Shown here piece by piece: positions 1 through 64,000 of a stretch of DNA of 64,000 bases. Numbering within the stretch: the stretch's first letter is position 1; every line of letters begins with the position of its first letter. The notes beneath the pieces were generated by a model. That model worked only from the letters and a program-made list of their open reading frames with translations. It did no database searches and was not told where the DNA came from. Source of the DNA: Parabacteroides merdae ATCC 43184 (GTDB lineage Bacteria; Bacteroidota; Bacteroidia; Bacteroidales; Tannerellaceae); contig NZ_CP102286.1 of assembly GCF_025151215.1 (NCBI RefSeq), positions 2,976,001 through 3,040,000 on the forward strand, read 5' to 3'. The position numbers and the translations under genes were made by a program.

Positions 1-1408
1 AAATCTTATGATCAATATTGGCTCGGAAAGCATATTTTTTCATTTCAGATGCTTTGATTACTCCTTCCTGGTTGAAGTAATTGAAAGAAGTCAAGAAAGT
101 CGTTTTATCATTACCACCGGAAACCGTCAACTGGTAGTTTTGTGTCAGGGCATTCTTATTGGATGTCAAATCCTGCCAATCCGTCGTAGCTGGAGTCAGA
201 CTTTCATCATAAATTGCTGCCCCACCGGAATTTACCAATGCCTCATTTGCCAGTTTCTCAAATGAACGGGAATCCAGCAAGTCATATTTCTTATAGATAT
301 TCTGAATACCCCAGTAAGCATCAAATGCGACAGAAGTCTTACCGCTTTTACCCTTTTTGGTCGTTACGATAATAACACCATTAGCACCACGGGAGCCGTA
401 AATAGCAGTCGAAGAAGCATCCTTCAAAACTTCTATCGATTCAATATCCGATGTCGGGATTGAATTCAGCGGGCTTAATGCCGTCTGACTTGCATCCGCA
501 CTCGGATAAACCGGCATGCCGTCGATGATATACAACGGTTCATTACCGCCGGAAATAGAGTTACCGCCACGGATACGGACGGTGGAGCTTGCACCCGGCA
601 TTCCAGAATTCTGTACCATATACAAACCGGAAGTACGTCCTTGCAACATCTGGTCTACGGATTTCACACTGATACCCTGCACCTTGTCTACCTGGATGGA
701 ACCGACTGCACCGGTCAAGTCACTTTTCTTTACCGAACCGTAACCGATCACAACCACTTCTTCCAGATTCTGAGTATCTTCGGATAAGATAATCTTCAAA
801 ACAGACTGACTGCCTACAGGCACTTCCTTGGTCAGATAACCGATGTAAGACACGACTAACGTTGCAGCAGGCTTGTCCAGTGCCAAAGTAAACTTACCAT
901 CGACATCCGTCACCGTTCCGACAGATTCCGAATCTTTTTCGATCACGTTGGCACCAATAATAGGCTCGCCATTGATATCCGTAATCACACCACTGACCAT
1001 TTTACCCTGCTGTGCAGACAAAGAGATCGTAGTCGTTGTTCCACCTGCGGACAATAATATATACGAACCATCGACAGAGTATTTCACATCCGTTCCGGCG
1101 AACAGATTTGCCAAGACTTCCTCCAGAGAGGCTTTCTTCAAATTAACAGACACTTTTCTGTCCACATTCACAAACTTGTTGTAAATAAACAGATAATCAG
1201 TTTGTTTCTCAATATCGTTCAACACATTCTCAAGTTCGGTGTTACTTCTTTTGATCGTAACATTTACATTCTGAGAACTGGAGTTTTCTGCATGCATGCA
1301 GAAAATGAAAACGAATAATAACAAAGTGGTTATTCTCATGACTCTAAAAAATTGTTTACATCGAGGCCTTTTTACAGAATAAGACATCGACAAAGATTTT
1401 TTATTCAT
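1..1408 (-). CDS. SusC-type TonB-dependent receptor with STN domain, 3' end outside window
   Basis: This is the first 469 codons of an outer-membrane TonB-dependent transporter of the SusC/RagA family; the beta barrel continues past base 1. I translated it from ATG at 1408. In order it shows a signal-anchor-like stretch, an STN (secretin/TonB short N-terminal) domain at about residues 45-105, a carboxypeptidase-like fold with the SGVITDINGEP start, the VVVIGYGSVKKSDLTGAV TonB-box/plug region and the plug motif DIESIEVLKDASSTAIYGSRG. STN domains mark transducers that signal to an inner-membrane FecR protein, and a fecR-like gene and an ECF sigma gene lie directly upstream on the same strand. 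The divergent GH92 gene suggests a mannose-containing glycan (N-glycan or mannan) as ligand. That substrate is inference. Confidence 0.93.
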   Translation of the reverse strand, partial: MNKKSLSMSYSVKRPRCKQFFRVMRITTLLLFVFIFCMHAENSSSQNVNVTIKRSNTELENVLNDIEKQTDYLFIYNKFVNVDRKVSVNLKKASLEEVLANLFAGTDVKYSVDGSYILLSAGGTTTTISLSAQQGKMVSGVITDINGEPIIGANVIEKDSESVGTVTDVDGKFTLALDKPAATLVVSYIGYLTKEVPVGSQSVLKIILSEDTQNLEEVVVIGYGSVKKSDLTGAVGSIQVDKVQGISVKSVDQMLQGRTSGLYMVQNSGMPGASSTVRIRGGNSISGGNEPLYIIDGMPVYPSADASQTALSPLNSIPTSDIESIEVLKDASSTAIYGSRGANGVIIVTTKKGKSGKTSVAFDAYWGIQNIYKKYDLLDSRSFEKLANEALVNSGGAAIYDESLTPATTDWQDLTSNKNALTQNYQLTVSGGNDKTTFLTSFNYFNQEGVIKASEMKKYAFRANIDHKI

Positions 1409-1420
1409 ATCTTTGGAAAT

Positions 1421-1495
1421 CAAATTTATTAATACAGTTAAATAATTGTGTTAAGTCTATGCCGGTAAGTGTGGGGACACTTACCGGCATTTTTC
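1421..1495 (+). ncRNA. Candidate cis-antisense RNA over the susC leader (first locus)
   Basis: On the plus strand a TAnnTTTG -7 element (TATCTTTG, 1408-1415) begins at the base complementary to the first base of the susC start codon. About 45 bases further on is a perfect 14-bp stem-loop (1459-1472 pairs with 1477-1490, loop GGGG) followed by a T-run, as in a Rho-independent terminator. A transcript from about 1421 to 1495 would be antisense to the fecR-susC intergenic leader. Bacteroides are known to carry cis-encoded antisense RNAs (DonS type) at this place in polysaccharide utilization loci. No clear -33 box is seen. The stem could instead act in the sense mRNA. Confidence 0.5.
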
Positions 1496-1552
1496 TCAAT
1501 AAAAGGTTAACCTTTTTCCTTCATCATAGGCATTATATTTTAAGATTAGACA

Positions 1553-2494
1553 TTACTTTATATAAATAACCGATTCATCTTTGTTCCGTTCAAACGTATA
1601 CTTAGCATCTTTTTGTAGGATATGCAATGCCTTGTCTATACCGTCCGATATCCGGAATTTACCACTACAGATATAATCGGTTAATTTGGGGTTTTCTATA
1701 ATAACATGTATGCCGTAGCACTTTTCGAAACGGGACATCAACTCCTTAAAATTCATATCTTTAAAACAAATCAATCCCTCTTTCCAGCGGAAAGGATCAA
1801 AGTCCGCAATCGATTTCGACTGTAAATGGCCATTGATCAAAGAAACCTGTTGATTAGGCGCCAAAACCAAGGTTTCCGACGGATTCCTCTTATCCGATAC
1901 CCGTACCGAACCTTCCATCAGTGACGTACAGAAATCCTCGGAGTCACTGTATGCCTCCACGTTAAATTTCGTTCCCAGCACCTCGACATTACATTTGTTC
2001 GTCTGGACAACAAAAGGTTTGTCTTCATTGTGAGTTACTTCGAAATAAGCCTCTCCATCCAAGGTTATCTCTCGCTTATTGCCCGTAAAGACAGCCGGGT
2101 AGCGCATTTCGGAACGGGCATTCAGCCAAACGTTCGTACCATCCGCCAAAGTCAGGTTGGCACGCTGGCCGGCAGGAACTGTGATCGTATTCATTGCCTC
2201 GCCTATCTTACAGATTTCCGACTTATAGAAATACGTTCCGCTAGCGACAGTAATGGCAAACACGGCCGCGATCTTTATGGCTTCGAGCAAGACAGTTCGA
2301 TAGAAAGGACGGGATTTCTTTTCCATCCCGGCCACCTTCGTACTGCCCGACAGGATCATCGCATCGAAAAACTCACGTTCCTTGAAAAGCTCTTGCTCGT
2401 TTTCGGGAGAAGATTCCAGCCAGATACGGACAGCTTCTTTCTCTTCACGGGAAGCTTTTCCATCAAAGAATTTATATAATGTTTCTTTTTCCAT
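1553..2494 (-). CDS. FecR-family anti-sigma factor
   Basis: Inner-membrane anti-sigma factor that receives a signal from the STN domain of its SusC partner and releases the cognate ECF sigma factor. At 313 residues it has the usual length. An N-terminal cytoplasmic segment (about 1-65) with a KEREFFDAM-type helix precedes one membrane helix at about residues 71-90. The periplasmic FecR domain follows, with TVPAGQRANLTLADGT, VWLNARSEMRYP and FEVTHNEDKPFVVQT at about 105-170, and then a DUF4974-like C-terminal domain (about 245-312). It lies between the sigma gene and susC on the same strand, the standard arrangement. The 144-base gap before susC holds the candidate antisense RNA. Confidence 0.95.
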   Translation of the reverse strand: MEKETLYKFFDGKASREEKEAVRIWLESSPENEQELFKEREFFDAMILSGSTKVAGMEKKSRPFYRTVLLEAIKIAAVFAITVASGTYFYKSEICKIGEAMNTITVPAGQRANLTLADGTNVWLNARSEMRYPAVFTGNKREITLDGEAYFEVTHNEDKPFVVQTNKCNVEVLGTKFNVEAYSDSEDFCTSLMEGSVRVSDKRNPSETLVLAPNQQVSLINGHLQSKSIADFDPFRWKEGLICFKDMNFKELMSRFEKCYGIHVIIENPKLTDYICSGKFRISDGIDKALHILQKDAKYTFERNKDESVIYIK

Positions 2495-2707
2495 TTTTTC
2501 CGTTTCTGTTTATAAAGCAAATAAGCAGGAAATATCCCTAACGGAAAAGGGATTTTTTGAAGAAAAAGTTTCAACCAGACACCATGCACTTGGAATTTAC
2601 CCGTCATTTTTTCTTATTTATCGCCAGATATCGAAAATTTTTCACGCCAGTCGGACTTTTGTCGACAACCGTCAGCAGACTTGCCGACAATTGTTGACAG
2701 GCAAGTA

Positions 2708-3277
2708 TCAGCAAAAGAATTTTGGCAGGAAAGCCAGTAAAGGGAAATAATCTTTTAAAGCTACACGCAAGACTTTTAAAGCCTTGGTAATATGGAACTC
2801 CACCGTTTTCGTCGAGATACCCAAGGCTACCGCAATCTCCTTATGGCTTTGGTTGTTGTAGCGGCTGCGAACAAAGATTTCGCGTGTCTGTTCGGGTAAT
2901 GTTTCCAACGCCTTGTCGACAAGCGACTGCAACTCGTCAGTAAACAGCTTTTCAGGATTACAAGCTTCGAGGGTAGCGATGCGCAGGTTCAGTTCCCAAG
3001 TGTCACAATCCTTCAAATACTCGACTATCTCTTCTCGAGTACGCAAACGTTGCAAATAATTCAGGCATTTGTGCTTGATGACGGTTAGAATATAGGCCGG
3101 AACATTCGAGTCAGGTGCAAGTTTTCCCCTATTTTCCCAATAATACATCAGGCTTTCGATCGCAATATCTTCCGCAACCATACTGTCGCCTACATAGGTG
3201 TTGGCAAAATGAACAAAACGACCTTTATAGTCAGTAAACAACTGATTAAAAGAATATATCTCGGATCCGCCTTTCAT
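2708..3277 (-). CDS. ECF-type RNA polymerase sigma factor (RpoE-like, SusC/FecR-linked)
   Basis: Extracytoplasmic-function sigma factor, 189 residues from the chosen start. Sigma region 2 is seen in FVHFANTYVGDSMVAEDIA and YYWENRG near the N terminus. Region 4 is seen in LPEQTREIFVRSRYNNQSHKEIA followed by a recognition helix (ALGISTKTVEFHITKAL). I chose ATG at 3277 because the longer frame (to 3391) adds about 38 residues with no sigma-like character and would leave little room for the divergent promoter at 3402. It heads the sigma/FecR/SusC set and probably drives the adjacent susC. A roughly 210-base non-coding spacer separates it from fecR. Confidence 0.92.
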   Translation of the reverse strand: MKGGSEIYSFNQLFTDYKGRFVHFANTYVGDSMVAEDIAIESLMYYWENRGKLAPDSNVPAYILTVIKHKCLNYLQRLRTREEIVEYLKDCDTWELNLRIATLEACNPEKLFTDELQSLVDKALETLPEQTREIFVRSRYNNQSHKEIAVALGISTKTVEFHITKALKVLRVALKDYFPLLAFLPKFFC

Positions 3278-3401
3278 ACATATAGAATCAAATCGCCGAT
3301 AAAGATATACATAAATCCGGCTTGTCCACCTTTCTTGTAGGATTTTCCAGCATTTATCCGTTAAATAGGAACAAAGACAAACATAAATCATATTTTTTCT
3401 C

Positions 3402-3409
3402 TAAGTTTG
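3402..3409 (+). promoter_or_regulatory. Bacteroidales -7 promoter element (TAAGTTTG)
   Basis: TAAGTTTG fits the TAnnTTTG -7 consensus of the primary Bacteroidetes sigma factor and lies about 22 bases before ATG 3431. Transcription would begin near 3415, which rules out the in-frame upstream start at 3407. No convincing -33 TTTG is present. Confidence 0.5.
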
Positions 3410-3430
3410 CATTCAAATACGAGAAATCCA

Positions 3431-3640
3431 ATGAAGAAAGTAAACATAACAACTGCTGTTCTATTGATTTACCTGATCGTTATGAGCATAATCGGTTGGC
3501 CTGGCAAACAAGCCAATCCTGATTATGTACAGTATTTCGGGGTAATCGCGGCGACTGTTCTTGTTATCGGCCTATTGCGTTTCCTGCAGATCAAACGACT
3601 GAAGATTCGGGACAAGATGAAAGACGGAAAAAAGGAATAA
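3431..3640 (+). CDS. Small membrane protein of unknown function, two predicted membrane helices
   Basis: A 69-residue protein starting MKKVNITTAVLL. It has two hydrophobic segments, roughly residues 7-24 (TAVLLIYLIVMSIIGW) and 35-52 (YFGVIAATVLVIGLLRFL), and a strongly basic C-terminal tail (QIKRLKIRDKMKDGKK). I do not recognise a named family. The gene lies 33 bases ahead of the GH92 mannosidase on the same strand and is likely cotranscribed. A TAnnTTTG element just upstream and plausible codon use argue that it is real. Proteins of this size and topology are common beside glycosidase genes in Bacteroidales, but I assign no function. Confidence 0.7.
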   Translation: MKKVNITTAVLLIYLIVMSIIGWPGKQANPDYVQYFGVIAATVLVIGLLRFLQIKRLKIRDKMKDGKKE

Positions 3641-3673
3641 CGAAGTTTAATTGCAAATATAAAATTCTAATTC

Positions 3674-5881
3674 ATGAAAGACCTTGTGATCGGACTGTCT
3701 CTGTTAGGGATGGTCAGTGCGTGCAGCCCTGCACCCCAAGCAAAAGACAATGTCGAGGAAGACTATTGCCAGTATGTTAATCCCTTTATCGGGAATGCGG
3801 ACAACGGACACACGTTTCCGGGTGCTTGTGCACCGTTCGGACTGATACAGGCAAGCCCCGAATCCGGAGTTGGCTCCTGGAGATACTGTTCGGGATATAA
3901 TTATGAAGATAACTTTATCGAAGGTTTCGCTCAAACGCATCTGAACGGAACGGGCTGTCCGGATTTGGGCGACATCCTGCTGTTCCCGTTCTGTGGCGAT
4001 ATCAAAGACAATACTTATAAAAGCGAATACGACAAATCCACCCAGAAAGCATCACCGGGTTATTATGCAGTCACCTTATCCGACTACGGTGTCGATGCTG
4101 AAATTACGGCTACTGCCCACACAGCTCTCCATCGCTATAAATTCAACAACGAAGGGCCGGCACGTCTGCTAGTCGACCTACAACGCGGTATGGTCGGAAG
4201 CAAGGATGCGCTGAAGACACATGTCTTAGAAGCCGAGCTTGAAATGCCGGACAACCAGACGATCACCGGACATAACCAGACTCGTGCTTGGGTGACACGC
4301 CATTATTTCTATGTGATCAAATTCGACCGTCCTTATACGGTCAAGGAAGAACTCCCCGCAGAAAAAGGAGAAAAGGCAAAACGCCTGATACTCGAATTCG
4401 ACACGAAACCGGGAGAAGCCGTACAGGTGAAAATCGCCATGTCGAGTGTAAGCATTGATGGAGCTCTCGCTTCCCTGCAAAAAGAAAATCCGGCATGGGA
4501 TTTCGATGCTGTCCACCAGTCCACACGCGACCAGTGGCAGGCCCTCCTTTCCCGCGCTCAGGTTACAGGTACGACAGATGAAAAAACAAGTTTCTACACC
4601 TCCATGTATCACTTGATGATGCAGCCTAACAACATTGCCGACATCGACGGACGGTACCGTGGCATCGACGACAATATTCATATGTCTCCAACAGGCGAAT
4701 ACTATTCCACATTCTCACTTTGGGATACCTACCGCGCCGCTCATCCGCTATATACGATCCTGAACCCGGACAAAGTAGACGCCATGATCCAGACGATGCT
4801 GGACCACCAGAAGATACAGGGTTTTCTGCCGATCTGGGCTTTGTGGGGAAAAGAAAACTTCTGCATGATCGGTAATCACGCTATTCCGGTGATCGTGGAT
4901 GCTTACCTGAAAGGATTCAAAGGGTTCGATGCAGAAGAGGCTTACCAGGCAGTCAAAGCGAGCGCTACCGTCAGCCATTTTAACTCCGACTGGGAAACAT
5001 TCGAGAAATACGGTTATTTCCCGTTCGACATTATCGACACCGAATCGGTATCCAAGACCTTGGAATGTGCTTACGACGACTATTGTGTAGCCCAGATGGC
5101 AAAAGCGTTAGGCAAGACGGAAGATTACGAACGTTTCTCCAAACGTGCCGCCTTCTATAAGAACCTCTTCGATCCGGAACTCAAGCTGATGAGAGGAAAA
5201 GATTCCAAAGGCAACTGGCGTACGCCGTTCAATTCCTTCCTGCTCTCACACGCCAGTTCTTCGGGCGGCGATTTCACGGAAGGCAATTCTTGGCAGTACA
5301 CTTGGCATGTACAGCACGACGTACAAGGCCTGATCGACCTGATGGGTGGCAACGAGGCTTTCGTGACCAAACTCGACTCATTGTTTTTCCTCGAAAGCAC
5401 AGCCGAAAACACAGGTTTCGTTTCCGACGTAACCGGCCTGATCGGCCAATATGCACACGGCAACGAACCTAGCCATCACGTAGCTTACCTCTACAGCTAT
5501 GCCGGCCATCCGGAAAAGACACAGCAGGTGATCCGCGAAGTCTTCGACCGTTTCTACCTGGCCCAACCGGACGGTCTATGCGGTAACGACGACTGCGGCC
5601 AGATGTCCGCTTGGTATATCTTCTCGGCTATGGGCTTCTATCCGGTCAACCCGATCAGCGGGGAATATGTTTTAGGAGCTCCTCAAATAGAAAAGATTTC
5701 CCTATCTCTCCCCGAAGGCAAAACATTCACTGTCGAAGCCAAAGGTTTGTCTAAAACCAACAAATACGTCAAATCAGTAGAACTGAACGGAAAGCCGGTC
5801 ACAGGTCTTACAATCAGCCACAAGGATGTCATGAATGGCGGGAACCTGGTGTTTACAATGACAGACCAACCAGGAAGATAA
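3674..5881 (+). CDS. GH92 family alpha-mannosidase, putative lipoprotein
   Basis: Glycoside hydrolase family 92 exo-alpha-mannosidase, 735 residues, the usual family length. The N terminus is a lipoprotein signal (SLLGMVSAC, Cys17), so the enzyme should be anchored in the periplasm or at the surface. Family hallmarks are YVNPFIGNADNGHTFPGA near residue 34, FAQTHLNGTGCPDLGDI, FSLWDTYRAAHPL, GNEPSHHVAYLYSYAG near 595 and GNDDCGQMSAWY near 636; the last two carry Glu and Asp residues typical of this calcium-dependent active site. It is divergent from the sigma/FecR/SusC genes, so it is probably the enzyme of that uptake system, acting on mannose-bearing N-glycans or mannan. The exact linkage cannot be read from sequence. 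Confidence 0.96.
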   Translation: MKDLVIGLSLLGMVSACSPAPQAKDNVEEDYCQYVNPFIGNADNGHTFPGACAPFGLIQASPESGVGSWRYCSGYNYEDNFIEGFAQTHLNGTGCPDLGDILLFPFCGDIKDNTYKSEYDKSTQKASPGYYAVTLSDYGVDAEITATAHTALHRYKFNNEGPARLLVDLQRGMVGSKDALKTHVLEAELEMPDNQTITGHNQTRAWVTRHYFYVIKFDRPYTVKEELPAEKGEKAKRLILEFDTKPGEAVQVKIAMSSVSIDGALASLQKENPAWDFDAVHQSTRDQWQALLSRAQVTGTTDEKTSFYTSMYHLMMQPNNIADIDGRYRGIDDNIHMSPTGEYYSTFSLWDTYRAAHPLYTILNPDKVDAMIQTMLDHQKIQGFLPIWALWGKENFCMIGNHAIPVIVDAYLKGFKGFDAEEAYQAVKASATVSHFNSDWETFEKYGYFPFDIIDTESVSKTLECAYDDYCVAQMAKALGKTEDYERFSKRAAFYKNLFDPELKLMRGKDSKGNWRTPFNSFLLSHASSSGGDFTEGNSWQYTWHVQHDVQGLIDLMGGNEAFVTKLDSLFFLESTAENTGFVSDVTGLIGQYAHGNEPSHHVAYLYSYAGHPEKTQQVIREVFDRFYLAQPDGLCGNDDCGQMSAWYIFSAMGFYPVNPISGEYVLGAPQIEKISLSLPEGKTFTVEAKGLSKTNKYVKSVELNGKPVTGLTISHKDVMNGGNLVFTMTDQPGR

Positions 5882-5898
5882 TAAGATTCAGAACAGTG

Positions 5899-5951
5899 TG
5901 TCAAAATGTACTTGTCCCCGAACTTGACGCGGGAACAAGGTAGTTTTGACA
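5899..5951. terminator. Imperfect inverted repeat between convergent genes
   Basis: The arms TGTCAAAA and TTTTGACA bound a 53-base hairpin with 17 of 22 arm positions paired; the inner part (CCCCG to CGGG) surrounds AACTTGACG. It lies between the stop codons of the plus-strand mannosidase and the minus-strand birA, so it probably serves as a bidirectional terminator. Its core resembles the hairpin at 42019. Confidence 0.6.
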
Positions 5952-6006
5952 TACTGCCCTGAATTATGCCAATCAGCAAACCGAATTCAGTCTTGCATAC
6001 TTTCTC

Positions 6007-6762
6007 TTATCTGGGGACAACGGTTGTTACCTCCTTGAAGGCATACCTTCGCCGCTCCCCATCGCGCAATTGGAGGATCAGATGGCCGGTCGGCTCGATG
6101 GCATGGATACGGGCTTCGAAAGAGCCGTTTTCATCAATATAGAAATAATAACCGTCACCATGATATAAGGCCGCCATATAGGCAGCTCGGATTTCTTCCT
6201 CCTTCTCCTGTAATAATAGGAAATAGTAGTTAAAGAAGATACGCAGGAAGCAGACCAATACATCTTCCCGATCATACGTCTTACCTGTAATCTGAGTCAG
6301 GGATACGGGATTGGGGGCATCACTACGAAATATTTCCTGGTTGATATTAAGCCCGATACCGACTACAGAACAATAGAGATGCTGCCCGGACAGATCATTC
6401 TCGATCAGCATTCCGCATATCTTACGATCTTTCCAGTAAATATCGTTCGGCCATTTTACCGTGACGGAATCCGTGTACTTCTCCAACGTTTCCTTCACAC
6501 TCAGGGAAGCAATCTGGGAAATCAGGAATTGTCGGTTCGCAGGAAGAAAATCAGGATATAAAAGAATACTGAACATCAAATTTTTCCCAGCTTCCGACTC
6601 CCATGAGTTTCCGACCTGCCCCTTTCCGGCTGTTTGAAAATCGGCTATGACGAGGCTACCTTCCGGCAACCTGGCTTTTGCACTTTGTTCCCGCAGGTAG
6701 TTATTGGTCGAATCTGTCTCGACAAGCCGGATGATCTTCGGAGTTTCGTTTTTGTCATTCAT
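6007..6762 (-). CDS. birA: Biotin--[acetyl-CoA-carboxylase] ligase, monofunctional
   Basis: Activates biotin with ATP and transfers it to a lysine of biotin carboxyl carrier proteins in the cytoplasm. Biotinyl-AMP binding motifs are visible: GKGQVGNSW at residues 46-54, KWPNDIYW at 103-110 and GMLIE near 117. At 251 residues it lacks the N-terminal winged-helix domain of E. coli BirA, so it should be a ligase only and not a repressor. It overlaps the upstream MmcQ-like gene by 8 bases, which indicates cotranscription. Confidence 0.95.
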   Translation of the reverse strand: MNDKNETPKIIRLVETDSTNNYLREQSAKARLPEGSLVIADFQTAGKGQVGNSWESEAGKNLMFSILLYPDFLPANRQFLISQIASLSVKETLEKYTDSVTVKWPNDIYWKDRKICGMLIENDLSGQHLYCSVVGIGLNINQEIFRSDAPNPVSLTQITGKTYDREDVLVCFLRIFFNYYFLLLQEKEEEIRAAYMAALYHGDGYYFYIDENGSFEARIHAIEPTGHLILQLRDGERRRYAFKEVTTVVPR

Positions 6763-7111
6763 TTTCGTAAGCTTCTCTTATTTTCTTCGGTAATTTGGCG
6801 ATCACCTCGCGATAAGAATGATGGATCCAGTGCTTGATCTCGCTGTCCGGCATATCCCGGTCAAGGTAGATGGTGTTCCAGTATTTCTTGTTAAAATGCC
6901 AAGCACCTTCCACTGCCGTATATCGTTCGCGCAGATCCTCGACATAATCGGTGCTGCATTTCAGTGACACACACGGTTCCACGGCATCCAGAGGCAGGAG
7001 CAAAAACATCTTCCCCTCCACTTTGAACACCAGTGAAACATCATCGAAAGGGAAACACTCCGTCACATTCTTCAGCGACAGGCAATATTCCCTGGCTTCT
7101 TCTATATTCAT
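6755..7111 (-). CDS. MmcQ/YjbR family protein
   Basis: Small (118-residue) member of the MmcQ/YjbR family, a CyaY-like fold whose role is unproven despite the frequent label DNA-binding protein. Family features are an N-terminal helix (MNIEEAREYCLSLKNVTECFPFDD), the strand VFKVEGKMFLLLPL, a VSLKCSTDYVEDLRE segment and a GAWHFNKKYWNTIYLD motif followed by a C-terminal helical SYREVIAKLPKK. I prefer ATG 7111 because the longer frame, opening at 7138, would overlap the upstream yraN-like gene. It is sandwiched in a tight operon with the yraN-like gene and birA. Confidence 0.9.
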   Translation of the reverse strand: MNIEEAREYCLSLKNVTECFPFDDVSLVFKVEGKMFLLLPLDAVEPCVSLKCSTDYVEDLRERYTAVEGAWHFNKKYWNTIYLDRDMPDSEIKHWIHHSYREVIAKLPKKIREAYENE

Positions 7112-7125
7112 AACTGTTCTTTGTT

Positions 7126-7494
7126 TTATTTGCGGCAAGGAGCATAGAAAGCATCTTCTATATGATCTATTTCAGACTCCTCTCCTTTTTTAATTACGGT
7201 TATGATGTCAAAACGGACCGGTAGTTCAAGATTGAAAAAGCGGACATACGCATCGGCTGCCGCCACGATACGGCGGATTTTAGGAGCATCGACCGCATCT
7301 TCCGGCGCCAAAAGATAATCATCCGAACGCGTTTTCACCTCTACCACAACCAGCCAGGTATCTTTGACTGCTACGATGTCCAGCTCATAATGATGCCAAT
7401 GCCAGTTCGTATGGGTAATCTTGTAGCCCTGCTTTTCCAGAAAAGCACGTGCAACCGACTCACCGTCTTTTCCTGTTTCGTTCCGTTTAGCCAT
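7126..7494 (-). CDS. YraN/UPF0102 family putative endonuclease
   Basis: UPF0102 proteins have the restriction-endonuclease-like (PD-(D/E)xK) fold of Holliday-junction resolvases; their biological role is not settled. Here the fold is seen as GKDGESVARAFLEKQGY (helix 1), HYELDIVAVKDTWLVVVEVKTR (catalytic D and ExK), then ALVDAPKIRRI-like helices and RFDIITV. ATG at 7494 gives 122 residues. The frame extends to 7512, but a TATATTTG -7 element at 7510-7517 places the transcript start inside that extension, supporting the shorter protein. It leads the yraN/mmcQ/birA operon. Confidence 0.92.
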   Translation of the reverse strand: MAKRNETGKDGESVARAFLEKQGYKITHTNWHWHHYELDIVAVKDTWLVVVEVKTRSDDYLLAPEDAVDAPKIRRIVAAADAYVRFFNLELPVRFDIITVIKKGEESEIDHIEDAFYAPCRK

Positions 7495-7509
7495 TCCATG
7501 TAATTTGCA

Positions 7510-7517
7510 CAAATATA
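7510..7517 (-). promoter_or_regulatory. Minus-strand -7 promoter element (TATATTTG) for the yraN-mmcQ-birA operon
   Basis: TATATTTG read on the minus strand matches TAnnTTTG and lies 16 bases upstream of ATG 7494, within the divergent intergenic space. Confidence 0.6.
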
Positions 7518-7549
7518 CTGTTTTTCTTTTTTATTTGCGCTTTCCCCCT

Positions 7550-7557
7550 TACATTTG
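7550..7557 (+). promoter_or_regulatory. Plus-strand -7 promoter element (TACATTTG) before the small basic protein and tadA
   Basis: TACATTTG ends six bases before ATG 7564. With the usual spacing the transcript would start at, or within a base or two of, the start codon, so the mRNA may be leaderless. Confidence 0.5.
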
Positions 7558-7563
7558 CAAACT

Positions 7564-7791
7564 ATGACACTGAAACGTAAATATTCATCTCCACAGCCGA
7601 ATCACCCACGCGTGCACAAGGTCACTTTCATGCTCAACGACGACGAGCAGAAGGCAGTGGAACGTTATCTTGCCAGGTATAAAATCATCAACAAATCCCG
7701 TTGGTACCGTGAGACAATCCTGTCCCACATACTTAAAACCCTGGAAGAGGACTATCCTACCCTCTTCAATGAAAACGAAATGAGAAGATGA
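7564..7791 (+). CDS. Small basic protein, possibly ribbon-helix-helix like
   Basis: A 75-residue basic protein that I do not assign to a named family. After a basic N terminus it has a strand-like segment (HKVTFMLNDDEQ) followed by two helices (KAVERYLARY and NKSRWYRETILSHILKTLEED). This order resembles ribbon-helix-helix DNA-binding proteins, where a strand is followed by an S-R-x-x-R-E helix start. I chose ATG 7564; an in-frame TTG at 7555 lies inside the -7 promoter element. Its stop overlaps the tadA start as ATGA, so the two are translationally coupled. A DNA-binding role is inference only. Confidence 0.75.
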   Translation: MTLKRKYSSPQPNHPRVHKVTFMLNDDEQKAVERYLARYKIINKSRWYRETILSHILKTLEEDYPTLFNENEMRR

Positions 7792-8231
7792 TGGATCCAT
7801 TCAACGACGAATATTTCATGAAGCAGGCACTAGTAGAAGCCTGCTCAGCAGCCGAAGAGGGAGAAGTTCCCGTCGGTGCCGTTATCGTATGTAATAACCA
7901 GATCATAGCCCGCGCCCACAACCAGACGGAACGTCTGAACGACCCAACCGCCCATGCCGAGATGTTAGCAATAACGGCGGCAGTCGGCGTCTTAGGAGCC
8001 AAGTATCTGACCGGATGCAGCCTTTACGTGACGGTGGAACCATGCGTGATGTGTGCCGGAGCAATCGGATGGTCGCAACTAAGCAAGATCGTCTACGGAG
8101 CGACAGACGAAAAAAGAGGCTTCCAGCAATACGCACCGAAAGCCTTACATCCAAAAGCGACAGTCAAAAAAGGGGTTCTTGAAAACGAATGCGCCGAAGA
8201 AATGCGCAAATTCTTTCAGCGCAAGCGCTGA
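7788..8231 (+). CDS. tadA: tRNA-specific adenosine deaminase
   Basis: Zinc-dependent deaminase that converts adenosine 34 to inosine in the tRNA anticodon wobble position. The cytidine/deoxycytidylate deaminase-type active site is complete: HAE at residues 56-58 (zinc ligand His and proton-shuttle Glu) and PCVMC at 85-89 (two zinc-binding Cys). The 147-residue length and the N-terminal MKQALVEACSAAEEGEVPVGAV fit TadA. A second ATG lies at 7791. It overlaps the small basic protein gene and is likely cotranscribed with it. Confidence 0.96.
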   Translation: MMDPFNDEYFMKQALVEACSAAEEGEVPVGAVIVCNNQIIARAHNQTERLNDPTAHAEMLAITAAVGVLGAKYLTGCSLYVTVEPCVMCAGAIGWSQLSKIVYGATDEKRGFQQYAPKALHPKATVKKGVLENECAEEMRKFFQRKR

Positions 8232-8236
8232 ACAAC

Positions 8237-8503
8237 TTATTTCACTTCCTCATAATCCACATACTCCCCCTCATCTTTTGCAAAAATCTTTTTACGGGAG
8301 ACCTGCGAAGCATATTCTTCTCGTGCAGAGCTGTTACTGCGCGCGTCGGAAGAGTAACCGCTTGTTTGACGGCGTTGTTCACCCTTCTTTCCACTACTTC
8401 CGCTTCCGAACAGGATATTTTTAAAGGTACGCAAGATAGAGAATCCCATTAGAAAAACTAGCAGGATAAAGAAGAAGAACATAACAAACAAAAACTTAAA
8501 CAT
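8237..8503 (-). CDS. DUF4834-like small membrane protein
   Basis: An 88-residue protein with one N-terminal membrane helix (residues about 2-24, FLFVMFFFFILLVFLMGFSIL), then a glycine/serine/arginine-rich, probably disordered segment and an acidic end (EGEYVDYEEV). This pattern, including RTFKNILFGSG after the helix, matches the Bacteroidales DUF4834 family as I remember it; the function is unknown. It is convergent with tadA, with only five bases between stops. It has its own -7 element at 8537. Confidence 0.8.
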   Translation of the reverse strand: MFKFLFVMFFFFILLVFLMGFSILRTFKNILFGSGSSGKKGEQRRQTSGYSSDARSNSSAREEYASQVSRKKIFAKDEGEYVDYEEVK

Positions 8504-8536
8504 ATTCCGTCACTTAGTTGGTTTATTACACAAACA

Positions 8537-8544
8537 CAAAGATA
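8537..8544 (-). promoter_or_regulatory. Minus-strand -7 element (TATCTTTG) for the DUF4834-like gene
   Basis: TATCTTTG on the minus strand fits TAnnTTTG and lies 33 bases upstream of the start codon, just after the pssA stop. Confidence 0.55.
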
Positions 8545-8555
8545 CGAACTCTTGT

Positions 8556-9260
8556 TTACCTTCTTTTGTTAAAAAAAGACAAGGTTATATAGAGAATGAC
8601 TGTTCCGGCAATGCCCAGAACACCAAAGAGAGTCACAAAGACCACCGCCCCGGCCACTAAAATATAGCGTAACTCATTGCCTTTCCATGCCAACGACTTT
8701 ACTTTCAATGAGAACATCGGAACTTCAGATACTAGTAAAGACGAAAACAGGATCGCCGCAACTATCGTTCCGGCAATAAACCCGATGCTGTCCACTGGTA
8801 CGGCAGAATGGAACGCATAGCCGATAGACGCCCAGAAAAGAGCATGGGCCGGGACAGGCATACCGATAAAAGAAGTCGTCTGCCTTTCATCGATATTGAA
8901 CTTGGCGAGACGCAACCCGGAAAAGACCGGTATCACCAAAGCCATATACGGAACATAGCCTGCCGCCTCTCCCAAAACAGGAGCCGTCATACAAGCCTGC
9001 TCCAACAACCAATAAACGATCATTCCAGGAGCGACACCGAAACTTACCATATCAGAAAGAGAATCCAATTCTTTCCCCATCGGAGAGTAGGCGTGCAGGG
9101 AACGGGCGGCAAAACCGTCACCAAAATCGAAAACAGCCGCAATGACAATCCACAAGGTCGCCATCGGCAAGTTTCCCCTTAACGCCATAATGCAAGCGAT
9201 ACAACCAGATATCAGGCTGCAGCAGGTAACAAAATTAGGTATACTATTCTTGATGCTCAT
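8556..9260 (-). CDS. pssA: CDP-diacylglycerol--serine O-phosphatidyltransferase
   Basis: Membrane enzyme that makes phosphatidylserine from CDP-diacylglycerol and serine. The CDP-alcohol phosphotransferase signature is intact: D48-G49-x-x-A-R53, then G62, D66 and D70 with the standard spacing. The remaining sequence is a set of hydrophobic helices, and 234 residues suits the class II PssA type. The gene follows psd by nine bases, forming the phosphatidylethanolamine pathway operon. Confidence 0.95.
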   Translation of the reverse strand: MSIKNSIPNFVTCCSLISGCIACIMALRGNLPMATLWIVIAAVFDFGDGFAARSLHAYSPMGKELDSLSDMVSFGVAPGMIVYWLLEQACMTAPVLGEAAGYVPYMALVIPVFSGLRLAKFNIDERQTTSFIGMPVPAHALFWASIGYAFHSAVPVDSIGFIAGTIVAAILFSSLLVSEVPMFSLKVKSLAWKGNELRYILVAGAVVFVTLFGVLGIAGTVILYITLSFFNKRR

Positions 9261-9269
9261 TTATTTCTC

Positions 9270-9932
9270 TTATTTTCCCAAACGGGCTATCGGAGTCTGG
9301 TTACCGGTAACCTTCTGATCCATTTCGACCAGGACTTCCGTCCCGACAGGCAGGTAAACATCTACACGCGAACCAAACTTGATAAAGCCCATCTGTTCGT
9401 CCACATGGCACTTATCACCGACTTTGGCATAGGTCACGATACGTCGTGCCAACGCACCTGCAATCTGGCGTGCCAATACATCCACCCCGTTACGGGTTGT
9501 AATGACAACAGCCGAACGCTCGTTCTCCGTGCTGCTCTTCGGCAAGTAGGCGGCACGGAAACGCCCGTTCTGATGTGATACATGCTTGACAGTCCCATTC
9601 ACCGGGAACCAATTGGCATGTACATTAAAAACGGACATGAATATGGATATCTGCAAGCATTCCCTGTGCAGGATTTCATTCTCCATCACTTCCTCAATCG
9701 CCACAATCGTACCATCGGCAGGGGCGATCACCAATCCTTCCGAATCGAACGGGAAACGACGGAACGGGCTACGGAAGAAGTTAAGTACCAACAAGAACAG
9801 GACTGTGGTGACGAAAGTCGTGGTATAGAACACCCAACCTCTACCGACAGTATGATACAGCGCAACGTCCACGACAAAGAATATCGTGAAAAGCGTTAAT
9901 AATAGACCTGTTCCTTCTTTATGTACTTTCAT
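9270..9932 (-). CDS. psd: Phosphatidylserine decarboxylase
   Basis: Converts phosphatidylserine to phosphatidylethanolamine at the inner membrane. The proenzyme self-cleaves to give a pyruvoyl group; the cleavage pair is read as G187-S188 in KFGSRVD. Two N-terminal hydrophobic helices (about residues 8-26 and 35-50) are followed by the catalytic region with APADGTI and SIFMSVFNVHANW. At 220 residues it is the short (PSD-A type) form common in Bacteroidetes. It is the first gene of the psd-pssA operon. Confidence 0.95.
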   Translation of the reverse strand: MKVHKEGTGLLLTLFTIFFVVDVALYHTVGRGWVFYTTTFVTTVLFLLVLNFFRSPFRRFPFDSEGLVIAPADGTIVAIEEVMENEILHRECLQISIFMSVFNVHANWFPVNGTVKHVSHQNGRFRAAYLPKSSTENERSAVVITTRNGVDVLARQIAGALARRIVTYAKVGDKCHVDEQMGFIKFGSRVDVYLPVGTEVLVEMDQKVTGNQTPIARLGK

Positions 9933-9968
9933 TCTTTAATCTAATCGAGTATTTATCGTAAGAATTTG

Positions 9969-9998
9969 CAAAAATATTCATTTTTACCGAATAACAAA
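9969..9998 (-). promoter_or_regulatory. psd-pssA operon promoter
   Basis: On the minus strand a TATTTTTG -7 element (9969-9976) is preceded by TTTG (9995-9998) with an 18-base spacer, close to the Bacteroides -33/-7 arrangement. The predicted leader to ATG 9932 is about 30 bases. Confidence 0.6.
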
Positions 9999-10004
9999 AA
10001 TATA

Positions 10005-13000
10005 TCACCCTTTCACCGCTTCTATTTTATTTAATTCAACATACCAAAGGAAACCTTCAACCTCGTCATAACCCATTTGCCGGATCAGTTTCAGGTAGTT
10101 CCTTACCTGACTATGATAGCGTTGGTCGGCATGTTCCCCAAACTTATAGTCGACCACGACCACACGGTTTCCGGTAATCATTACACGGTCCGGACGCTTG
10201 GACAGCCCTTTTCCGAACAGGATGTCGACCTCGTTCAACACACGTGCCGTACCGTCATACCAAGAAGCAGCTTCCGGCAGGTTCAACAACTCTTCGAGGC
10301 GTGCGACAAGTGCTATCGCTTCCTCTTTGTCGATCACCCCTTCCTGATGGTATCGTTCGACCGACTGCGGAATATCCTTCCGGGTACGGATACGGCTCAA
10401 CACCTCGTGCATCAAAGCCCCATGTTTCCGGCGGGCATTATCGAAGAAATAGCCTTTGCCATGCAGACGTAACTGCAAACGGTCGTCCGGAGAGATGGAA
10501 CTAAGGCGTGCCATCCCGATCTCCTGAATGTCCCCATTCTCCTCCTTTGCAACCGGATGCCACCAGTCGCCCAACTCGAAAACGCCCGTTCCGGTATCGA
10601 AAGCGGCAGGTAACAAGATCAGCTTCTCACCCTCCCGTGTATCAGGCATATCCGTGCGCAGACCAGCCCACAAGGCATCGGTCAAAGTCGAAATCTTTTC
10701 CACTTCACCAGTTGCATCCTTCATCTTCTTCGGGCGCGGAGAGAATACAATCAACTCATCTTTCGAACGAGTAAAAGCGACATATAAAGTATTCAGGTTA
10801 TCAATAAAGGCATGCAAGCGTTCCTTAAAGTAATCGCCTGCAAAAATCGTCTTTCCCAACGACTGGCCGTAGCGCACGGGAACCAGATGCAGGCGATCAA
10901 ACGGCTTCTCTTCCGGATGGCACCAGAGGATGACTGGTTTTGTCGGTTTATGGTCGATCTCCCAATCCCCGAAAGGGATGATTACGACTTTAAAGCCCAA
11001 CCCCTTCGACTTATGAACCGTGAGGATACGGATCGCATTCTGTCTATCCGGTGTGGCAATTGTTTTCCGGCAGCCCGTTTCGTCCCACCATTTCAGGAAA
11101 CGGTTCAGGTCTGCGCTCTCCTTCTGGGTATATTCGGACACCATATCCAAGAAAGCCTGGACAAAAACCTGCTCATTTTCGGGAAAGTCGTCGGCAAAAA
11201 GGCGGAACAGACCTTCCGTTATTTCATAGAGGGACTGGCGGGAAAGGATTTGCAGGACAGAGACGACTTCCGGTGGAAAAGCCGGAGTTTCGACACCAAA
11301 TCTCCCTTTCAACACTTGATAGGAATATAAAGCGATCTGCTCGTTCGTCCGATCTTCGGGGTTCTTCAGGTAACGCAACAAAGAAACCATGAAACGGACT
11401 GCCGTCGAACCACTGACAAACAGAGCCTCATCCGAAATAATATCGTAGTTGTAGCGGTTGGAAGGATGCTCTTCCTTATAAGCCAGTAAAGTATCTGCCA
11501 CCTGTGCCCCTTCCTGATTGGTGCGAACAAGGATAGCAATGTCTTTTAGCGCATATCCGTTATCCTGCAATTTCTCCAACACGCCGGGCAAACGTCCGAG
11601 AGCTTCCTCTTTCCAATCTTTCTCATTATCTCCGGAGAGAAATTCAATCCGTACATGCCCGTCTTTCTGCATGAAAGGGGGAGGAACCTGTTGGAAACTT
11701 TTATCATAGGCGGACATGATCTTAGTGAAAAAAGCCGCTCGTTGTTCCTCGCTCAGGGAAGAGACGGACAGCGCTTCATTATAGACAGCCTGCAGGACAC
11801 CCGGAAGTGTCGTAAAAAGGGCATTGTTAAACTCCACGATATTCCGGCAACTGCGCCAGTTATCCTTCAGCGTCTCTTCATGAACTACTTCAGGAGAAAA
11901 GTCGGCTTGCACCTGTTCGTCCAGCAACTTCCAGTCCGAGTTACGGAAACGATAGATGCTTTGCTTCACATCTCCTACGATCAAATTATCCCGGCTATGT
12001 GCAAGGCTCTCTTCGATCAACGGACGGAAGTTGTTCCACTGCATTCCGCTGGTGTCCTGAAACTCGTCTATCATATAATGGTCGACATGTGTACCGGTTT
12101 TTTCATAGATGAAAGGAGCATCGCTGCCTTCAATCACCTTACTGAGCAATTCGGTCGTGTCGGCAATCAACATCACATTTTTTTCTTCCCGATAAGCGGC
12201 TATCTGGCGGGACACATCGGTCAGGATCCCCAACGTATAATAATAACGGACAATTTCACGGGCGGTATTATAGGCAGTCAGATTACCGAACAGGGAAATA
12301 ATTCCTTTGATGCAATCGTTCAAACCATCCTCAAAGGCACATCCGATGATCTGCCGGGTACCGAGCGAAACCGTTTTCGTGAAACAGCCGTCCAGATTAT
12401 CCGCCAAACCGATAAAAGTAGCGGACGGCTCTTTCATCTCTCCCTGCACCAGACGGTCGAGAAGCGTCAGAGGCGAACGGCTGCCCCCTTTAAAATCGGT
12501 AACTTTAAGCCCATATTTATTCAGGATCGCCAGGCCGCGTTCTCCCAATTCTTTAGCAGTCGCTTCTACCGAACGGATGATGCCGTACAGCTCGTTCTTG
12601 TAATCTTCCAGCGCTTTCTTGTCCTCTATATCCCGGCCGACCGCTTCACTGAAAGCCTTATAGCTCTCCTTGAAGACCTCACGGCTCAGGGCCATAATAT
12701 CTTTACGCAAGTTCCACTCCCCTCCGCTCTCTATCTTATCCTCCGCAAACCGGAGCAGCCAGCCTAACAAGTCCTTGCTTTCAGGCTTTTCGAGATCCGA
12801 CAACAGATTATCGATTGCCGTCGTGAGCACCAGTTCCTGATCCATTTCGATCCCGTAGCCGCCCTGCAAACCGATCTCGCGTGTAAAGGCACGCATAGTT
12901 TGCTGGAAAAAGCGGTCGATCGTACTGATGTTGAACGCCGAATAATCGTGCAGGATATCGATCAGTATTTGGGCCGCCTGTTTGCGAACCTGGATTTCCG

Positions 13001-13232
13001 TCAATGAATAGGCCGACTTCAGCAATTCCACATAATCCGATTTCCTTCCGGAAGCCAAGTTGTACAGTTCGTCGACAATACGTGTCTTCATCTCGTCTGT
13101 CGCCTTGTTCGTAAAGGTCACAGCAAGGATACGGCGAAAAGCGCCCGGTCCCGTAAACAGTAAAGTCAGATATTCACCGGTCAGCTTGTGCGTTTTCCCG
13201 GCTCCGGCGGAAGCTCTGTAGACTGTCAGCAT
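10005..13232 (-). CDS. AddA/RecB-like UvrD-family helicase-nuclease
   Basis: Large (1075 residues) superfamily 1A helicase fused to a RecB-type nuclease, expected to process double-strand DNA ends for recombination. Motifs: Walker A ASAGAGKT (residues 7-14), Walker B/DEFQDTS near 389, VGDVKQSIYRFR motif III just after it, VHKSKGLGFKVVIIPF near 740 and TLYVAFTRSKDEL motif VI. The C-terminal nuclease core is read at VVVVDYKFGEH near 1032. A partner AddB-like gene usually accompanies AddA; none is adjacent here, so it must lie elsewhere or be absent. The SUI1 gene ends four bases upstream. Confidence 0.93.
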   Translation of the reverse strand: MLTVYRASAGAGKTHKLTGEYLTLLFTGPGAFRRILAVTFTNKATDEMKTRIVDELYNLASGRKSDYVELLKSAYSLTEIQVRKQAAQILIDILHDYSAFNISTIDRFFQQTMRAFTREIGLQGGYGIEMDQELVLTTAIDNLLSDLEKPESKDLLGWLLRFAEDKIESGGEWNLRKDIMALSREVFKESYKAFSEAVGRDIEDKKALEDYKNELYGIIRSVEATAKELGERGLAILNKYGLKVTDFKGGSRSPLTLLDRLVQGEMKEPSATFIGLADNLDGCFTKTVSLGTRQIIGCAFEDGLNDCIKGIISLFGNLTAYNTAREIVRYYYTLGILTDVSRQIAAYREEKNVMLIADTTELLSKVIEGSDAPFIYEKTGTHVDHYMIDEFQDTSGMQWNNFRPLIEESLAHSRDNLIVGDVKQSIYRFRNSDWKLLDEQVQADFSPEVVHEETLKDNWRSCRNIVEFNNALFTTLPGVLQAVYNEALSVSSLSEEQRAAFFTKIMSAYDKSFQQVPPPFMQKDGHVRIEFLSGDNEKDWKEEALGRLPGVLEKLQDNGYALKDIAILVRTNQEGAQVADTLLAYKEEHPSNRYNYDIISDEALFVSGSTAVRFMVSLLRYLKNPEDRTNEQIALYSYQVLKGRFGVETPAFPPEVVSVLQILSRQSLYEITEGLFRLFADDFPENEQVFVQAFLDMVSEYTQKESADLNRFLKWWDETGCRKTIATPDRQNAIRILTVHKSKGLGFKVVIIPFGDWEIDHKPTKPVILWCHPEEKPFDRLHLVPVRYGQSLGKTIFAGDYFKERLHAFIDNLNTLYVAFTRSKDELIVFSPRPKKMKDATGEVEKISTLTDALWAGLRTDMPDTREGEKLILLPAAFDTGTGVFELGDWWHPVAKEENGDIQEIGMARLSSISPDDRLQLRLHGKGYFFDNARRKHGALMHEVLSRIRTRKDIPQSVERYHQEGVIDKEEAIALVARLEELLNLPEAASWYDGTARVLNEVDILFGKGLSKRPDRVMITGNRVVVVDYKFGEHADQRYHSQVRNYLKLIRQMGYDEVEGFLWYVELNKIEAVKG

Positions 13233-13236
13233 ACGA

Positions 13237-13581
13237 TCAGATTATACGACTTTTGACATAGCCTTCTTTTTGCAATATTTCCAGCACTTTAGGACGCAGG
13301 TCACCCTGTACGATGATTTCCCCGTCTTTGGCCGAGCCACCGACACCGCATTTCACTTTCAAAAATTTTCCAAGTGCTTCCAAATCGCCGGTCGTTCCCC
13401 GGAAACCGGTTACCAATGTCACGGCCTTGCCGCCCCGGTTCCGCTTATCCAAAGCAATGCGCAGCAGCTGCTTCTCTTTCGGAAGCGTTTCTTCTTCCTC
13501 TTCGTCTCCTGTATTATATTGAAAATCCGGGTTCGTAGAATACATGATCCCCAGACGGTCCTTCCAATCGTTACTCTTCAT
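13237..13581 (-). CDS. SUI1/eIF1-like translation factor (YciH type)
   Basis: A 114-residue member of the bacterial SUI1/YciH family, related to eukaryotic initiation factor 1 and thought to influence start-site selection on the ribosome. The conserved core is clear: RNRGGKAVTLVTGFRG, LGKFLKVKCGVGGSAKDG and EIIVQGDLRPKVLEIL. The N-terminal 45 residues are acidic and variable (DEEEEE). It is followed after four bases by the AddA-like gene. Confidence 0.94.
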   Translation of the reverse strand: MKSNDWKDRLGIMYSTNPDFQYNTGDEEEEETLPKEKQLLRIALDKRNRGGKAVTLVTGFRGTTGDLEALGKFLKVKCGVGGSAKDGEIIVQGDLRPKVLEILQKEGYVKSRII

Positions 13582-13604
13582 ATTTCATCTTTTCTTTATG
13601 GGGT

Positions 13605-13612
13605 CAAATCTA
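13605..13612 (-). promoter_or_regulatory. Promoter -7 element (TAGATTTG) for the SUI1-AddA unit
   Basis: TAGATTTG on the minus strand, with a TTG about 20 bases upstream, fits the Bacteroidetes pattern; the leader is about 20 bases. The rest of the 13613-13780 spacer holds a small hairpin (GTTTCACT at 13648 pairing with AGTGAAAC at 13668) and no gene. Confidence 0.55.
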
Positions 13613-13780
13613 CAAATTAACGGCGGGATAAACAAGATACAACATTAGTTTCACTTTGTTACCCGTAAGTGAAACCCTTGTTTCATATAAGAGAAAATAA
13701 ATTATCCCTTACATGAAAATAAATTTTCACCCAAGGGGAACTTCTAAAACTATTATAGATAAAGACCTGGAAGCGGTAGA

Positions 13781-14257
13781 CTATTTCTGTATCAGCACCG
13801 TTGCATATGCAGCTATTCCCTCCTGTCGTCCGGTAAAGCCTAACTTCTCGGTTGTCGTCGCCTTGATGGAGATATCTTCTACATCCACTTGGAGGACGTC
13901 AGCCATCACCCGTTTCATTTCGGGAATATGTGGATTCAGTTTCGGACGTTCGGCGGCGACAGTCGCATCTATATTACCCAATGTATATCCGGCATCACGA
14001 AGCAATTCCATTGTATCGAACAACAGAATCTTGCTGTCGATGTCCTTATATTCACCTGCCGTATCGGGGAAATGATAACCGATATCACGCATATTGGCTG
14101 CGCCCAACAGGGCATCACAAATAGCATGAATCAAGACATCCGCATCACTATGCCCTTGCAGGCCCATCGTATGCTCTATTTTCACTCCGCCCAGCCACAA
14201 ATCACGCTCCGGAACCAATGCATGCACATCATATCCAAACCCAACCCGTACTTTCAT
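13781..14257 (-). CDS. ispF: 2-C-methyl-D-erythritol 2,4-cyclodiphosphate synthase
   Basis: Fifth step of the MEP isoprenoid pathway. Zinc ligands and family motifs are present: GYDVHALVP (D and H), GLQGHSDADVLIHAICDALLGA (third ligand His) and RDIGYHFPDT, with the C-terminal KATTTEKLGFTGRQEGIAA. I chose ATG 14257 (158 residues, MKVRVGFGYD); the frame opens earlier only through a TTG at 14266. It follows porV by 19 bases on the same strand. The same porU-porV-ispF neighbourhood exists in Porphyromonas, as far as I recall. Confidence 0.96.
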   Translation of the reverse strand: MKVRVGFGYDVHALVPERDLWLGGVKIEHTMGLQGHSDADVLIHAICDALLGAANMRDIGYHFPDTAGEYKDIDSKILLFDTMELLRDAGYTLGNIDATVAAERPKLNPHIPEMKRVMADVLQVDVEDISIKATTTEKLGFTGRQEGIAAYATVLIQK

Positions 14258-14276
14258 CACTTTCAACTTTTAACTT

Positions 14277-15440
14277 TCACCTGAACAAGTTCTTGATCCC
14301 GTCCATATCAAAAGACAGGGAGAAACGAAGTGTTTGGTCCAACGGGTTCTGCGGAACCGTACTAACCAGATAAGCAGCATCCAGCTGGAACACACTCATA
14401 CGGAAACCGGCACCCACAGAAAAGTATTTACGGTTACCGACATTCGCATTCTCGTAAAAGTAACCACCACGGACGAAGAACTGCTGGTTATAACTATACT
14501 CGGCTCCGACCGAAACCATGATCTCCTTCAGCAGGCCGTTAGGTGAATCGGTAAAAGACTTCAACATACCGGAAAGGCTCGACCATGATTTATAGTCGTC
14601 CACACGCGTCTGGTAATCGGCATCAGTCTCTCCTTCTTCCTTTTGCGGAGCATACGGGACCATGTATTTGTTCAGGTCCAGATAAACGCCGATCTGGTTG
14701 TAATCGTCAATCGGATAAAGCAAACCGGTCCCCAACGTCAGCTTTGCCGGAAGGTACTGGTTCGTATTACCCCCGTCATACGAGATCTTACTCCCTATAT
14801 TCGACAGGTTGAAACCAAAGCTCCACAATGCCTCGGCATTACCCATCAGCACATATTTTTCCAGATAACCGGAAATATCGGCAGAAAAAGCATTGCCCGC
14901 ATTGCTTTCGTCATTCTGGTCCGTCCCCATATCCGAACGGATGTAACGCAAGGTTACCGCCATTGAATAGGACTCGGACAGCTTGCGACTATAAGCCACG
15001 TCGAACGCCATCTCATACGGGTTCAAACCATAAGGGACATCCCCGATGTTCTCCCATATATTCACTTCACCTAACGAGAAATAACGCAAAGATGCACTGA
15101 TAGCCTGTAAATCGCTATTTCCTAATTTGTAGTAACCGGTCATATTCACCAAGGCCACATCATTGACCAATTTACGCAACCACGGCGTATATGACAAACT
15201 GACTCCCGCCTTACTTCCCATAAAAGCATATTTGGCAGCATTCCAATACTGCGAGTTGATGTCCGGCAAAGTCGCCGCGCCCATGTCTCCCATACCGCCG
15301 CCTCGTGCATCCGGAGCGATGTTCAACGAAGGAACCGCCATTTGGAGCAAAGAAGGATTATCCTGTCCCCAAATCATCGCAACCGAAGCGAAGAAGTTAA
15401 GTATTATAACGAGTGCACCGATTCTGAATTTACTTATCAT
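14277..15440 (-). CDS. porV: Type IX secretion outer-membrane protein PorV (LptO)
   Basis: Outer-membrane beta-barrel protein that shuttles cargo from the T9SS translocon to the PorU sortase. The 387-residue protein starts with a cleavable signal peptide ending near residue 25 (VAMIWGQ), then the PorV hallmark segment PSLNIAPDARGGGMGDMGAA and NSQYWNAAKYAF. The rest alternates short beta strands and ends AYLVSTVPQNPLDQTLRFSLSF, a typical barrel terminus. The porU gene lies about 3 kb away on the same strand, separated by a three-gene cassette on the other strand. Confidence 0.93.
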   Translation of the reverse strand: MISKFRIGALVIILNFFASVAMIWGQDNPSLLQMAVPSLNIAPDARGGGMGDMGAATLPDINSQYWNAAKYAFMGSKAGVSLSYTPWLRKLVNDVALVNMTGYYKLGNSDLQAISASLRYFSLGEVNIWENIGDVPYGLNPYEMAFDVAYSRKLSESYSMAVTLRYIRSDMGTDQNDESNAGNAFSADISGYLEKYVLMGNAEALWSFGFNLSNIGSKISYDGGNTNQYLPAKLTLGTGLLYPIDDYNQIGVYLDLNKYMVPYAPQKEEGETDADYQTRVDDYKSWSSLSGMLKSFTDSPNGLLKEIMVSVGAEYSYNQQFFVRGGYFYENANVGNRKYFSVGAGFRMSVFQLDAAYLVSTVPQNPLDQTLRFSLSFDMDGIKNLFR

Positions 15441-15470
15441 ATGTCTATCCTTAAATTTATTTTCCGATTC

Positions 15471-15500
15471 AGTAGGGACGATTCACGAACCGCTCCTACT
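15471..15500. repeat. Short palindromic repeat in the porV leader
   Basis: AGTAGGGACG and CGCTCCTACT form an imperfect inverted repeat around ATTCACGAAC in the divergent porV/UbiA spacer. It has the look of dispersed REP-like palindromes. No function is assigned. Confidence 0.45.
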
Positions 15501-15551
15501 GCATTATAAACTGAATAATCCGAACTTTATTGTATGCTCAAATAAAATTCC

Positions 15552-15559
15552 TACTTTTG
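15552..15559 (+). promoter_or_regulatory. Promoter -7 element (TACTTTTG) for the UbiA-HAD-membrane protein cassette
   Basis: TACTTTTG fits TAnnTTTG, with a TATTG about 19 bases upstream acting as a -33 element. The start codon follows ten bases later. Confidence 0.6.
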
Positions 15560-15569
15560 TCTTTTGAGT

Positions 15570-16466
15570 ATGAAAGATATACAATCGACAGGCAAAGTTA
15601 AAGCATTATTTCTTCTGATGCGCCCTTTCCAGTGGGTAAAAAACATCATCTTGTTCCTTCCCATGTTTTTTGCACAGGAGATAGGAGATACGGACAGGCT
15701 GTGGAATGTTGCAATCCTGTTTGCCGGTTTCTGCTTGCTCACCAGTGGTGTATATATTTTCAACGACTTGATGGATGCGGGTGAAGACCGCTTGCATCCG
15801 GTCAAACGATTCCGTCCGATCGCCTCCCGGAAAGTTTCTCCGATGGCCGCCCTTGTCTTCATGTTCCTGCTATATGCGACGAGTGCATTATGTTTCAGCT
15901 TCATGTATACAAGCAACAACCAGATCTGGTTGTTGTCAGGAGGATATATCCTCCTGAACTTAGCCTATACGCTTTACCTCAAACAGGTACAGATCATAGA
16001 TGCCATGATTGTCGCCTGCGGTTTCATCATCCGGCTTGAAGCGGGAGCTGCCGCCGGGGAGATAGAACTTTCGCACTGGCTGATTATCATGACATTCATC
16101 CTCTCCCTGTTCCTCGCTTTTGCCAAGCGCCGGGACGATTTGCTCAATTTCATGGAGACCGGACAGATTTCACGTAAGAATATTACCGGATATACGATCG
16201 ACTACCTGAACGTGATCCTGTCGTTTCTCTCTTCCATCATAGCCGTGACTTACATATTATATACGCTTTCGCCCGAAGTGACGTCGAGGAGCAGCGAATA
16301 CCTGTATGCCACAGTTCCTTTCGTACTGGCAGGCATCATGCGCTATCTGCAAATCATCCTGGTGGAGAAGAGCAATTGCAACCCGACCGACATCCTCTTA
16401 CAGGACCGTACTTTGCAGTTGACCGTGGCCGGCTGGTTTATCGTATTCGCTTTACTTATTTATTGA
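15570..16466 (+). CDS. UbiA-family prenyltransferase, decaprenyl-phosphate phosphoribosyltransferase-like
   Basis: Polytopic membrane enzyme (298 residues, about eight to nine helices) of the UbiA superfamily. The first aspartate motif is N65-D66-x-x-D69-x-x-x-D73 followed by RLHPVKRFRPIAS, which is the form seen in decaprenyl-phosphate phosphoribosyltransferases (mycobacterial UbiA/Rv3806c type) rather than in quinone-pathway UbiA. The second region reads QIIDAMIVACGFIIRLEAGA. The expected reaction joins phosphoribosyl diphosphate to a polyprenyl phosphate. ATG 15570 is chosen over an in-frame TTG at 15564. The next gene, a HAD phosphatase one base away, would remove the 5-phosphate. The substrate assignment is from family knowledge. 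Confidence 0.85.
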   Translation: MKDIQSTGKVKALFLLMRPFQWVKNIILFLPMFFAQEIGDTDRLWNVAILFAGFCLLTSGVYIFNDLMDAGEDRLHPVKRFRPIASRKVSPMAALVFMFLLYATSALCFSFMYTSNNQIWLLSGGYILLNLAYTLYLKQVQIIDAMIVACGFIIRLEAGAAAGEIELSHWLIIMTFILSLFLAFAKRRDDLLNFMETGQISRKNITGYTIDYLNVILSFLSSIIAVTYILYTLSPEVTSRSSEYLYATVPFVLAGIMRYLQIILVEKSNCNPTDILLQDRTLQLTVAGWFIVFALLIY

Positions 16467-16467
16467 T

Positions 16468-17061
16468 ATGGCAATCGCAATATTCGACTTCGACGGAACC
16501 ATCATTTCCCGCGACTCTTTGCCGGATTTTCTGATTCAGGCTTGTGGACGGAAGGCTTTCCTCCTGCGGCTCCCCTGGATTATCCTGCTGAAAGGAGCAG
16601 CCTTAACGGGCATTCTCTCCACGCACCGGGCCAAAGAGCTTGTGATCTCCTCTTTCCTGCGAGGAATGAAGACGGAGGATTTCCAACAGGCTTGTCTCGA
16701 ATATGCCTCCCGTATACCGGCTTTCGTCTATCCTGCGGCCTTGGAAGAAATACGCAGGCATCAGGAAGAAGGAAACAAGATCGCCATTATCAGCGCGTCC
16801 ATGCCCGACTGGATACGCCCCTGGGCACAAACTGTCGGAATCCGGTTCGTGGAAGGAACAGGGCTGGAAGTTAGGGAGCAGACTTTGACCGGGCGTTTTT
16901 CCACGCCCAACTGTAAAGGAGGTGAGAAGGTACGCAGGCTCCGCCGGCTATATCCGGATTTCGCCTCCGAGACGCTGCATGTATATGGCGACAGTTCCGG
17001 CGACAAAGAACTGCTCGCCCTTGCAGATGTCCCCCATTATAAACCATTCAACAATAAATAA
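16468..17061 (+). CDS. HAD-superfamily subfamily IB phosphatase
   Basis: A 197-residue soluble phosphatase of the HAD-IB (SerB-like) group. Motif I is FDFDGT (nucleophile D7, acid/base D9), motif II is the serine in AIISASMP, motif III lysine is in NCKGGEK, and motif IV is YGDSSGDKELL. HAD-IB hydrolases paired with DPPR-synthase-like UbiA proteins are good candidates for dephosphorylating polyprenyl-phosphate phosphoribose. Here it lies one base after that gene, and the membrane protein gene starts nine bases later, so the three form one operon. The physiological substrate is inferred from this neighbourhood. Confidence 0.87.
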   Translation: MAIAIFDFDGTIISRDSLPDFLIQACGRKAFLLRLPWIILLKGAALTGILSTHRAKELVISSFLRGMKTEDFQQACLEYASRIPAFVYPAALEEIRRHQEEGNKIAIISASMPDWIRPWAQTVGIRFVEGTGLEVREQTLTGRFSTPNCKGGEKVRRLRRLYPDFASETLHVYGDSSGDKELLALADVPHYKPFNNK

Positions 17062-17070
17062 ACATATACT

Positions 17071-18351
17071 ATGATGCCATCCTGCCTGTCTATCCTGTTT
17101 CGCGCTCTCCGGATCGAGTGGAGAGAGACTAAGCGCACGTTATTTCCGACGACCCCGATAGAAACCGGGCTTTTCCTTTTCTTCTTCCTTCTTTACGGGT
17201 GTATCGGTTACCGGATGCTCTTTCATACGGAACTGATCGATGTACCCAACGGGGGAGCGGGAAGTTACTTGGGCTATGACAATCTATTCCATCTCCACAC
17301 GCGCGGAGGAGCATTCGACATCAGCCATCCCTTTTTCGGCATCTTCCATTTGTTGAAAACACTGTTGACAATCCTGTTGACAACCCTGTTCAAAGAGAAA
17401 ACTTCCGGTATTATTTGCCTGACACTGATGAACCTGTTGATAACCGGCGGACTGGTCCTGATCTATCGTTACCTGAAGCAGATCGTCCGGATCTCTTCCC
17501 GGCGGGCACTGTTACTGACAGGGTTCACGGGATGCTTTTTCACGACTGTTGTCTTATCATTCACCACAGAATCTTATCCGTTCTCCTTTTTCCTGCTCGT
17601 CTTCTCACTACTAATGCTTTCCAGGGAATACATGCTGACCGGATATATAAAAGGCCGGACGATCCTCTTTCTCTCTTTCCTGTGTGGAGGAATAACAATC
17701 ACCAACGCTGCCAAACCGGCAATGGCCCTGTTCCTGAATAAAACTCCGTTCTGGCATAAAATACGGACGGGGGTCAAAATCATGCTGCCATTTGTCATTT
17801 GCGTAGCTGTCATCATGGGCTTTTACACCCTCAAAGCGAAACTGTTCAACCCGGAAGGCCCGTCTCCTATCGAAACGACCGGGCAACTCGGACAGTATTT
17901 TATCCACGACGAGACATTCGGTAAACAAGCACTGGTCGATTTCTGGGGCAATACGATTATAAGCACGCCTCTCACACAACAGTTAGTCGGGAAAGAGGTC
18001 GTATTGCGTCCCAGCGAATACCTGCACAGTTGGAACAATGCCGTAATCATGTTTCTGTTGTTTTTAGTCGCGGCCTCGGCTTTGCTCAATCTGAAAAACA
18101 AATATGTACAACTGCTACTTATGTACCTGAGTATCGATTTCGTGATCCACTTTATCATCCGCTACGGGATGAACGAGGCGATCCTGTTCGGTGGGCATTG
18201 GATGTTTGCAATCCCGATCCTGCTGGGCTGGCTATACACACGATTGCCGGTCCGCATGTACCGGATACTGGACTGGGTTATTATCGGATTCTTTGTCCTG
18301 ACTGCAACGATAAACACGATGGAGTTTATGCGTTCCTTCTTATTCGCCTAA
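17071..18351 (+). CDS. Polytopic membrane protein, possible GT-C-like glycosyltransferase (DUF6080-like)
   Basis: A 426-residue integral membrane protein with about ten hydrophobic helices and a large first loop containing GYDNLFHLHTRGGAFDISHPFF. This loop, with an Asp-rich or His-rich patch after helix 1, and the overall architecture recall GT-C glycosyltransferases, which take sugars from polyprenyl-phosphate donors. I also recall a Bacteroidales family named DUF6080 of this size, but I cannot confirm membership. Its place after a lipid-linked phosphoribose-type synthase and phosphatase suggests it uses the resulting lipid pentose. It is convergent with porU and overlaps its 3' end by 12 bases. 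Confidence 0.75.
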   Translation: MMPSCLSILFRALRIEWRETKRTLFPTTPIETGLFLFFFLLYGCIGYRMLFHTELIDVPNGGAGSYLGYDNLFHLHTRGGAFDISHPFFGIFHLLKTLLTILLTTLFKEKTSGIICLTLMNLLITGGLVLIYRYLKQIVRISSRRALLLTGFTGCFFTTVVLSFTTESYPFSFFLLVFSLLMLSREYMLTGYIKGRTILFLSFLCGGITITNAAKPAMALFLNKTPFWHKIRTGVKIMLPFVICVAVIMGFYTLKAKLFNPEGPSPIETTGQLGQYFIHDETFGKQALVDFWGNTIISTPLTQQLVGKEVVLRPSEYLHSWNNAVIMFLLFLVAASALLNLKNKYVQLLLMYLSIDFVIHFIIRYGMNEAILFGGHWMFAIPILLGWLYTRLPVRMYRILDWVIIGFFVLTATINTMEFMRSFLFA

Positions 18352-21300
18352 AATGATGAATTTCCTTGCTTTTGTCGCGTCTTTGGAATTATCGGTACTG
18401 ATAGCTGCCCGGTAGATATAAACACCGGGACGCATACGGGCACCACCGGATGTCAGATCCCAGGAAACCGTATAGTTTTCGAACAGACCGGACGTTCCGC
18501 TTTCTTCATGTTTCCAAAGTTGTCGGCCTGCCAGATCGTAGACCATAATACCCACTCGCATCCGACTTTCGGGACGGTTGTGCATAAGATGGAAAGTCAC
18601 TTGCTCACGGGCGATACCCGGTGTTGCGATCACATCGAACAGGAAGGGTTTCAGTCCCTCGACCACTTCAAAAGTAAATGTCCGCACGGTCGAGTTATTC
18701 AAGATATCCCACACCCAGAACTCCGCCGTATGTTTACCCGGCTCAAGCGCCGGGATCGGGAACTTCACGATACCGGTCCCATCTTCGCCAGGTAACAGTT
18801 CGTAATAACTGTTCAGGTTATAGCTCAGGACGGTCGATTCGTCTATTACCAGCATCATATCATGCCCGACACTGCTTCCCGTGATATTCACTCCGCTCTT
18901 ATCCCATAACTCAGCGACAAAATAGGGAGTCGTGTTCACCTGGCCGCCATCTACAAATGTCGTATCATTCAGGTAAAGGGCACGGATTTCCGGACCGATC
19001 GTATCGGTTTCCGCCGTGTCGGAAGTTCCTCCGACAATGAAATTGTCGAAATTACCCTGTGCCTCATTGCCACTTTCCGTATCGACGGCATAGAGATTCA
19101 TTTTCCCCTGCAAATTAGAATAGGAAATATCCTTCGGAACCGTAAAAGTAAAGCTGAACTTTCCGTTGCGCACGGAGTCATTCCCTATAAAAATCGTATT
19201 CGGATAGTCGGTGAAGGTGAAAGCCGGACTGTCATCTTTATTGCTGTTCTTCAAGCAGGTGACAGTCACCTTGCTGTCTTTTACCGTCGGGTTGACTATA
19301 CCAGTAAAATCAGTTACCAACTGCCCGGAAGCATCCAACACCTCTCCTTCGACAGTGATCTTTTCCAAAGCTTTAAAAGATATTGAATTTCCGTCTACCG
19401 ATTGCCCGTTTACAGTCGTCACTTTCATTCCAAATTCTGGATAAGCTATTTTTACAGCTGGGTCTCCGATCAAGCAGAAACCAAGTTTGTAAACGGACGA
19501 CAAGGTGTTTTTCGTTGCTTGCATCACTTCTCCCAGCGTACGACGACGCCCATTATTTCTTTCAAACAAATTACGGATAACATTGTCGTTGATCGGGAAA
19601 TTAGGTCTGGAATAAGCGACACGAACAGTCGTAAACAGCGCAATGCCTCCACTGCTTTTATTCAGAAAGACATCTTCTCCGGCAGACGTATTCAAGTCAT
19701 CGAATCGCGTAAAATCGCAGGTAGCCGTCACCCATACCGGCAGATGAGTATAAGTAAACTGGTTGATATCTGTTTGTGTTAACACTTTCTCATCGCTTAA
19801 AGCCGTTGTCCCTCCATGTCCGGTATAATTAAACAATAGAAGTCCGTCTTTTAGAAGTTTTTGCAAGCCACTCCTTACATCCGGATAAGTTCCTGCCGTC
19901 ATGTCTTTTTTATAGGCATCATAATACAGCTTATTCACCAAAAACTCAGGATGTTCACTTTCGACATAACCTGCCAACTGATCAGCAAACTCCATATGCT
20001 CAGTCATAAATCCATCCGTATTGCTACCATCATCAGCCATAAAACACAGATTGTTTTTCCACGAACCTATATTTCTATTTTCCATATAAGAGATTACCTT
20101 ATCCACCATCTGAGTCGCCTGCTCCACAGTCCTGATAGGAAAGCGTCCGATCCCCAGACATAGTTTTTTATTTTGAAGGGATTTCTTATTATCCGCATCA
20201 TCCAGAAATCCGAAATAGTCATCAATCACATACGATTGACTACTTAATGAATTTTCCGTCTGATACGTCAATAACATATTGCTCATATCCACCGATTTCC
20301 AGGCGGAAGTCAATTTACGGTTGTCGAACGAGCCATCGCCGAACAGCAGTAAATATTTAGGAGCATCAGCTTCCGAAGTCTGCCGGTCGTAGAACATCTT
20401 CATAAAACGGCGATAAGCAGTTGCATCCGGTGTACCGCTGGAAAACTCGTTATAAATTGATTCTGGCGTCACCACCCGGACCGTCAGGTTATCCTTTGTC
20501 CGATGCGCTTCCGCCAAACGTTCTGCCTGCGTGGTAAAATTAGGCTGGGCAATAATGATCATATCTTGCTGTGGCAAAGCATGCAGATTCTGATTCACCA
20601 CCTCGCCGACCGTCACGGGAGCTTTTATCTGTGAAGGTTTTACTACGACAAACTCCCTCAAGGAAGCGGAAGCAGGAATTGAAAAAGACAACTCTGTCCC
20701 GTTCAGAGACGTTTCCATCTGTTGCGGATTTACACCGTCGGTCACATCAAAAACCAGCGTACTGGCATCGGCTCCCTGAATCACAAAACGGGAAGCATTG
20801 CCTCTTGCCGAGAGGCTGCGGAAGAATGTATAATTGTCATATACTTTCAATTGCCTCTTCATCTGCAGACGGAAATAGTTCAAGTGCACATTCTTATGTC
20901 CGGTCGTACTGTATCCGATGTTGACCTTTACAGTCTCACCTTTATCAGCCGTCCAAGCTCTTTCGCGATACAGTTCCCGTGCCACTTCGTATTCGTCCGA
21001 CGGGACAGACACGGAACCGGATATTAAAGCGTTTCCATCGACATTCATAGTAATCGTTCCGTTGCCACGGGAGATAAAAGACAGAGTGGCTTTTCCCTCG
21101 TCGTTCGTAATACCCGGAACCGATATCGTGAAATCACGGGATAAAGTAGAAGTAAACGATTCCCCATACAGTTCGCGCCCGGAACTGTTCACCGATACCA
21201 ACTCTTCTTCGTGCAAAACATAGTCATCGAAAGTTGTCACTTGCAAAGTGGCTCCAGCAGCAGATGCAGCCTTCTCCATCGTACGCCCGGCTGTTTCTTT

Positions 21301-21705
21301 CTCGGTCACGAAATAATATCCGTAATTGGAATAGGGGTTGTTGGTGTGGATAAAGGACTTATCAGAAGAAGAATATTCCCATTTGCGCGGCCCTTTCCCA
21401 TAAAACAACAAATAATCCGCACTCCTCCATACGGCTACCTCAGGGACATCATCAATATAGGTAGTAGAGAAATCTTCATCCAAAGGCCATCCTCCGTAGC
21501 CATAAACAGCTACTTTATCCAAATTGGAAAAGCCCATCTTTTTCAGATCGGCAGCCGTCAGTTTGTAAATACCATCTTCCGCCACCTGTATCTTCACCCA
21601 TTTCCCGGAGTTCAATACCGACTCGGAGGCATATCGGCTACTATCCGCCCAAGCAGAAGTGAGCAGACCGAATACAAACAGCAAGACACATAAGATTCTC
21701 TTCAT
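18340..21705 (-). CDS. porU: Type IX secretion sortase PorU (peptidase C25 family)
   Basis: Surface sortase that removes the C-terminal signal of T9SS cargo and attaches the protein to an anionic lipopolysaccharide. The 1121-residue protein has a signal peptide (VLLFVFGLLTSAWAD), long beta-rich N-terminal domains, and the gingipain-like catalytic domain with H630 (NYTGHGGTT) and C663 (ATCDFTRF). The 33-residue His-Cys spacing equals that of Porphyromonas PorU. A gingipain-type immunoglobulin-like region and a C-terminal type A-like sorting fold (VYDLAGRQLW, RPGVYIYRA) follow. It is last in a tight minus-strand run rex, FAH hydrolase, porU. Confidence 0.94.
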   Translation of the reverse strand: MKRILCVLLFVFGLLTSAWADSSRYASESVLNSGKWVKIQVAEDGIYKLTAADLKKMGFSNLDKVAVYGYGGWPLDEDFSTTYIDDVPEVAVWRSADYLLFYGKGPRKWEYSSSDKSFIHTNNPYSNYGYYFVTEKETAGRTMEKAASAAGATLQVTTFDDYVLHEEELVSVNSSGRELYGESFTSTLSRDFTISVPGITNDEGKATLSFISRGNGTITMNVDGNALISGSVSVPSDEYEVARELYRERAWTADKGETVKVNIGYSTTGHKNVHLNYFRLQMKRQLKVYDNYTFFRSLSARGNASRFVIQGADASTLVFDVTDGVNPQQMETSLNGTELSFSIPASASLREFVVVKPSQIKAPVTVGEVVNQNLHALPQQDMIIIAQPNFTTQAERLAEAHRTKDNLTVRVVTPESIYNEFSSGTPDATAYRRFMKMFYDRQTSEADAPKYLLLFGDGSFDNRKLTSAWKSVDMSNMLLTYQTENSLSSQSYVIDDYFGFLDDADNKKSLQNKKLCLGIGRFPIRTVEQATQMVDKVISYMENRNIGSWKNNLCFMADDGSNTDGFMTEHMEFADQLAGYVESEHPEFLVNKLYYDAYKKDMTAGTYPDVRSGLQKLLKDGLLLFNYTGHGGTTALSDEKVLTQTDINQFTYTHLPVWVTATCDFTRFDDLNTSAGEDVFLNKSSGGIALFTTVRVAYSRPNFPINDNVIRNLFERNNGRRRTLGEVMQATKNTLSSVYKLGFCLIGDPAVKIAYPEFGMKVTTVNGQSVDGNSISFKALEKITVEGEVLDASGQLVTDFTGIVNPTVKDSKVTVTCLKNSNKDDSPAFTFTDYPNTIFIGNDSVRNGKFSFTFTVPKDISYSNLQGKMNLYAVDTESGNEAQGNFDNFIVGGTSDTAETDTIGPEIRALYLNDTTFVDGGQVNTTPYFVAELWDKSGVNITGSSVGHDMMLVIDESTVLSYNLNSYYELLPGEDGTGIVKFPIPALEPGKHTAEFWVWDILNNSTVRTFTFEVVEGLKPFLFDVIATPGIAREQVTFHLMHNRPESRMRVGIMVYDLAGRQLWKHEESGTSGLFENYTVSWDLTSGGARMRPGVYIYRAAISTDNSKDATKARKFIILGE

Positions 21706-21719
21706 ACGTTTTTTCCGTG

Positions 21720-22334
21720 TTATCTCACAAAGAAATCCAGCAGCTTCTGCTCGCCGATATATCCCTGCAAGTGGTCGTCTATCTTGACCGGCCCCACGCC
21801 TACCGGGGTTCCGGTGTAGATCAAATCACCTATCTTCAACGTAAAGAAACGGCTCACATAGGCAATGATCTTGTCGACCGGGAAAAGCATATCCTGTGTA
21901 TTTCCCTCCTGGACGGTCTTGCCGTTAATATCCAGATGGAAAGGAATGCGGTTCACATCTCCCACACGCTCCAGTGGGACGAATGTCCCAAGAACAGCCG
22001 AATTATCGAACGCCTTGCTGATTTCCCAAGGCAGACCTTGCGCACGCAGCTTGTTTTGCAAATCGCGGGCTGTAAAGTCAATTCCTACCGTCACCTCGTT
22101 ATAGTAACGATGGGCGAAACGTTCGGCAATGTTTTTTCCCAGCCGGTCTATCTTCACGACGATCTCCGTTTCGTAATGAATCTCCGAAGAGAAATCAGGA
22201 ATGAAGAACGGTTTGCCGTCTTTCAGTAACGAAGAGTCGGACTTCATAAAGATAGTAGGCTCCGATAATTTTAACGAATGATGCAGCTCTTTATTGTGAG
22301 CAGCATAATTCATTCCTACGGCTATTATTTTCAT
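21720..22334 (-). CDS. Fumarylacetoacetate hydrolase (FAH) family protein
   Basis: A 204-residue single-domain FAH-fold enzyme (YcgM/FAHD1-like), usually a metal-dependent hydrolase, isomerase or oxaloacetate decarboxylase acting on beta-keto acids. Metal ligands are seen as E-x-E in HYETEIVVKI and D in VGIDFTARDLQ; SKAFDNSAVLG carries the conserved Lys. The motif KIGDLIYTGTPVGVGP near the C terminus is typical. It sits 3 bases after rex and 14 bases before porU, so redox control by Rex is conceivable. The substrate is unknown. Confidence 0.93.
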   Translation of the reverse strand: MKIIAVGMNYAAHNKELHHSLKLSEPTIFMKSDSSLLKDGKPFFIPDFSSEIHYETEIVVKIDRLGKNIAERFAHRYYNEVTVGIDFTARDLQNKLRAQGLPWEISKAFDNSAVLGTFVPLERVGDVNRIPFHLDINGKTVQEGNTQDMLFPVDKIIAYVSRFFTLKIGDLIYTGTPVGVGPVKIDDHLQGYIGEQKLLDFFVR

Positions 22335-22337
22335 ATA

Positions 22338-22988
22338 TCAGTGATTGATTGAATTCAAGCGGTTGAACATCACAGCAAGATGGGCATACATAGAGGTATT
22401 TTGCACCACGATATCTTCCGGCACACGGATACGGAACGGGGTAAAGTTCCACAAAGCCTTGATTCCTCCCGCGATAATCAATTCGGTCACTTCCTGCGCC
22501 TTGTCGACAGGGACGGTAATCACTCCGATCGTCGCTCCGTATTCCTTCTGCTTGGCAGGAAAATCATCCATGTGGTAGACCGGTATCCCGTTAATCTCGG
22601 TTCCGGCCAATTCCCGACGGACATCGAAGCCTCCAACAATCTCCAATCCGTATTGTTTCAGACCGGAATCCTGCAACAAGGCGGCTCCCAAGCTACCGAC
22701 ACCGAACAAGAATGCTTTATGCTGCGCCGTAAAACCTAAGAAATCCTCCAACACATCCACCAGCGTGCTGATTTCATAGCCGACACGTGTCTTCCCTGAA
22801 ATATTCACAAAAGAGAGGTCTTTCGCCACCTGACTGGGGTCCACATTAATTTCTTTGGCAATCTGAGTAGATGATACGAAAGCTTCCCCTCTTCCTTTCA
22901 TCAGTTTCAAAAAGGCAAGATACCACGGCAACCTCCTAAGAGTCGGCTCCGGCACTTTCCAGATTTGTTTCATTTCATCGTTAGCCAT
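22338..22988 (-). CDS. rex: Redox-sensing transcriptional repressor Rex
   Basis: Homodimeric repressor that senses the NADH/NAD ratio and controls fermentation and anaerobic energy genes. The 216-residue protein has an N-terminal winged helix (RRLPWYLAFLKLM, then SSTQIAKEINVDPSQVAKDLSF at about 39-60) and a Rossmann domain with GVGSLG at 96-101, followed by a C-terminal helix for domain swapping. It heads the rex-FAH-porU run. I saw no clear Rex operator (TTGTGAA palindrome) in its leader. Confidence 0.95.
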   Translation of the reverse strand: MANDEMKQIWKVPEPTLRRLPWYLAFLKLMKGRGEAFVSSTQIAKEINVDPSQVAKDLSFVNISGKTRVGYEISTLVDVLEDFLGFTAQHKAFLFGVGSLGAALLQDSGLKQYGLEIVGGFDVRRELAGTEINGIPVYHMDDFPAKQKEYGATIGVITVPVDKAQEVTELIIAGGIKALWNFTPFRIRVPEDIVVQNTSMYAHLAVMFNRLNSINH

Positions 22989-23014
22989 TGTTCAATCTTT
23001 ATTAATGTAGCTCA

Positions 23015-23022
23015 CAAAAGTA
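23015..23022 (-). promoter_or_regulatory. rex promoter -7 element (TACTTTTG)
   Basis: TACTTTTG on the minus strand, 26 bases before the rex start codon. Confidence 0.55.
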
Positions 23023-23123
23023 CAATTTTTTTCTTTGGGAATAGAAAAATAGAACACGCTCTTTTCATAAAGCGTCCATCTGTTTTCGCCACCGATACGG
23101 ACGATAACTATATAAATGTTCTT

Positions 23124-23744
23124 GCAAAACCAACCATCATACTATCATAATCGCCCGTATATTACTTTAAAACAACTCGTTACAGCATGATAGTTACCAT
23201 TTTACACTATTATTCATCTATCATAACCATCATAGTGAAAAACGATAACATACTGTATGTCAATTATACAATAAAAACAGAGACCGTCCGGGAATAGGTG
23301 CAGAACAGGTTAAAATAGCTTCATTTTTCATCAAGACAAGCTTTTCTTTTGCCAAAAACGGCTTGAATAGCTGCTTGAGACCCGGGTGTAAGAGCCACGG
23401 ACATCCGGGTGTGGAAGAGGTGCAGATCCGGGTCTGTGCGAAGCTCTTCCGGGGATGTGGGGATGTTTATCTGCCATGTTGAGGACACTTTTATGCCCTG
23501 TTTTTGCATCTTATCCGGCGAAAAGAGCGTTTTTTGTGCCAAATAATCTCGTTTCTGTCGATAGTCATTTTGGCCTATATAAATATAAGCAGCTCATTAT
23601 CGGTTACATAAATAAACTATTAAATAAAAAGCATGATAGATGCATGATGGTAGAATGATAGTAGAAAACAACTACTATCATGCTTTAACATATTGTGAAA
23701 CAACAGCTAACAACCAGCCATGATAGTATGATAGTTGGTTTGCA
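23124..23744. repeat. Repeat element A: 621-bp non-coding element with terminal inverted repeats
   Basis: The left end (23124-23149, TGCAAAACCAACCATCATAC...) and the right end (23720-23744) are near-perfect inverted copies of each other, about 25 bp with one gap and one mismatch. Inside there are more ATGATAGT-type repeats, including a hairpin at 23653-23683, and a central block (23378-23460) with three copies of CCGGGT(G/C)T-like sequence. No plausible gene is present; short frames cross it but show no protein character. Elements B (40201) and C (50905) have the same plan. It fills most of the 1.1-kb space between rex and the surface-protein gene. Confidence 0.7.
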
Positions 23745-23836
23745 AATTTTTATAGAGAAAAAAGAGATGGCCTTGGATAGCAATTTTTGGTGCGGTTGCC
23801 CTGAAAACATACAGAATCAATGCTTTTTTTTAACAA

Positions 23837-23868
23837 AAGCCTCCCCGATATTGCTACCGGAGAGGCTT
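23837..23868 (-). terminator. Rho-independent terminator hairpin, minus-strand orientation
   Basis: AAGCCTCC...GGAGAGGCTT forms a stem of about 10-12 pairs; on the minus strand it is followed by TTTTGTT and further T-rich sequence. It probably ends transcripts of the surface-protein gene, whose stop lies about 220 bases upstream. Confidence 0.6.
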
Positions 23869-24089
23869 CATTTTGTGTCTGCCTTTTCTCTTCACAGGGA
23901 TAATGGCAGATGAACTTTTTTTAATTTTTTACTTTAGTATTAATATTACCGCCTGTTCACCCATCACGGGATAATTAGCTTGAAAGCTGCACGGTAAAAT
24001 TTAGAATTATTTGATTTATAAAATCTTATTCTTTTTCAGAGCAGAGATACGATTGCTCGTATCCCTACCTGATGATGAATTTTCTATTA

Positions 24090-27000
24090 TTACTTAACGA
24101 TAGCCTTAACAGCTTCTTCGCCTTCAACAGCTACTACAACTACACCCTGAGGAGCAGCAATTACAGCATTGTCAGAAGTGATAACTGTGTTAGCTACTGT
24201 CTGGCCAAGGATGTTAGAAACAACAACCTTCTTACCGGCAGCATTAGCAACACGTACAGCACCCTGCTGAGCGATTACAGTTACTTCTGATGTTGCAATT
24301 TCTTCGTTGTCTGTTGCCAATTGATCATCTTCTTTGTTTTCAACGTTGAAGATCAGGGCACCGTCACCACCAGTCTTAGCGTTAGAGAAATAAGAAGGAT
24401 TCTTAGTCAAGACAACGCAACCATTCTGGATCTTCAACCAAGAGCCGTTTTCAGGAGCAATCTTTTCACCATCATAGTTGTTTGATTCGAACAAGAATTT
24501 GTTAGCATTACCTTCTTCTTCCACATTACCGGCAGCTTCAGGATTCACATAACGGAATGACCAAGTATAATTTTTGTGGTTGACGCCAGTCAACACATTC
24601 TTAATCTTGGTTGCACCAGCAGCCACCAAAGAATCATTTACAGCTTGTAATCTTGCAAAATCGATCTTATCATTTGCCAAAGCCTTGAATTCGTCTGTCA
24701 AAACCCACAATGTATCAGCCTGTTTGATAGCTTCAACAAAACCTACGCGAACATAACCAGCAGTTACATCTGTGTACGGTTTCTTGTAACCATTAGCAGC
24801 AGCAGAATCAGCGAAGCTAACTACATATTTACCTCTTTCAAATGCAGCCTTACCCGGAATAGCATGGATACAGTGGTTAGCATCTACCAAGTTACCATTT
24901 TCATCACGGTGAGTTCCGTCTGCTTCCGTACAAGGAATTGTATCTGTACCCGCGAAATCATTATGAGCAACAGAAAGTAGATACTGAGGTTTGATATCAC
25001 CATTGTCACGGTTGATCACAGCTGTATCGATCTGGAAGGCAAGACCTGTAGCCTTGTTAGCAGTCCACATACCTACATAATTCACGTTAGCATCCATCAA
25101 ACCACCTTCGCGGTTGTTTTCATCCATCAGATATTCTTTACGAACATTTTCAAAGAATCTCAAACTGTCACGACCATCTGTTGCACTTTCACCCAAAGCC
25201 GTATTGTTGAAACGGCGATACAGAGGAGCATCGCTCTTAGCGATAGCAAATACAGAAGTTCTTGTTTCAGTCAATACCTGAGCACGCAGCAGAGCATCTT
25301 CATCGTTGTCGACAACACCAGCTTTATTCAAGCCATTGTTATTAATCAAAGCATAATAACAAGTCAGATCTTCACCCTTCGTAAATTCATTGTTTTCTTT
25401 GAAATAGAAAGAAGTTACAGCATCTGTGCTAGCCGGATTTGTCGTTGCCATGATCTGGTGTTCTTTGTTTACATAGAGCTTACGTCCGTAAGGTGCAGAA
25501 ACCGTATAAAGACGTCTTTCCAACTGAGCCAATGTCGGAATATAAGTATTAGCACCACGAGCATCTACATCATAACCGAATTCAGCAGCTTGAGCAGCTT
25601 CAATTGAGAAACGGCCAGCATCTTCAGTCAATACGTTCAAAACAGAGTCTTCAGCATTCTTGTTCAGGTATTTATCAGCTGTATAAGCATGCCAGTAGTT
25701 GAATGTATAACGATTTACATCCAGATCCTGATCTTCCAAAAATTTGTATCCATTGTGTTTGTCAGCAACAGCGTCAGCAGAAACCGGTTCAAAGACAACT
25801 TCTACACCATTCAACTTGTACTGGCCGTCTTTAGTACCTTTTCTCAACTGGATCTGATAATCGTTCTGTGCATCGAACTCACGGTTAGTTACCTGAACCG
25901 GAGAAATTTCTGCACGAAGAGCAGAATGATCTTTCTTGATAACAACCCACTGGAATGCAGGGATATGGTTAAAATTCATATTCTTGATAACATCACCTCC
26001 AGTATATTCAGCTACAGAGTCTGCATCATAAATGTGAACGCCATAATATTCACCAGTTTTCACATTTTTGATCGTGTAAACACCGTCAGCGATACTTGCA
26101 TAATCAGAATCAATACCGTCGGCGTAAGCCAAAAGATTTACGTGGTTTTCAACAGGTCTTCCAGCAAGCACATCGTCATCATAGAAAGTAACGACATTCT
26201 TAGCTTCGTCTACCAAAGTACAATGTGACAACACTGTAAACAGCTTCGTATTATTCTGAACACCTGGTTTAAAACCAGTTGCCATGCTACCAGAAATTCC
26301 ATCATCTACACGGGCATCATCATTCAACATTGTCCAATATGTCACTTCGCTTCCTTTCTGGCTTTTCGGAGCCACGGCATTTGCCAACTCAACAAACTGA
26401 GAGAAAGATTCGACTTGCAAAGAGTCTGTCAACAGGTCCTTTGTGAATTTGAAACGGAATGCATCGTCCGGCAAATTATAGCCTAATGTATCAATCACAT
26501 TATAACCATTAACCGGTGTAACCAAATTGCCTGCGGCATCTTTTTCCATGATTGCAGCCGATGTTGTCAACTGATTATACAGTTTGAAAGAAGCACCAGT
26601 ACTTTCATAATAAGACGTATCAAGACGTAAATAGTTATAAGACAATTCTCCTTCGTCATTCAATTTGTTCAAAAACAGATATTCATCTTGTGCTGGTGTA
26701 TATCCACCTTTTTTGTTACGCAGAACTTCATAAGGAGAAGAAGGAGTACCACTACTTCTCAGGACCTGGGCTTGATACTTATCGGCAAACGGATTTTTGT
26801 CGATATCCTCTGCAAAAGACAACTGCATGTACTTAACATCATCGCCCTTTGTGTTCAGGTCTTCAGCAGACATTACCCAAGAACCCGGAGTCAAGATCTG
26901 TAAAGCTGTACCTGATTGCAGTTTTTGTTTCGAATCTTTTGCTGCATAAATAACGTTAGTAGCAGCATCTACACGAATCACCAAAGTAGAGTCACCACCG

Positions 27001-27500
27001 GCAAAGTCCATAGAAACAACTTCGGAGGCTTGTAAAGAGTTAGAAACATTGTAACGGCTGTTATACCAAATCCACTGTGTCAAAGCACCACCAACTTCAG
27101 CTGCATTACCTGAAACAGCAGAAGTAGATGTACCCGTTTCTTTTACTGCATTCTTCGGATCAAAAGAAAAAGTAGCACCTGTTGCCTTGTTTGTCATAAC
27201 AAAACGAGTAGCACCACCATCACCTGTCACATTAGCAGAAACCGTCCACAAAGCGGAATCAACTTTTGCCAAAGAATTCAATGAGTTTGCTGCAACCGAT
27301 TTAAAAGCGAGAGTTCCATCGGCAGTTTCTGTAACGCTTACAACATTAGTTGCCCCACTTCCTACGCCTAAAGCATAATACTTGGCCTGACGAATTTCAG
27401 GTTCACTAGAAAAAACCTGAGGATTAAACGTCTGCGCAGAAGCTCCGACACCAGAAGCCAGCAGAACACCGGCTACAAGAGTAGAAAACTTTTTGTTCAT
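24090..27500 (-). CDS. Large secreted surface protein with DUF6383/T9SS-like C-terminal domain; S-layer-like candidate
   Basis: An 1136-residue protein with a cleavable signal peptide (MNKKFSTLVAGVLLASGVGASAQ). The body shows no enzymatic motif. The last 70 residues (VTVIAQQGAVRVANAAGKK, VVSNILGQTVANTVI, VVVVAVEGEEAVKAIVK) have the layout of a T9SS type A sorting domain and match what I know as DUF6383 of Parabacteroides. I count 13 matches to the Bacteroidetes O-glycosylation motif D(S/T)(A/I/L/V/M/T), such as VDSAL, IDTLG, TDSLQ, ADSVA and NDSLV, so it should be heavily glycosylated. Phase-variable S-layer-like glycoproteins are known in P. distasonis. Its upstream region (27576-27798) looks like an invertible promoter set to OFF. 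PorU/PorV nearby would export it. Confidence 0.85.
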   Translation of the reverse strand: MNKKFSTLVAGVLLASGVGASAQTFNPQVFSSEPEIRQAKYYALGVGSGATNVVSVTETADGTLAFKSVAANSLNSLAKVDSALWTVSANVTGDGGATRFVMTNKATGATFSFDPKNAVKETGTSTSAVSGNAAEVGGALTQWIWYNSRYNVSNSLQASEVVSMDFAGGDSTLVIRVDAATNVIYAAKDSKQKLQSGTALQILTPGSWVMSAEDLNTKGDDVKYMQLSFAEDIDKNPFADKYQAQVLRSSGTPSSPYEVLRNKKGGYTPAQDEYLFLNKLNDEGELSYNYLRLDTSYYESTGASFKLYNQLTTSAAIMEKDAAGNLVTPVNGYNVIDTLGYNLPDDAFRFKFTKDLLTDSLQVESFSQFVELANAVAPKSQKGSEVTYWTMLNDDARVDDGISGSMATGFKPGVQNNTKLFTVLSHCTLVDEAKNVVTFYDDDVLAGRPVENHVNLLAYADGIDSDYASIADGVYTIKNVKTGEYYGVHIYDADSVAEYTGGDVIKNMNFNHIPAFQWVVIKKDHSALRAEISPVQVTNREFDAQNDYQIQLRKGTKDGQYKLNGVEVVFEPVSADAVADKHNGYKFLEDQDLDVNRYTFNYWHAYTADKYLNKNAEDSVLNVLTEDAGRFSIEAAQAAEFGYDVDARGANTYIPTLAQLERRLYTVSAPYGRKLYVNKEHQIMATTNPASTDAVTSFYFKENNEFTKGEDLTCYYALINNNGLNKAGVVDNDEDALLRAQVLTETRTSVFAIAKSDAPLYRRFNNTALGESATDGRDSLRFFENVRKEYLMDENNREGGLMDANVNYVGMWTANKATGLAFQIDTAVINRDNGDIKPQYLLSVAHNDFAGTDTIPCTEADGTHRDENGNLVDANHCIHAIPGKAAFERGKYVVSFADSAAANGYKKPYTDVTAGYVRVGFVEAIKQADTLWVLTDEFKALANDKIDFARLQAVNDSLVAAGATKIKNVLTGVNHKNYTWSFRYVNPEAAGNVEEEGNANKFLFESNNYDGEKIAPENGSWLKIQNGCVVLTKNPSYFSNAKTGGDGALIFNVENKEDDQLATDNEEIATSEVTVIAQQGAVRVANAAGKKVVVSNILGQTVANTVITSDNAVIAAPQGVVVVAVEGEEAVKAIVK

Positions 27501-27575
27501 AATCTAATAATTTAATTAATAATACTATATATAATGAAATTCAGTTCTATAAATCCCTCTTTGGGATCATCCTAT

Positions 27576-27615
27576 AAAATGACTAATGAAAACGTACGTT
27601 TTTTTTAGTCATTTT
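27576..27615. repeat. Palindromic repeat 1 of the putative invertible segment
   Basis: A 40-bp dyad centred at 27595/27596: AAAATGAC (27576-27583), AACGTACGTT (27591-27600), GTCATTTT (27608-27615). Confidence 0.75.
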
Positions 27616-27744
27616 GGGGGAGGGTTTAAATGGTTTGTGATAAAAAGGTGGTTTTTCGTACATGTTAAGCTATCTAATTGATAAGAAAGAATATAGAAAA
27701 AGAAAAATCTTTGAGGAAAGAATTGCAGGTTCAAAAAGTATATG

Positions 27745-27752
27745 TATTTTTG
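27745..27752 (+). promoter_or_regulatory. Promoter -7 element (TATTTTTG) inside the putative invertible segment
   Basis: TATTTTTG preceded by TTGC at 27723-27726 with an 18-base spacer. It points away from the minus-strand surface-protein gene, toward a stretch (27799-28100) where I see no gene. Confidence 0.6.
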
Positions 27753-27759
27753 TAGCTGA

Positions 27760-27798
27760 AAAATGACGAATTTAAACGTACGTTTTTTTAGTCATTTT
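27760..27798. repeat. Palindromic repeat 2 of the putative invertible segment
   Basis: A 39-bp copy: AAAATGAC (27760-27767), AACGTACGTT (27775-27784), GTCATTTT (27791-27798). The outer arms and core equal those of repeat 1; the left linker differs. Confidence 0.75.
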
Positions 27799-28102
27799 AT
27801 TTTAGGGACCTATCTTGTTGATATAAAATTAATTACATCCCATTTTTTACCTATTTTTACCCTCATAAACATACGTACGCGTGTACCTTTCAAGATCACA
27901 AGTACACCTAATAATCAATATATTACGAAATTGCCAAACTTGCAAAAAAGAGTTTTCCCGCAAAAAAACAAAAAAACATCACCTACGAGACAATATACAT
28001 ATCCTCAATATACATACAATTCCTACTTTTCATACCGAGAAAGGAGATCATTCAGCATGCACAACGCAAGAAAACTTCACAGTTGACATTGTGGCAACAA
28101 AA

Positions 28103-28136
28103 AAGCCTCCGATGAAAAAGATCCACCGGAAGCTTC
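28103..28136 (-). terminator. pepD terminator
   Basis: AAGCCTCCGATG pairs imperfectly with the CACCGGAAGCTT side; on the minus strand the hairpin is followed by TTTTTTGTT. It lies about 30 bases past the pepD stop. The 27799-28100 stretch before it is AT-rich and holds no supported gene. Confidence 0.6.
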
Positions 28137-28167
28137 CTATTATATTATTATATAATGTATATACGAA

Positions 28168-29622
28168 TCAGATTCTCGCAAGCGTCGTAACAATAAAGTC
28201 CCACGTACGGGCAACAGACGGAATGCTGACACGCTCGTCAGGAGAATGCGGATGCTGCAAGTCCGGACCGATAGAGATCATGTCCATATCAGGATAGGAT
28301 TCCTGAATGATACCGCATTCCAGACCGGCATGCATAACCTTAGCCTCCGGCTTCTTTCCGTACAAATCCAAATAAGCTTGCTGCATGATTTTCAGGATCG
28401 GCGAATCGATATTCGGCTGCCATCCGCCGTAACCATCCGAATATTCCACCTTCGCCCCGGCTAGAGAGAAAATACTTTCCAAACTCGAACAAACAGCTTC
28501 CTTGCGGCTCTCGGACGAACTGCGAACCAAAATTTGAATCTCGATCATTTCGTTCGAGGACTTGACGATTGCCAAGTTTGTAGACGATTCGACCGTACCC
28601 GGAAAATCGACCAGCATACTGATCACACCGTTCTGGCAACCTTCTATCGCATTGATCAGATCATCCTGAATCTCTTCCGGAATCAGAGTTGCCGGCATAT
28701 CGGTCATTTCGGCCGTAAAATTAATATTGTGTTCAATGCCCTTATATTCGTAGCGGTACATTTCCTGATAATCGGACACAAGCTCCCAAAGAGCTTCCAC
28801 ATTATCTCCAGGAATTGTTATTACGGCAAAAGCTTCACGCGGGATAGCGTTGCGCAACGAACCGCCGTCGACAGATGACAGACGAGCCCCATAATCGCGT
28901 ACGGCCTCTTTCAAAAAACGGAACATCAGCTTATTCGCATTCGCACGTCCCAAATGAATATCCACACCGGAGTGACCGCCTTTCAAGCCGGTCAGGCTGA
29001 TTTTCACGGCAACATCGCCCTCCGGAATATAAGTATCTTCCTTAAATTGCATGGAGACATTCAGATCGGCGCCACCAGCACAACCGACAAACAACTCGCC
29101 TTCTTCCTCTGAATCACAGTTCAACAGGATTTCCCCTTTCAGGAAACCCGGCTTCAAACCGACTGCGCCATCCATTCCCACTTCTTCGTTAATGGTAAAA
29201 AGGGCTTCCAGAGGACCGTGCGTCAATGTCTTGTCCGCCAGGACAGCCATAGCAAAAGCAGCACCCATACCGTTATCAGCACCCAATGTCGTTTCGCGTG
29301 CTTTCACCCAATCTCCATCTATATAAGCATCGATCGGATCAGTTAGAAAATCATGTTTTACCGAAGAGTTCTTCTGCGGAACCATATCGAGGTGAGACTG
29401 CATGGTCACGGTTTTGTGTCCTTCCATTCCCGGAGAAGCCGGTTTACGAATCAAAACGTTTCCCACTTCGTCCTGCAAAGTTTCCAATCCCAATCCTTTA
29501 CCAAAAGCTACCATAAAACGGGTTACAGCCTCCATATGTCCGGTCGGACGAGGGATTTGCGTAAGGTCATAGAAATAACCCCAAACTGGCTGCGGAGAAA
29601 GATTTTTGATTTCTGCGGACAT
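28168..29622 (-). CDS. pepD: Aminoacyl-histidine dipeptidase (peptidase M20C)
   Basis: Zinc-dependent cytosolic dipeptidase (Xaa-His type), 484 residues. M20 metal and catalytic motifs are complete: MQSHLDMVPQ, LGADNGMGAAF, TINEEVGMDGA (catalytic Glu pair) and LNCDSEEEG, with HAGLECGIIQ near the C terminus. The middle part is the lid/dimerisation domain (VAVKISLTGLKGGHSGVDI). The N terminus MSAEIKNLSPQPVWGYFYDLTQIPRPTG is characteristic. It has its own terminator and is separated from the flippase-like gene by a repeat-rich spacer. Confidence 0.96.
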   Translation of the reverse strand: MSAEIKNLSPQPVWGYFYDLTQIPRPTGHMEAVTRFMVAFGKGLGLETLQDEVGNVLIRKPASPGMEGHKTVTMQSHLDMVPQKNSSVKHDFLTDPIDAYIDGDWVKARETTLGADNGMGAAFAMAVLADKTLTHGPLEALFTINEEVGMDGAVGLKPGFLKGEILLNCDSEEEGELFVGCAGGADLNVSMQFKEDTYIPEGDVAVKISLTGLKGGHSGVDIHLGRANANKLMFRFLKEAVRDYGARLSSVDGGSLRNAIPREAFAVITIPGDNVEALWELVSDYQEMYRYEYKGIEHNINFTAEMTDMPATLIPEEIQDDLINAIEGCQNGVISMLVDFPGTVESSTNLAIVKSSNEMIEIQILVRSSSESRKEAVCSSLESIFSLAGAKVEYSDGYGGWQPNIDSPILKIMQQAYLDLYGKKPEAKVMHAGLECGIIQESYPDMDMISIGPDLQHPHSPDERVSIPSVARTWDFIVTTLARI

Positions 29623-29637
29623 AAATAAAACTGCGTT

Positions 29638-29758
29638 TTAATTGACAATTGACAACTTAATCAATGAACAATTGACAATTAGGTTAATAATTAATGTTAT
29701 ATATCGAATGGACAACCGGGCATTTAATTGTCAATTGTCAATTGTCCATTGTCAATTC
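29638..29758. repeat. AATTGTC/GACAATT repeat cluster
   Basis: Runs of ATTGACAATTGAC on the left (about 29641-29681) and of its complement GTCAATTGTCAATTGTC on the right (about 29728-29757) form a long imperfect inverted repeat. The right arm encodes the last residues of the flippase-like protein. A related run is at 43610-43652. Confidence 0.7.
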
Positions 29759-30740
29759 CTTTGTTTACAAAAGGTAGCGCCACCACACCAAACAGTCCCG
29801 TAATTCCGAGCCAGGCAGTTTGCACCGTATGCACCACCAGAGCAAAAGCCGCAGCATCGGTTTCTTTTACTCCGAAGCACATCAAAGTGGCGATCACCAT
29901 AAAATGCCACGGACCAATCCCCCCCTGCACGGGTACCGCCACAGCGATACTACTCATCGTAAAAGCGATCAGACCGACCGTCACACCCAAATCACGGGTA
30001 AAATCGAAAGCATAGAAAGTGATGTAGAAATACAGGAAATATCCTGTCCAGATCAACAGGGTTTGAATAACGAAAAGACCTTTACGCTTCATCAGCCAGA
30101 TGCTCTTCATTCCATCCCAGACGTTCTGCAACATCGACTTTGCTTTCTTGACCAGCGTAAAGTTACTCATATATGTGAATATAAACCAAATTCCGGCAAT
30201 AAAAATTACGCCGGCCACATAAATCCATATCGAGTTGAACATGGACTGAAAACCATCCAGCAACGCAGGGTTCTTCGCAAAGAAACTATGGAAAAAATCA
30301 AAATTGAAGATAATGATGGACATTGTGATCAGCCCGACCATGATGGTATCGCTCACACGGTCGATCAGCAGCGTCCCCAACAGGCGGGTAAACGGGATCT
30401 TGTCATATTTGGTTATCATCCCGCAACGCCAGACTTCACCGACACGTGGTAGCACAAGGTTCACAGCATAATTCCCCAACACAGCATAAATCACATTGCA
30501 GGTCTTCACCTTATCACCTAACGAACGAATCAGCAGTCCCCAACGCAATCCCCGGACAATATTGGCTCCCAAGCCAAACAAAAGGGAAAAAAGAATAATC
30601 TCATAGCGGACCCCCTTACGAATCACATTCCAGATCTCGCCAATATCCATCTTACTGTATAGATACCAAAGGAGTAAACAACCGAATGCAAGCGGGAGAA
30701 TTATCTTGAGAAACGTGCGTAGAATTGCTTTAAAATCCAT
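29724..30740 (-). CDS. Flippase-like integral membrane protein (UPF0104/LPG synthase TM-domain family)
   Basis: A 338-residue protein with about eight membrane helices, of the family that includes the flippase-like membrane domain of MprF (lysylphosphatidylglycerol synthase) and UPF0104 proteins. Typical segments are GLGANIVRGLRWGLLIRSLG, VNLVLPRVGEVWRCGMITKYD and the family signature region PVQGGIGPWHFMV near residue 275. No soluble aminoacyl-transfer domain is fused, so it is probably a lipid or glycolipid transporter; the substrate is unknown. The final residues (KGIDNGQLTIDN) are encoded by the adjacent AATTGTC repeat. It is divergent from rsmA. Confidence 0.85.
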   Translation of the reverse strand: MDFKAILRTFLKIILPLAFGCLLLWYLYSKMDIGEIWNVIRKGVRYEIILFSLLFGLGANIVRGLRWGLLIRSLGDKVKTCNVIYAVLGNYAVNLVLPRVGEVWRCGMITKYDKIPFTRLLGTLLIDRVSDTIMVGLITMSIIIFNFDFFHSFFAKNPALLDGFQSMFNSIWIYVAGVIFIAGIWFIFTYMSNFTLVKKAKSMLQNVWDGMKSIWLMKRKGLFVIQTLLIWTGYFLYFYITFYAFDFTRDLGVTVGLIAFTMSSIAVAVPVQGGIGPWHFMVIATLMCFGVKETDAAAFALVVHTVQTAWLGITGLFGVVALPFVNKGIDNGQLTIDN

Positions 30741-30770
30741 TATACGTAGATGACTTTAAATTATTTGTTG

Positions 30771-30778
30771 TATTTTTG
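30771..30778 (+). promoter_or_regulatory. rsmA promoter -7 element (TATTTTTG)
   Basis: TATTTTTG lies 58 bases before ATG 30837. It falls inside the longer open frame (from 30750), which supports the later start. Confidence 0.6.
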
Positions 30779-30836
30779 TACGCCTGCAAAGATAAGCATT
30801 ATATTTAAATACGAACACATTACACCAAAGAAGTGG

Positions 30837-31622
30837 ATGAGATTAGTTAAGCCCAAAAAAGCATTAGGACAACATTTCCTGAAAGATCTGCAAATAGCTG
30901 AGCGTATTGCAGATACATTGTCCGATTACAAGCAGTTACCTGTACTGGAAATTGGCCCAGGGATGGGCGTCCTCACCCAATTCTTACTGGAAAAAGGACA
31001 CGATCTGACAGTAGTGGAGCTGGATATGGAATCGGTCGATTACCTGGAACAGAACTTTCCCGTCTTGGAAGGCAAGATTTTGGCCGAAGACTTTCTGCGT
31101 CTGGATCTCGGCAAGTTGTTTCCGGACCAGTTTTGTGTGATTGGCAATTATCCTTATAATATATCCAGTCAGATATTTTTCAAAGTGCTCGACTACAAGG
31201 AACATATTCCCTGCTGTTCGGGTATGATACAGAAAGAGGTGGCCGAACGTCTTGCTGCCGGTCCGGGTAGTAAGACATACGGCATCCTGAGCGTCCTGCT
31301 ACAGGCCTGGTACGAAGTGGAATATCTGTTTACAGTCAGCGAGAATGTATTCGATCCGCCTCCAAAGGTCAAGAGTGCGGTGATACGGATGGTGCGCAAT
31401 GACCGAAAATCGTTGGGATGTGACGAGAAGCTTTTCAAGACGGTTGTCAAAACCTCGTTCAACCAACGTCGCAAAACATTGCGCAACTCCATGAAACCTC
31501 TGCTGGGTAAGGATTGTCCCGATTATTCGCTCCCGATCTTTAACAAACGACCGGAACAGCTTTCCGTAGAGCAGTTCGTGGAACTGACGCTGATAACGGA
31601 GCGAAACTTAAAAGATTTATGA
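30837..31622 (+). CDS. rsmA: 16S rRNA dimethyladenosine transferase (KsgA)
   Basis: Dimethylates two adjacent adenosines near the 3' end of 16S rRNA. I chose ATG 30837 (261 residues, MRLVKPKKALGQHFLKD), because KKALGQHFL is the standard KsgA N terminus and the upstream frame includes the promoter. The SAM-binding motif is LEIGPGMGVLTQ near residue 38, and motif IV is GNYPYNISSQIFF, with QKEVAERL after it. The C-terminal helical domain carries KTSFNQRRKTLRNS. The next gene, mgtE, follows after an 80-base spacer with repeats. Confidence 0.96.
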   Translation: MRLVKPKKALGQHFLKDLQIAERIADTLSDYKQLPVLEIGPGMGVLTQFLLEKGHDLTVVELDMESVDYLEQNFPVLEGKILAEDFLRLDLGKLFPDQFCVIGNYPYNISSQIFFKVLDYKEHIPCCSGMIQKEVAERLAAGPGSKTYGILSVLLQAWYEVEYLFTVSENVFDPPPKVKSAVIRMVRNDRKSLGCDEKLFKTVVKTSFNQRRKTLRNSMKPLLGKDCPDYSLPIFNKRPEQLSVEQFVELTLITERNLKDL

Positions 31623-31623
31623 T

Positions 31624-31692
31624 TTCAGATTTATGATTTATGACTTATGGAGCTTGTATTGTTTCACAAATCATAAATCATAAATCCTAAAT
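31624..31692. repeat. AAATCATAAATC inverted-repeat cluster between rsmA and mgtE
   Basis: GATTTATGATTTATGA on the left and TCATAAATCATAAATC on the right form a hairpin around a central GAGCTTGTATTG. The same repeat type occurs at 42765-42831 and 46575-46658. Confidence 0.65.
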
Positions 31693-31702
31693 TCTCCAAA
31701 GC

Positions 31703-33052
31703 ATGATTGAACTGACGAAAGAATATATAGACCATCTAAAAGACATCATCACGGAGAAGGATGATGCTAAGATTAAGGAGATACTGGACGAACTGTATCC
31801 GGCGGACATAGCCGAACTGTACCAGGAGCTTGATTTGCAAGAGGCTATCTACCTCTATCTGCTGATGGATGGTGAAAAGGCAGCGGATGTTCTGATGGAA
31901 CTGGATGAAGAAGACCGTCACAAGTTGCTGAAAGAACTTCCGAACGAACTGATTGCCAAACGCTTCGTGGACAATATGGAGACCGACGACGCTGTAGACC
32001 TGATGCGTGAGTTGGACGAAGATACCCAGGAAGAGATTCTTTCGCACATCGAAGACGTAGAGCAGGCGGGCGACATCGTCGACCTCTTGAAATACGATGA
32101 AGACACTGCCGGTGGATTGATGGGTACCGAAATGATCGTGGTGAACGAGAATTGGAGTATGCCCAAATGTATCGACGAGATGCGCAAGCAAGCTGAAGAC
32201 ATGGATGAGATCTATTACGTCTATGTAGTTGACGATGATGAGCGCCTTCGCGGAGTCCTCCCCCTGCAGAAGCTGATCACTAATCCTTCCGTCTCGAAGA
32301 TCAAGCATGTGATGAAGAAAGACCCGATCTCCGTCCGCGACAGTGACAGTATCGAAGAGGTGACCGAGACGATCGAAAAATATGACCTGGTCGCCCTACC
32401 TGTTATCGACAGCATCGGGCGTCTCGTCGGACGTATCACCATCGACGATGTCATGGATGAAGTCCGCGAACAGCACGAACGTGACTACCAGTTGGCATCC
32501 GGTATCTCGCAGGATGTGGAAACTTCGGATAATGTCTTCACCCAAACGGCCGCCCGCCTTCCTTGGCTCCTGATCGGTATGATAGGCGGAATAGGGAACT
32601 CTCTGATCTTAGGTAATTTTGAAGGAAATTTTGCCGTCAACCCCAAGATGGCGCTGTTTATTCCGTTGATTGGAGGAACAGGTGGAAATGTCGGCATCCA
32701 GTCTTCCGCCATCGTGGTACAAGGCCTGGCCAACAACAGTTTGAAGGAAGGAAACATTCTGCCTCAGATCTTGAAAGAGTCTGTCGTTTCACTGATTAAC
32801 GCCAGCATCATCAGTTTAGTCGTATTTATCTATAATTTCTTTATGTTAGGCGACAGAGGCATCACCGCTTCGGTTTCCTTAAGCTTGTTTGCGGTCGTGA
32901 TGTTCGCCAGTGTCTTCGGAACACTGGTCCCCATGACTCTCGATAAACTGAAGATCGACCCTGCTTTGGCCACCGGACCGTTTATCACCATCACAAACGA
33001 CATTATAGGTATGATGATCTACATGTTCATTACGTCTGCACTGGCTGGATAA
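31703..33052 (+). CDS. mgtE: Magnesium transporter MgtE
   Basis: Inner-membrane magnesium channel gated by cytosolic magnesium, 449 residues. The N-terminal MgtE_N superhelix is about residues 1-130 (PADIAELYQELDLQEA, DRHKLLKELP, EILSHIEDVEQAGDIVDLL). Two CBS domains follow at about 135-255 (AGGLMGTEMIVV, DPISVRDSDSIEEVTE). The membrane domain starts near 285 with RLPWLLIGMIGG and contains FIPLIGGTGGNVGIQSSAIV, the conserved pore region, then further helices to the end. It probably has its own transcription unit or follows rsmA. Confidence 0.95.
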   Translation: MIELTKEYIDHLKDIITEKDDAKIKEILDELYPADIAELYQELDLQEAIYLYLLMDGEKAADVLMELDEEDRHKLLKELPNELIAKRFVDNMETDDAVDLMRELDEDTQEEILSHIEDVEQAGDIVDLLKYDEDTAGGLMGTEMIVVNENWSMPKCIDEMRKQAEDMDEIYYVYVVDDDERLRGVLPLQKLITNPSVSKIKHVMKKDPISVRDSDSIEEVTETIEKYDLVALPVIDSIGRLVGRITIDDVMDEVREQHERDYQLASGISQDVETSDNVFTQTAARLPWLLIGMIGGIGNSLILGNFEGNFAVNPKMALFIPLIGGTGGNVGIQSSAIVVQGLANNSLKEGNILPQILKESVVSLINASIISLVVFIYNFFMLGDRGITASVSLSLFAVVMFASVFGTLVPMTLDKLKIDPALATGPFITITNDIIGMMIYMFITSALAG

Positions 33053-33056
33053 GCAA

Positions 33057-33096
33057 AAAAACAATCTCTTCCCCTTTCAGAAAAGAGATTGTTTTT
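33057..33096. terminator. Bidirectional terminator between mgtE and susD
   Basis: AAAACAATCTCTT and AAGAGATTGTTTTT pair around CCCCTTTCAG; A-runs and T-runs on both sides suit termination in both directions between convergent genes. Confidence 0.8.
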
Positions 33097-33108
33097 CCAC
33101 ACCAGACA

Positions 33109-34767
33109 TCACCAACCCGTGGGCTGTTTGATATTCGGATTAGCGGTTACTTCTTGCTGATGTAAAGGCCATGAATCGAATTTCGGGAAAACACAATTAC
33201 GTGTTTCAATCGTCACATAAGAACCCTCATTAGGATTCCATGCTCCATAAATTGTACCTTGATTCGTTTCATTCCCGATTCCCCAACGACGAATATCGTC
33301 ATAACGCTTTCCTTCGAATGCAAACTCGATACGACGTTCACGGCGATACAATTCACGTACCTTCTCTTGAGTATTATACACAGACTTATCCATATTTGGC
33401 ATTCCAGCACGATTTCGAATCATATTAATATATTTCTCCACATCCGGATTTTGCCAGTCTCCTGTTTCAATCAGACACTCCACATAATCCATCAGGACTT
33501 CGGCATACCGATAAATCATAAAGTCAAGTGTTCCTCGTCCCGTAGCTCGATCTTGTTCATCCAAGTATTTTTTCAACATATATCCAGAACGCGAGGCTCC
33601 TGTTTTTCCAACAAAATCACTACTGTTAGGATCAAACGGATGATAAACATAATTAGAAATGGAAGTGCTGTCTTCTGGCATCATCACAGTTGCATACAAA
33701 CGGGGATCCCGCGCTTTATATAAAGGATTCCGTTCATACTGTAAACGTTCTTCAGCCGAAAGAGACTGAATCGTTTTTCCATCAATCGTCTCATAAACGT
33801 CAACCAATGACTTCAACGGGGCACTTACACCTTGCCCCCCCATGACTGTCCCCATATTACGGAACCAAATATCATTGCATCCCTGGTCTCTAAATAATAT
33901 TCTTTCCTTATTTTGTTCGCCGAGATAACGGAACAAATCCCGATAATTCCTGCCTGGATCATTATCCTGAGAAGATGTATAATACAGTTCAAATTCCCCT
34001 GAATCGATCAACGCCTTTGCTGCTGCTTTTGCCTGCTCATATTGTTTAAATTGCAGGTTGACATCCATTTTTAATGCTAAAGCGATCGATCTGGACATTC
34101 TACTCCGACGCCCTTCATCCCAAACGAACGGCAGATCTTCTGAATTTATAACCATATCCAATTCACGATTGATAAAATCCAGACATTCTTGTACCGTATT
34201 ACGCGCCAAGTAAATATCACTTGGATTCAAAGCATGATCCACGATAGGAATCCCGTCATGCCGTCCATAATAATTCAGCAGGCGGATGTGATACCAAGCA
34301 CGCCACACACGTGCTTCCGCTTTCATACGTGCTCTTTCCGATTCATCTGCAAAATAGGCATTATCAACATGTTCCAAGAATCGGCAACACCGACGAATAT
34401 AAGTATAACTATTAGACCACTGATCTAAAACAACTTCCCAACTTGTTGGATCATTGTTTTTAGTAGGAGGTACCAAAGAGCCATTTCCTAATTGAACTAT
34501 ACGTTGATCAAAATTAGCAAAGAAATACATGTTGTCTGTAGCACCCTCCAAAAACATCAATCCTAACTCTGTCTCAGACTGCCCTCCTTTCATCCATAAC
34601 TTACATTGTCCTAAAGCATTTTCACATTCATTCATCGTTTCCCAAAACTTATCATCTGATATTTCAGTCGGATGATTACGTGTTAAAAAATCTTCACATC
34701 CACAACAACTTATCATTACGGCAATCAGACAGATTACCTTCATTATTTTCTTACTATATTTTTTCAT
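33109..34767 (-). CDS. SusD/RagB family glycan-binding lipoprotein
   Basis: Outer-membrane surface lipoprotein that forms the lid of the SusC transporter and binds the incoming glycan, 552 residues. The N terminus has a hydrophobic signal ending in a Cys-rich stretch (MISCCGCEDFL) as lipid anchor site. SusD features are the tetratricopeptide-like helices (AEARVWRAWYHIRLLNYYG, SIALALKMDVNLQFKQYEQAKAAA) and the C-terminal RRIEFAFEGKRYDDIRRWG with IKQPTGW at the end. It follows susC by 18 bases. No glycosidase is adjacent, so its ligand cannot be guessed from neighbours. Confidence 0.95.
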   Translation of the reverse strand: MKKYSKKIMKVICLIAVMISCCGCEDFLTRNHPTEISDDKFWETMNECENALGQCKLWMKGGQSETELGLMFLEGATDNMYFFANFDQRIVQLGNGSLVPPTKNNDPTSWEVVLDQWSNSYTYIRRCCRFLEHVDNAYFADESERARMKAEARVWRAWYHIRLLNYYGRHDGIPIVDHALNPSDIYLARNTVQECLDFINRELDMVINSEDLPFVWDEGRRSRMSRSIALALKMDVNLQFKQYEQAKAAAKALIDSGEFELYYTSSQDNDPGRNYRDLFRYLGEQNKERILFRDQGCNDIWFRNMGTVMGGQGVSAPLKSLVDVYETIDGKTIQSLSAEERLQYERNPLYKARDPRLYATVMMPEDSTSISNYVYHPFDPNSSDFVGKTGASRSGYMLKKYLDEQDRATGRGTLDFMIYRYAEVLMDYVECLIETGDWQNPDVEKYINMIRNRAGMPNMDKSVYNTQEKVRELYRRERRIEFAFEGKRYDDIRRWGIGNETNQGTIYGAWNPNEGSYVTIETRNCVFPKFDSWPLHQQEVTANPNIKQPTGW

Positions 34768-34785
34768 CTTTACTTTATCATTATA

Positions 34786-37700
34786 TTAGAAATTCAAACT
34801 TACACCTGCCGAATAGGTCTTAACCAACGGATAAGAGCCTCTTTGTCCACGACTTTCCGGATCAACCAAATCCTCTTTTGCAATTGTAAACGGATTCTGC
34901 ACATTCAGATATAAACGAATATTAGACATTCCAATCTTTTTCAATCCGATTTGGTCAAAAGTATACCCAAACTGAATATATTTAACGCGACAATAACTTG
35001 CGTCAAAACGCCAATAATCTGATGTATGATCATTATTCCCATAAGAAGAATTAGGAGCCAAACGAGGATATCTTGCAGTCGGATTTTCCGGAGTCCAATA
35101 ATCTGTTTGAACTGCTAACGGTGTCTGACCGTCACCGGATGTATTCAATCCATAGGCATAGGGACCAGAATAATAACCATCAACTCCTGTAACCCCTTGG
35201 AAAAGTATTTCAAAGTCAAACTTTTTATAATTCAAAGAAATATTAGCAAAATAGTTCAAATCTGGCTGATCATCTCCACTGATAACACGGTCATCCGTTG
35301 TGATCTTACCATCCTCATCTGTATCCAAATAGTGGATATCTCCCGGTTTCTGTCCATCAAAAATCACAACACCTTCTTTGGGAATCCAATTTCCTGCAGC
35401 ATCTTTCGTAAAATCGTCTTCTTGCAACAGACCATCCGTTGGATAAATAAAGTAACTATTCAAAGCATACCCTATCTGATGAATCCTGTTTCCATTATCA
35501 TAAGGTGCACCAAAAAGATCTTCTATCTTGTTTTCATTATGTGTCAAACCAGCATGTATATTCAATCCGAAATCTTTAGTGACCTGTTTATTATAACTCA
35601 CATCGAATTCCCACCCTTTATTACGGACTTTGCCCGAATTCAAGGGTGCTGCACTGATTCCCCCGATATAAGAAATAGGTGGGGTTATGATCATATCTGT
35701 CGTCAACTTATTATAATAATCGAACGTTACGGTCAAGTTTTTAAACAAACGGATATCAGCTCCTACATCCAACATGTGAACCGTTTCCCAAGTTATATCC
35801 GGATTCCCGAAGACCGTTTCATTACCATTTCCCGCATTTATCAATGTCTGATACTTATAAAGTCCGATATTCTCATTTCCTAATGAACCATAAGACATTC
35901 TCAGTTTGAATTCATTCAAAAAATTTTTCGTCGACTTCATAAATGCCTCTTCATGAATATTCCAGCCAGCACCGATAGAGGGGGACACTCCAAATTTGTT
36001 TCCCGGTCCAAAGCGGGAGGAACCGTCACGTCTCACCGTACCTTCCAACAAATAACGGTTATCAAATGTATAATTTGCTTTTGCAAAGAAGGAACTCATA
36101 GCCCACTGATCCCAGTCACCATTATTTGTCAGTTCCTGATTATACCCACCAATAGCAAATAACCGATGTTTATTTTTCTCCAAGGTATATTCAACGGTTC
36201 CCCCTAAATAATAATAACTGGAACGACTTTTGGATGCATTATGGATAGCTCCCCAAGTTTGTAGAAAAGAACCTGAATTATAATCGAAAAAGTTATAAGC
36301 ATCTCTTTCTTCTTTTGTTGCTCCACTACTTATTCGATAAGAATATTGCCCACGGACAATCAGGTTCGGAATAATTTCCCAACGCGGAGCAATATTAATA
36401 CTGATATTGTCTCCTAAATAAGTACGGACACCCCCCTTTTCCATCAAAGCTGCTGGATTCCGCTGCTCCGGACGATTTCCATAATATAAAATATCACTTC
36501 CTTCTTTCATCGGATAATGGATTACCGTATTCGGAGGTGTTGTATACAAATAATTAAGCACGGCTTGCAAAGGCTCATGCCTGTTTGTACGATACGAATT
36601 AAAATCCATATTGACCGACAAATTGTCCAACAAACTGACTGATGTATTTGCCCGAATATTCAAACGGTTATAACCTGCGTTATCAATCAAGGCTTCATTA
36701 TCCAGATAATTGGCAGTCAAGGCAAAACGAGCAAGGTTACTTCCTCCGGATACAGAGACGGAATGGCTTTGGATCATACCGGTCTGATACATATAGTCGG
36801 TCCAATCTGTATCCGGATATTTGATAAGATCCGAATGGCTCCTCGTCGCATCAATTGCTTCTTGAGAATAGATCGGTGCTCCTCCTACATTCGCATTCGC
36901 AACATTTACCATTTGCATATAATCTGCCGCGTTAACAAACTCCGGTAGATAGGTCGCTTGTTGAAAACCTGCATAACCATTGTAGGAAATGCTGATCTTA
37001 CCAGGAGTTCCACGTTTTGTCTTCACAACAATCACACCATTTGCTGCACGAGCACCATAAATGGCAGAAGCAGCCGCATCTTTCAAAACAGTCACACTCT
37101 CGATCGTATTCGGATCCAGTTGATTCATGTCCATAGGAATACCATCTACCAGCACCAAAGGATCACTTGTACCCAAAGTCGAAATGCCACGAATCTTTAT
37201 TGCAGCTGCATCTGCCCCCGGTAAACCGGAACTTTGTGTCACATTCAACCCTGTGATTCCACCTTGCAGCGACTGGGACAAAGATGTGATCGGTTTGGTC
37301 GACAAGTTTTTTGTCACATCTAAAGAAGATACGGCAGAAACAGAGTTCACTCTTTTTTCTTCCGAAATACCTGTTACCACAATTTCATCCAATTCTTCGG
37401 AGTCAGAATTTAAAGAGACTGTCAAGTTGCTTATAGCACGAGAGACAACATACTCATAATCTTTAAACCCTAAATATTTAAAAATCAAAATATCTCCTCT
37501 CTTTGCCTTAATAGTGAAATAACCATTACCATCACTAATGGTCCCTAGAGATGTTCCTTTAATCAGAATATTCACTCCTGGTAATGGATAAGGCGGTTCT
37601 GAATTTTCAAGAACCTGTCCTTGGATAGTCCAAATCCTGTCATCAATAACACTGTTATTGATGACATCCGAAGAATCGGATGTCTCTTTCCGGGCGATTG

Positions 37701-38046
37701 CGATATAATCCTCAATTTGTTTAAAAGAATAACCGTCGCCCAATACAGAGCGTAATGCTGTCAAAATATCAGAAGTCTGGATATCCACCGATACCACCCG
37801 GTCCTTTTGAAGTTCATCACTACTATAGGCTATTTTCACTCCCGATTGTTTCATAATAGCATCCAGAACTTGCTCCAAACGGGCGTCTTTAAAAGATAAA
37901 TTCAACGTGTACTTTTGCTCTAAAAGAGTTGTTGATGCCGAAATATCCGGCGAAATACTTAATAAATTGATGAGTAAAAATAAAAATAACGAGTGCTTTA
38001 AGACTTTTTGTGCATACACAAAAGCCCCATGTCTGCTTTTTTCCAT
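34786..38046 (-). CDS. SusC/RagA TonB-dependent transporter with STN domain
   Basis: Outer-membrane glycan importer, 1086 residues. After an N-terminal signal segment (HSLFLFLLINLLSISPDISA) comes an STN domain at about 45-115 (LNLSFKDARLEQVLDAIMKQSGVKIAYSSDEL), a carboxypeptidase-regulatory-like domain (YPLPGVNILIKGTSLGTISD), a plug with LDEIVVTG and DPNTIESVTVLKDAAASAIYGARAANG, and a full barrel ending YSAGVSLNF. The STN domain pairs it with the FecR at 38161 and the sigma factor at 39497, which lie directly upstream on the same strand. Thus ligand uptake should feed back on transcription. Confidence 0.96.
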   Translation of the reverse strand: MEKSRHGAFVYAQKVLKHSLFLFLLINLLSISPDISASTTLLEQKYTLNLSFKDARLEQVLDAIMKQSGVKIAYSSDELQKDRVVSVDIQTSDILTALRSVLGDGYSFKQIEDYIAIARKETSDSSDVINNSVIDDRIWTIQGQVLENSEPPYPLPGVNILIKGTSLGTISDGNGYFTIKAKRGDILIFKYLGFKDYEYVVSRAISNLTVSLNSDSEELDEIVVTGISEEKRVNSVSAVSSLDVTKNLSTKPITSLSQSLQGGITGLNVTQSSGLPGADAAAIKIRGISTLGTSDPLVLVDGIPMDMNQLDPNTIESVTVLKDAAASAIYGARAANGVIVVKTKRGTPGKISISYNGYAGFQQATYLPEFVNAADYMQMVNVANANVGGAPIYSQEAIDATRSHSDLIKYPDTDWTDYMYQTGMIQSHSVSVSGGSNLARFALTANYLDNEALIDNAGYNRLNIRANTSVSLLDNLSVNMDFNSYRTNRHEPLQAVLNYLYTTPPNTVIHYPMKEGSDILYYGNRPEQRNPAALMEKGGVRTYLGDNISINIAPRWEIIPNLIVRGQYSYRISSGATKEERDAYNFFDYNSGSFLQTWGAIHNASKSRSSYYYLGGTVEYTLEKNKHRLFAIGGYNQELTNNGDWDQWAMSSFFAKANYTFDNRYLLEGTVRRDGSSRFGPGNKFGVSPSIGAGWNIHEEAFMKSTKNFLNEFKLRMSYGSLGNENIGLYKYQTLINAGNGNETVFGNPDITWETVHMLDVGADIRLFKNLTVTFDYYNKLTTDMIITPPISYIGGISAAPLNSGKVRNKGWEFDVSYNKQVTKDFGLNIHAGLTHNENKIEDLFGAPYDNGNRIHQIGYALNSYFIYPTDGLLQEDDFTKDAAGNWIPKEGVVIFDGQKPGDIHYLDTDEDGKITTDDRVISGDDQPDLNYFANISLNYKKFDFEILFQGVTGVDGYYSGPYAYGLNTSGDGQTPLAVQTDYWTPENPTARYPRLAPNSSYGNNDHTSDYWRFDASYCRVKYIQFGYTFDQIGLKKIGMSNIRLYLNVQNPFTIAKEDLVDPESRGQRGSYPLVKTYSAGVSLNF

Positions 38047-38058
38047 AAATTTGTATTT

Positions 38059-38138
38059 TACAGGTTTAAACTGAGTTATAAAAATGTTTAGTAATCTGTT
38101 ACGGGAGACAGTATCTGGTACATACTGTCTCCTTTTTG
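38059..38138 (+). ncRNA. Candidate cis-antisense RNA over the susC leader (second locus)
   Basis: A plus-strand TAAATTTG (38046-38053) begins at the base complementary to the A of the susC ATG. It is followed by a perfect 11-bp stem-loop (38104-38114 with 38122-38132, 7-base loop) and a TTTTT run. The arrangement equals that at 1408-1495 and 58194-58293. A transcript of about 80 bases would cover the fecR-susC spacer in antisense. No -33 box is evident. Confidence 0.5.
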
Positions 38139-38160
38139 TGTTTTCATGATATCTAAGTCA

Positions 38161-39342
38161 TCATACCTCCTCTCTTTTTTGTTTAACATAAATGATATTT
38201 CCTTGGCTTCGTTCCAATTTCACATCTGACGTAAAACTGATCAACTCCAATAATTGCTCCAAACTGATTTTCCGGTCTATGACCAAAGAAAAACGCTTAT
38301 CTTTCAACTGTTCATTTTGATACCGGACGGTAAAATCATACCAATGCAACAACTTATTAAAGATTTCCTCTAACGCGGCATCTTTGAAAATATATTCTCC
38401 TTTTACCCAAGATGTATATAAATCCGTGTCTACAACCCGTATCCCGGACTTACGGCTTTCCTTATTATAACAGAACTGCTCGGAGGGGACAATCCGGAAT
38501 TCTTCGCCACCATTCGCTTTTACAGCCACAGAACCTCCTACCAGTGTGACACGAGCCATTTGCTCGGACTGATAAGCCGAGACATTGAAAGAGGTTCCCA
38601 AAACCTGGACTGCGACCTCATCCGTCCTCACCACAAAAGGACAGTCCGGATTCTTAGCCACATCGAAGAACGCCTCTCCTTTCAACCGGACCTCGCGCAT
38701 TTCTCCTGCAAAGCGAGTCGGATAAGATAACTCCGATTCAGCATTCAGCCAAACGTGTGTTCCATCTGCCAACTCCAGTTCGTAAGCATTCCCTTTCGGT
38801 ATCACCAAGTGATTCCAAGACAGCTTTTCTTCATCTGAAGGTTGCTCCCGGTCCGACTCATACGAAAGTTGTCCAACCAGATTATTCCGAATCACCATAT
38901 TGCCCTGCTGAATCGAAAAACTATCCTGCTTCAACGGAATCCGTTCCCCATTATCCAACAGTAAAGTCGGTTGATTTATGTTTTTCAATACATCTGCCTC
39001 AGCAGTCCAATCCGGCTCCGCAGGTCTGTTCATAAAATAGAGCCCTATAGAAAACGCAATAGCGACCAAGGCCGCATAAGGCAACCAAGTTTTTAAGTTA
39101 AACTTTTTCTTCTTCTCTACAGTTTGGTTGCGTACCCTCATCCAAGCCTGTTCAACATCATATTCAGAATCATCCTGCTTTCCGACAGTCTCGAAACTGC
39201 GATATAGTTCACCTACTTGCTCGAACTGCCTTCTGTTGGCTTCCGAACAAGCAAGCCATTCATTCAACAGGCGATGCTCGTCTTCGGTCGCATCTTCGGA
39301 CAGGACAGACAACATGATCTCATATATCGTTTCAGACTTCAT
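38161..39342 (-). CDS. FecR-family anti-sigma factor
   Basis: Inner-membrane anti-sigma factor for the adjacent ECF sigma gene, 393 residues from ATG 39342 (a TTG six bases earlier is the only longer option). N-terminal cytoplasmic part about 1-80, one membrane helix (LPYAALVAIAFSIGLYFM, about 85-102), then the FecR domain (VIPKGNAYELELADGTHVWL, LSYPTRFAGEMREVRLKGEAFF, PFVVRTDEVAVQVLGTSFNV) and a DUF4974-like C-terminal domain (FKDAALEEIFNKLLHWYDF). It is longer than the first FecR because of an insert before the FecR domain (LLDNGERIPLKQDSFSIQ), a layout common in Bacteroidetes. Confidence 0.95.
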   Translation of the reverse strand: MKSETIYEIMLSVLSEDATEDEHRLLNEWLACSEANRRQFEQVGELYRSFETVGKQDDSEYDVEQAWMRVRNQTVEKKKKFNLKTWLPYAALVAIAFSIGLYFMNRPAEPDWTAEADVLKNINQPTLLLDNGERIPLKQDSFSIQQGNMVIRNNLVGQLSYESDREQPSDEEKLSWNHLVIPKGNAYELELADGTHVWLNAESELSYPTRFAGEMREVRLKGEAFFDVAKNPDCPFVVRTDEVAVQVLGTSFNVSAYQSEQMARVTLVGGSVAVKANGGEEFRIVPSEQFCYNKESRKSGIRVVDTDLYTSWVKGEYIFKDAALEEIFNKLLHWYDFTVRYQNEQLKDKRFSLVIDRKISLEQLLELISFTSDVKLERSQGNIIYVKQKREEV

Positions 39343-39496
39343 TTGCAATACCTTTTATTATATGACAACAGTGGGCAGGAAAATGGGTAGGAAAAAATAA
39401 ACTTTTTTCATGTATCTATGACAAATTCAGTCTGCATGTAATTTGTTTCCGGCAATGCCGAACATATATTCGTATATCTTCGACAATGTCGAACAG

Positions 39497-40039
39497 CTAC
39501 ACGACAACGTCAAAAACAGGTTTCATTAGCATAAAAAGCAAGACTGTTCCTTGTAAATCAATCAATTCTTCCCGCATAATTCGAAAAGCTTCTCCCAAAT
39601 GATACTTGACAGTATTGACCGATATTCCGGACACTTCTGCTATTTCTTTATATTTCAATCCTTTTATACATTTAAGAAGAAATACTTGTTTACATTTAGG
39701 GGGTAGTTTACGAAGAGCCTCCCGCACTTCTTGTTTATACCGGAAATCATTCTCCTCTTCAGCTTGTCCATTCCACTCTTCTACAAGCGAGGCCAGAAAA
39801 CTTTCTTTCGATAATTCAGCTTTATAGTAATTCAAGCAGCGGTTATAGACAGAGCGATAAGCATAAGGCAAAAAGTTATCCCCGTTGATCGTCAAACCGT
39901 CTTTTTCCCAAACGGCAATAAAAAAGCTTTGGACAATATCTTCTACAATTTGTTTATCTGACAAATAACGGGATGCATAGCGGCACAACTCCGCATAATA
40001 CATCCGAAATAATTGCTCAAAAAGTAGTTCATTGACCAT
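39497..40039 (-). CDS. ECF-type RNA polymerase sigma factor
   Basis: Sigma factor of 180 residues from the chosen start MVNELLFEQLFRMYY. Region 2 is YYAELCRYASRYLSDKQIVEDIVQSFFIAVWE; region 4 is LRKLPPKCKQVFLLKCIKGL followed by KYKEIAEVSGISVNTVKYHL. The frame is open to 40147, but the extra residues are hydrophobic and a TATATTTG promoter at 40083 lies inside them, so ATG 40039 is preferred. The C-terminal tail (GTVLLFMLMKPVFDVVV) is hydrophobic. It heads the sigma/FecR/SusC/SusD locus. Confidence 0.92.
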   Translation of the reverse strand: MVNELLFEQLFRMYYAELCRYASRYLSDKQIVEDIVQSFFIAVWEKDGLTINGDNFLPYAYRSVYNRCLNYYKAELSKESFLASLVEEWNGQAEEENDFRYKQEVREALRKLPPKCKQVFLLKCIKGLKYKEIAEVSGISVNTVKYHLGEAFRIMREELIDLQGTVLLFMLMKPVFDVVV

Positions 40040-40082
40040 TTTTCCATTCAATTTTTCAATCTTATATGATAACTTAGAAGTA

Positions 40083-40090
40083 CAAATATA
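40083..40090 (-). promoter_or_regulatory. Promoter -7 element (TATATTTG) for the second sigma gene
   Basis: TATATTTG on the minus strand, about 44 bases before ATG 40039; the leader would be about 37 bases. Confidence 0.55.
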
Positions 40091-40200
40091 CGGAAAAACA
40101 AGAAACAGGAGTGAAAACCATAGTAATCCATAGGGTAACCTCATCAAAATTCGGGAACCGTATGAAATATACCAAAGAAAAAACAGGACCTTATCATACA

Positions 40201-40812
40201 GGTTTTTCTCATTTCCTCTGTCACTGTATCACTGATTTCTTTCTATCAGTTGATATTCAAATTGTTTCATTAGTGATATATGCCCGTTTTCTCTATCACT
40301 GCCCTATCACTGACAATCCCCTGTCTCCCATCCCTGCAAATCACTCGATTATTTTATGCAAAAACGGGTGTAAAATAGGTAAAACCGGGTGTTTTTTATT
40401 GTTCAGCACGGTACTTTAGTTGCCAGACACCCCCATGTTGCCCCCTCTTACACCCAGGTGTAGAGGGGCGATACATCCGGGTGTGAAGGATGGTAACATG
40501 GGGGTGTTTACGGAATTATGTACTTGTCTTTACTAAAAAAAGAGAGGGCTTTTGTGGAATGAAGAACCGTATTTCGTCGATTTACTACCTGCCACATTCG
40601 TTTTTACATTTGTTTATTCGACTCTTTTATATGCTCTTTCAAAAACAAAAAGAGGATAGCACACTGATTCTTAATCATATATCAAAAGCTCCATATTTCA
40701 GAAGTGATAGAGGAGTGATAGAGGAAAACGTCCTGTATCACTGCCTCTGACGCTTGAATATGAATAGCTACAACCTTCGTTGTGATAGAGTGATAGAGGA
40801 TTTGCAGAAAAC
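40201..40812. repeat. Repeat element B: 612-bp non-coding element with terminal inverted repeats
   Basis: The left end (40201-40234, with CCTCTGTCACTGTATCACTG) and the right end (40781-40812, with GTGATAGAGTGATAGAGG) are inverted copies. The internal repeats are GTGATAGA/TATCACTG, while elements A and C use ATGATAGT. The central block (40366-40505) has several CCGGGTGT or ACCCAGGTGT units in both orientations. The sequence just outside the right end (about 40828-40880, GCCCTTGGA..., TGCGGTTACCTTGA) matches the sequence right of element A. The region 40148-40967 contains no convincing gene. Confidence 0.68.
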
Positions 40813-40931
40813 TTTGTGTGCGGATCACGCCCTTGGAAAATTTTGATGCGGTTACCTTGAGCCATCCATAATGCTTTTGTTAAAATCGAAATTAAATTAT
40901 ATGTTGTAGAACATATTTCTTACAAAGATGT

Positions 40932-40939
40932 TATCTTTG
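40932..40939 (+). promoter_or_regulatory. lrgAB-like promoter -7 element (TATCTTTG)
   Basis: TATCTTTG matches TAnnTTTG, 29 bases before the first gene of the pair. Confidence 0.6.
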
Positions 40940-40967
40940 CAGCGGTTATCTAAAAGACAGTAAGAAT

Positions 40968-41318
40968 ATGCTAATAGAAGCATTTTACATCCTCTTCTTC
41001 TATTTTACAGGAGAGTTTATCAGTTATTTTATCGACGGGTTTATCCCAGGTAGCGTAATTGGAATGGTGCTGTTATTCCTGGCACTGGCATTCAAAGTCG
41101 TCAAGCCGAACAAAGTGAAGAAGCTCTCCACGCTTCTGACCGAAAACATGGGGTTGTTTTTCCTGCCGGCGGGTGTGGGATTAATGAATTCGCTCGGTAT
41201 CATTTCCCAGTATTGGGTTGTGATCGTAACAGCCTCCGTTGTCAGCACCATACTCGTAATTGCCAGCGTAGCACTCATCCAGCAAAAATTAGGAAAGGAA
41301 ACGGACGAAAATGAATAA
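40968..41318 (+). CDS. CidA/LrgA family membrane protein
   Basis: A 116-residue holin-like membrane protein with four predicted helices. Family features are FYFTGEFISYFIDGFIPGSVIGMVLLFLAL near the N terminus and LLTENMGLFFLPAGVGLMN in the middle. CidA/LrgA proteins were linked to murein hydrolase control and, with LrgB, more recently to export of small metabolites such as pyruvate. It overlaps the LrgB-like gene by 8 bases, the usual pairing. Confidence 0.92.
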   Translation: MLIEAFYILFFYFTGEFISYFIDGFIPGSVIGMVLLFLALAFKVVKPNKVKKLSTLLTENMGLFFLPAGVGLMNSLGIISQYWVVIVTASVVSTILVIASVALIQQKLGKETDENE

Positions 41319-42009
41319 CCTGGCACAATCGGAAGTATTTTCACTGACTCTGGTAATCGGTACTTATCTGGCTTCTTTGGCTTTGTACAGAAAGACGCGT
41401 ATCAGCCTGCTGCATCCGCTTATTACCTCCATATTTGTTATTATCGTTGTCTTGAAAACGATGGATATCGAATACGAATCGTTTCAGAAAGGCAGCCACC
41501 TGATCCATTTCCTGTTGGGGCCGTCGGTCGTGGCGTTAGGATATGTATTGTATGAGCAGATCCAATACCTGAAAGGAAATGTGATTTCGATCCTGACGTC
41601 CGTCTTTGTCGGAGCGATTGTCGGGATTGTCAGCGTTATAGCGATCGGCGAACTGATGGGAGCAGATGCCGCGTTGGTCGCCACGCTCGAACCCAAGTCG
41701 GTCACGACACCGATTGCGATGGGCATTGCCGAGAAGTCAGGCGGCATTCCTTCTCTGACAGCCGTCATCGTAGTGGCGGTCGGAATATTCGGCAGTATTG
41801 TCGGGCCGTTCGTGATGAAAGTGTTAGGCATCGAAAGCCGCATAGCCAAAGGGTTGGCATTGGGCGCCTCTTCGCACGGGGTAGGTACTTCCGTTGCGAT
41901 TCAGATCGGTGCGGTGGAAGGAGCTTTGAGCGGACTTGCCATCGGCCTGATGGGGATCATGACGGCTATCCTCGTTCCGGTTATCAGCTTTATTATCTCG
42001 CTTTTTTAA
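41311..42009 (+). CDS. CidB/LrgB family membrane protein
   Basis: A 232-residue membrane protein with about seven helices. LrgB hallmarks are HFLLGPSVVALGYVLYEQ, LEPKSVTTPIAMGIAEKSGGIPSLTA and GLALGASSHGVGTSVA. It forms a pair with the overlapping upstream CidA/LrgA gene. The likely function is a two-component membrane transporter or autolysis regulator; which of the two cannot be told from sequence. Confidence 0.93.
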   Translation: MNNLAQSEVFSLTLVIGTYLASLALYRKTRISLLHPLITSIFVIIVVLKTMDIEYESFQKGSHLIHFLLGPSVVALGYVLYEQIQYLKGNVISILTSVFVGAIVGIVSVIAIGELMGADAALVATLEPKSVTTPIAMGIAEKSGGIPSLTAVIVVAVGIFGSIVGPFVMKVLGIESRIAKGLALGASSHGVGTSVAIQIGAVEGALSGLAIGLMGIMTAILVPVISFIISLF

Positions 42010-42018
42010 CTTCCCGTT

Positions 42019-42039
42019 ATCCCGGACTTGATCCGGGAT
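42019..42039. terminator. Short palindrome after the LrgB-like gene
   Basis: ATCCCGG-ACTTGAT-CCGGGAT is a perfect 7-bp inverted repeat ten bases past the stop codon. It may terminate or stabilise the transcript. A T-run does not follow. Its core resembles that of the hairpin at 5899. Confidence 0.5.
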
Positions 42040-42138
42040 CGTATTTAGCCCTTATACCCCCTCTGCATATCAAACTGATTTGCAACCTATTTCCAAATAA
42101 AATTACAGAAGTTTATTGTTACTTTAAGAGGAAAACAC

Positions 42139-42146
42139 TACTTTTG
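42139..42146 (+). promoter_or_regulatory. efp promoter -7 element (TACTTTTG)
   Basis: TACTTTTG with TTG 20 bases upstream (42116-42118). The predicted leader is about 47 bases. Confidence 0.65.
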
Positions 42147-42199
42147 CACCCGAAATCCATCACGAGATAAATTAACAATATAATATAAAGAACATTAGT

Positions 42200-42763
42200 A
42201 TGATTAATTCACAGGACATCAAGAAAGGAACATGTATCCGTTTGGACGGTAAACTCTATTTCTGCGTCGATTTTCTTCATGTAAAACCGGGAAAAGGTAA
42301 CACGATTATGCGTACAACCCTGAAAGACGTTGTAAAAGGTGGTCAGATCGAACGTCGTTTCAACATCGGTGAAAAACTGGAAGACGTACGCGTAGAACGT
42401 CGCCCGTACCAATATACATATCAGGAAGGCGAACACTATCATTTCATGAATCAGGAAACTTTCGACGATATCATCATCGACAAAAACCTGATCAACGGTG
42501 TGGACTTCATGATCGAAGGCCAGATTGTGGAAGTCGTTTCAGACGCTTCAACAGAAACTGTTCTGTTCGCAGATATGCCTGTAAAAGTACAGTTGAAAGT
42601 AACTTATACGGAACCGGGTATCAAAGGTGATACAGCAACCAACACTTTGAAACCTGCAACAGTAGAATCAGGTGCTGAAGTACGCGTTCCGTTGTTCATT
42701 GAAGAAGGTGAAATCATCGAAATCAATACACAGGACGGTTCTTACGTAGGACGTATCCGGTAA
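42200..42763 (+). CDS. efp: Elongation factor P
   Basis: Ribosome-binding factor that rescues stalling at polyproline stretches, 187 residues with the three-domain EF-P/eIF5A-like build. Domain I carries the loop HVKPGKGNTIMRT with K32 at the tip, the residue normally modified in EF-P. Domain II includes RRPYQYTYQEGEHYHFMNQETFDDI, and domain III ends VPLFIEEGEIIEINTQDGSYVGRI, the standard terminus. No modification enzyme gene (EpmA, EarP or YmfI type) is nearby. Confidence 0.97.
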   Translation: MINSQDIKKGTCIRLDGKLYFCVDFLHVKPGKGNTIMRTTLKDVVKGGQIERRFNIGEKLEDVRVERRPYQYTYQEGEHYHFMNQETFDDIIIDKNLINGVDFMIEGQIVEVVSDASTETVLFADMPVKVQLKVTYTEPGIKGDTATNTLKPATVESGAEVRVPLFIEEGEIIEINTQDGSYVGRIR

Positions 42764-42764
42764 A

Positions 42765-42831
42765 ATATATGATTTATGATTTATGATTTATACGTTGACA
42801 AGATAAATCATAAATCATAAATCTAAAATCA
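42765..42831. repeat. AAATCATAAATC inverted-repeat cluster between efp and radC
   Basis: ATGATTTATGATTTATGATT and ATAAATCATAAATCATAAATC flank a short ACGTTGACAAG loop, giving a long A/T-rich hairpin. It is the same repeat type as at 31624 and 46575. Confidence 0.7.
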
Positions 42832-42848
42832 TCCAAAACTTTCTTGCT

Positions 42849-43529
42849 ATGAAAATAAAAGAATGGGCAGAAGAAGACCGCCCACGCGAAAAAATGTTAT
42901 TGAAAGGTATTGCTTCCCTCAGCGATGCCGAATTACTGGCCATTCTGATCGGCTCCGGCAACAGCCGGGAAACTGCCGTCCAACTGTCACAACGTATTTT
43001 AAATTCCGTCAATAATAACCTGAATGCTTTAGGCAAATTATCCGTCAAAGAACTGATGTTTAAGTTTAAAGGCATTGGCAAAGTCAAAGCTATCACAATC
43101 AATGCAGCCCTCGAACTTGGGAAACGACGTGGCAACAGCGATCCGGTTCAACGTCCCGTTATCCACTCCAGCAGCGATGTTTACCGGATTTTCTATCCCC
43201 TGCTCTGCGATCTTCCCCACGAAGAATTATGGATCGCACTCACGAACCGTTCTTCCCTGGTGATCGAAAAGGTCAAGATTAGCCAAGGCGGGATAAGCGA
43301 GACATCAGCCGACCTGCGCATCATTCTGAAAGCCGCGATCAATGCCCTTGCGGTAGGCATCATCCTCTGTCATAACCACCCTTCGGGCAATCCCCGCCCC
43401 AGCCGGCAGGACGACCTGCTGACACAACACCTTCGGGACGCTGCCCGCTTACTCGAAATACAACTGTTAGACCATATTGTCCTGGCCGACGGCAGCTACT
43501 ACAGTTATTCGGACGAAGGAACCCTGTGA
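42849..43529 (+). CDS. radC: RadC family (JAMM/MPN-domain) protein
   Basis: A 226-residue RadC protein. The N-terminal helix-hairpin-helix-like part (KGIASLSDAELLAILIGSG, LMFKFKGIGKVKAITINAA) is followed by the JAMM metalloprotease-like domain with HNHPSGNPRPSRQD, the zinc-binding HxHx(7)SxxD motif. RadC was named for DNA repair, but that role is in doubt; many copies are linked to mobile elements. This copy is in a housekeeping context, between efp and the SufT-like gene. Confidence 0.95.
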   Translation: MKIKEWAEEDRPREKMLLKGIASLSDAELLAILIGSGNSRETAVQLSQRILNSVNNNLNALGKLSVKELMFKFKGIGKVKAITINAALELGKRRGNSDPVQRPVIHSSSDVYRIFYPLLCDLPHEELWIALTNRSSLVIEKVKISQGGISETSADLRIILKAAINALAVGIILCHNHPSGNPRPSRQDDLLTQHLRDAARLLEIQLLDHIVLADGSYYSYSDEGTL

Positions 43530-43609
43530 GATAAAGCTATGCTTTACGAAGGGTAACTCTATGCATTAGCCATCGTAAAGCTATGGGTTACGAAGCAGAA
43601 GCCACCCTT

Positions 43610-43652
43610 TCCTGTTATTAATTGTCAATTGTCAATTGTCAATTGTCAATTA
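43610..43652. repeat. Tandem AATTGTC repeat upstream of the SufT-like gene
   Basis: Four direct units of AATTGTC run from about 43618 to 43650 and end in ATTAATT. One unit supplies a TTG (43635-43637) 20 bases before the -7 element of the next gene. Just upstream (43537-43605) a GTAAAGCTATG(G/C)(G/T)TTACGAAG motif occurs twice. Confidence 0.7.
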
Positions 43653-43657
43653 ATTCG

Positions 43658-43665
43658 TACGTTTG
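43658..43665 (+). promoter_or_regulatory. Promoter -7 element (TACGTTTG) for the SufT-like gene and lpxH
   Basis: TACGTTTG is preceded at 20 bases by a TTG within the AATTGTC repeat, and lies 19 bases before the start codon. Confidence 0.6.
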
Positions 43666-43683
43666 TATTCAAATTAAAGAAAT

Positions 43684-44001
43684 ATGAACAACGAATTCCT
43701 CCAAACAGAAGAAGCGATTGTCGCCATGCTTAAAACCGTATACGACCCGGAAATCCCGGTTAACGTCTACGATCTTGGCCTGATCTATAACATAGAGGTA
43801 GACGATGAGAAGAACGTTCGCATCGACATGACCCTCACCGCCCCCAACTGTCCTGCCGCCGATTTCATTCTGGAAGATGTCCGGATGAAGATAGAATCTG
43901 TCGACGACGTGAACAACGTGGAAGTAAACCTCGTGTTCGAACCTGAATGGGATAAGGACATGATGTCCGAAGAGGCCAAACTTGAATTAGGTTTTTTATA
44001 G
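43684..44001 (+). CDS. MIP18/DUF59 family iron-sulfur assembly protein (SufT-like)
   Basis: A 105-residue DUF59 (MIP18) domain protein, a family acting in iron-sulfur cluster maturation (SufT, PaaD). Core motifs are VYDPEIPVNVYDLGLIYNI and the Cys-containing MTLTAPNCPAADFI (C60), followed by VEVNLVFEPEWDKDMM. It starts a two-gene unit with lpxH, whose start lies four bases after its stop. A role in iron-sulfur protein maturation is family knowledge; its target is unknown. Confidence 0.93.
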   Translation: MNNEFLQTEEAIVAMLKTVYDPEIPVNVYDLGLIYNIEVDDEKNVRIDMTLTAPNCPAADFILEDVRMKIESVDDVNNVEVNLVFEPEWDKDMMSEEAKLELGFL

Positions 44002-44005
44002 AGAC

Positions 44006-44782
44006 ATGGATTCCCTTCGAAAGAAAATATATTTTGCATCGGACGCCCATCTGGGTGCCCGCTTCCATAAAGACCCGCTTGCCGTCGAAAAGAGACTGGT
44101 ACGCTGGCTGGACAGCATCAAAGACGAGGCAATGGCTATTTATTTCCTAGGGGATATGTTCGACTATTGGTATGAATATAAATACGTCGTACCGAAAGGC
44201 TTTGTCCGTTTCCTTGGTAAATTGGCGGAACTATCCGATAATGGAGTGGAAATCCATATATTTATCGGCAATCACGACATCTGGATGTTCGACTATCTGC
44301 CAAAGGAGATAGGTGCGATCATCCACCGGGATGTGCTCACTGTAGACCTTTTAGGCAAACGGTTCTTCCTCGGACATGGCGACGAGGTAGACTATAGAAG
44401 CAAGGCATTCCGTTTCCTTCGCACCCTTTTCCGTAATAAATTCTGCCAATGGCTGTATGCGGGCATCCATCCCCGCTGGACGTTCGGCTTCGCTCTCGGC
44501 TGGTCGCTCAGCAGTCGTAAAAGCGGATTAAAAAAACATAAGACAAGGGAAGCAGCCGAATACCAGGGCGAAGACCACGAGTATATGGCCCTCTTTGCAA
44601 AAGAATACCTCAAGACACACCCGGATATCAACTTCTTTATCTTCGGACACCGCCATATCATGCTCGACTTGATGCTTTCACGTACCGCGCGCCTACTGAT
44701 CGCGGGTGACTGGATGCAATATTTCTCCTATATCGTCTGGGACGGGGAAATGCTGTATATGGAGCAGTTCGAAACAGAGTAA
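44006..44782 (+). CDS. lpxH: UDP-2,3-diacylglucosamine diphosphatase, LpxH-like metallophosphoesterase
   Basis: Likely makes lipid X (2,3-diacylglucosamine 1-phosphate) for lipid A synthesis at the inner membrane. The calcineurin-like metal site is complete: SDAHLG near residue 12, FLGDMFDYW near 48, GNHD near 91, GHGDEVDYR near 123 and FGHRH near 214. An amphipathic Arg/Lys-rich insert (GWSLSSRKSGLKKHKTREAAE) lies between, as expected for a membrane-associated enzyme. At 258 residues it fits the Bacteroidetes LpxH form. Confidence 0.92.
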   Translation: MDSLRKKIYFASDAHLGARFHKDPLAVEKRLVRWLDSIKDEAMAIYFLGDMFDYWYEYKYVVPKGFVRFLGKLAELSDNGVEIHIFIGNHDIWMFDYLPKEIGAIIHRDVLTVDLLGKRFFLGHGDEVDYRSKAFRFLRTLFRNKFCQWLYAGIHPRWTFGFALGWSLSSRKSGLKKHKTREAAEYQGEDHEYMALFAKEYLKTHPDINFFIFGHRHIMLDLMLSRTARLLIAGDWMQYFSYIVWDGEMLYMEQFETE

Positions 44783-44814
44783 GAAGAGAATTAGTTTTTA
44801 CTAATATTTATCGT

Positions 44815-44822
44815 TACATTTG
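44815..44822 (+). promoter_or_regulatory. Promoter -7 element (TACATTTG) before the ATPase pseudogene
   Basis: TACATTTG lies 26 bases before ATG 44848. The promoter appears intact although the gene is broken. Confidence 0.5.
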
Positions 44823-44847
44823 TATAATCATACTAAATAGAAAGACG

Positions 44848-45293
44848 ATGCAAACTGAACTCTCCAATATAAGCAAAATCAAGCATGCTTCACTTCAATA
44901 GAAATTGGTGGCTTAACAGTCATTACCGGAATTAACGATTCTGGTAAAAGTACGGCAGGTAAAGCTTTGTTCTGTGCAATCAAAGCTCTATCAAGCAGTG
45001 AAGGAGATTCTTTTGAGTACAAAACCCGTATCGTTCGAGAATGTATTAATACCCATCTTAAATCAAACAACGGAACAGCATTAATAAACGATGCATTCCA
45101 AAGAGCCATTGATTCCGAATTTATTCAGAACATTTGCACAGAAGGGGCGGAACAGTCATCTGTCATATTATCCGATGAGACAGGACAATGTCTTTTTACA
45201 ATTCAAGACAATCAGGTTGTCAGATCTTTTAAAGATGAAAGTTTCTATCTACCCCTTGTTTATTGTAAAGATTTTGACCGTTTCATTTTATAA
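44848..45293 (+). pseudogene. Broken AAA-family ATPase (N-terminal remnant with frameshift)
   Basis: ATG 44848 opens MQTELSNISKIKHASLQ and stops at TAG 44899. In the next frame the homologous sequence resumes as IEIGGLTVITGINDSGKSTAGKALF, a Walker A region (GINDSGKST; usually GENDSGKST in such ATPases), and ends with a stop at 45291-45293 after about 150 codons. AAA_15-like ATPases of this kind normally run to several hundred residues with Walker B and signature motifs, all missing here. So there is one frameshift near codon 17 and a C-terminal truncation. Intact relatives are found in accessory or defence contexts, which is a hint only. Confidence 0.75.
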
Positions 45294-45297
45294 AAAA

Positions 45298-45328
45298 AGA
45301 CCGCCCCAACCGGTGTCGGGGCAGTCTA
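45298..45328 (-). terminator. ackA Rho-independent terminator
   Basis: AGACTGCCCC and GGGGCGGTCT pair (minus strand) around GACACCGGTT and are followed by TTTTTTTAT. A second hairpin (CTAATCCT at 45333 with AGGATTAG at 45359) lies between it and the ackA stop. Confidence 0.8.
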
Positions 45329-45374
45329 AACACTAATCCTAATGTTTTGTAAGCTGTGAGGATTAGAATAATTA

Positions 45375-46574
45375 TTATTTACCTAATATATCCATTGTAT
45401 CGGCAGCGATCATGTATTCTTCGTCTGTCGGGACCACAATGATCGTAACCTTGCTGTCCGGTGTACTGATGACCATTTCTTCACCACGCATACCTTCATT
45501 CTTTTCAACGTCAATCTTCATGCCCATGTATTCCATGTTTTCACAAACGACACGACGTGTCGCCCACTGGTTTTCACCGACACCACCGGTCCAAACCAAG
45601 ATATCGCAACCACCCATGGCAGCAGCGTAAGCACCGATATATTTCTTGATGCGGTAGTTGTAAACATCCAAAACCATAGTAGCACGTTCATCGCCTGCCT
45701 CTACGGCTGCTTCCAAATCACGCATATCGGAGGAACCACCGACCAAGCCGGCAACCCCACTCTTCTTGTTGATCAAGTCTGATAAACCATGACCATCCAA
45801 TCCTTCTTTTTCCATGATAAAGGAAAGAGCACCAGCGTCTACGTCACCGCAACGAGTACCCATCAGCAGACCTTCAACCGGAGTCAGCCCCATAGAAGTA
45901 TCAACACATTTGCCATGATCTACGGCAGCGATGGAACCACCGTTGCCTACATGAGCCGTAATGATCTTCTGTTCTTCATAAGGAACGCCCAGGATTTCGC
46001 AAGCGCGACGGGAAACATAGCGGTGGCTTGTTCCATGGAAACCGTAACGGCGCACACCGTATTTCGTATACATCTCGTAAGGCAAACCGTACATATAAGC
46101 CTTAGCCGGCATTGTCTGGTGGAAAGCCGTATCGAATACTGCTACCTGGGGAATACCCGGAATCAACGCTTCCATAGCATCGATCCCCTTCAGGTTAGCC
46201 GGGTTATGCAACGGAGCCAGATCCGAACATTCGATTACCTTGTTGATCACATCCCGGTCGATCTTCACGCTGGAAGCGAACTTTTCACCTCCATGTACCA
46301 CACGGTGGCCGACAGCGTCGATTTCGTTATATTCCTTAATGCAGCCGTATGTCTTGTCAGTCAGAATACTCAGGATAAATTCGATACCTTCCTTGTGGCC
46401 GGGCATTTCTTTTTCCAAAACAACTTTCTTACCGTCTTTGTCGGTCAGTTTCAGGAATGCACCGGGCAGACCGATCTTTTCGATACCACCTTGTGCCATT
46501 ACTTCACCGGATGTCATATCGAACAATTTATATTTAATAGAACTACTACCGCAGTTTAATACTAATACTTTCAT
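45375..46574 (-). CDS. ackA: Acetate kinase
   Basis: Makes ATP and acetate from acetyl phosphate in fermentation; 399 residues, usual length. Family motifs: VLNCGSSSIKYKLFD at the N terminus, GHRVVHGGEKF, VAVFDTAFHQTMP, YGFHGTSHRYVS, AHVGNGGSIAAVDHGKCVDTSMGLTP and TGGVGENQWATR. It lies downstream of pta on the same strand, separated by an 85-base repeat-rich spacer. The two give the acetyl-CoA to acetate pathway. Confidence 0.98.
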   Translation of the reverse strand: MKVLVLNCGSSSIKYKLFDMTSGEVMAQGGIEKIGLPGAFLKLTDKDGKKVVLEKEMPGHKEGIEFILSILTDKTYGCIKEYNEIDAVGHRVVHGGEKFASSVKIDRDVINKVIECSDLAPLHNPANLKGIDAMEALIPGIPQVAVFDTAFHQTMPAKAYMYGLPYEMYTKYGVRRYGFHGTSHRYVSRRACEILGVPYEEQKIITAHVGNGGSIAAVDHGKCVDTSMGLTPVEGLLMGTRCGDVDAGALSFIMEKEGLDGHGLSDLINKKSGVAGLVGGSSDMRDLEAAVEAGDERATMVLDVYNYRIKKYIGAYAAAMGGCDILVWTGGVGENQWATRRVVCENMEYMGMKIDVEKNEGMRGEEMVISTPDSKVTIIVVPTDEEYMIAADTMDILGK

Positions 46575-46658
46575 GATTTAATGATTTATGAGTTGGGATT
46601 TTAGGAATTTATGAATTATGATTTATCATCGTCACATAAATCATAATTCATAAATCAA
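46575..46658. repeat. AAATCATAAATC-type repeat cluster between pta and ackA
   Basis: Units of ATGATTTATGA on the left and TCATAATTCATAAATC on the right pair around CATCGTCAC. It is related to the clusters at 31624 and 42765. Confidence 0.65.
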
Positions 46659-46659
46659 A

Positions 46660-47673
46660 TTATTTATTTGCTTTCAAACCTATCGACTGGTTACATGCAA
46701 TCGCAACCATCTTATAGATATCGTCAACAGAGCAACCGCGAGACAGGTCGTTAACCGGAGCAGCCATACCCTGCAGGATAGGACCTACAGCTTCTGCACC
46801 TCCTAAACGCTGAACCAGCTTATAAGCGATATTGCCCACTTCCAGAGTCGGGAATACCAAAACGTTAGCCTGTCCGGCAACATCGCTGCCCGGAGCCTTC
46901 AATGAAGCGACCTTTTCAACCAAAGCGGCATCGGCCTGCAATTCTCCGTCAACCTTCAGGTCGGGAGCCATTTCTTTTGCCAGACGGGTAGCTTCGACAA
47001 CCTTGTCGACCATCTCGTGAGAGGCACTGCCTTTCGTAGAGAAGCTCAGCATGGCGACACGCGGTTCCATTCCTACGATATCGCGGGCTGTAGCAGCTGT
47101 AGCAATAGCGATACTTGCCAATTCTGGTGCTGTCGGATTCGGCATTACGGCACAGTCGGCAAATACCAAAATGCCTTCTTTACCATACTGGGGAGTCTTT
47201 GTAAACATCAAGAACGCACCTGAAACGCAACTCATACCCGGAGCAGTCTTGATAATCTGCAAAGCGGGACGCAACACATTGCCGGTCGTGTTCTGTGCAC
47301 CAGCGATTTCACCGTCGGCATCGCCGGATTTAATCATCAGGCAGGCAAGAAACAAAGGATCTTCTACTAAAACGGCAGCCTTTTCAGGAGTCATACCCTT
47401 TTTCTGGCGCAGCTGGAAAAGCAGGTCTGCGTAAGCGGCTTTCTTTTCGTGATTCTTCGGATCGATAATAGTAGTTTGTCCGATGTGGTTCAACCCGTAC
47501 TGAGCAGCCAGGCTGTTGATTTCAGCGGGGTTGCCAATCAGGATAATGTCTGCAACTTCGTCGGCCACTAAACGGTCGGCAGCTTTCAATGTTCTTTCTT
47601 CTGTTCCTTCAGGAAGAACGATACGCTGTTTGTTTGCTTTAGCGCGTGCAATAATCTCTTGCATTAAGTCCAT
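46660..47673 (-). CDS. pta: Phosphate acetyltransferase
   Basis: Converts acetyl-CoA and phosphate to acetyl phosphate; 337 residues, the short form without the N-terminal regulatory domains of E. coli Pta. Motifs: [80 protein letters not shown] and [22 protein letters not shown], with [18 protein letters not shown] near the end. It is first in the pta-ackA unit. Confidence 0.97.
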
Positions 47674-47727
47674 AGCGGAAGATCTGTTTTTATTATATTG
47701 TTAGTTAGATATCACAATAATCGGGTA

Positions 47728-47735
47728 CAAAAGTA
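47728..47735 (-). promoter_or_regulatory. pta promoter -7 element (TACTTTTG)
   Basis: TACTTTTG on the minus strand, 54 bases before the pta start; a TTTTGC lies about 23 bases further upstream. Confidence 0.55.
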
Positions 47736-47805
47736 GGCAAAATGCAATATAGAGTTTGCAAAATCAGTAAAAGATTTACATGCAGACTTATCAGTTTCAG
47801 AACAT

Positions 47806-48591
47806 TTAACAATAATTTGTTACTTCCTTCTCCCCTGACAGGATTTGTTGCAAATCCTCTGCCGTAACGTTCACTTCTATTTTACCATTATGGGCGACCG
47901 ATATCTTCCCGCGCTCTTCCGAAACGATGATTACCAGTGCATCCGTTTCGAGCGACATTCCCAAGCCGGAACGATGGCGTAATCCCATATCTTTCGGCAA
48001 ATTAGCGTTTTGGGCAACCGGAAGAATACAGCCGGCAGCCTTGATACGGTTGTCCGCAATGATCATGGCGCCATCATGCAAAGGACTGTTTTTGAAGAAT
48101 ATATTTTCGATCAGGCGGGCATTGGCATCAGCGTTGAACATTTCACCGGTATGCTCATAAACAGTCAGATCGACATCCTGCTGGATGCATATCAGTGCTC
48201 CCGTCTTTTTCTTCGCCATATTCATGCAAGCCAGGACAACCGGGGCAATGAACTTCCCTTCGTTCTCCTTGTCATGGTTCTTCTTCGAAAATATTTTTCC
48301 CAGAAACTTCCATCCCCTGTGCGAACCGAGCGCCACCAGAAAACGACGTATCTCATCCTGAAACAAAATCACCAGCACAAGGAAACCGACACTGATAAAC
48401 TTGTCGAGTATCGCTCCCATCAAACGCATCTCCAACACTTGGGAAACCAGAATCCAGACAATAATAAACGACACTACTCCACTAAAGATAGCCAGAGTTC
48501 CGGAATTCTTCATCAGCTTATATGTCTGGTACAAGAAGAAGGCTACCAATAAAACATCAATCAGGTCTTTTATTCCGAAATTCATCCACAT
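47806..48591 (-). CDS. cdaA: Diadenylate cyclase CdaA (c-di-AMP synthase)
   Basis: Membrane-bound enzyme making the second messenger c-di-AMP from two ATP. Three N-terminal membrane helices (about residues 8-22, 32-50 and 60-78) lead into the DAC domain. Its signature residues are present: LHDGAMII near 170 (DGA) and GLRHRSGLG near 207 (RHR). At 261 residues it has the CdaA length. It follows folP with only four bases between, so the two are cotranscribed; the folP-cdaA pairing recalls the cdaA-glmM clusters of Firmicutes but differs from them. Confidence 0.95.
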   Translation of the reverse strand: MWMNFGIKDLIDVLLVAFFLYQTYKLMKNSGTLAIFSGVVSFIIVWILVSQVLEMRLMGAILDKFISVGFLVLVILFQDEIRRFLVALGSHRGWKFLGKIFSKKNHDKENEGKFIAPVVLACMNMAKKKTGALICIQQDVDLTVYEHTGEMFNADANARLIENIFFKNSPLHDGAMIIADNRIKAAGCILPVAQNANLPKDMGLRHRSGLGMSLETDALVIIVSEERGKISVAHNGKIEVNVTAEDLQQILSGEKEVTNYC

Positions 48592-48595
48592 AATA

Positions 48596-49456
48596 TTAAC
48601 AGTTGAAAGTTGAAAGTTGAAAATTGAAAGTTTTCGAAACGAGTTTGACTGCTTCTACTGCGGCTTTTACGTCGTGGACACGAAGGATATCCGTCCCATT
48701 CAACAAAGCGATCGTGTTCAGGACTGTCGTTCCATTCAGGCTGTCGGCTGGTGTTCCACCCAGATATTTATAAATCATGCTCTTGCGGGAAACACCGACG
48801 AGCAAAGGTAAACCGAAATCCTTAAACTCACGCAGATGTCCCATTAACGTATAATTCTGGTCTACCGTCTTACTGAAACCGAAACCGGGATCCAATATAA
48901 TATCGTTCACTCCCAACAAACGGAGCTGTCGGACTTTCCGGGCAAAATAGAGCATAATCTCCTCCATTATATCTGCATAATCGGTATGTTGCTGCATCGT
49001 CTGAGGAGTTCCACGCATATGCATCATTATATAAGGTACATGCAAACGGGCGACCGTCTCAAACATTCCAGCATCCAACTCTCCTCCCGAAATATCGTTG
49101 ATTATCGCGACGCCGTATTCTTCGACGCAACGACGTGCCACATCCGCCCGGAATGTATCGACAGACAGGGTCACATCCGGATAATGCGTATTCAGTATTT
49201 TCAAGGCAAAAGCCAGACGTTTCATCTCCTCTTCCGGTGAGACCTCTGCGGCATCGGGGCGGGAAGAATAACCTCCGAGGTCGATGATCTGTCCTCCCTC
49301 GGACAAAATTGCCTGTATGCGTTCCTCAATTGCAACTTCCGTCTGCTTCCTACTATCGGCATAAAAAGAGTCGGGAGTGACATTCAGAATCCCCATCACC
49401 AGCGGAGTATCGAGTGAGGTAAGCGTTCCTCTAATATTGAGCGTTTTATGTAACAT
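48596..49456 (-). CDS. folP: Dihydropteroate synthase
   Basis: Folate-pathway enzyme joining p-aminobenzoate to dihydropterin pyrophosphate. From ATG 49456 it has 286 residues: VMGILNVTPDSFYADS, IIDLGGYSSRPDA, LSVDTFRADVARR, AIINDISGGELD, YIMMHMRGTPQTM, DIILDPGFGFSKT and LLVGVSRKSMIYKYL. The longer frame to 49528 is rejected because a -7 element (49475-49482) lies within it. The C-terminal tail TFNFQLSTFNC is encoded by AGTTGAAAGTTGAAAG-type repeats and does not look like native FolP sequence. Confidence 0.95.
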   Translation of the reverse strand: MLHKTLNIRGTLTSLDTPLVMGILNVTPDSFYADSRKQTEVAIEERIQAILSEGGQIIDLGGYSSRPDAAEVSPEEEMKRLAFALKILNTHYPDVTLSVDTFRADVARRCVEEYGVAIINDISGGELDAGMFETVARLHVPYIMMHMRGTPQTMQQHTDYADIMEEIMLYFARKVRQLRLLGVNDIILDPGFGFSKTVDQNYTLMGHLREFKDFGLPLLVGVSRKSMIYKYLGGTPADSLNGTTVLNTIALLNGTDILRVHDVKAAVEAVKLVSKTFNFQLSTFNC

Positions 49457-49474
49457 TCTTATTTTTCTTTCCGA

Positions 49475-49482
49475 CAAAGATA
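49475..49482 (-). promoter_or_regulatory. folP-cdaA promoter -7 element (TATCTTTG)
   Basis: TATCTTTG on the minus strand, 19 bases before ATG 49456. Confidence 0.55.
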
Positions 49483-49503
49483 AAGGTAAATACATTAAAT
49501 CAC

Positions 49504-49511
49504 TACATTTG
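49504..49511 (+). promoter_or_regulatory. murF promoter -7 element (TACATTTG)
   Basis: TACATTTG on the plus strand, 42 bases before ATG 49553, within the divergent folP/murF spacer. Confidence 0.55.
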
Positions 49512-49552
49512 CGCAAAATAACTCTCATAGAAATTATAAAGGGAAAAAGACT

Positions 49553-50839
49553 ATGACTATTCCTGAACTATATGAATTGTTTATACACAATCCGAAAGTG
49601 ACAACCGACAGCCGAAACTGCCCTCGCGGTTCGATTTTCTTTGCCTTGAAAGGGGATAAATTCGATGGTAACCAATATGCAGAAAAGGCGCTGGCATCCG
49701 GTTGCGTGTATGCGGTAATCGACAATCCGGATTATTTTATAGGAGAACGCACAATCCTTGTGGACAACGTGCTGACGACCTTGCAGCAATTAGCGCACCG
49801 CCACCGTAAAGTGATCGGCTGTCCGATTATCGGTATCACCGGAACAAACGGAAAGACAACGACCAAGGAACTGCTGGCTTCCGTCCTGTCTACCAAATAC
49901 AACCTTCTCTACACCGAAGGCAACCTGAACAACCATATCGGCGTACCTCTCACCTTGCTCCGCCTGACGCACGACCACGAAATGGCTGTGATCGAAATGG
50001 GAGCCAGCCATCCGGGCGATATCAAAGAGTTGGTCGACATAGCACAGCCAAACTACGGGATTATCACCAATGTCGGGCGTGCCCATCTGGAAGGTTTCGG
50101 CTCATTCGAAGGTGTGATCAAAACAAAGGGTGAATTATACGACTATATGCGCCGCACGAAAGGTAAGATATTCATCAATCAGGATAATAAATATCTGAAA
50201 GAGATCGCCAATGGAATCGAACAGGTCACATACGGTTCCGATGAAACGGCTTTTGCCTGGGGATGTGTAGTCAGCTGCAATCCCTACCTGACTTTCGAAT
50301 GGAGACAACAGGGCAAAATCCACACAGTGGAAACCCATCTGATCGGCAGCTACAATCTGGACAATGCCTTAGTTGCCGTTGCTGTTGGCCGTTTCTTCAA
50401 GATTCCGGCAGAACGCATCAGCCGTGCCATTACCGCTTACGAGCCGACTAACAACCGTTCACAACTGAAAAAGACTGAAAATAACGAACTGATCATCGAT
50501 GCCTACAACGCAAATCCGAGCAGCATGAAAGTTGCTTTAGACAATTTCGCCACAATGCCTGTCTCGCCCAAAGCTCTCATCTTAGGCGACATGCGCGAAT
50601 TAGGTCCTACAAGCGACGAACTCCATACCGAAGTCGTAGCCCGGATCAAGGAAGGTAATTACGATAAAGTATTTCTGTGCGGCGAACATTTCCAAAAAGC
50701 CGCCGGAAAAGACTTCACCACCTATGCCACAACAGAGGAGCTGATCGAAGCCTTGCGCAAAAATCCCTTGGAAGGATATCATGTGCTGATAAAGGGATCG
50801 CACGGGATGGCCCTGGAGAGGGTGGTAGAGGTTTTATAA
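49553..50839 (+). CDS. murF: UDP-N-acetylmuramoyl-tripeptide--D-alanyl-D-alanine ligase
   Basis: Cytoplasmic Mur ligase that adds D-Ala-D-Ala to the peptidoglycan precursor, 428 residues. N-terminal substrate domain with VTTDSRNCPRGSIFFALKGD; ATP-binding P-loop IGITGTNGKTTTKEL near residue 96; Mur ligase motifs EMGASHPGDIKELVDIAQPNYGIITNVGRAHLEGFGS, FINQDN and IIDAYNANPSSMKVAL; C-terminal domain GDMRELGPTSDELH. It stands alone, divergent from folP and outside a dcw cluster. Confidence 0.97.
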   Translation: MTIPELYELFIHNPKVTTDSRNCPRGSIFFALKGDKFDGNQYAEKALASGCVYAVIDNPDYFIGERTILVDNVLTTLQQLAHRHRKVIGCPIIGITGTNGKTTTKELLASVLSTKYNLLYTEGNLNNHIGVPLTLLRLTHDHEMAVIEMGASHPGDIKELVDIAQPNYGIITNVGRAHLEGFGSFEGVIKTKGELYDYMRRTKGKIFINQDNKYLKEIANGIEQVTYGSDETAFAWGCVVSCNPYLTFEWRQQGKIHTVETHLIGSYNLDNALVAVAVGRFFKIPAERISRAITAYEPTNNRSQLKKTENNELIIDAYNANPSSMKVALDNFATMPVSPKALILGDMRELGPTSDELHTEVVARIKEGNYDKVFLCGEHFQKAAGKDFTTYATTEELIEALRKNPLEGYHVLIKGSHGMALERVVEVL

Positions 50840-50904
50840 AAATCCACAAATCCGATTCACATGAAGGAGGTACATATCTCTGCAAAGAGATGAATTTCGA
50901 TTGC

Positions 50905-51410
50905 GAAAACAACTGTCATACCATCATGCTTTGCCTTTTATATAATGAATATCAATCTCTACATAGAATGATAGCAGGCATGATGGATGTTTTTTTAACT
51001 ATCATACTATCATAGATATAATAGCTTTTTCACACACAACATATAGCTTATTATCAGCAATATAGCTATATATTTTTGTCGAGATCCGGGTGTCACCCCC
51101 CTGCAGACCCAGGTCTCAAGACCGCTCAGATGTGGGTGTAAATGGACCTGATACGCGTATTTTGAGGAAAAGAACTAACGTCTTTTGCTTTCCAAAGTAC
51201 CTTATTCCGGCAAAAAAGGCTTATACATTCTCAAAAACATTCTGTTTTAACACTTCCAAAGTACATCTATTTTCCGATAAAAACGACCAAAATGATGGTT
51301 AAACAGCTGATTTATGATAGTTGCATGATAGTTGAAATAAGAACTATCATAGCTGTATATCTTGATATTCAACCTTTACACAAGAAGCATGATGGTATGA
51401 TGGTTGTTTC
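50905..51410. repeat. Repeat element C: 506-bp non-coding element with terminal inverted repeats
   Basis: Left end 50905-50931 (GAAAACAACTGTCATACC...) and right end 51385-51410 are inverted copies with two mismatches and one extra base. More ATGATAG/CTATCAT repeats lie inside (50967-51013 and 51315-51350), and the centre (51083-51140) holds CCGGGTGT, ACCCAGGT and TGTGGGTGT units. The plan equals elements A and B. The rest of 50840-51602 contains a hairpin at 51451 and no gene I can support. Confidence 0.68.
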
Positions 51411-51450
51411 TAAATCATCATTCATAGATTCAAATATTCTTATATAGAAA

Positions 51451-51503
51451 ATACCTCTAAGATACTAGCTTAGCCTCCTACGCTGTGCTGTTTCTTAGAG
51501 GTA
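51451..51503. terminator. Perfect 12-bp stem-loop between element C and the esterase gene
   Basis: ATACCTCTAAGA (51451-51462) pairs perfectly with TCTTAGAGGTAT (51492-51503) around a 29-base loop. It lies 100 bases past the minus-strand esterase stop. It may be that gene's terminator or part of an unannotated RNA; no clear T-run follows on either strand. Confidence 0.5.
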
Positions 51504-51602
51504 TATCAAGTTTTTGAAAAGCTATGTTGAATAATGAATAAATATTCCTTCAGAAACCAAAATCCAAGATTTCCATTTTTTAATCTTTACAGGAAATCCA
51601 AT

Positions 51603-52865
51603 TTACTTAAAATGTAAATCACAGAAATCCATAAAGCGCTCCCAATCATAATCTGTCACATCATGTTTACCTGCCCGTATATGATAACCTACATCATTCA
51701 TAATTGGTTGATGAACAGCCGGAGGAACTGGTGAGTCCAACCCTTTCATTTTGTATAATTCATAAACTTTATTGGTATAATATGCAGATAAATATTCACC
51801 TTTAGGATCAGCCCAAAGATCGCCTTCCGCACTCGCTACATAAAGGTGGCGTGGTGCTATTAAAGCCAGCATCTCATGCTGGTCAAAAGGCAAATTTTCT
51901 TCATTACCTGCATATTGACTAAATGCAGGGCAAAACCAATGAGAAAGAACAGTTGTTATGCGAGCAATATTTTCCCCATAAACTCTTTTTGACAAGGCAG
52001 CTCCTCCACAACCAGAATCATTCGATATGACCACTTTGAAACGTGAATCCTGAGCTCCAGACCAAAGCGCAGCTTTCCCCTGTCTGGAATGTCCCATTAT
52101 TGCAATTTTACTCATATCTATTCTTCCCTCACGTTCCAAATAATCAACAATACGACTTGATCCCCAAGCCCAAACTCCAATTGCTTCCCACTCATCATGA
52201 TTTTTGGATCCTGATATATAATCAGGGAAAAGAGAAGCTACACTATAATCTCTCAACTCTGCTCGATCCGGATAGATATCATGATAACACATAGTCGCTA
52301 CAGCATATCCACGTTCTAATATTTTATCATAACACCAACGGTTTTTCTGCGCTCCTCTTGTCCATACGGGACTATCTTTGCCATGTACAAACCTTAATCC
52401 TGGAGAATAGTAAATCGATGGTTCTAATGTTGTCGTTTGATTCCCCATAAAATTATATCCAACAAACACAGGTACTCTTCCTTGTACATGGTTAGGAATA
52501 TATAATAATAGAATTGCATCTATTGTTTTCTTCCCATTTGTAAAAGTGAACAATATTTGTTTACAAGTTGCTTTACCATCCATTGCTTTAGGATCACAAG
52601 CCAATAAGGTATAAGACACATCGATTTTATCAGTCGGTGTCCGTCCATAGACCTTAGACATAAATATCTCTAAAATTTCCGGTCTTCTTACCTTTTCCCA
52701 TTCATCCGCAGTGGTTACTTGCTGTCCGTCATTACAAATAAGAGGATCCGGCAGCACAAAATCAGGGACTTTACTTTCATCATAATTTATTCCTTTTATG
52801 ATCGCTTGACCATAAGCAAAATTACAAATCAAAGAAAGAAATAATATATAAGAAAATGATCTCAT
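51603..52865 (-). CDS. CE15-like glucuronoyl esterase (alpha/beta hydrolase), secreted
   Basis: A 420-residue alpha/beta-hydrolase with a cleavable signal peptide (ILFLSLICNFAYGQ). The nucleophile motif is GHSRQGKA with S260, the G-x-S-R-x-G form of carbohydrate esterase family 15. Further CE15-like features are VGYNFMGNQ (oxyanion region), WEAIGVWAWGSSRIVDYLE, and a late catalytic His in GYHIRAGKHDVTDYDW. CE15 enzymes cleave esters between lignin alcohols and 4-O-methylglucuronate of xylan; other uronate esters are possible. It is last in the susC-susD-esterase run (33 bases after susD), so the pair may import uronate-containing glycans. Confidence 0.88.
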   Translation of the reverse strand: MRSFSYILFLSLICNFAYGQAIIKGINYDESKVPDFVLPDPLICNDGQQVTTADEWEKVRRPEILEIFMSKVYGRTPTDKIDVSYTLLACDPKAMDGKATCKQILFTFTNGKKTIDAILLLYIPNHVQGRVPVFVGYNFMGNQTTTLEPSIYYSPGLRFVHGKDSPVWTRGAQKNRWCYDKILERGYAVATMCYHDIYPDRAELRDYSVASLFPDYISGSKNHDEWEAIGVWAWGSSRIVDYLEREGRIDMSKIAIMGHSRQGKAALWSGAQDSRFKVVISNDSGCGGAALSKRVYGENIARITTVLSHWFCPAFSQYAGNEENLPFDQHEMLALIAPRHLYVASAEGDLWADPKGEYLSAYYTNKVYELYKMKGLDSPVPPAVHQPIMNDVGYHIRAGKHDVTDYDWERFMDFCDLHFK

Positions 52866-52898
52866 GATTCATTCTATTTTTAATAAAACATCCATTTG

Positions 52899-54749
52899 TT
52901 ATAATTGACCAACTTTCAGTGGCTCTACATTTTTCTCTGCACCAGGATAACCGATATTCTGATTTATAACCCCTTTCGTATTCGCATTAATAGCTGATGC
53001 AGGAACAGGCCATAACAGATGATGGACACTGATTTTATATTCAGCCCAACGATGCTTGATGCCTTTATTATAAAAATTATTCTTAGCATTTACCCAATCA
53101 TACCAAAAATTGATTCCCTCTTGTTTAATATTAGAACCAGCACCTCCGGGTCCCGATATATTATCAAGACTATAACTTCTTCCAAAATATTCACAATTTC
53201 TACCAGTACGAGCATAAGTAAAAGCTATACGAGTAATTTCTACGTGCCTATTTTCTTCATAATACAGCTCACGCGCCCGTTCATCTAAAATTGAACCGAT
53301 ATTAATATCTGAAGCGGTCAAAGATTCTGCTCCAGCTCGATTACGTACGACATTCAACATCTCTGCAACTTTAGCTGGTTGTTCTTTCCAATAATAAGCT
53401 TCTGCCATCAATAGATAAACTTCCGTCGAGCGATAAATATACATAGGAGTTTCACCTCCCCAATACCAACTCGAAGAAAGTGGATCAGGTACATATAGTT
53501 TATAATGAGGCCATTGATACCAAGCTCGAATAGAATCTTCTACAGACATTGCTGGGCTTTTCACCAAATGTGTACCATAATAAATGTTTCCACTTGTTTT
53601 TAACGTCGGATCATTATAATACAAATCAGATGGACTTATCCAACTATCACGATTATAAACACCTCTTAAATCGTTTTTCTCCTTTTCCGTCCATATTGTG
53701 TACTGATAATAATTAGTACAACGGGCTCTACCAATACCTCTTCCATACGTTTTATTTATTTCATATTGAGATTCCACATTATCAGTATAAACAATTCCAG
53801 ACATTCCGTCTGGGGTCGTAACTCCAACTACACGTGGAATTGTATTTCTCATCAATTGAGATCTTACAGATCCTTGAGCATTAGGGTATGATACAATATA
53901 CATCAACCCCTCGGTATTTGATATATCCATTTTTGCTTCAACACTGTGCAGATCATGCATTAAATTGGTTTTAGGTTTGTTTTGATTTGATGTAAAACGA
54001 GTTGTCATTAATGGATGTTCGGCTACTATAGATTGTCCTATTTGTATTGCTTCGTCAAAATATCCCAAGCATATATTTATTTTCATCAACAAAACCCCAC
54101 AAGCACTTTTTGAAACTTTCCCACGATTGACATTATCAGGTACATTTTGATAAGAATATTCCAAATTTCTTTTTAATTCTTCCAAAATACTCCATCTGTC
54201 GTAAGAATAAAAATCGGTCTTAGGTTCTGCCAATTCGTAATCTAACCAAGGGATATCGCCGAATTGATGAACTAATTTATAATACCAATAAGCCCTATGA
54301 AAATAAGCCTGTCCCAAAATCCGACTCTTATCTTCTTCATTTGCAAATTTTCCTTCATCAATACGAGCAATGATTATATTTGCAGATTTAATGGCTTTGT
54401 AACCATGTGTCCAATACCATCCGACACGAGTATAATCCATATTGTCCAAAGGCATATCAGGTAATAAAGATTTATCCATATCCATTTGAGGCCCAGCTTT
54501 ATCAGTAGTTCCTTCCACACAAATATCCGATTGTATCATCTCTGTAAGGATGGCACATCCATCTCCATTATACTCATCGTGCATTTCAGCTTCGCATGCA
54601 GACAAAGTAGCTTCAAACCCATCAACTCCAACATAAGTATCTTCTGGAGTATGAAAAGATAATGGCTTAGGCTCTAACCAACTATCTGTACAAGAATTGA
54701 GCGATAAAAAAGCTACAGCAACGCATATATATATATTCCTACTTTTCAT
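52899..54749 (-). CDS. SusD/RagB family glycan-binding lipoprotein
   Basis: Surface lipoprotein partner of the adjacent SusC, 616 residues. The signal ends in a lipobox (LSLNSC, Cys20). SusD features: ILGQAYFHRAYWYYKLVHQFGDIPW, CGVLLMKINICLGYFDEAIQ, YIYRSTEVYLLMAEAYYWKEQPAKVAEMLNVVRNRAG and RARELYYEENRHVEITRIA. The C terminus reads HHLLWPVPASAINANTKGVINQNIGYPG, as in other SusD proteins. It starts ten bases after the SusC stop. Confidence 0.95.
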   Translation of the reverse strand: MKSRNIYICVAVAFLSLNSCTDSWLEPKPLSFHTPEDTYVGVDGFEATLSACEAEMHDEYNGDGCAILTEMIQSDICVEGTTDKAGPQMDMDKSLLPDMPLDNMDYTRVGWYWTHGYKAIKSANIIIARIDEGKFANEEDKSRILGQAYFHRAYWYYKLVHQFGDIPWLDYELAEPKTDFYSYDRWSILEELKRNLEYSYQNVPDNVNRGKVSKSACGVLLMKINICLGYFDEAIQIGQSIVAEHPLMTTRFTSNQNKPKTNLMHDLHSVEAKMDISNTEGLMYIVSYPNAQGSVRSQLMRNTIPRVVGVTTPDGMSGIVYTDNVESQYEINKTYGRGIGRARCTNYYQYTIWTEKEKNDLRGVYNRDSWISPSDLYYNDPTLKTSGNIYYGTHLVKSPAMSVEDSIRAWYQWPHYKLYVPDPLSSSWYWGGETPMYIYRSTEVYLLMAEAYYWKEQPAKVAEMLNVVRNRAGAESLTASDINIGSILDERARELYYEENRHVEITRIAFTYARTGRNCEYFGRSYSLDNISGPGGAGSNIKQEGINFWYDWVNAKNNFYNKGIKHRWAEYKISVHHLLWPVPASAINANTKGVINQNIGYPGAEKNVEPLKVGQL

Positions 54750-54759
54750 AATCTAATTT

Positions 54760-57700
54760 TTACAATGTAACATTAATACCTAAATTAAACGTACGAGGAG
54801 TAACAGAGCCGCTCTCTGGATCCCAGAAATTCCAATGAGGAGCAAAAACTGCAGCATTCTGAATACTACCCGATAAACGTAAAGACTGTATAGCAAATTT
54901 ATTTATCCACTCTTTCGGAAAATGATAAGATAACGTCACATTTTCCAAACGTACAAATGACTTATTTACATAATTAGTTCCTATGTTCTTTGAGCCAATA
55001 CGTGCATAATCATTTATTGGATTTGTAGCCGTCCATCTTGGGAAATCATAGTCCGAAGTTCTATCTGGAAACGAATAATTATTGGCAGCCCTTTGAAAAG
55101 CGCCGTAATGTCCTAAATAAGAATATAAGACAGCCGATAATGAGAGATTTTTATAAGTCCATTCATTCCTCAAAGTCCAACGAAAACGAGGAGTTGTATA
55201 TCCTTGAAAAACTTTATCTTTATTATTCATGATACCGTCTCCGTTTTGGTCGACATATTTAAAATCACCAGGTTGACACCCATAAATCGCAGCTTCTTCA
55301 CGTTCATCTTTTTGCCAGACTCCAGCTCTCTCATAATCCCAAATACGATCCGGATCTTGACCAATAAACCATTTATTGGTTTCATCATCCGACTCTTTTT
55401 GTCCAATAACATTTCCATTCTCATCCAAAACATCGACCATATCACCATAAAGGCTATTTATTTTTCTTCTATTTAAAGAAAAATTACCAGAAGCGAACCA
55501 TTTGAAATCTTTTGAATTAATAATATTTGCATTTAAAGTTAATTCAAATCCTTTATTCTGTAACTGCCCCAAATTGGCAGTTACACTATTAAAACCAGTA
55601 ACATCGGGTAATGCTCGTTTTACTAACAAATCATTTGTCTTAGATACGTAAGTTTCAATGGAACCACTCAACAATTCATCGAATAAAGAGAAATCCAAAC
55701 CAAAATTAAACGCAGCAGTTCTTTCCCATTTTAAATTATGGTTTGCCATCGTATTTACAAACATCTGAGAAATTGTATAAATATTGCCTGTTTGGTCAAT
55801 ATAAGGTCTCAAACTTGATTTCATTTGAGCCAATGCTGCATACTGGCCAATATCTCTATTTCCATTTTCTCCCCAAGAAATTCTCAATTTTGCATAATTC
55901 AGCCACGAATTTGCTTGTTGCATAAATTGTTCTTGAGTAAAAACCCATCCTAAAGCGACAGAAGGAAATGTTGCTCGAGGGTTTTTCTTTCCAAATGCAG
56001 AATATCCGTCACGTCGGATAGAAGTTGTCAACATATATTTGTTATTAAACGAATAAAATAGACGAGCCATTAAAGCATCCCCTGTTTGATACGTATCATC
56101 ACTTGATACTTTTTGTACTGATCCCGATTGCAACTGATGATATCCCAAAACATCATTAGGCGTATATCCTTGAGCCTCTGCCGTAGTGGACCAATACTGA
56201 GCTTTTTCTGCATTCGCTAACAGTGTGACTTCTACTTTATGCTTCTGAGCAAATTCTCTCTTCCAGCGAATGATATTATCTATTTGCCAACTGAACTGTT
56301 TAGTATTCGTTCTAACTGAAGCTCCTCCTATAGCTTCCCATTTTTCTCCTTCAGATGAATAATGATTATAATAATCATGCCAACTATAGTAAGGAGTGAA
56401 ATTCAAAGTATATTCGATTCCAAATGGAAGTTTAACTTCTGCATACAGTTTTGCATTTAAATTCTGATACAAATCTTTCCTTTCTGTATACATATTATCA
56501 TAGAAAGGATTGACAGGGTCCATTCCTGTCGGATTTCGTCTATAAGGGCTTTCTAAATTATCCACCTCATTTGCTCCATAAGGTGAAATCATAGTCATTT
56601 GCTCCCAAAGACACTTCAAAAAGCCTTCATTTCGAGAGGAAAATTGAGCATTCATACCTACAGAAAGGAATGATGTGATTTCTGTTTTCACATTCATTCT
56701 TGCTCTAAAATTTGTATATTTATCTCCGGTAATAATACCTTCCCTATCCGCCCAGTTCAATGAGTAATATTGCGAAGTCCTTTCTGTAGCATTCGATACA
56801 CTAACTGTATAATCTTGTTGTAATCCCGTTTGAAATACAAGATCATCCCATTTCGTAATTCTACCTGCAAAATAATTATCAATTTCAGGAGTCAGTAAAT
56901 TCAGACGGGATAACCATTGAGTTTCCAATTGTTTATCAGTGACAGATGTGGCAGGTACACTTTGGTCATAATTATACCAAACAAGCGGATCGACACCTTG
57001 TAGCTTAAATGGATTTACAAATATTTGAGGATATTTAGCCAAATATTCATCCGAATTTCTCCCTTCATTATAATCCTGCCTAAATTTCAAGAATCCCTCA
57101 GCATCCAATATTTTAGGTTGATTCGCAGATTTTGCAAAAGAGATATTTGCATTGAAATTAATCACAGGTTTCCCTTGAATTCCTTTTTTTGTTGTAATTG
57201 CAATAACTCCATTTGCGGCTTTTGCTCCATATACGGCAGACGAACTCGCATCTTTCAAAACATCTACACTTGCAATATCTTCAGGAGTTATATCTGACAA
57301 ATTTCCTTCATAAATCACTCCATCTAAAACAATAAGAGGTGAACTGCCCGCAGATAAAGTACCTTTACCCCGAACAGATAAATCAGCCTCAGCTTTAGCA
57401 TCAGTAGCTATACCAATATTCAAACCAGCGGCATTCGAACGTAAAATATCTTGTACATTTCGAGGAGCCTGAGCTGATAATTTTTCGGCTTTTACACTAG
57501 AAACAGCTCCTGTAAGATCCTTTTTCTTCGCTGTTCCATAACCTACCACTACAACCTCATCCAATACTTCGGTATCTTCTTTCAATTTAATACTAAAATT
57601 TGATTTATTTGCTACGATTATTTCTTGTGGAGTATACCCAATATAGCTTACAACCAACGTGCTGTTTTCATCGACTTCCAAAGAAAAATTTCCGTCTACA

Positions 57701-58194
57701 TCCGTTATCGTACCATTCGTCGTTCCCTTTTCTACAACATTTGCCCCTATAACCGCTAAACCGTAAGTATCAACTATTTGTCCACTTATTTTTTTCTTTT
57801 TCTCTTGATTTACAGATTTAGAAGAGGTAGACAATAACGTAATATAGTTATTTTCAAACTGATAACTAATACCTGTGTTTTTAGTAATCATTTCTAGATA
57901 GTCTGCAACTGTAGCTGTTTTTGTGTTAAAAGAAACAGTCTTGTTGACATCCACATCCTGATCCCGAAACACAACCAAATAGTCAGTTTGCGCCTCAATC
58001 TCTTTGACCAATTGTTTTATTGTCATGCTATTCTGGCTAAGTTTGATCTCTGCATTTTGTGCATCTGCTTCTTCTGCCATCAATTGAAACACACATACAA
58101 ACAATAGGAAAAGTGATATTCTCATAATCCTAAAAAAATATTTAATGTTACTATTATAGATAATAAAAGGCAACAACAAAGTTTTTCTTTTCAT
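54760..58194 (-). CDS. SusC/RagA TonB-dependent transporter with STN domain
   Basis: Outer-membrane importer of 1144 residues. Signal-anchor segment at about 24-40 (MRISLFLLFVCVFQLMAEEADA), STN domain about 50-120 (EIKLSQNSMTIKQLVKEIEAQTDYLVVF), carboxypeptidase-like domain (GQIVDTYGLAVIGANVVEKG), plug with VLDEVVVVGYGTAKKKDLTGAV and PEDIASVDVLKDASSSAVYGAKAANG, then the barrel ending FNLGINVTL. Unlike the two other SusC genes it has no FecR or sigma gene nearby, although its STN domain implies such a partner. It begins the susC-susD-CE15 unit. Confidence 0.95.
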   Translation of the reverse strand: MKRKTLLLPFIIYNSNIKYFFRIMRISLFLLFVCVFQLMAEEADAQNAEIKLSQNSMTIKQLVKEIEAQTDYLVVFRDQDVDVNKTVSFNTKTATVADYLEMITKNTGISYQFENNYITLLSTSSKSVNQEKKKKISGQIVDTYGLAVIGANVVEKGTTNGTITDVDGNFSLEVDENSTLVVSYIGYTPQEIIVANKSNFSIKLKEDTEVLDEVVVVGYGTAKKKDLTGAVSSVKAEKLSAQAPRNVQDILRSNAAGLNIGIATDAKAEADLSVRGKGTLSAGSSPLIVLDGVIYEGNLSDITPEDIASVDVLKDASSSAVYGAKAANGVIAITTKKGIQGKPVINFNANISFAKSANQPKILDAEGFLKFRQDYNEGRNSDEYLAKYPQIFVNPFKLQGVDPLVWYNYDQSVPATSVTDKQLETQWLSRLNLLTPEIDNYFAGRITKWDDLVFQTGLQQDYTVSVSNATERTSQYYSLNWADREGIITGDKYTNFRARMNVKTEITSFLSVGMNAQFSSRNEGFLKCLWEQMTMISPYGANEVDNLESPYRRNPTGMDPVNPFYDNMYTERKDLYQNLNAKLYAEVKLPFGIEYTLNFTPYYSWHDYYNHYSSEGEKWEAIGGASVRTNTKQFSWQIDNIIRWKREFAQKHKVEVTLLANAEKAQYWSTTAEAQGYTPNDVLGYHQLQSGSVQKVSSDDTYQTGDALMARLFYSFNNKYMLTTSIRRDGYSAFGKKNPRATFPSVALGWVFTQEQFMQQANSWLNYAKLRISWGENGNRDIGQYAALAQMKSSLRPYIDQTGNIYTISQMFVNTMANHNLKWERTAAFNFGLDFSLFDELLSGSIETYVSKTNDLLVKRALPDVTGFNSVTANLGQLQNKGFELTLNANIINSKDFKWFASGNFSLNRRKINSLYGDMVDVLDENGNVIGQKESDDETNKWFIGQDPDRIWDYERAGVWQKDEREEAAIYGCQPGDFKYVDQNGDGIMNNKDKVFQGYTTPRFRWTLRNEWTYKNLSLSAVLYSYLGHYGAFQRAANNYSFPDRTSDYDFPRWTATNPINDYARIGSKNIGTNYVNKSFVRLENVTLSYHFPKEWINKFAIQSLRLSGSIQNAAVFAPHWNFWDPESGSVTPRTFNLGINVTL

Positions 58195-58206
58195 ATCTTT
58201 GTTCTA

Positions 58207-58293
58207 AATTTAAAGTGAATACTAAAAAATTACGACTTGTGTTTGCTTTAACTTCTGCGGCAGTTGTTGGTAGCTTCTGCCGCTTTTGTTTTT
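58207..58293 (+). ncRNA. Candidate cis-antisense RNA over the susC leader (third locus)
   Basis: A plus-strand TATCTTTG (58194-58201) starts at the base complementary to the first base of the susC ATG. About 60 bases later GCGGCAG (58257-58263) pairs with CTGCCGC (58277-58283), followed by TTTTGTTTTT. The arrangement repeats that at the other two susC starts. The stem is shorter here and no -33 box is evident. Confidence 0.45.
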
Positions 58294-59155
58294 CTACTGT
58301 TCTTTCATCATAGGCTATACGTTTTTATGTTTGACATGTTCTTATTTTAAGGTCACTATGTTCCGCTCTGTGTTTTTTTCTACTTTAAATTCTTATCTAA
58401 TTGATGGATTGATTTGAAAGACAAACGCTTATGAAAGTTTTGAAAAGTCTAAGGTAACGATTTGGAGATTGTGCTAATTTCAGTATTTTACAACCTCATA
58501 CTTATGAGGAACTCTTCTATGGACAAAGATAGACATTTTTTAGATTAGGGAAAAAATTTGAAGGAAAAAATAAAAAAAAAGTTTGGGAAAGGATTGGAAA
58601 AATTCAAGAGAGAGGTTGAGGAATTAAGTGTATGTGTATGGGGGGGGATTGTATAATCAATTTGCAGTTACCGAAAAAGGCATATTCAGAATTCCTGTAT
58701 ATTGCTTCTACTAGTGATTGCAGAACCGACAATTATATTTAAAATTACCCAAATCAAGTATTCCGAGTGGGGCATAAAGATTATTTAAATTGTAACCATA
58801 CCCTATATATTCAAACTGGCTTCATTCAAAGGAAAGTCAAAAGATGTTCATAATAATGCTCCTTACATTATTATGACAGACAAGAGTCATGACATTGGTA
58901 ATAACCATCTTTTGTAAATCGTCATTTATATGCAGTGACAATTTCATTTCCATGTCTACGAAATTTGGTAATAACATCTTTTAAAAGTGTCTAGAATTCC
59001 TATCAGTTATGTACATATCTGAATTCTGATTTTATGCGTATTTATTCATAAAATTAGACTCTATATCTGCTTACACAGGTTATCACTATACTATTTCCTG
59101 CAAATAACATTTGGGAATATATTTCGTAACCCAATGGTTTCAAAGATGTTTCCTG
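58294..59155. other. Non-coding stretch upstream of the third susC
   Basis: About 860 AT-rich bases with no plausible gene on either strand. It contains a G8 run near 58640, a purine-rich block (58545-58625) and a direct repeat, TTGGTAATAACCATCTTTT (58895) and TTGGTAATAACATCTTTT (58965), 70 bases apart. No regulator gene lies here. Confidence 0.6.
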
Positions 59156-61417
59156 TCAGCTCAGAGGGAAACCGATCCGCTCCAATTGTACTATTCGCTC
59201 ATCTGACATGTTTCCCTTGCGGTAATCCCGTCTTTGGATGGTACACCAACGTCCCAATGCTCCTTCACGGCAACCTGGCCATCGCCCTTGGCGGTTATGG
59301 AACAGGCGCAACTGCTCAAAGTTGCCTTGCCAGACTTGTTCCGCTGACCAAACAAATCCTATTTTATCCAACAGAAGCCAGCGATCATGGGATAATTTCC
59401 CCAGTTTGTGCATTTTTCGTTGTGTATGACACCATCCACCCAGATTCCCCTCCGTCGATTTAGGGAAACGCTGATATTTTCCGACAAAAGACTTCAACTC
59501 CTCGTAATTCTTCATCCATTCCCTTTGAAGGTCTTGATTCCAAACAAAGCCGATCTCATCCAAAGCCCGGATGCGCTCTTTGCTCAAGCGTCCATTCTTC
59601 CGCCTTTCCCGTTGGGTATAACACCAAGTTGCAAGCGGGCCGTCTTCACGTTTGGGCCAGCGTCCGCAGGTATCAAAGAAGACTTTCAACGCACGGTATT
59701 CTTTCATCCATTTGGAGTCGAGCTGGTTCCATTCGAAGCCGATCAATTCTAGCTGACGGCGGCGTTCCTCCTGCAATTTTCCCCGTTTATAGGCAATGCG
59801 TTGGGTGTTGCACCACAAACCGAGTTTCCCTTCCGTAATTGATGGCCAGTCGTTTTCTTCCCGACGGAATTCAATCAGCCTCTCATACATAATCTGCCAG
59901 GGCTCCAGTTCTGCCAATATCTCTTCTATGCGCAGCCGTATGTCTGATAGGAAACCCGTCGTCAAAAAAGAGGTGTTTCCTTCGAATCCTTTGGGTGACG
60001 GAAGGAGAGATAGACGCTCCAAGTGGGGAGCCATCACATCATAAACCGATTTTCCTGAAAGATTGTTGACAAAATCCAAGACGACCGGCCGTTTTCCAGC
60101 CTCGGCATTTAGACAACGGCCCAATTGCTGCAAGGTAACGATATATGATTCTGTCCGTCTAAGGAATAAGACAGCATCCACACCTTCCACATGCAGTCCT
60201 TCTATCAGCATGTTGACGGAAAACAATACGTGCAGCCGGTCTGATTCTTCTCGGAAAGCATCCAGTATCCGGCCGTTCTGCCGTTCACCTTGGGCATGAT
60301 GGATCTCGAACGGAGTAATGGCACGTCCCGCTCGCGTGAGCCATCCGCATACTTCTGGCACCATCTGCTTCAAATCGGTGAGATCGCGACAGAATACCAG
60401 CAGCTTGCGTACGCTTGTCGGCAGGAACTTCCGGATGACTTCCGGTGCCCCTAAAGCCTCTTTGAAATCCACACGTGCCAGATCCAGTTTCTTCTGTACC
60501 TTTTCTTTTCGTCCTTTTGAACAACCGCTGCGTTCCAACTTTCTTTGCAGCCGGTCCAGTTCGTTGTCCAGCCCGTAAGCACTCTGTACCAGAACCGGAA
60601 CCGGCAAGATATTGTAATACCAAGCCTGCGGCAAGGTAAGCTCATAAAACAAATTTCCTTCGAAATAAAGATCCACCGTATCGATCATTCCCTCCGGACG
60701 GATCGGCGTTGCCGACGTTCCCAGGACATAGGCACAGGGATTATTTTCTATCACATCCTGCAAGGCACTTCCCCAAATTTCCGCCCCGAAATGGTGGAAT
60801 TCATCAATAAGAATATGATCTGCCCGTAACAACCCATTGTCCTCCCGGTTACGGATCAGTGACTGGAATGTCCGGTACGTCACTTGCGGAATAGAGAATC
60901 CGACGGCTTTCCGGATCTCATCCAGAATCGTGATGTTCGGAGCAAAGACCAATATCTTTTCCTTTGCATGATCTGCGATATAGCGTGCCAGCAAATAGGA
61001 TTTCCCTGTTCCGGTAGCCTGCACGACCGCACCGATACGGTGTTGTTTGAATCCCCGCATGATCGCCCTGTAAGCCGCTTCGTTATGCGGATAAAGCTCC
61101 ACATGTCTTCCGGACAAGAGGCTTTCAATATAGCTTTCATCCGAAACGGTCAGCCCATGCAGTTCAAAGTCCAATGCTTCCGGCAGGAATCCGCCGTGTG
61201 CCACGATCCTGAAATATAGATTTCGATGCCCTTTACTTAGTGTAGAGAACTTCTCGTAGAACAATTCAGCATCCGAGCGAGTCAAAGGACGTTCGTTTCG
61301 GACCTCCTTCACGATGGCATGTACCATTCCCGGCTTGAAGCCTATCCGTAGTCCCTCTTCGGATTCTGTTACCTGGAAGCCTAGACGGAGATAGCAATCT
61401 GTTAAAGACGATACCAT
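59156..61417 (-). CDS. DEAD/DEAH-box helicase with four C-terminal helicase-associated (HA) repeats
   Basis: A 753-residue superfamily 2 helicase. N-terminal region about 1-110 of unknown role; Walker A QATGTGKS near residue 135; DEFHHFG (motif II) near 206; GTSATPIRP (motif III) near 234; and the second RecA domain with VNMLIEGLHVEGVDAVLFLR and QQLGRCLN (motif VI). From about 503 to the end there are four HA-type repeats of about 63 residues, each with a W-C-x-T/I-Q-R core and ending LxxIGFxW. Such repeats bind nucleic acid and are common in plasmid, phage and island helicases. An integrase remnant lies 25 bases upstream. The function is unknown; a defence or mobile-element role is inference. 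Confidence 0.88.
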   Translation of the reverse strand: MVSSLTDCYLRLGFQVTESEEGLRIGFKPGMVHAIVKEVRNERPLTRSDAELFYEKFSTLSKGHRNLYFRIVAHGGFLPEALDFELHGLTVSDESYIESLLSGRHVELYPHNEAAYRAIMRGFKQHRIGAVVQATGTGKSYLLARYIADHAKEKILVFAPNITILDEIRKAVGFSIPQVTYRTFQSLIRNREDNGLLRADHILIDEFHHFGAEIWGSALQDVIENNPCAYVLGTSATPIRPEGMIDTVDLYFEGNLFYELTLPQAWYYNILPVPVLVQSAYGLDNELDRLQRKLERSGCSKGRKEKVQKKLDLARVDFKEALGAPEVIRKFLPTSVRKLLVFCRDLTDLKQMVPEVCGWLTRAGRAITPFEIHHAQGERQNGRILDAFREESDRLHVLFSVNMLIEGLHVEGVDAVLFLRRTESYIVTLQQLGRCLNAEAGKRPVVLDFVNNLSGKSVYDVMAPHLERLSLLPSPKGFEGNTSFLTTGFLSDIRLRIEEILAELEPWQIMYERLIEFRREENDWPSITEGKLGLWCNTQRIAYKRGKLQEERRRQLELIGFEWNQLDSKWMKEYRALKVFFDTCGRWPKREDGPLATWCYTQRERRKNGRLSKERIRALDEIGFVWNQDLQREWMKNYEELKSFVGKYQRFPKSTEGNLGGWCHTQRKMHKLGKLSHDRWLLLDKIGFVWSAEQVWQGNFEQLRLFHNRQGRWPGCREGALGRWCTIQRRDYRKGNMSDERIVQLERIGFPLS

Positions 61418-61442
61418 CCTATTTACTTACAAGTCAAAAAGT

Positions 61443-61751
61443 TCATTTGATTATTGTCCTTTGCTGTTTAAAGAGGGCTATCATATTACCCATTGTCAGT
61501 CGACCGGTAATATCTTCTGTTATAATCCGGTTCAAAAGCCGAAGATCCGCCTCAATTTGGACACGGAAACGACAGGACTCAGGATAATCATCCCGGATTG
61601 TCCTTGCTGTTTCATCCCAGGAAGAAGCTGACAAGTGAAGACGGGAAGAAAACTCCATACGCCGGTTGTGCCCTTTGTAGATACGGTAATAAATTGTACC
61701 ACGCTCGGGATTTTTCTTATTAGGTTCAAAACGGACAACAACAGTAGGCAT
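61443..61751 (-). pseudogene. Truncated tyrosine-recombinase N-terminal (Arm DNA-binding) fragment
   Basis: About 102 residues starting MPTVVVRFEPNKKNPERG (ATG 61751; the frame opens at 61802). YYRIYKGHNRRMEFSSRLHLSASSWDETARTI matches the arm-type DNA-binding domain of Bacteroidetes tyrosine recombinases, where WD follows a short beta sheet. A SAM-like core start (RFRVQIEADLRLLNRII, MGNMIALFKQQ) follows, and then a stop; the catalytic R..HxxR..Y domain is absent. It is most likely a remnant of an integrase. It is immediately upstream of the helicase and downstream of the polysaccharide genes. Confidence 0.75.
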
Positions 61752-61802
61752 CCTTGTTACTTTTACAGCTGATTTATATAGAGGAGTTTCCCTTATAATC
61801 AA

Positions 61803-62239
61803 AATTTGGGTAGGGTGATTTTTTCTTAAAAACGCTCACCAATCTGAGTATTTTCCCTGCATTATTTATATCCGCACTGGAAATATGGATAAATTCACTC
61901 ATACTAGTATATGCTACCCAGAAATAGGAGAAAGTCCAAACAATAAAAGTTCCCAAAAGGAACACCCATACGCAGGAATTTTTTCATTTACCATTCCCCT
62001 TTTCTTCACACTAAAATCCAGAATCATATTGCAGACGGTTGCGGTCAAAATGCCTCTCATGCCCGTTCTCTTCCGAAGTTAGTGGTGACAACATATAGTA
62101 ATCCTTGAATGTTATACACCCGTTTGAAATTAGAAACCGGACGAATCTGCATCTTCCTCGTTTTCCGCTTATAAAGCAGAATCATCATCACCTTAAAAAA
62201 TATTAATAGTCTGATTTTCAGGTTTAATCTCACATCTTT
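61803..62239. other. Spacer between the integrase remnant and wecB
   Basis: About 440 bases with no supported gene. The plus-strand frame at 61885-62082 has no protein character. I see no clear terminator for wecB, only T-rich and A-rich stretches near 62190-62220. Confidence 0.5.
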
Positions 62240-63400
62240 TTATATTCTGTACAGCAATGCGTTCACAATACGTCCACAAGCAAGCCCGTCTCCATAAGGG
62301 TTCACTGCCTTGCTCATTTTTTCATAGGCGACTTTATCGTCAATCAAAACAGATACTTCATTTACTATTCTGTTATAATCCGTACCTACCAGTTTTACCG
62401 TTCCTGCATCCAATGCTTCCGGACGTTCCGTTGTGTCGCGCATCACCAATACCGGCTTACCCAGTCCTGGAGCTTCCTCTTGTATGCCACCGCTATCGGT
62501 TAATACTATAGTGGATTTTTCCATTAAATAGACAAAACTCAGATATTCTAAAGGTTCAATGAAGAACATGTTCCCAAAATCGGATAATTCCTCTCCAAAT
62601 ACGTCATGTATCGGTTTGCGCACATTTGGATTCAAGTGCATCGGATAAACGAAGTCCACCTCCGGGTATTTTTTTGTCAAGTCTTTGATAGCAGTACACA
62701 TATGGATGAATCCGTCACCGAAGTTTTCACGACGATGTCCCGTAATCAGCACCAGCTTCTTACCACCATTCAAACGGCTCACGTCATATCCGGCTTTTGC
62801 CAGTATCCCTACCAATTCACAATCCAACGCCTTGTCGCTCTTAATTTTATCCACTACCCAATAAAGCGCATCAATTACCGTATTCCCGGTCACGATGACA
62901 TTCCGATCGTCAATACCTTCCCGCATCAGATTGCTACGACTCAGTGGCGTAGGCGAGAAATGGTAGGTCGCCAGTCGTCCGGTCAAAAGTCGATTCATCT
63001 CCTCCGGCCATGGGCTATAGATGTTATGTGTACGTAATCCTGCCTCTATGTGTGCTACCGGAATCTGTTGGTAGAAGGCCGACAGAGCAGCGGCAGTAGA
63101 AGTGGTCGTGTCACCGTGCACCAGCACTACATCCGGCCTTGCCTCTTTCAGTACATCACGCATACCTGTCAATACACGGGACGTCACGTCATATAAGTCT
63201 TGTCCCTGCTTCATAATGTTCAAGTCATAATCTGGACAAATATCGAATATATCCAATACCTGGTCCAGCATTTCCCGGTGTTGTCCGGTAACACATACTA
63301 CAGTTTCCACCCGTTCTGGCTGTTTCTGGAATTCTTTCACCAGCGGAGCCATCTTGATTGCCTCCGGACGGGTGCCGAAGACCAACATTACTTTCTTCAT
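62240..63400 (-). CDS. wecB: UDP-N-acetylglucosamine 2-epimerase (non-hydrolysing)
   Basis: Interconverts UDP-GlcNAc and UDP-ManNAc for surface polysaccharide synthesis; 386 residues, usual length. Motifs: VFGTRPEAIKMAPLV, VCVTGQHREMLDQVL, VLVHGDTTTSTAAALSAFYQ, VAHIEAGLRTHNIYSPWPEE, ITGHRRENFG, VYPMHLNPNVRKPI and LTDSGGIQEEAPGLGKPVLVMRDTTERPEA. It lies 17 bases after a glycosyltransferase gene on the same strand, as part of a capsule or O-antigen operon that enters from the right. Confidence 0.97.
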   Translation of the reverse strand: MKKVMLVFGTRPEAIKMAPLVKEFQKQPERVETVVCVTGQHREMLDQVLDIFDICPDYDLNIMKQGQDLYDVTSRVLTGMRDVLKEARPDVVLVHGDTTTSTAAALSAFYQQIPVAHIEAGLRTHNIYSPWPEEMNRLLTGRLATYHFSPTPLSRSNLMREGIDDRNVIVTGNTVIDALYWVVDKIKSDKALDCELVGILAKAGYDVSRLNGGKKLVLITGHRRENFGDGFIHMCTAIKDLTKKYPEVDFVYPMHLNPNVRKPIHDVFGEELSDFGNMFFIEPLEYLSFVYLMEKSTIVLTDSGGIQEEAPGLGKPVLVMRDTTERPEALDAGTVKLVGTDYNRIVNEVSVLIDDKVAYEKMSKAVNPYGDGLACGRIVNALLYRI

Positions 63401-63417
63401 TGAATTATATTTTTACA

Positions 63418-64000
63418 TCAGATTGATTTTATAAAATCGTAACAGCGATATATCTGTTTGTTAAAATCGAATTCATTTTTTGCCATATCCAGGCAGTTCT
63501 TCGATATTGTGCTGTATTCTTCGTCAGGAAGGTTAATCAACTCAATAATATTATTGTGTAATTGTTTGAAATCATGTGGCTTTGAAACCATTCCAAAATA
63601 ATATTTCGATACGATCTCAGCCCCTTCTCCACCTCCACAAAACAGTATAGGTATGCCAATAGGTATGAGATCATATATTTTGGATGGCACTGCTCCTTTG
63701 ATTGCTACGGTAAGTGGAACAATTGACGCATCGTATCTTGACAACTCTTCGGCGATTTGTTTTTTCTTTACATATCCATGATAATACACGAAACAACCGG
63801 GATGTTTATTTATATATTCTTTTATCTTTTCTGTCTGATTTCCACCACCATACAAGTGGAACTCAGCGCCAATAGACTGAAACGGAATATTCTCGATAAT
63901 TGAATATATATCTTGTGCCACACCTAATAGTCCGGCATATACAATGCGAAAGGGCGTGTGCTTCCTTTTGGGTTGAGCAGCAACCGCATATTGCTGCAAA
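63418..64000 (-). CDS. GT4-type glycosyltransferase, C-terminal part (runs off the window)
   Basis: About 193 codons of the C-terminal half of a glycosyltransferase with the GT-B fold. Visible features are RIVYAGLLGVAQDIYSIIE (start of the nucleotide-sugar domain), FHLYGGGNQTEKIKEYI, YHGYVKKKQIAEELSRYDASIVPL and the donor-binding segment KIYDLIPIGIPILFCGGGEGAEIV with a Glu in the position expected for GT4 enzymes. The N-terminal acceptor domain lies beyond base 64000. It belongs with wecB to a polysaccharide locus; donor and acceptor are unknown. Confidence 0.88.
   Translation of the reverse strand, partial: LQQYAVAAQPKRKHTPFRIVYAGLLGVAQDIYSIIENIPFQSIGAEFHLYGGGNQTEKIKEYINKHPGCFVYYHGYVKKKQIAEELSRYDASIVPLTVAIKGAVPSKIYDLIPIGIPILFCGGGEGAEIVSKYYFGMVSKPHDFKQLHNNIIELINLPDEEYSTISKNCLDMAKNEFDFNKQIYRCYDFIKSI

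Follow-up and report, generated by a model that had tools for sequence, protein, structure and literature searches.

The 184 bp between two palindromic sites upstream of a gene for a predicted surface glycoprotein, in the 64-kb stretch of DNA analysed here (the window), very probably form a phase-variation switch. Its inversion would be carried out by a serine recombinase, for which the Mpi-family protein encoded at C1:373731-374354 is the leading candidate. The features of the locus, in window coordinates, are as follows.

27576..27615, no strand: gene-proximal recombination site, 40 bp, with the core dinucleotide TA at 27595-27596
27760..27798, no strand: gene-distal recombination site, 39 bp, with the core dinucleotide TA at 27779-27780
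27596..27779, no strand: segment between the core centres, 184 bp, in the OFF orientation; putatively invertible, on the basis of reversed orthologues of two other loci
27723..27752, + strand: Bacteroides-type promoter TTGC-18-TATTTTTG (-33/-7) directed away from the gene; its -7 occupies 27745-27752
27678..27689, + strand: TTGATAAGAAAG element, which lies 67 bp before the -7 and belongs to an imperfect dyad, CTATC-N5-GATAAG (27670-27685)
24090..27500, - strand: gene of a 1136-aa DUF6383 protein, the predicted surface glycoprotein (PF19910, 107.9 bits, cut-off 23.7)

A sequence-only reading of this DNA had described two palindromic sites bounding a segment, and both were recovered with the positions and arms that it gave. 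Each site reads as a AAAATGAC arm, a AACGTACGTT core and a GTCATTTT arm. The AACGTACGTT core, at 27591-27600 and 27775-27784, occurs twice in the 64-kb window, against 0.09 occurrences expected, and a count of two was reached in none of 100 shuffles. The span that includes both whole sites is 223 bp; the exchanged part is the 184 bp between the core centres. Each site is nearly palindromic by itself, so that the two can be aligned as direct repeats (90% over 30 nt) as well as inverted repeats (85% over 27 nt). Both copies contain AAACGTACGT, which fits ARACGTWCGT, a consensus for Mpi-like sites given, with the W, in the sequence-only reading; the accessible part of PMC8375218 gives the close ARACGTTCGTN as the Mpi repeat of B. 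fragilis.

The sole Bacteroides-type promoter motif inside the segment faces away from the gene starting at 27500, as had been claimed, and at the level of motifs the segment would present a promoter to the gene in one orientation only. In the mechanism that we favour, the recombinase would pair the two sites, cut both at the central TA, rotate the ends and rejoin them with the 184 bp inverted. In the present orientation no Bacteroides-type promoter of the segment would face the gene, giving the OFF state; after inversion TTGC-18-TATTTTTG would fire toward it. The earlier account of this flipped geometry was right in its ON placement of the promoter and slightly out in its positions: with exchange taken between the two core centres, the -7 would come to lie at 27623-27630 rather than 27622-27629, a shift that comes from the unequal lengths of the sites (40 and 39 bp), and the ON leader would be about 116 nt rather than 115, given a transcription start 7 nt past the -7. 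This leader would open with the proximal site as a hairpin (-9.8 kcal/mol, z -3.0; 4 of 200 shuffles were equally stable). A promoter scan of 27400-28200 with an E. coli-type consensus gave eight weak matches, against 3.6 expected, and one weak match of this type lies between the segment and the gene (27553-27524, minus strand).

The predicted product carries its DUF6383 domain at the C-terminus, and its N-terminus, MNKKFSTLVAGVLLASGVGASAQ, resembles a signal peptide by eye. Most of its homologues have PF19910; those shown by name are DUF6383 or hypothetical proteins of Parabacteroides, and one protein of P. johnsonii shares 61% identity with the window product. By eye the C-terminus also appears to end like a sorting domain, and the Type IX secretion sortase PorU is encoded in the same window (18340-21705; NF033707, 1167 bits, cut-off 420). 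The next upstream gene on the same strand encodes an M20 peptidase (28168-29622), after which a 10-pair stem and a T run were seen by eye on the minus strand at about 28104-28136; a terminator scan of 27400-28200 listed none, the loop of this stem perhaps being longer than the scan allows.

The genome-wide searches gave no resolvase-family or tyrosine-recombinase match inside the window, in keeping with the expectation that the recombinase would be encoded elsewhere. A search of the genome for an Mpi-like recombinase and for further segments with the same site had been proposed, and it found both. The Mpi-family serine recombinase at C1:373731-374354 scores 316.6 bits against NF009949, above the NCBI curated cut-off of 272, and its gene adjoins a fucokinase/guanylyltransferase gene and polysaccharide-export genes. 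It lies far off on the same contig, 2.6 Mb from the switch along the contig and nearer the other way round if the chromosome is circular. The genome has three resolvase-family genes, the other two being Mpi paralogues that score below the cut-off (187.8 and 185.3 bits). Across Parabacteroides genomes Mpi and the sites co-occur weakly: among 38 genomes, at least four site hits were present in 14 of the 31 with Mpi above the cut-off and in none of the 7 without it (Fisher p 0.027). Seventeen genomes have Mpi above the cut-off yet few site hits, perhaps in part because the pattern misses variant sites, as in P. gordonii.

The sites themselves carry information on the type of enzyme. Of the 74 loci scanned, 59 had a pair; two rows (L092 4384 and L109 3964, both unmatched) were dropped, each sharing a site with a proper pair. 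In all 59 accepted pairs, from nine genomes, the central two bases were mutually reverse-complementary (AT/AT in 29, TA/TA in 23, TT/AA or AA/TT in 7). Shuffling all 61 rows within genomes left 39.3 matched on average and 52 at most, against the 59 observed. A stricter scan gave 40 matched pairs out of 40 (shuffle mean 23.5, maximum 35 in 10,000), and it also found matched pairs in L149 (AA/TT) and L151 (AT/AT), which stand outside the 59 and 74 totals. These other loci were found with a pattern that admits only A or T in the first site's core; in 15 further pairs from P. gordonii the sites were picked by bases outside the core, and there too every pair was matched (11 TT/AA, 2 GT/AC, 2 AT/AT), which brings the accepted pairs with matched cores to 74 of 74. 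All 20 polar-core pairs stand as inverted repeats. A one-base difference between the paired sites, beside the core region, was seen at L091 and L097. Six of the 15 pairless loci were read by eye, with the result that L111 and L112 were called OFF, L047 and L118 site-less and L088 a single site, L120 not being called; the other nine pairless loci are L129-L132, L145, L146 and L149-L151.

A serine recombinase with a two-base crossover requires matching core dinucleotides, and a two-base matched stretch in palindromic sites is the general pattern of serine invertases. The matched cores are thus what a serine invertase would need, and they make both the enzyme type and the pairing of loci testable. 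The TA core of the window is not polar, and the core alone would therefore not prevent deletion. This pattern also bears on the idea that the switch is real and is worked by another recombinase, either an Mpi paralogue or a tyrosine recombinase, which we consider unlikely. Candidates are at hand, since besides the two paralogues the genome has 23 PF00589 matches (21 above the cut-off), and the accessible text of PMC8400631 connects tyrosine-type recombinase genes with capsule loci of P. distasonis. However, no tyrosine-recombinase (Tsr) gene stands beside the switch, the nearest PF00589 match (C1:2962626-2963141) being about 40 kb away. An adjacent recombinase gene is common in Tsr promoter switches, if not universal. 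The window site moreover resembles the B. fragilis Mpi repeat, and three genomes (G006, G020 and G025) combine 10, 17 and 15 site hits, respectively, with a single Mpi-family match each, above the cut-off; as these genomes are 81-90% complete, a paralogue could have been missed in them.

Inversion by Mpi would involve a family of loci in this genome. The longer site pattern matched 21 times at no more than 3 mismatches in the 4,377,447-base contig, and the reversed control gave no match. There are 13 DUF6383 matches above the cut-off, 10 of them strong, and a TTG...TATTTTTG cassette lies upstream of nine of these ten, the gene starting at 2644336 having none. Of the ten genomic matches to the promoter cassette pattern, nine are at strong DUF6383 genes and the tenth (3 mismatches, at 802912) is elsewhere. 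A site pair is present at eight of the nine DUF6383 cassettes, with 184-186 bp between the cores; seven of these switches, the window locus included, are OFF and one (2845302) is ON. The ninth cassette, L047 (gene start 2955724), has its promoter facing the gene and no site pair, and the ninth site pair of the genome (L049) precedes a polysaccharide-synthesis gene (PF02719) by 665 bp. The claim of an invertible promoter in its OFF state is supported by the seven further DUF6383 cassettes with site pairs, together with two sibling-type switches found reversed. With eight switches and one site-less copy, cells would vary in which DUF6383 surface proteins they make. We infer Mpi as the enzyme, the expression states and the trans-acting factor considered below.

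Several other arrangements were seen in the course of this survey. Site-less DUF6383 genes with the promoter facing the gene occur at L047 (G000), L118 (G012) and L167 (G009), and by eye core-like remnants (CGTACG, ACGATCGT) follow the -7 in all three, which look as if switches had been locked ON. One complete site with neither a partner nor a DUF6383 gene (L088 5508; G000 C1:3345493-3345522) has a right flank that by eye resembles the distal flank of the switch loci, and is possibly a deletion remnant. A PAS histidine kinase gene of G012 is preceded, at a distance of about 350 bp, by a site pair that has TT/AA cores (L089, C1:1116056), and this sensor kinase may be under the same inversion system. 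Eight contigs of G001 (C67, C73, C74, C78, C80, C102, C105 and C118) have ends no more than about 60 bases from sites, a pattern that assembly breaks caused by mixed orientations or repeated cassettes would be expected to leave. A 265-aa gene in L106 that had been read as UpxY-like was rejected as such, being a DUF6261 gene.

Inversion was examined by comparing orthologues across species, with one whole genome assembly per species. At L043, a DUF6383 locus of this genome that is ON, the flanks have the same orientation as those of L093 in G012, which is OFF, and are 78-95% identical to them, whereas the segment (3401-3603) aligns in reverse at 86.8%, ending approximately at the outer edges of the sites. 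The same was found at a locus of other species, L140 (G037, ON) against L114 (G013, OFF), where both flanks align on the minus strand (96.8 and 96.4%) and the segment on the plus strand (94.6%). The window locus is OFF both in its own genome and in G012 (L098), the same orientation in two species, and it is on the strength of the two reversed loci that its own segment is taken to be invertible. The cassette of the window locus matches that of L098 at 95.7%, the match stopping at the distal site, and the DUF6383 protein of L098 differs from the window protein over most of its length. At L048 and L098 the same switch and leader stand before largely different DUF6383 coding sequences in two species; exchange between loci is a possible origin of this pattern. 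Exact searches of viral contigs gave no match to the predicted ON junction and likewise none to the present OFF junction.

The shared orientation of the window locus in the two species is what would be seen if the segment were a fossil, formerly inverting and now locked OFF, and the related loci L047, L118 and L167 have indeed lost their sites. We nevertheless think this very unlikely, as the window sites have each retained the two TGAC arms and have identical cores, and L043 is reversed relative to its G012 orthologue with only one full TGAC arm per site. It is barely credible that the palindromes are operators for a DNA-binding regulator within an ordinary promoter region, for although the sites are strong palindromes and the internal dyad element suggests that regulators may bind nearby, operators are expected to give neither reversed orthologues with breakpoints at the sites nor matched cores in 74 of 74 accepted pairs, and similar sites stand at the ends of segments close to genes for polysaccharide synthesis and for a histidine kinase as well.

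If the segments are Mpi-inverted switches, they were mostly caught in one state. Among 43 DUF6383-type switches (one duplicate row dropped), 40 were OFF and 3 ON, and 15 more loci from P. gordonii, all OFF, bring this to 55 of 58 OFF in assemblies. The DUF6383 call in the switch scan was made by the tail or an MNK-type start rather than by profile (for L134 by the start only), and a second switch in L110, also OFF, lies outside the count. For P. gordonii, 25 of the 38 DUF6383 matches were examined; among 20 genes examined there, L167 alone has a promoter facing the gene and no sites. The OFF majority is a bias and not a rate, because an assembly records the majority state of one culture per species. 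The large-capsule promoter of B. fragilis is similarly described as OFF in three genome sequences (PMC3090145) and as mostly OFF in culture (PMC4747536), in the accessible parts of these papers. A strong OFF bias beside a site-less copy that faces its gene suggests a baseline coat with rare variants.

The cassettes of the DUF6383 genes also share an element outside the sites. An alignment of 16 of them, from G000 and G012, showed a near-invariant block, GCTATCTnATTGATAAGAAAG, upstream of the promoter. Either TTGATAAGAAAG (40 cassettes) or its first 11 bases (2 cassettes) was present on the promoter strand 66-68 bp before the -7 in 42 of 43 DUF6383 cassettes, L126 being the one without a match; the 16 switches that belong to other genes all lack it, L099 having a 9-base partial match at a different spacing. 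In this genome a 26-base pattern matched nine times, at the eight DUF6383 switches and at the site-less DUF6383 copy, and never in the control. A P. distasonis record contains the element too, as does the site-less copy of G012. By pattern it was missed at four of the 20 P. gordonii genes examined, one of which (L173) has by eye the variant GGATAAGAAAG, together with a stretch that resembles a promoter directed at the gene. Since the element is kept where recombination sites are missing and is absent from the other switches, it probably serves transcription; for the same reasons, a role as a recombinational enhancer was rejected.

We tentatively put forward, as a possible scheme, that two controls are superposed at these loci, inversion by Mpi and a trans-acting factor dedicated to the DUF6383 family. 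Such a factor would serve this family only, by binding the CTATC-N5-GATAAG dyad that precedes the -7 by 66-68 bp; the eligibility of individual genes would be set by flipping, and expression of the family as a whole by the factor. The two-base cores would be partial addresses, preventing recombination between loci whose cores differ. The TTGATAAGAAAG element is in any case a concrete target for finding a regulator of the whole surface-protein set, which may bear on phage resistance and host contact. A literature search with the letters of TTGATAAGAAAG returned only papers unrelated by title, and among the titles on the switch system, in a search that most subscription papers lay outside, none described the element. 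Two details of the wiring look new; of the upstream element, the matched cores and the OFF bias, some may already be known.

The closest relatives of the window switch are found in other Bacteroidales systems of surface variation. Fletcher et al., in PNAS in 2007, reportedly described a phase-variable S-layer glycoprotein of Parabacteroides distasonis. The P. distasonis record resembles the window in having an annotated DUF6383 gene, inverted sites (AA/TT cores) and a promoter facing away, as read by eye, and its Mpi-family-annotated protein is 71% identical to the one here. It comes from a different species (gpmI is 75% identical), and its site arms differ, CGACTAGTTTAAACGAA against ATGACTAATGAAAACGTA; the pattern ACGNNCGTTT had no match on the record, and it was reading of the sequence that showed the variant site pair. 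P. distasonis also has capsule switches in which, according to the accessible text of PMC12118408, inverted repeats with internal palindromes surround a putative promoter, as here; with their GCTACTYRGNRAGTAGC repeat, segments of 314-345 bp and an integrase gene in front, these are another system.

In B. fragilis the promoter switches of the Mpi regulon are scattered and are served by one serine recombinase (PMC5903667, accessible part), the regulon comprising at least 13 regions, seven polysaccharide loci included. Here, in contrast, eight of the nine identified pairs are in front of DUF6383 genes, the remaining pair being at a polysaccharide locus, and the window core is TA. In B. intestinalis, the accessible part of PMC8375218 describes PVR7-12 as putative invertible capsule promoters of 183-186 bp, with transcription starting inside the proximal repeat. 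They are like the switches here in segment length, in a shared repeat and in the presence of at least two Mpi homologues; they differ in preceding capsule operons, in the repeat GTTCGTTTAA and in that switching was studied there with long reads, as opposed to assemblies only here. The window switch thus belongs with the known Mpi-type invertible promoters and with the phase-variable S-layer glycoproteins of P. distasonis, and with it a surface-switching system already known is found in a further Parabacteroides species, with a site rule that can be searched for.
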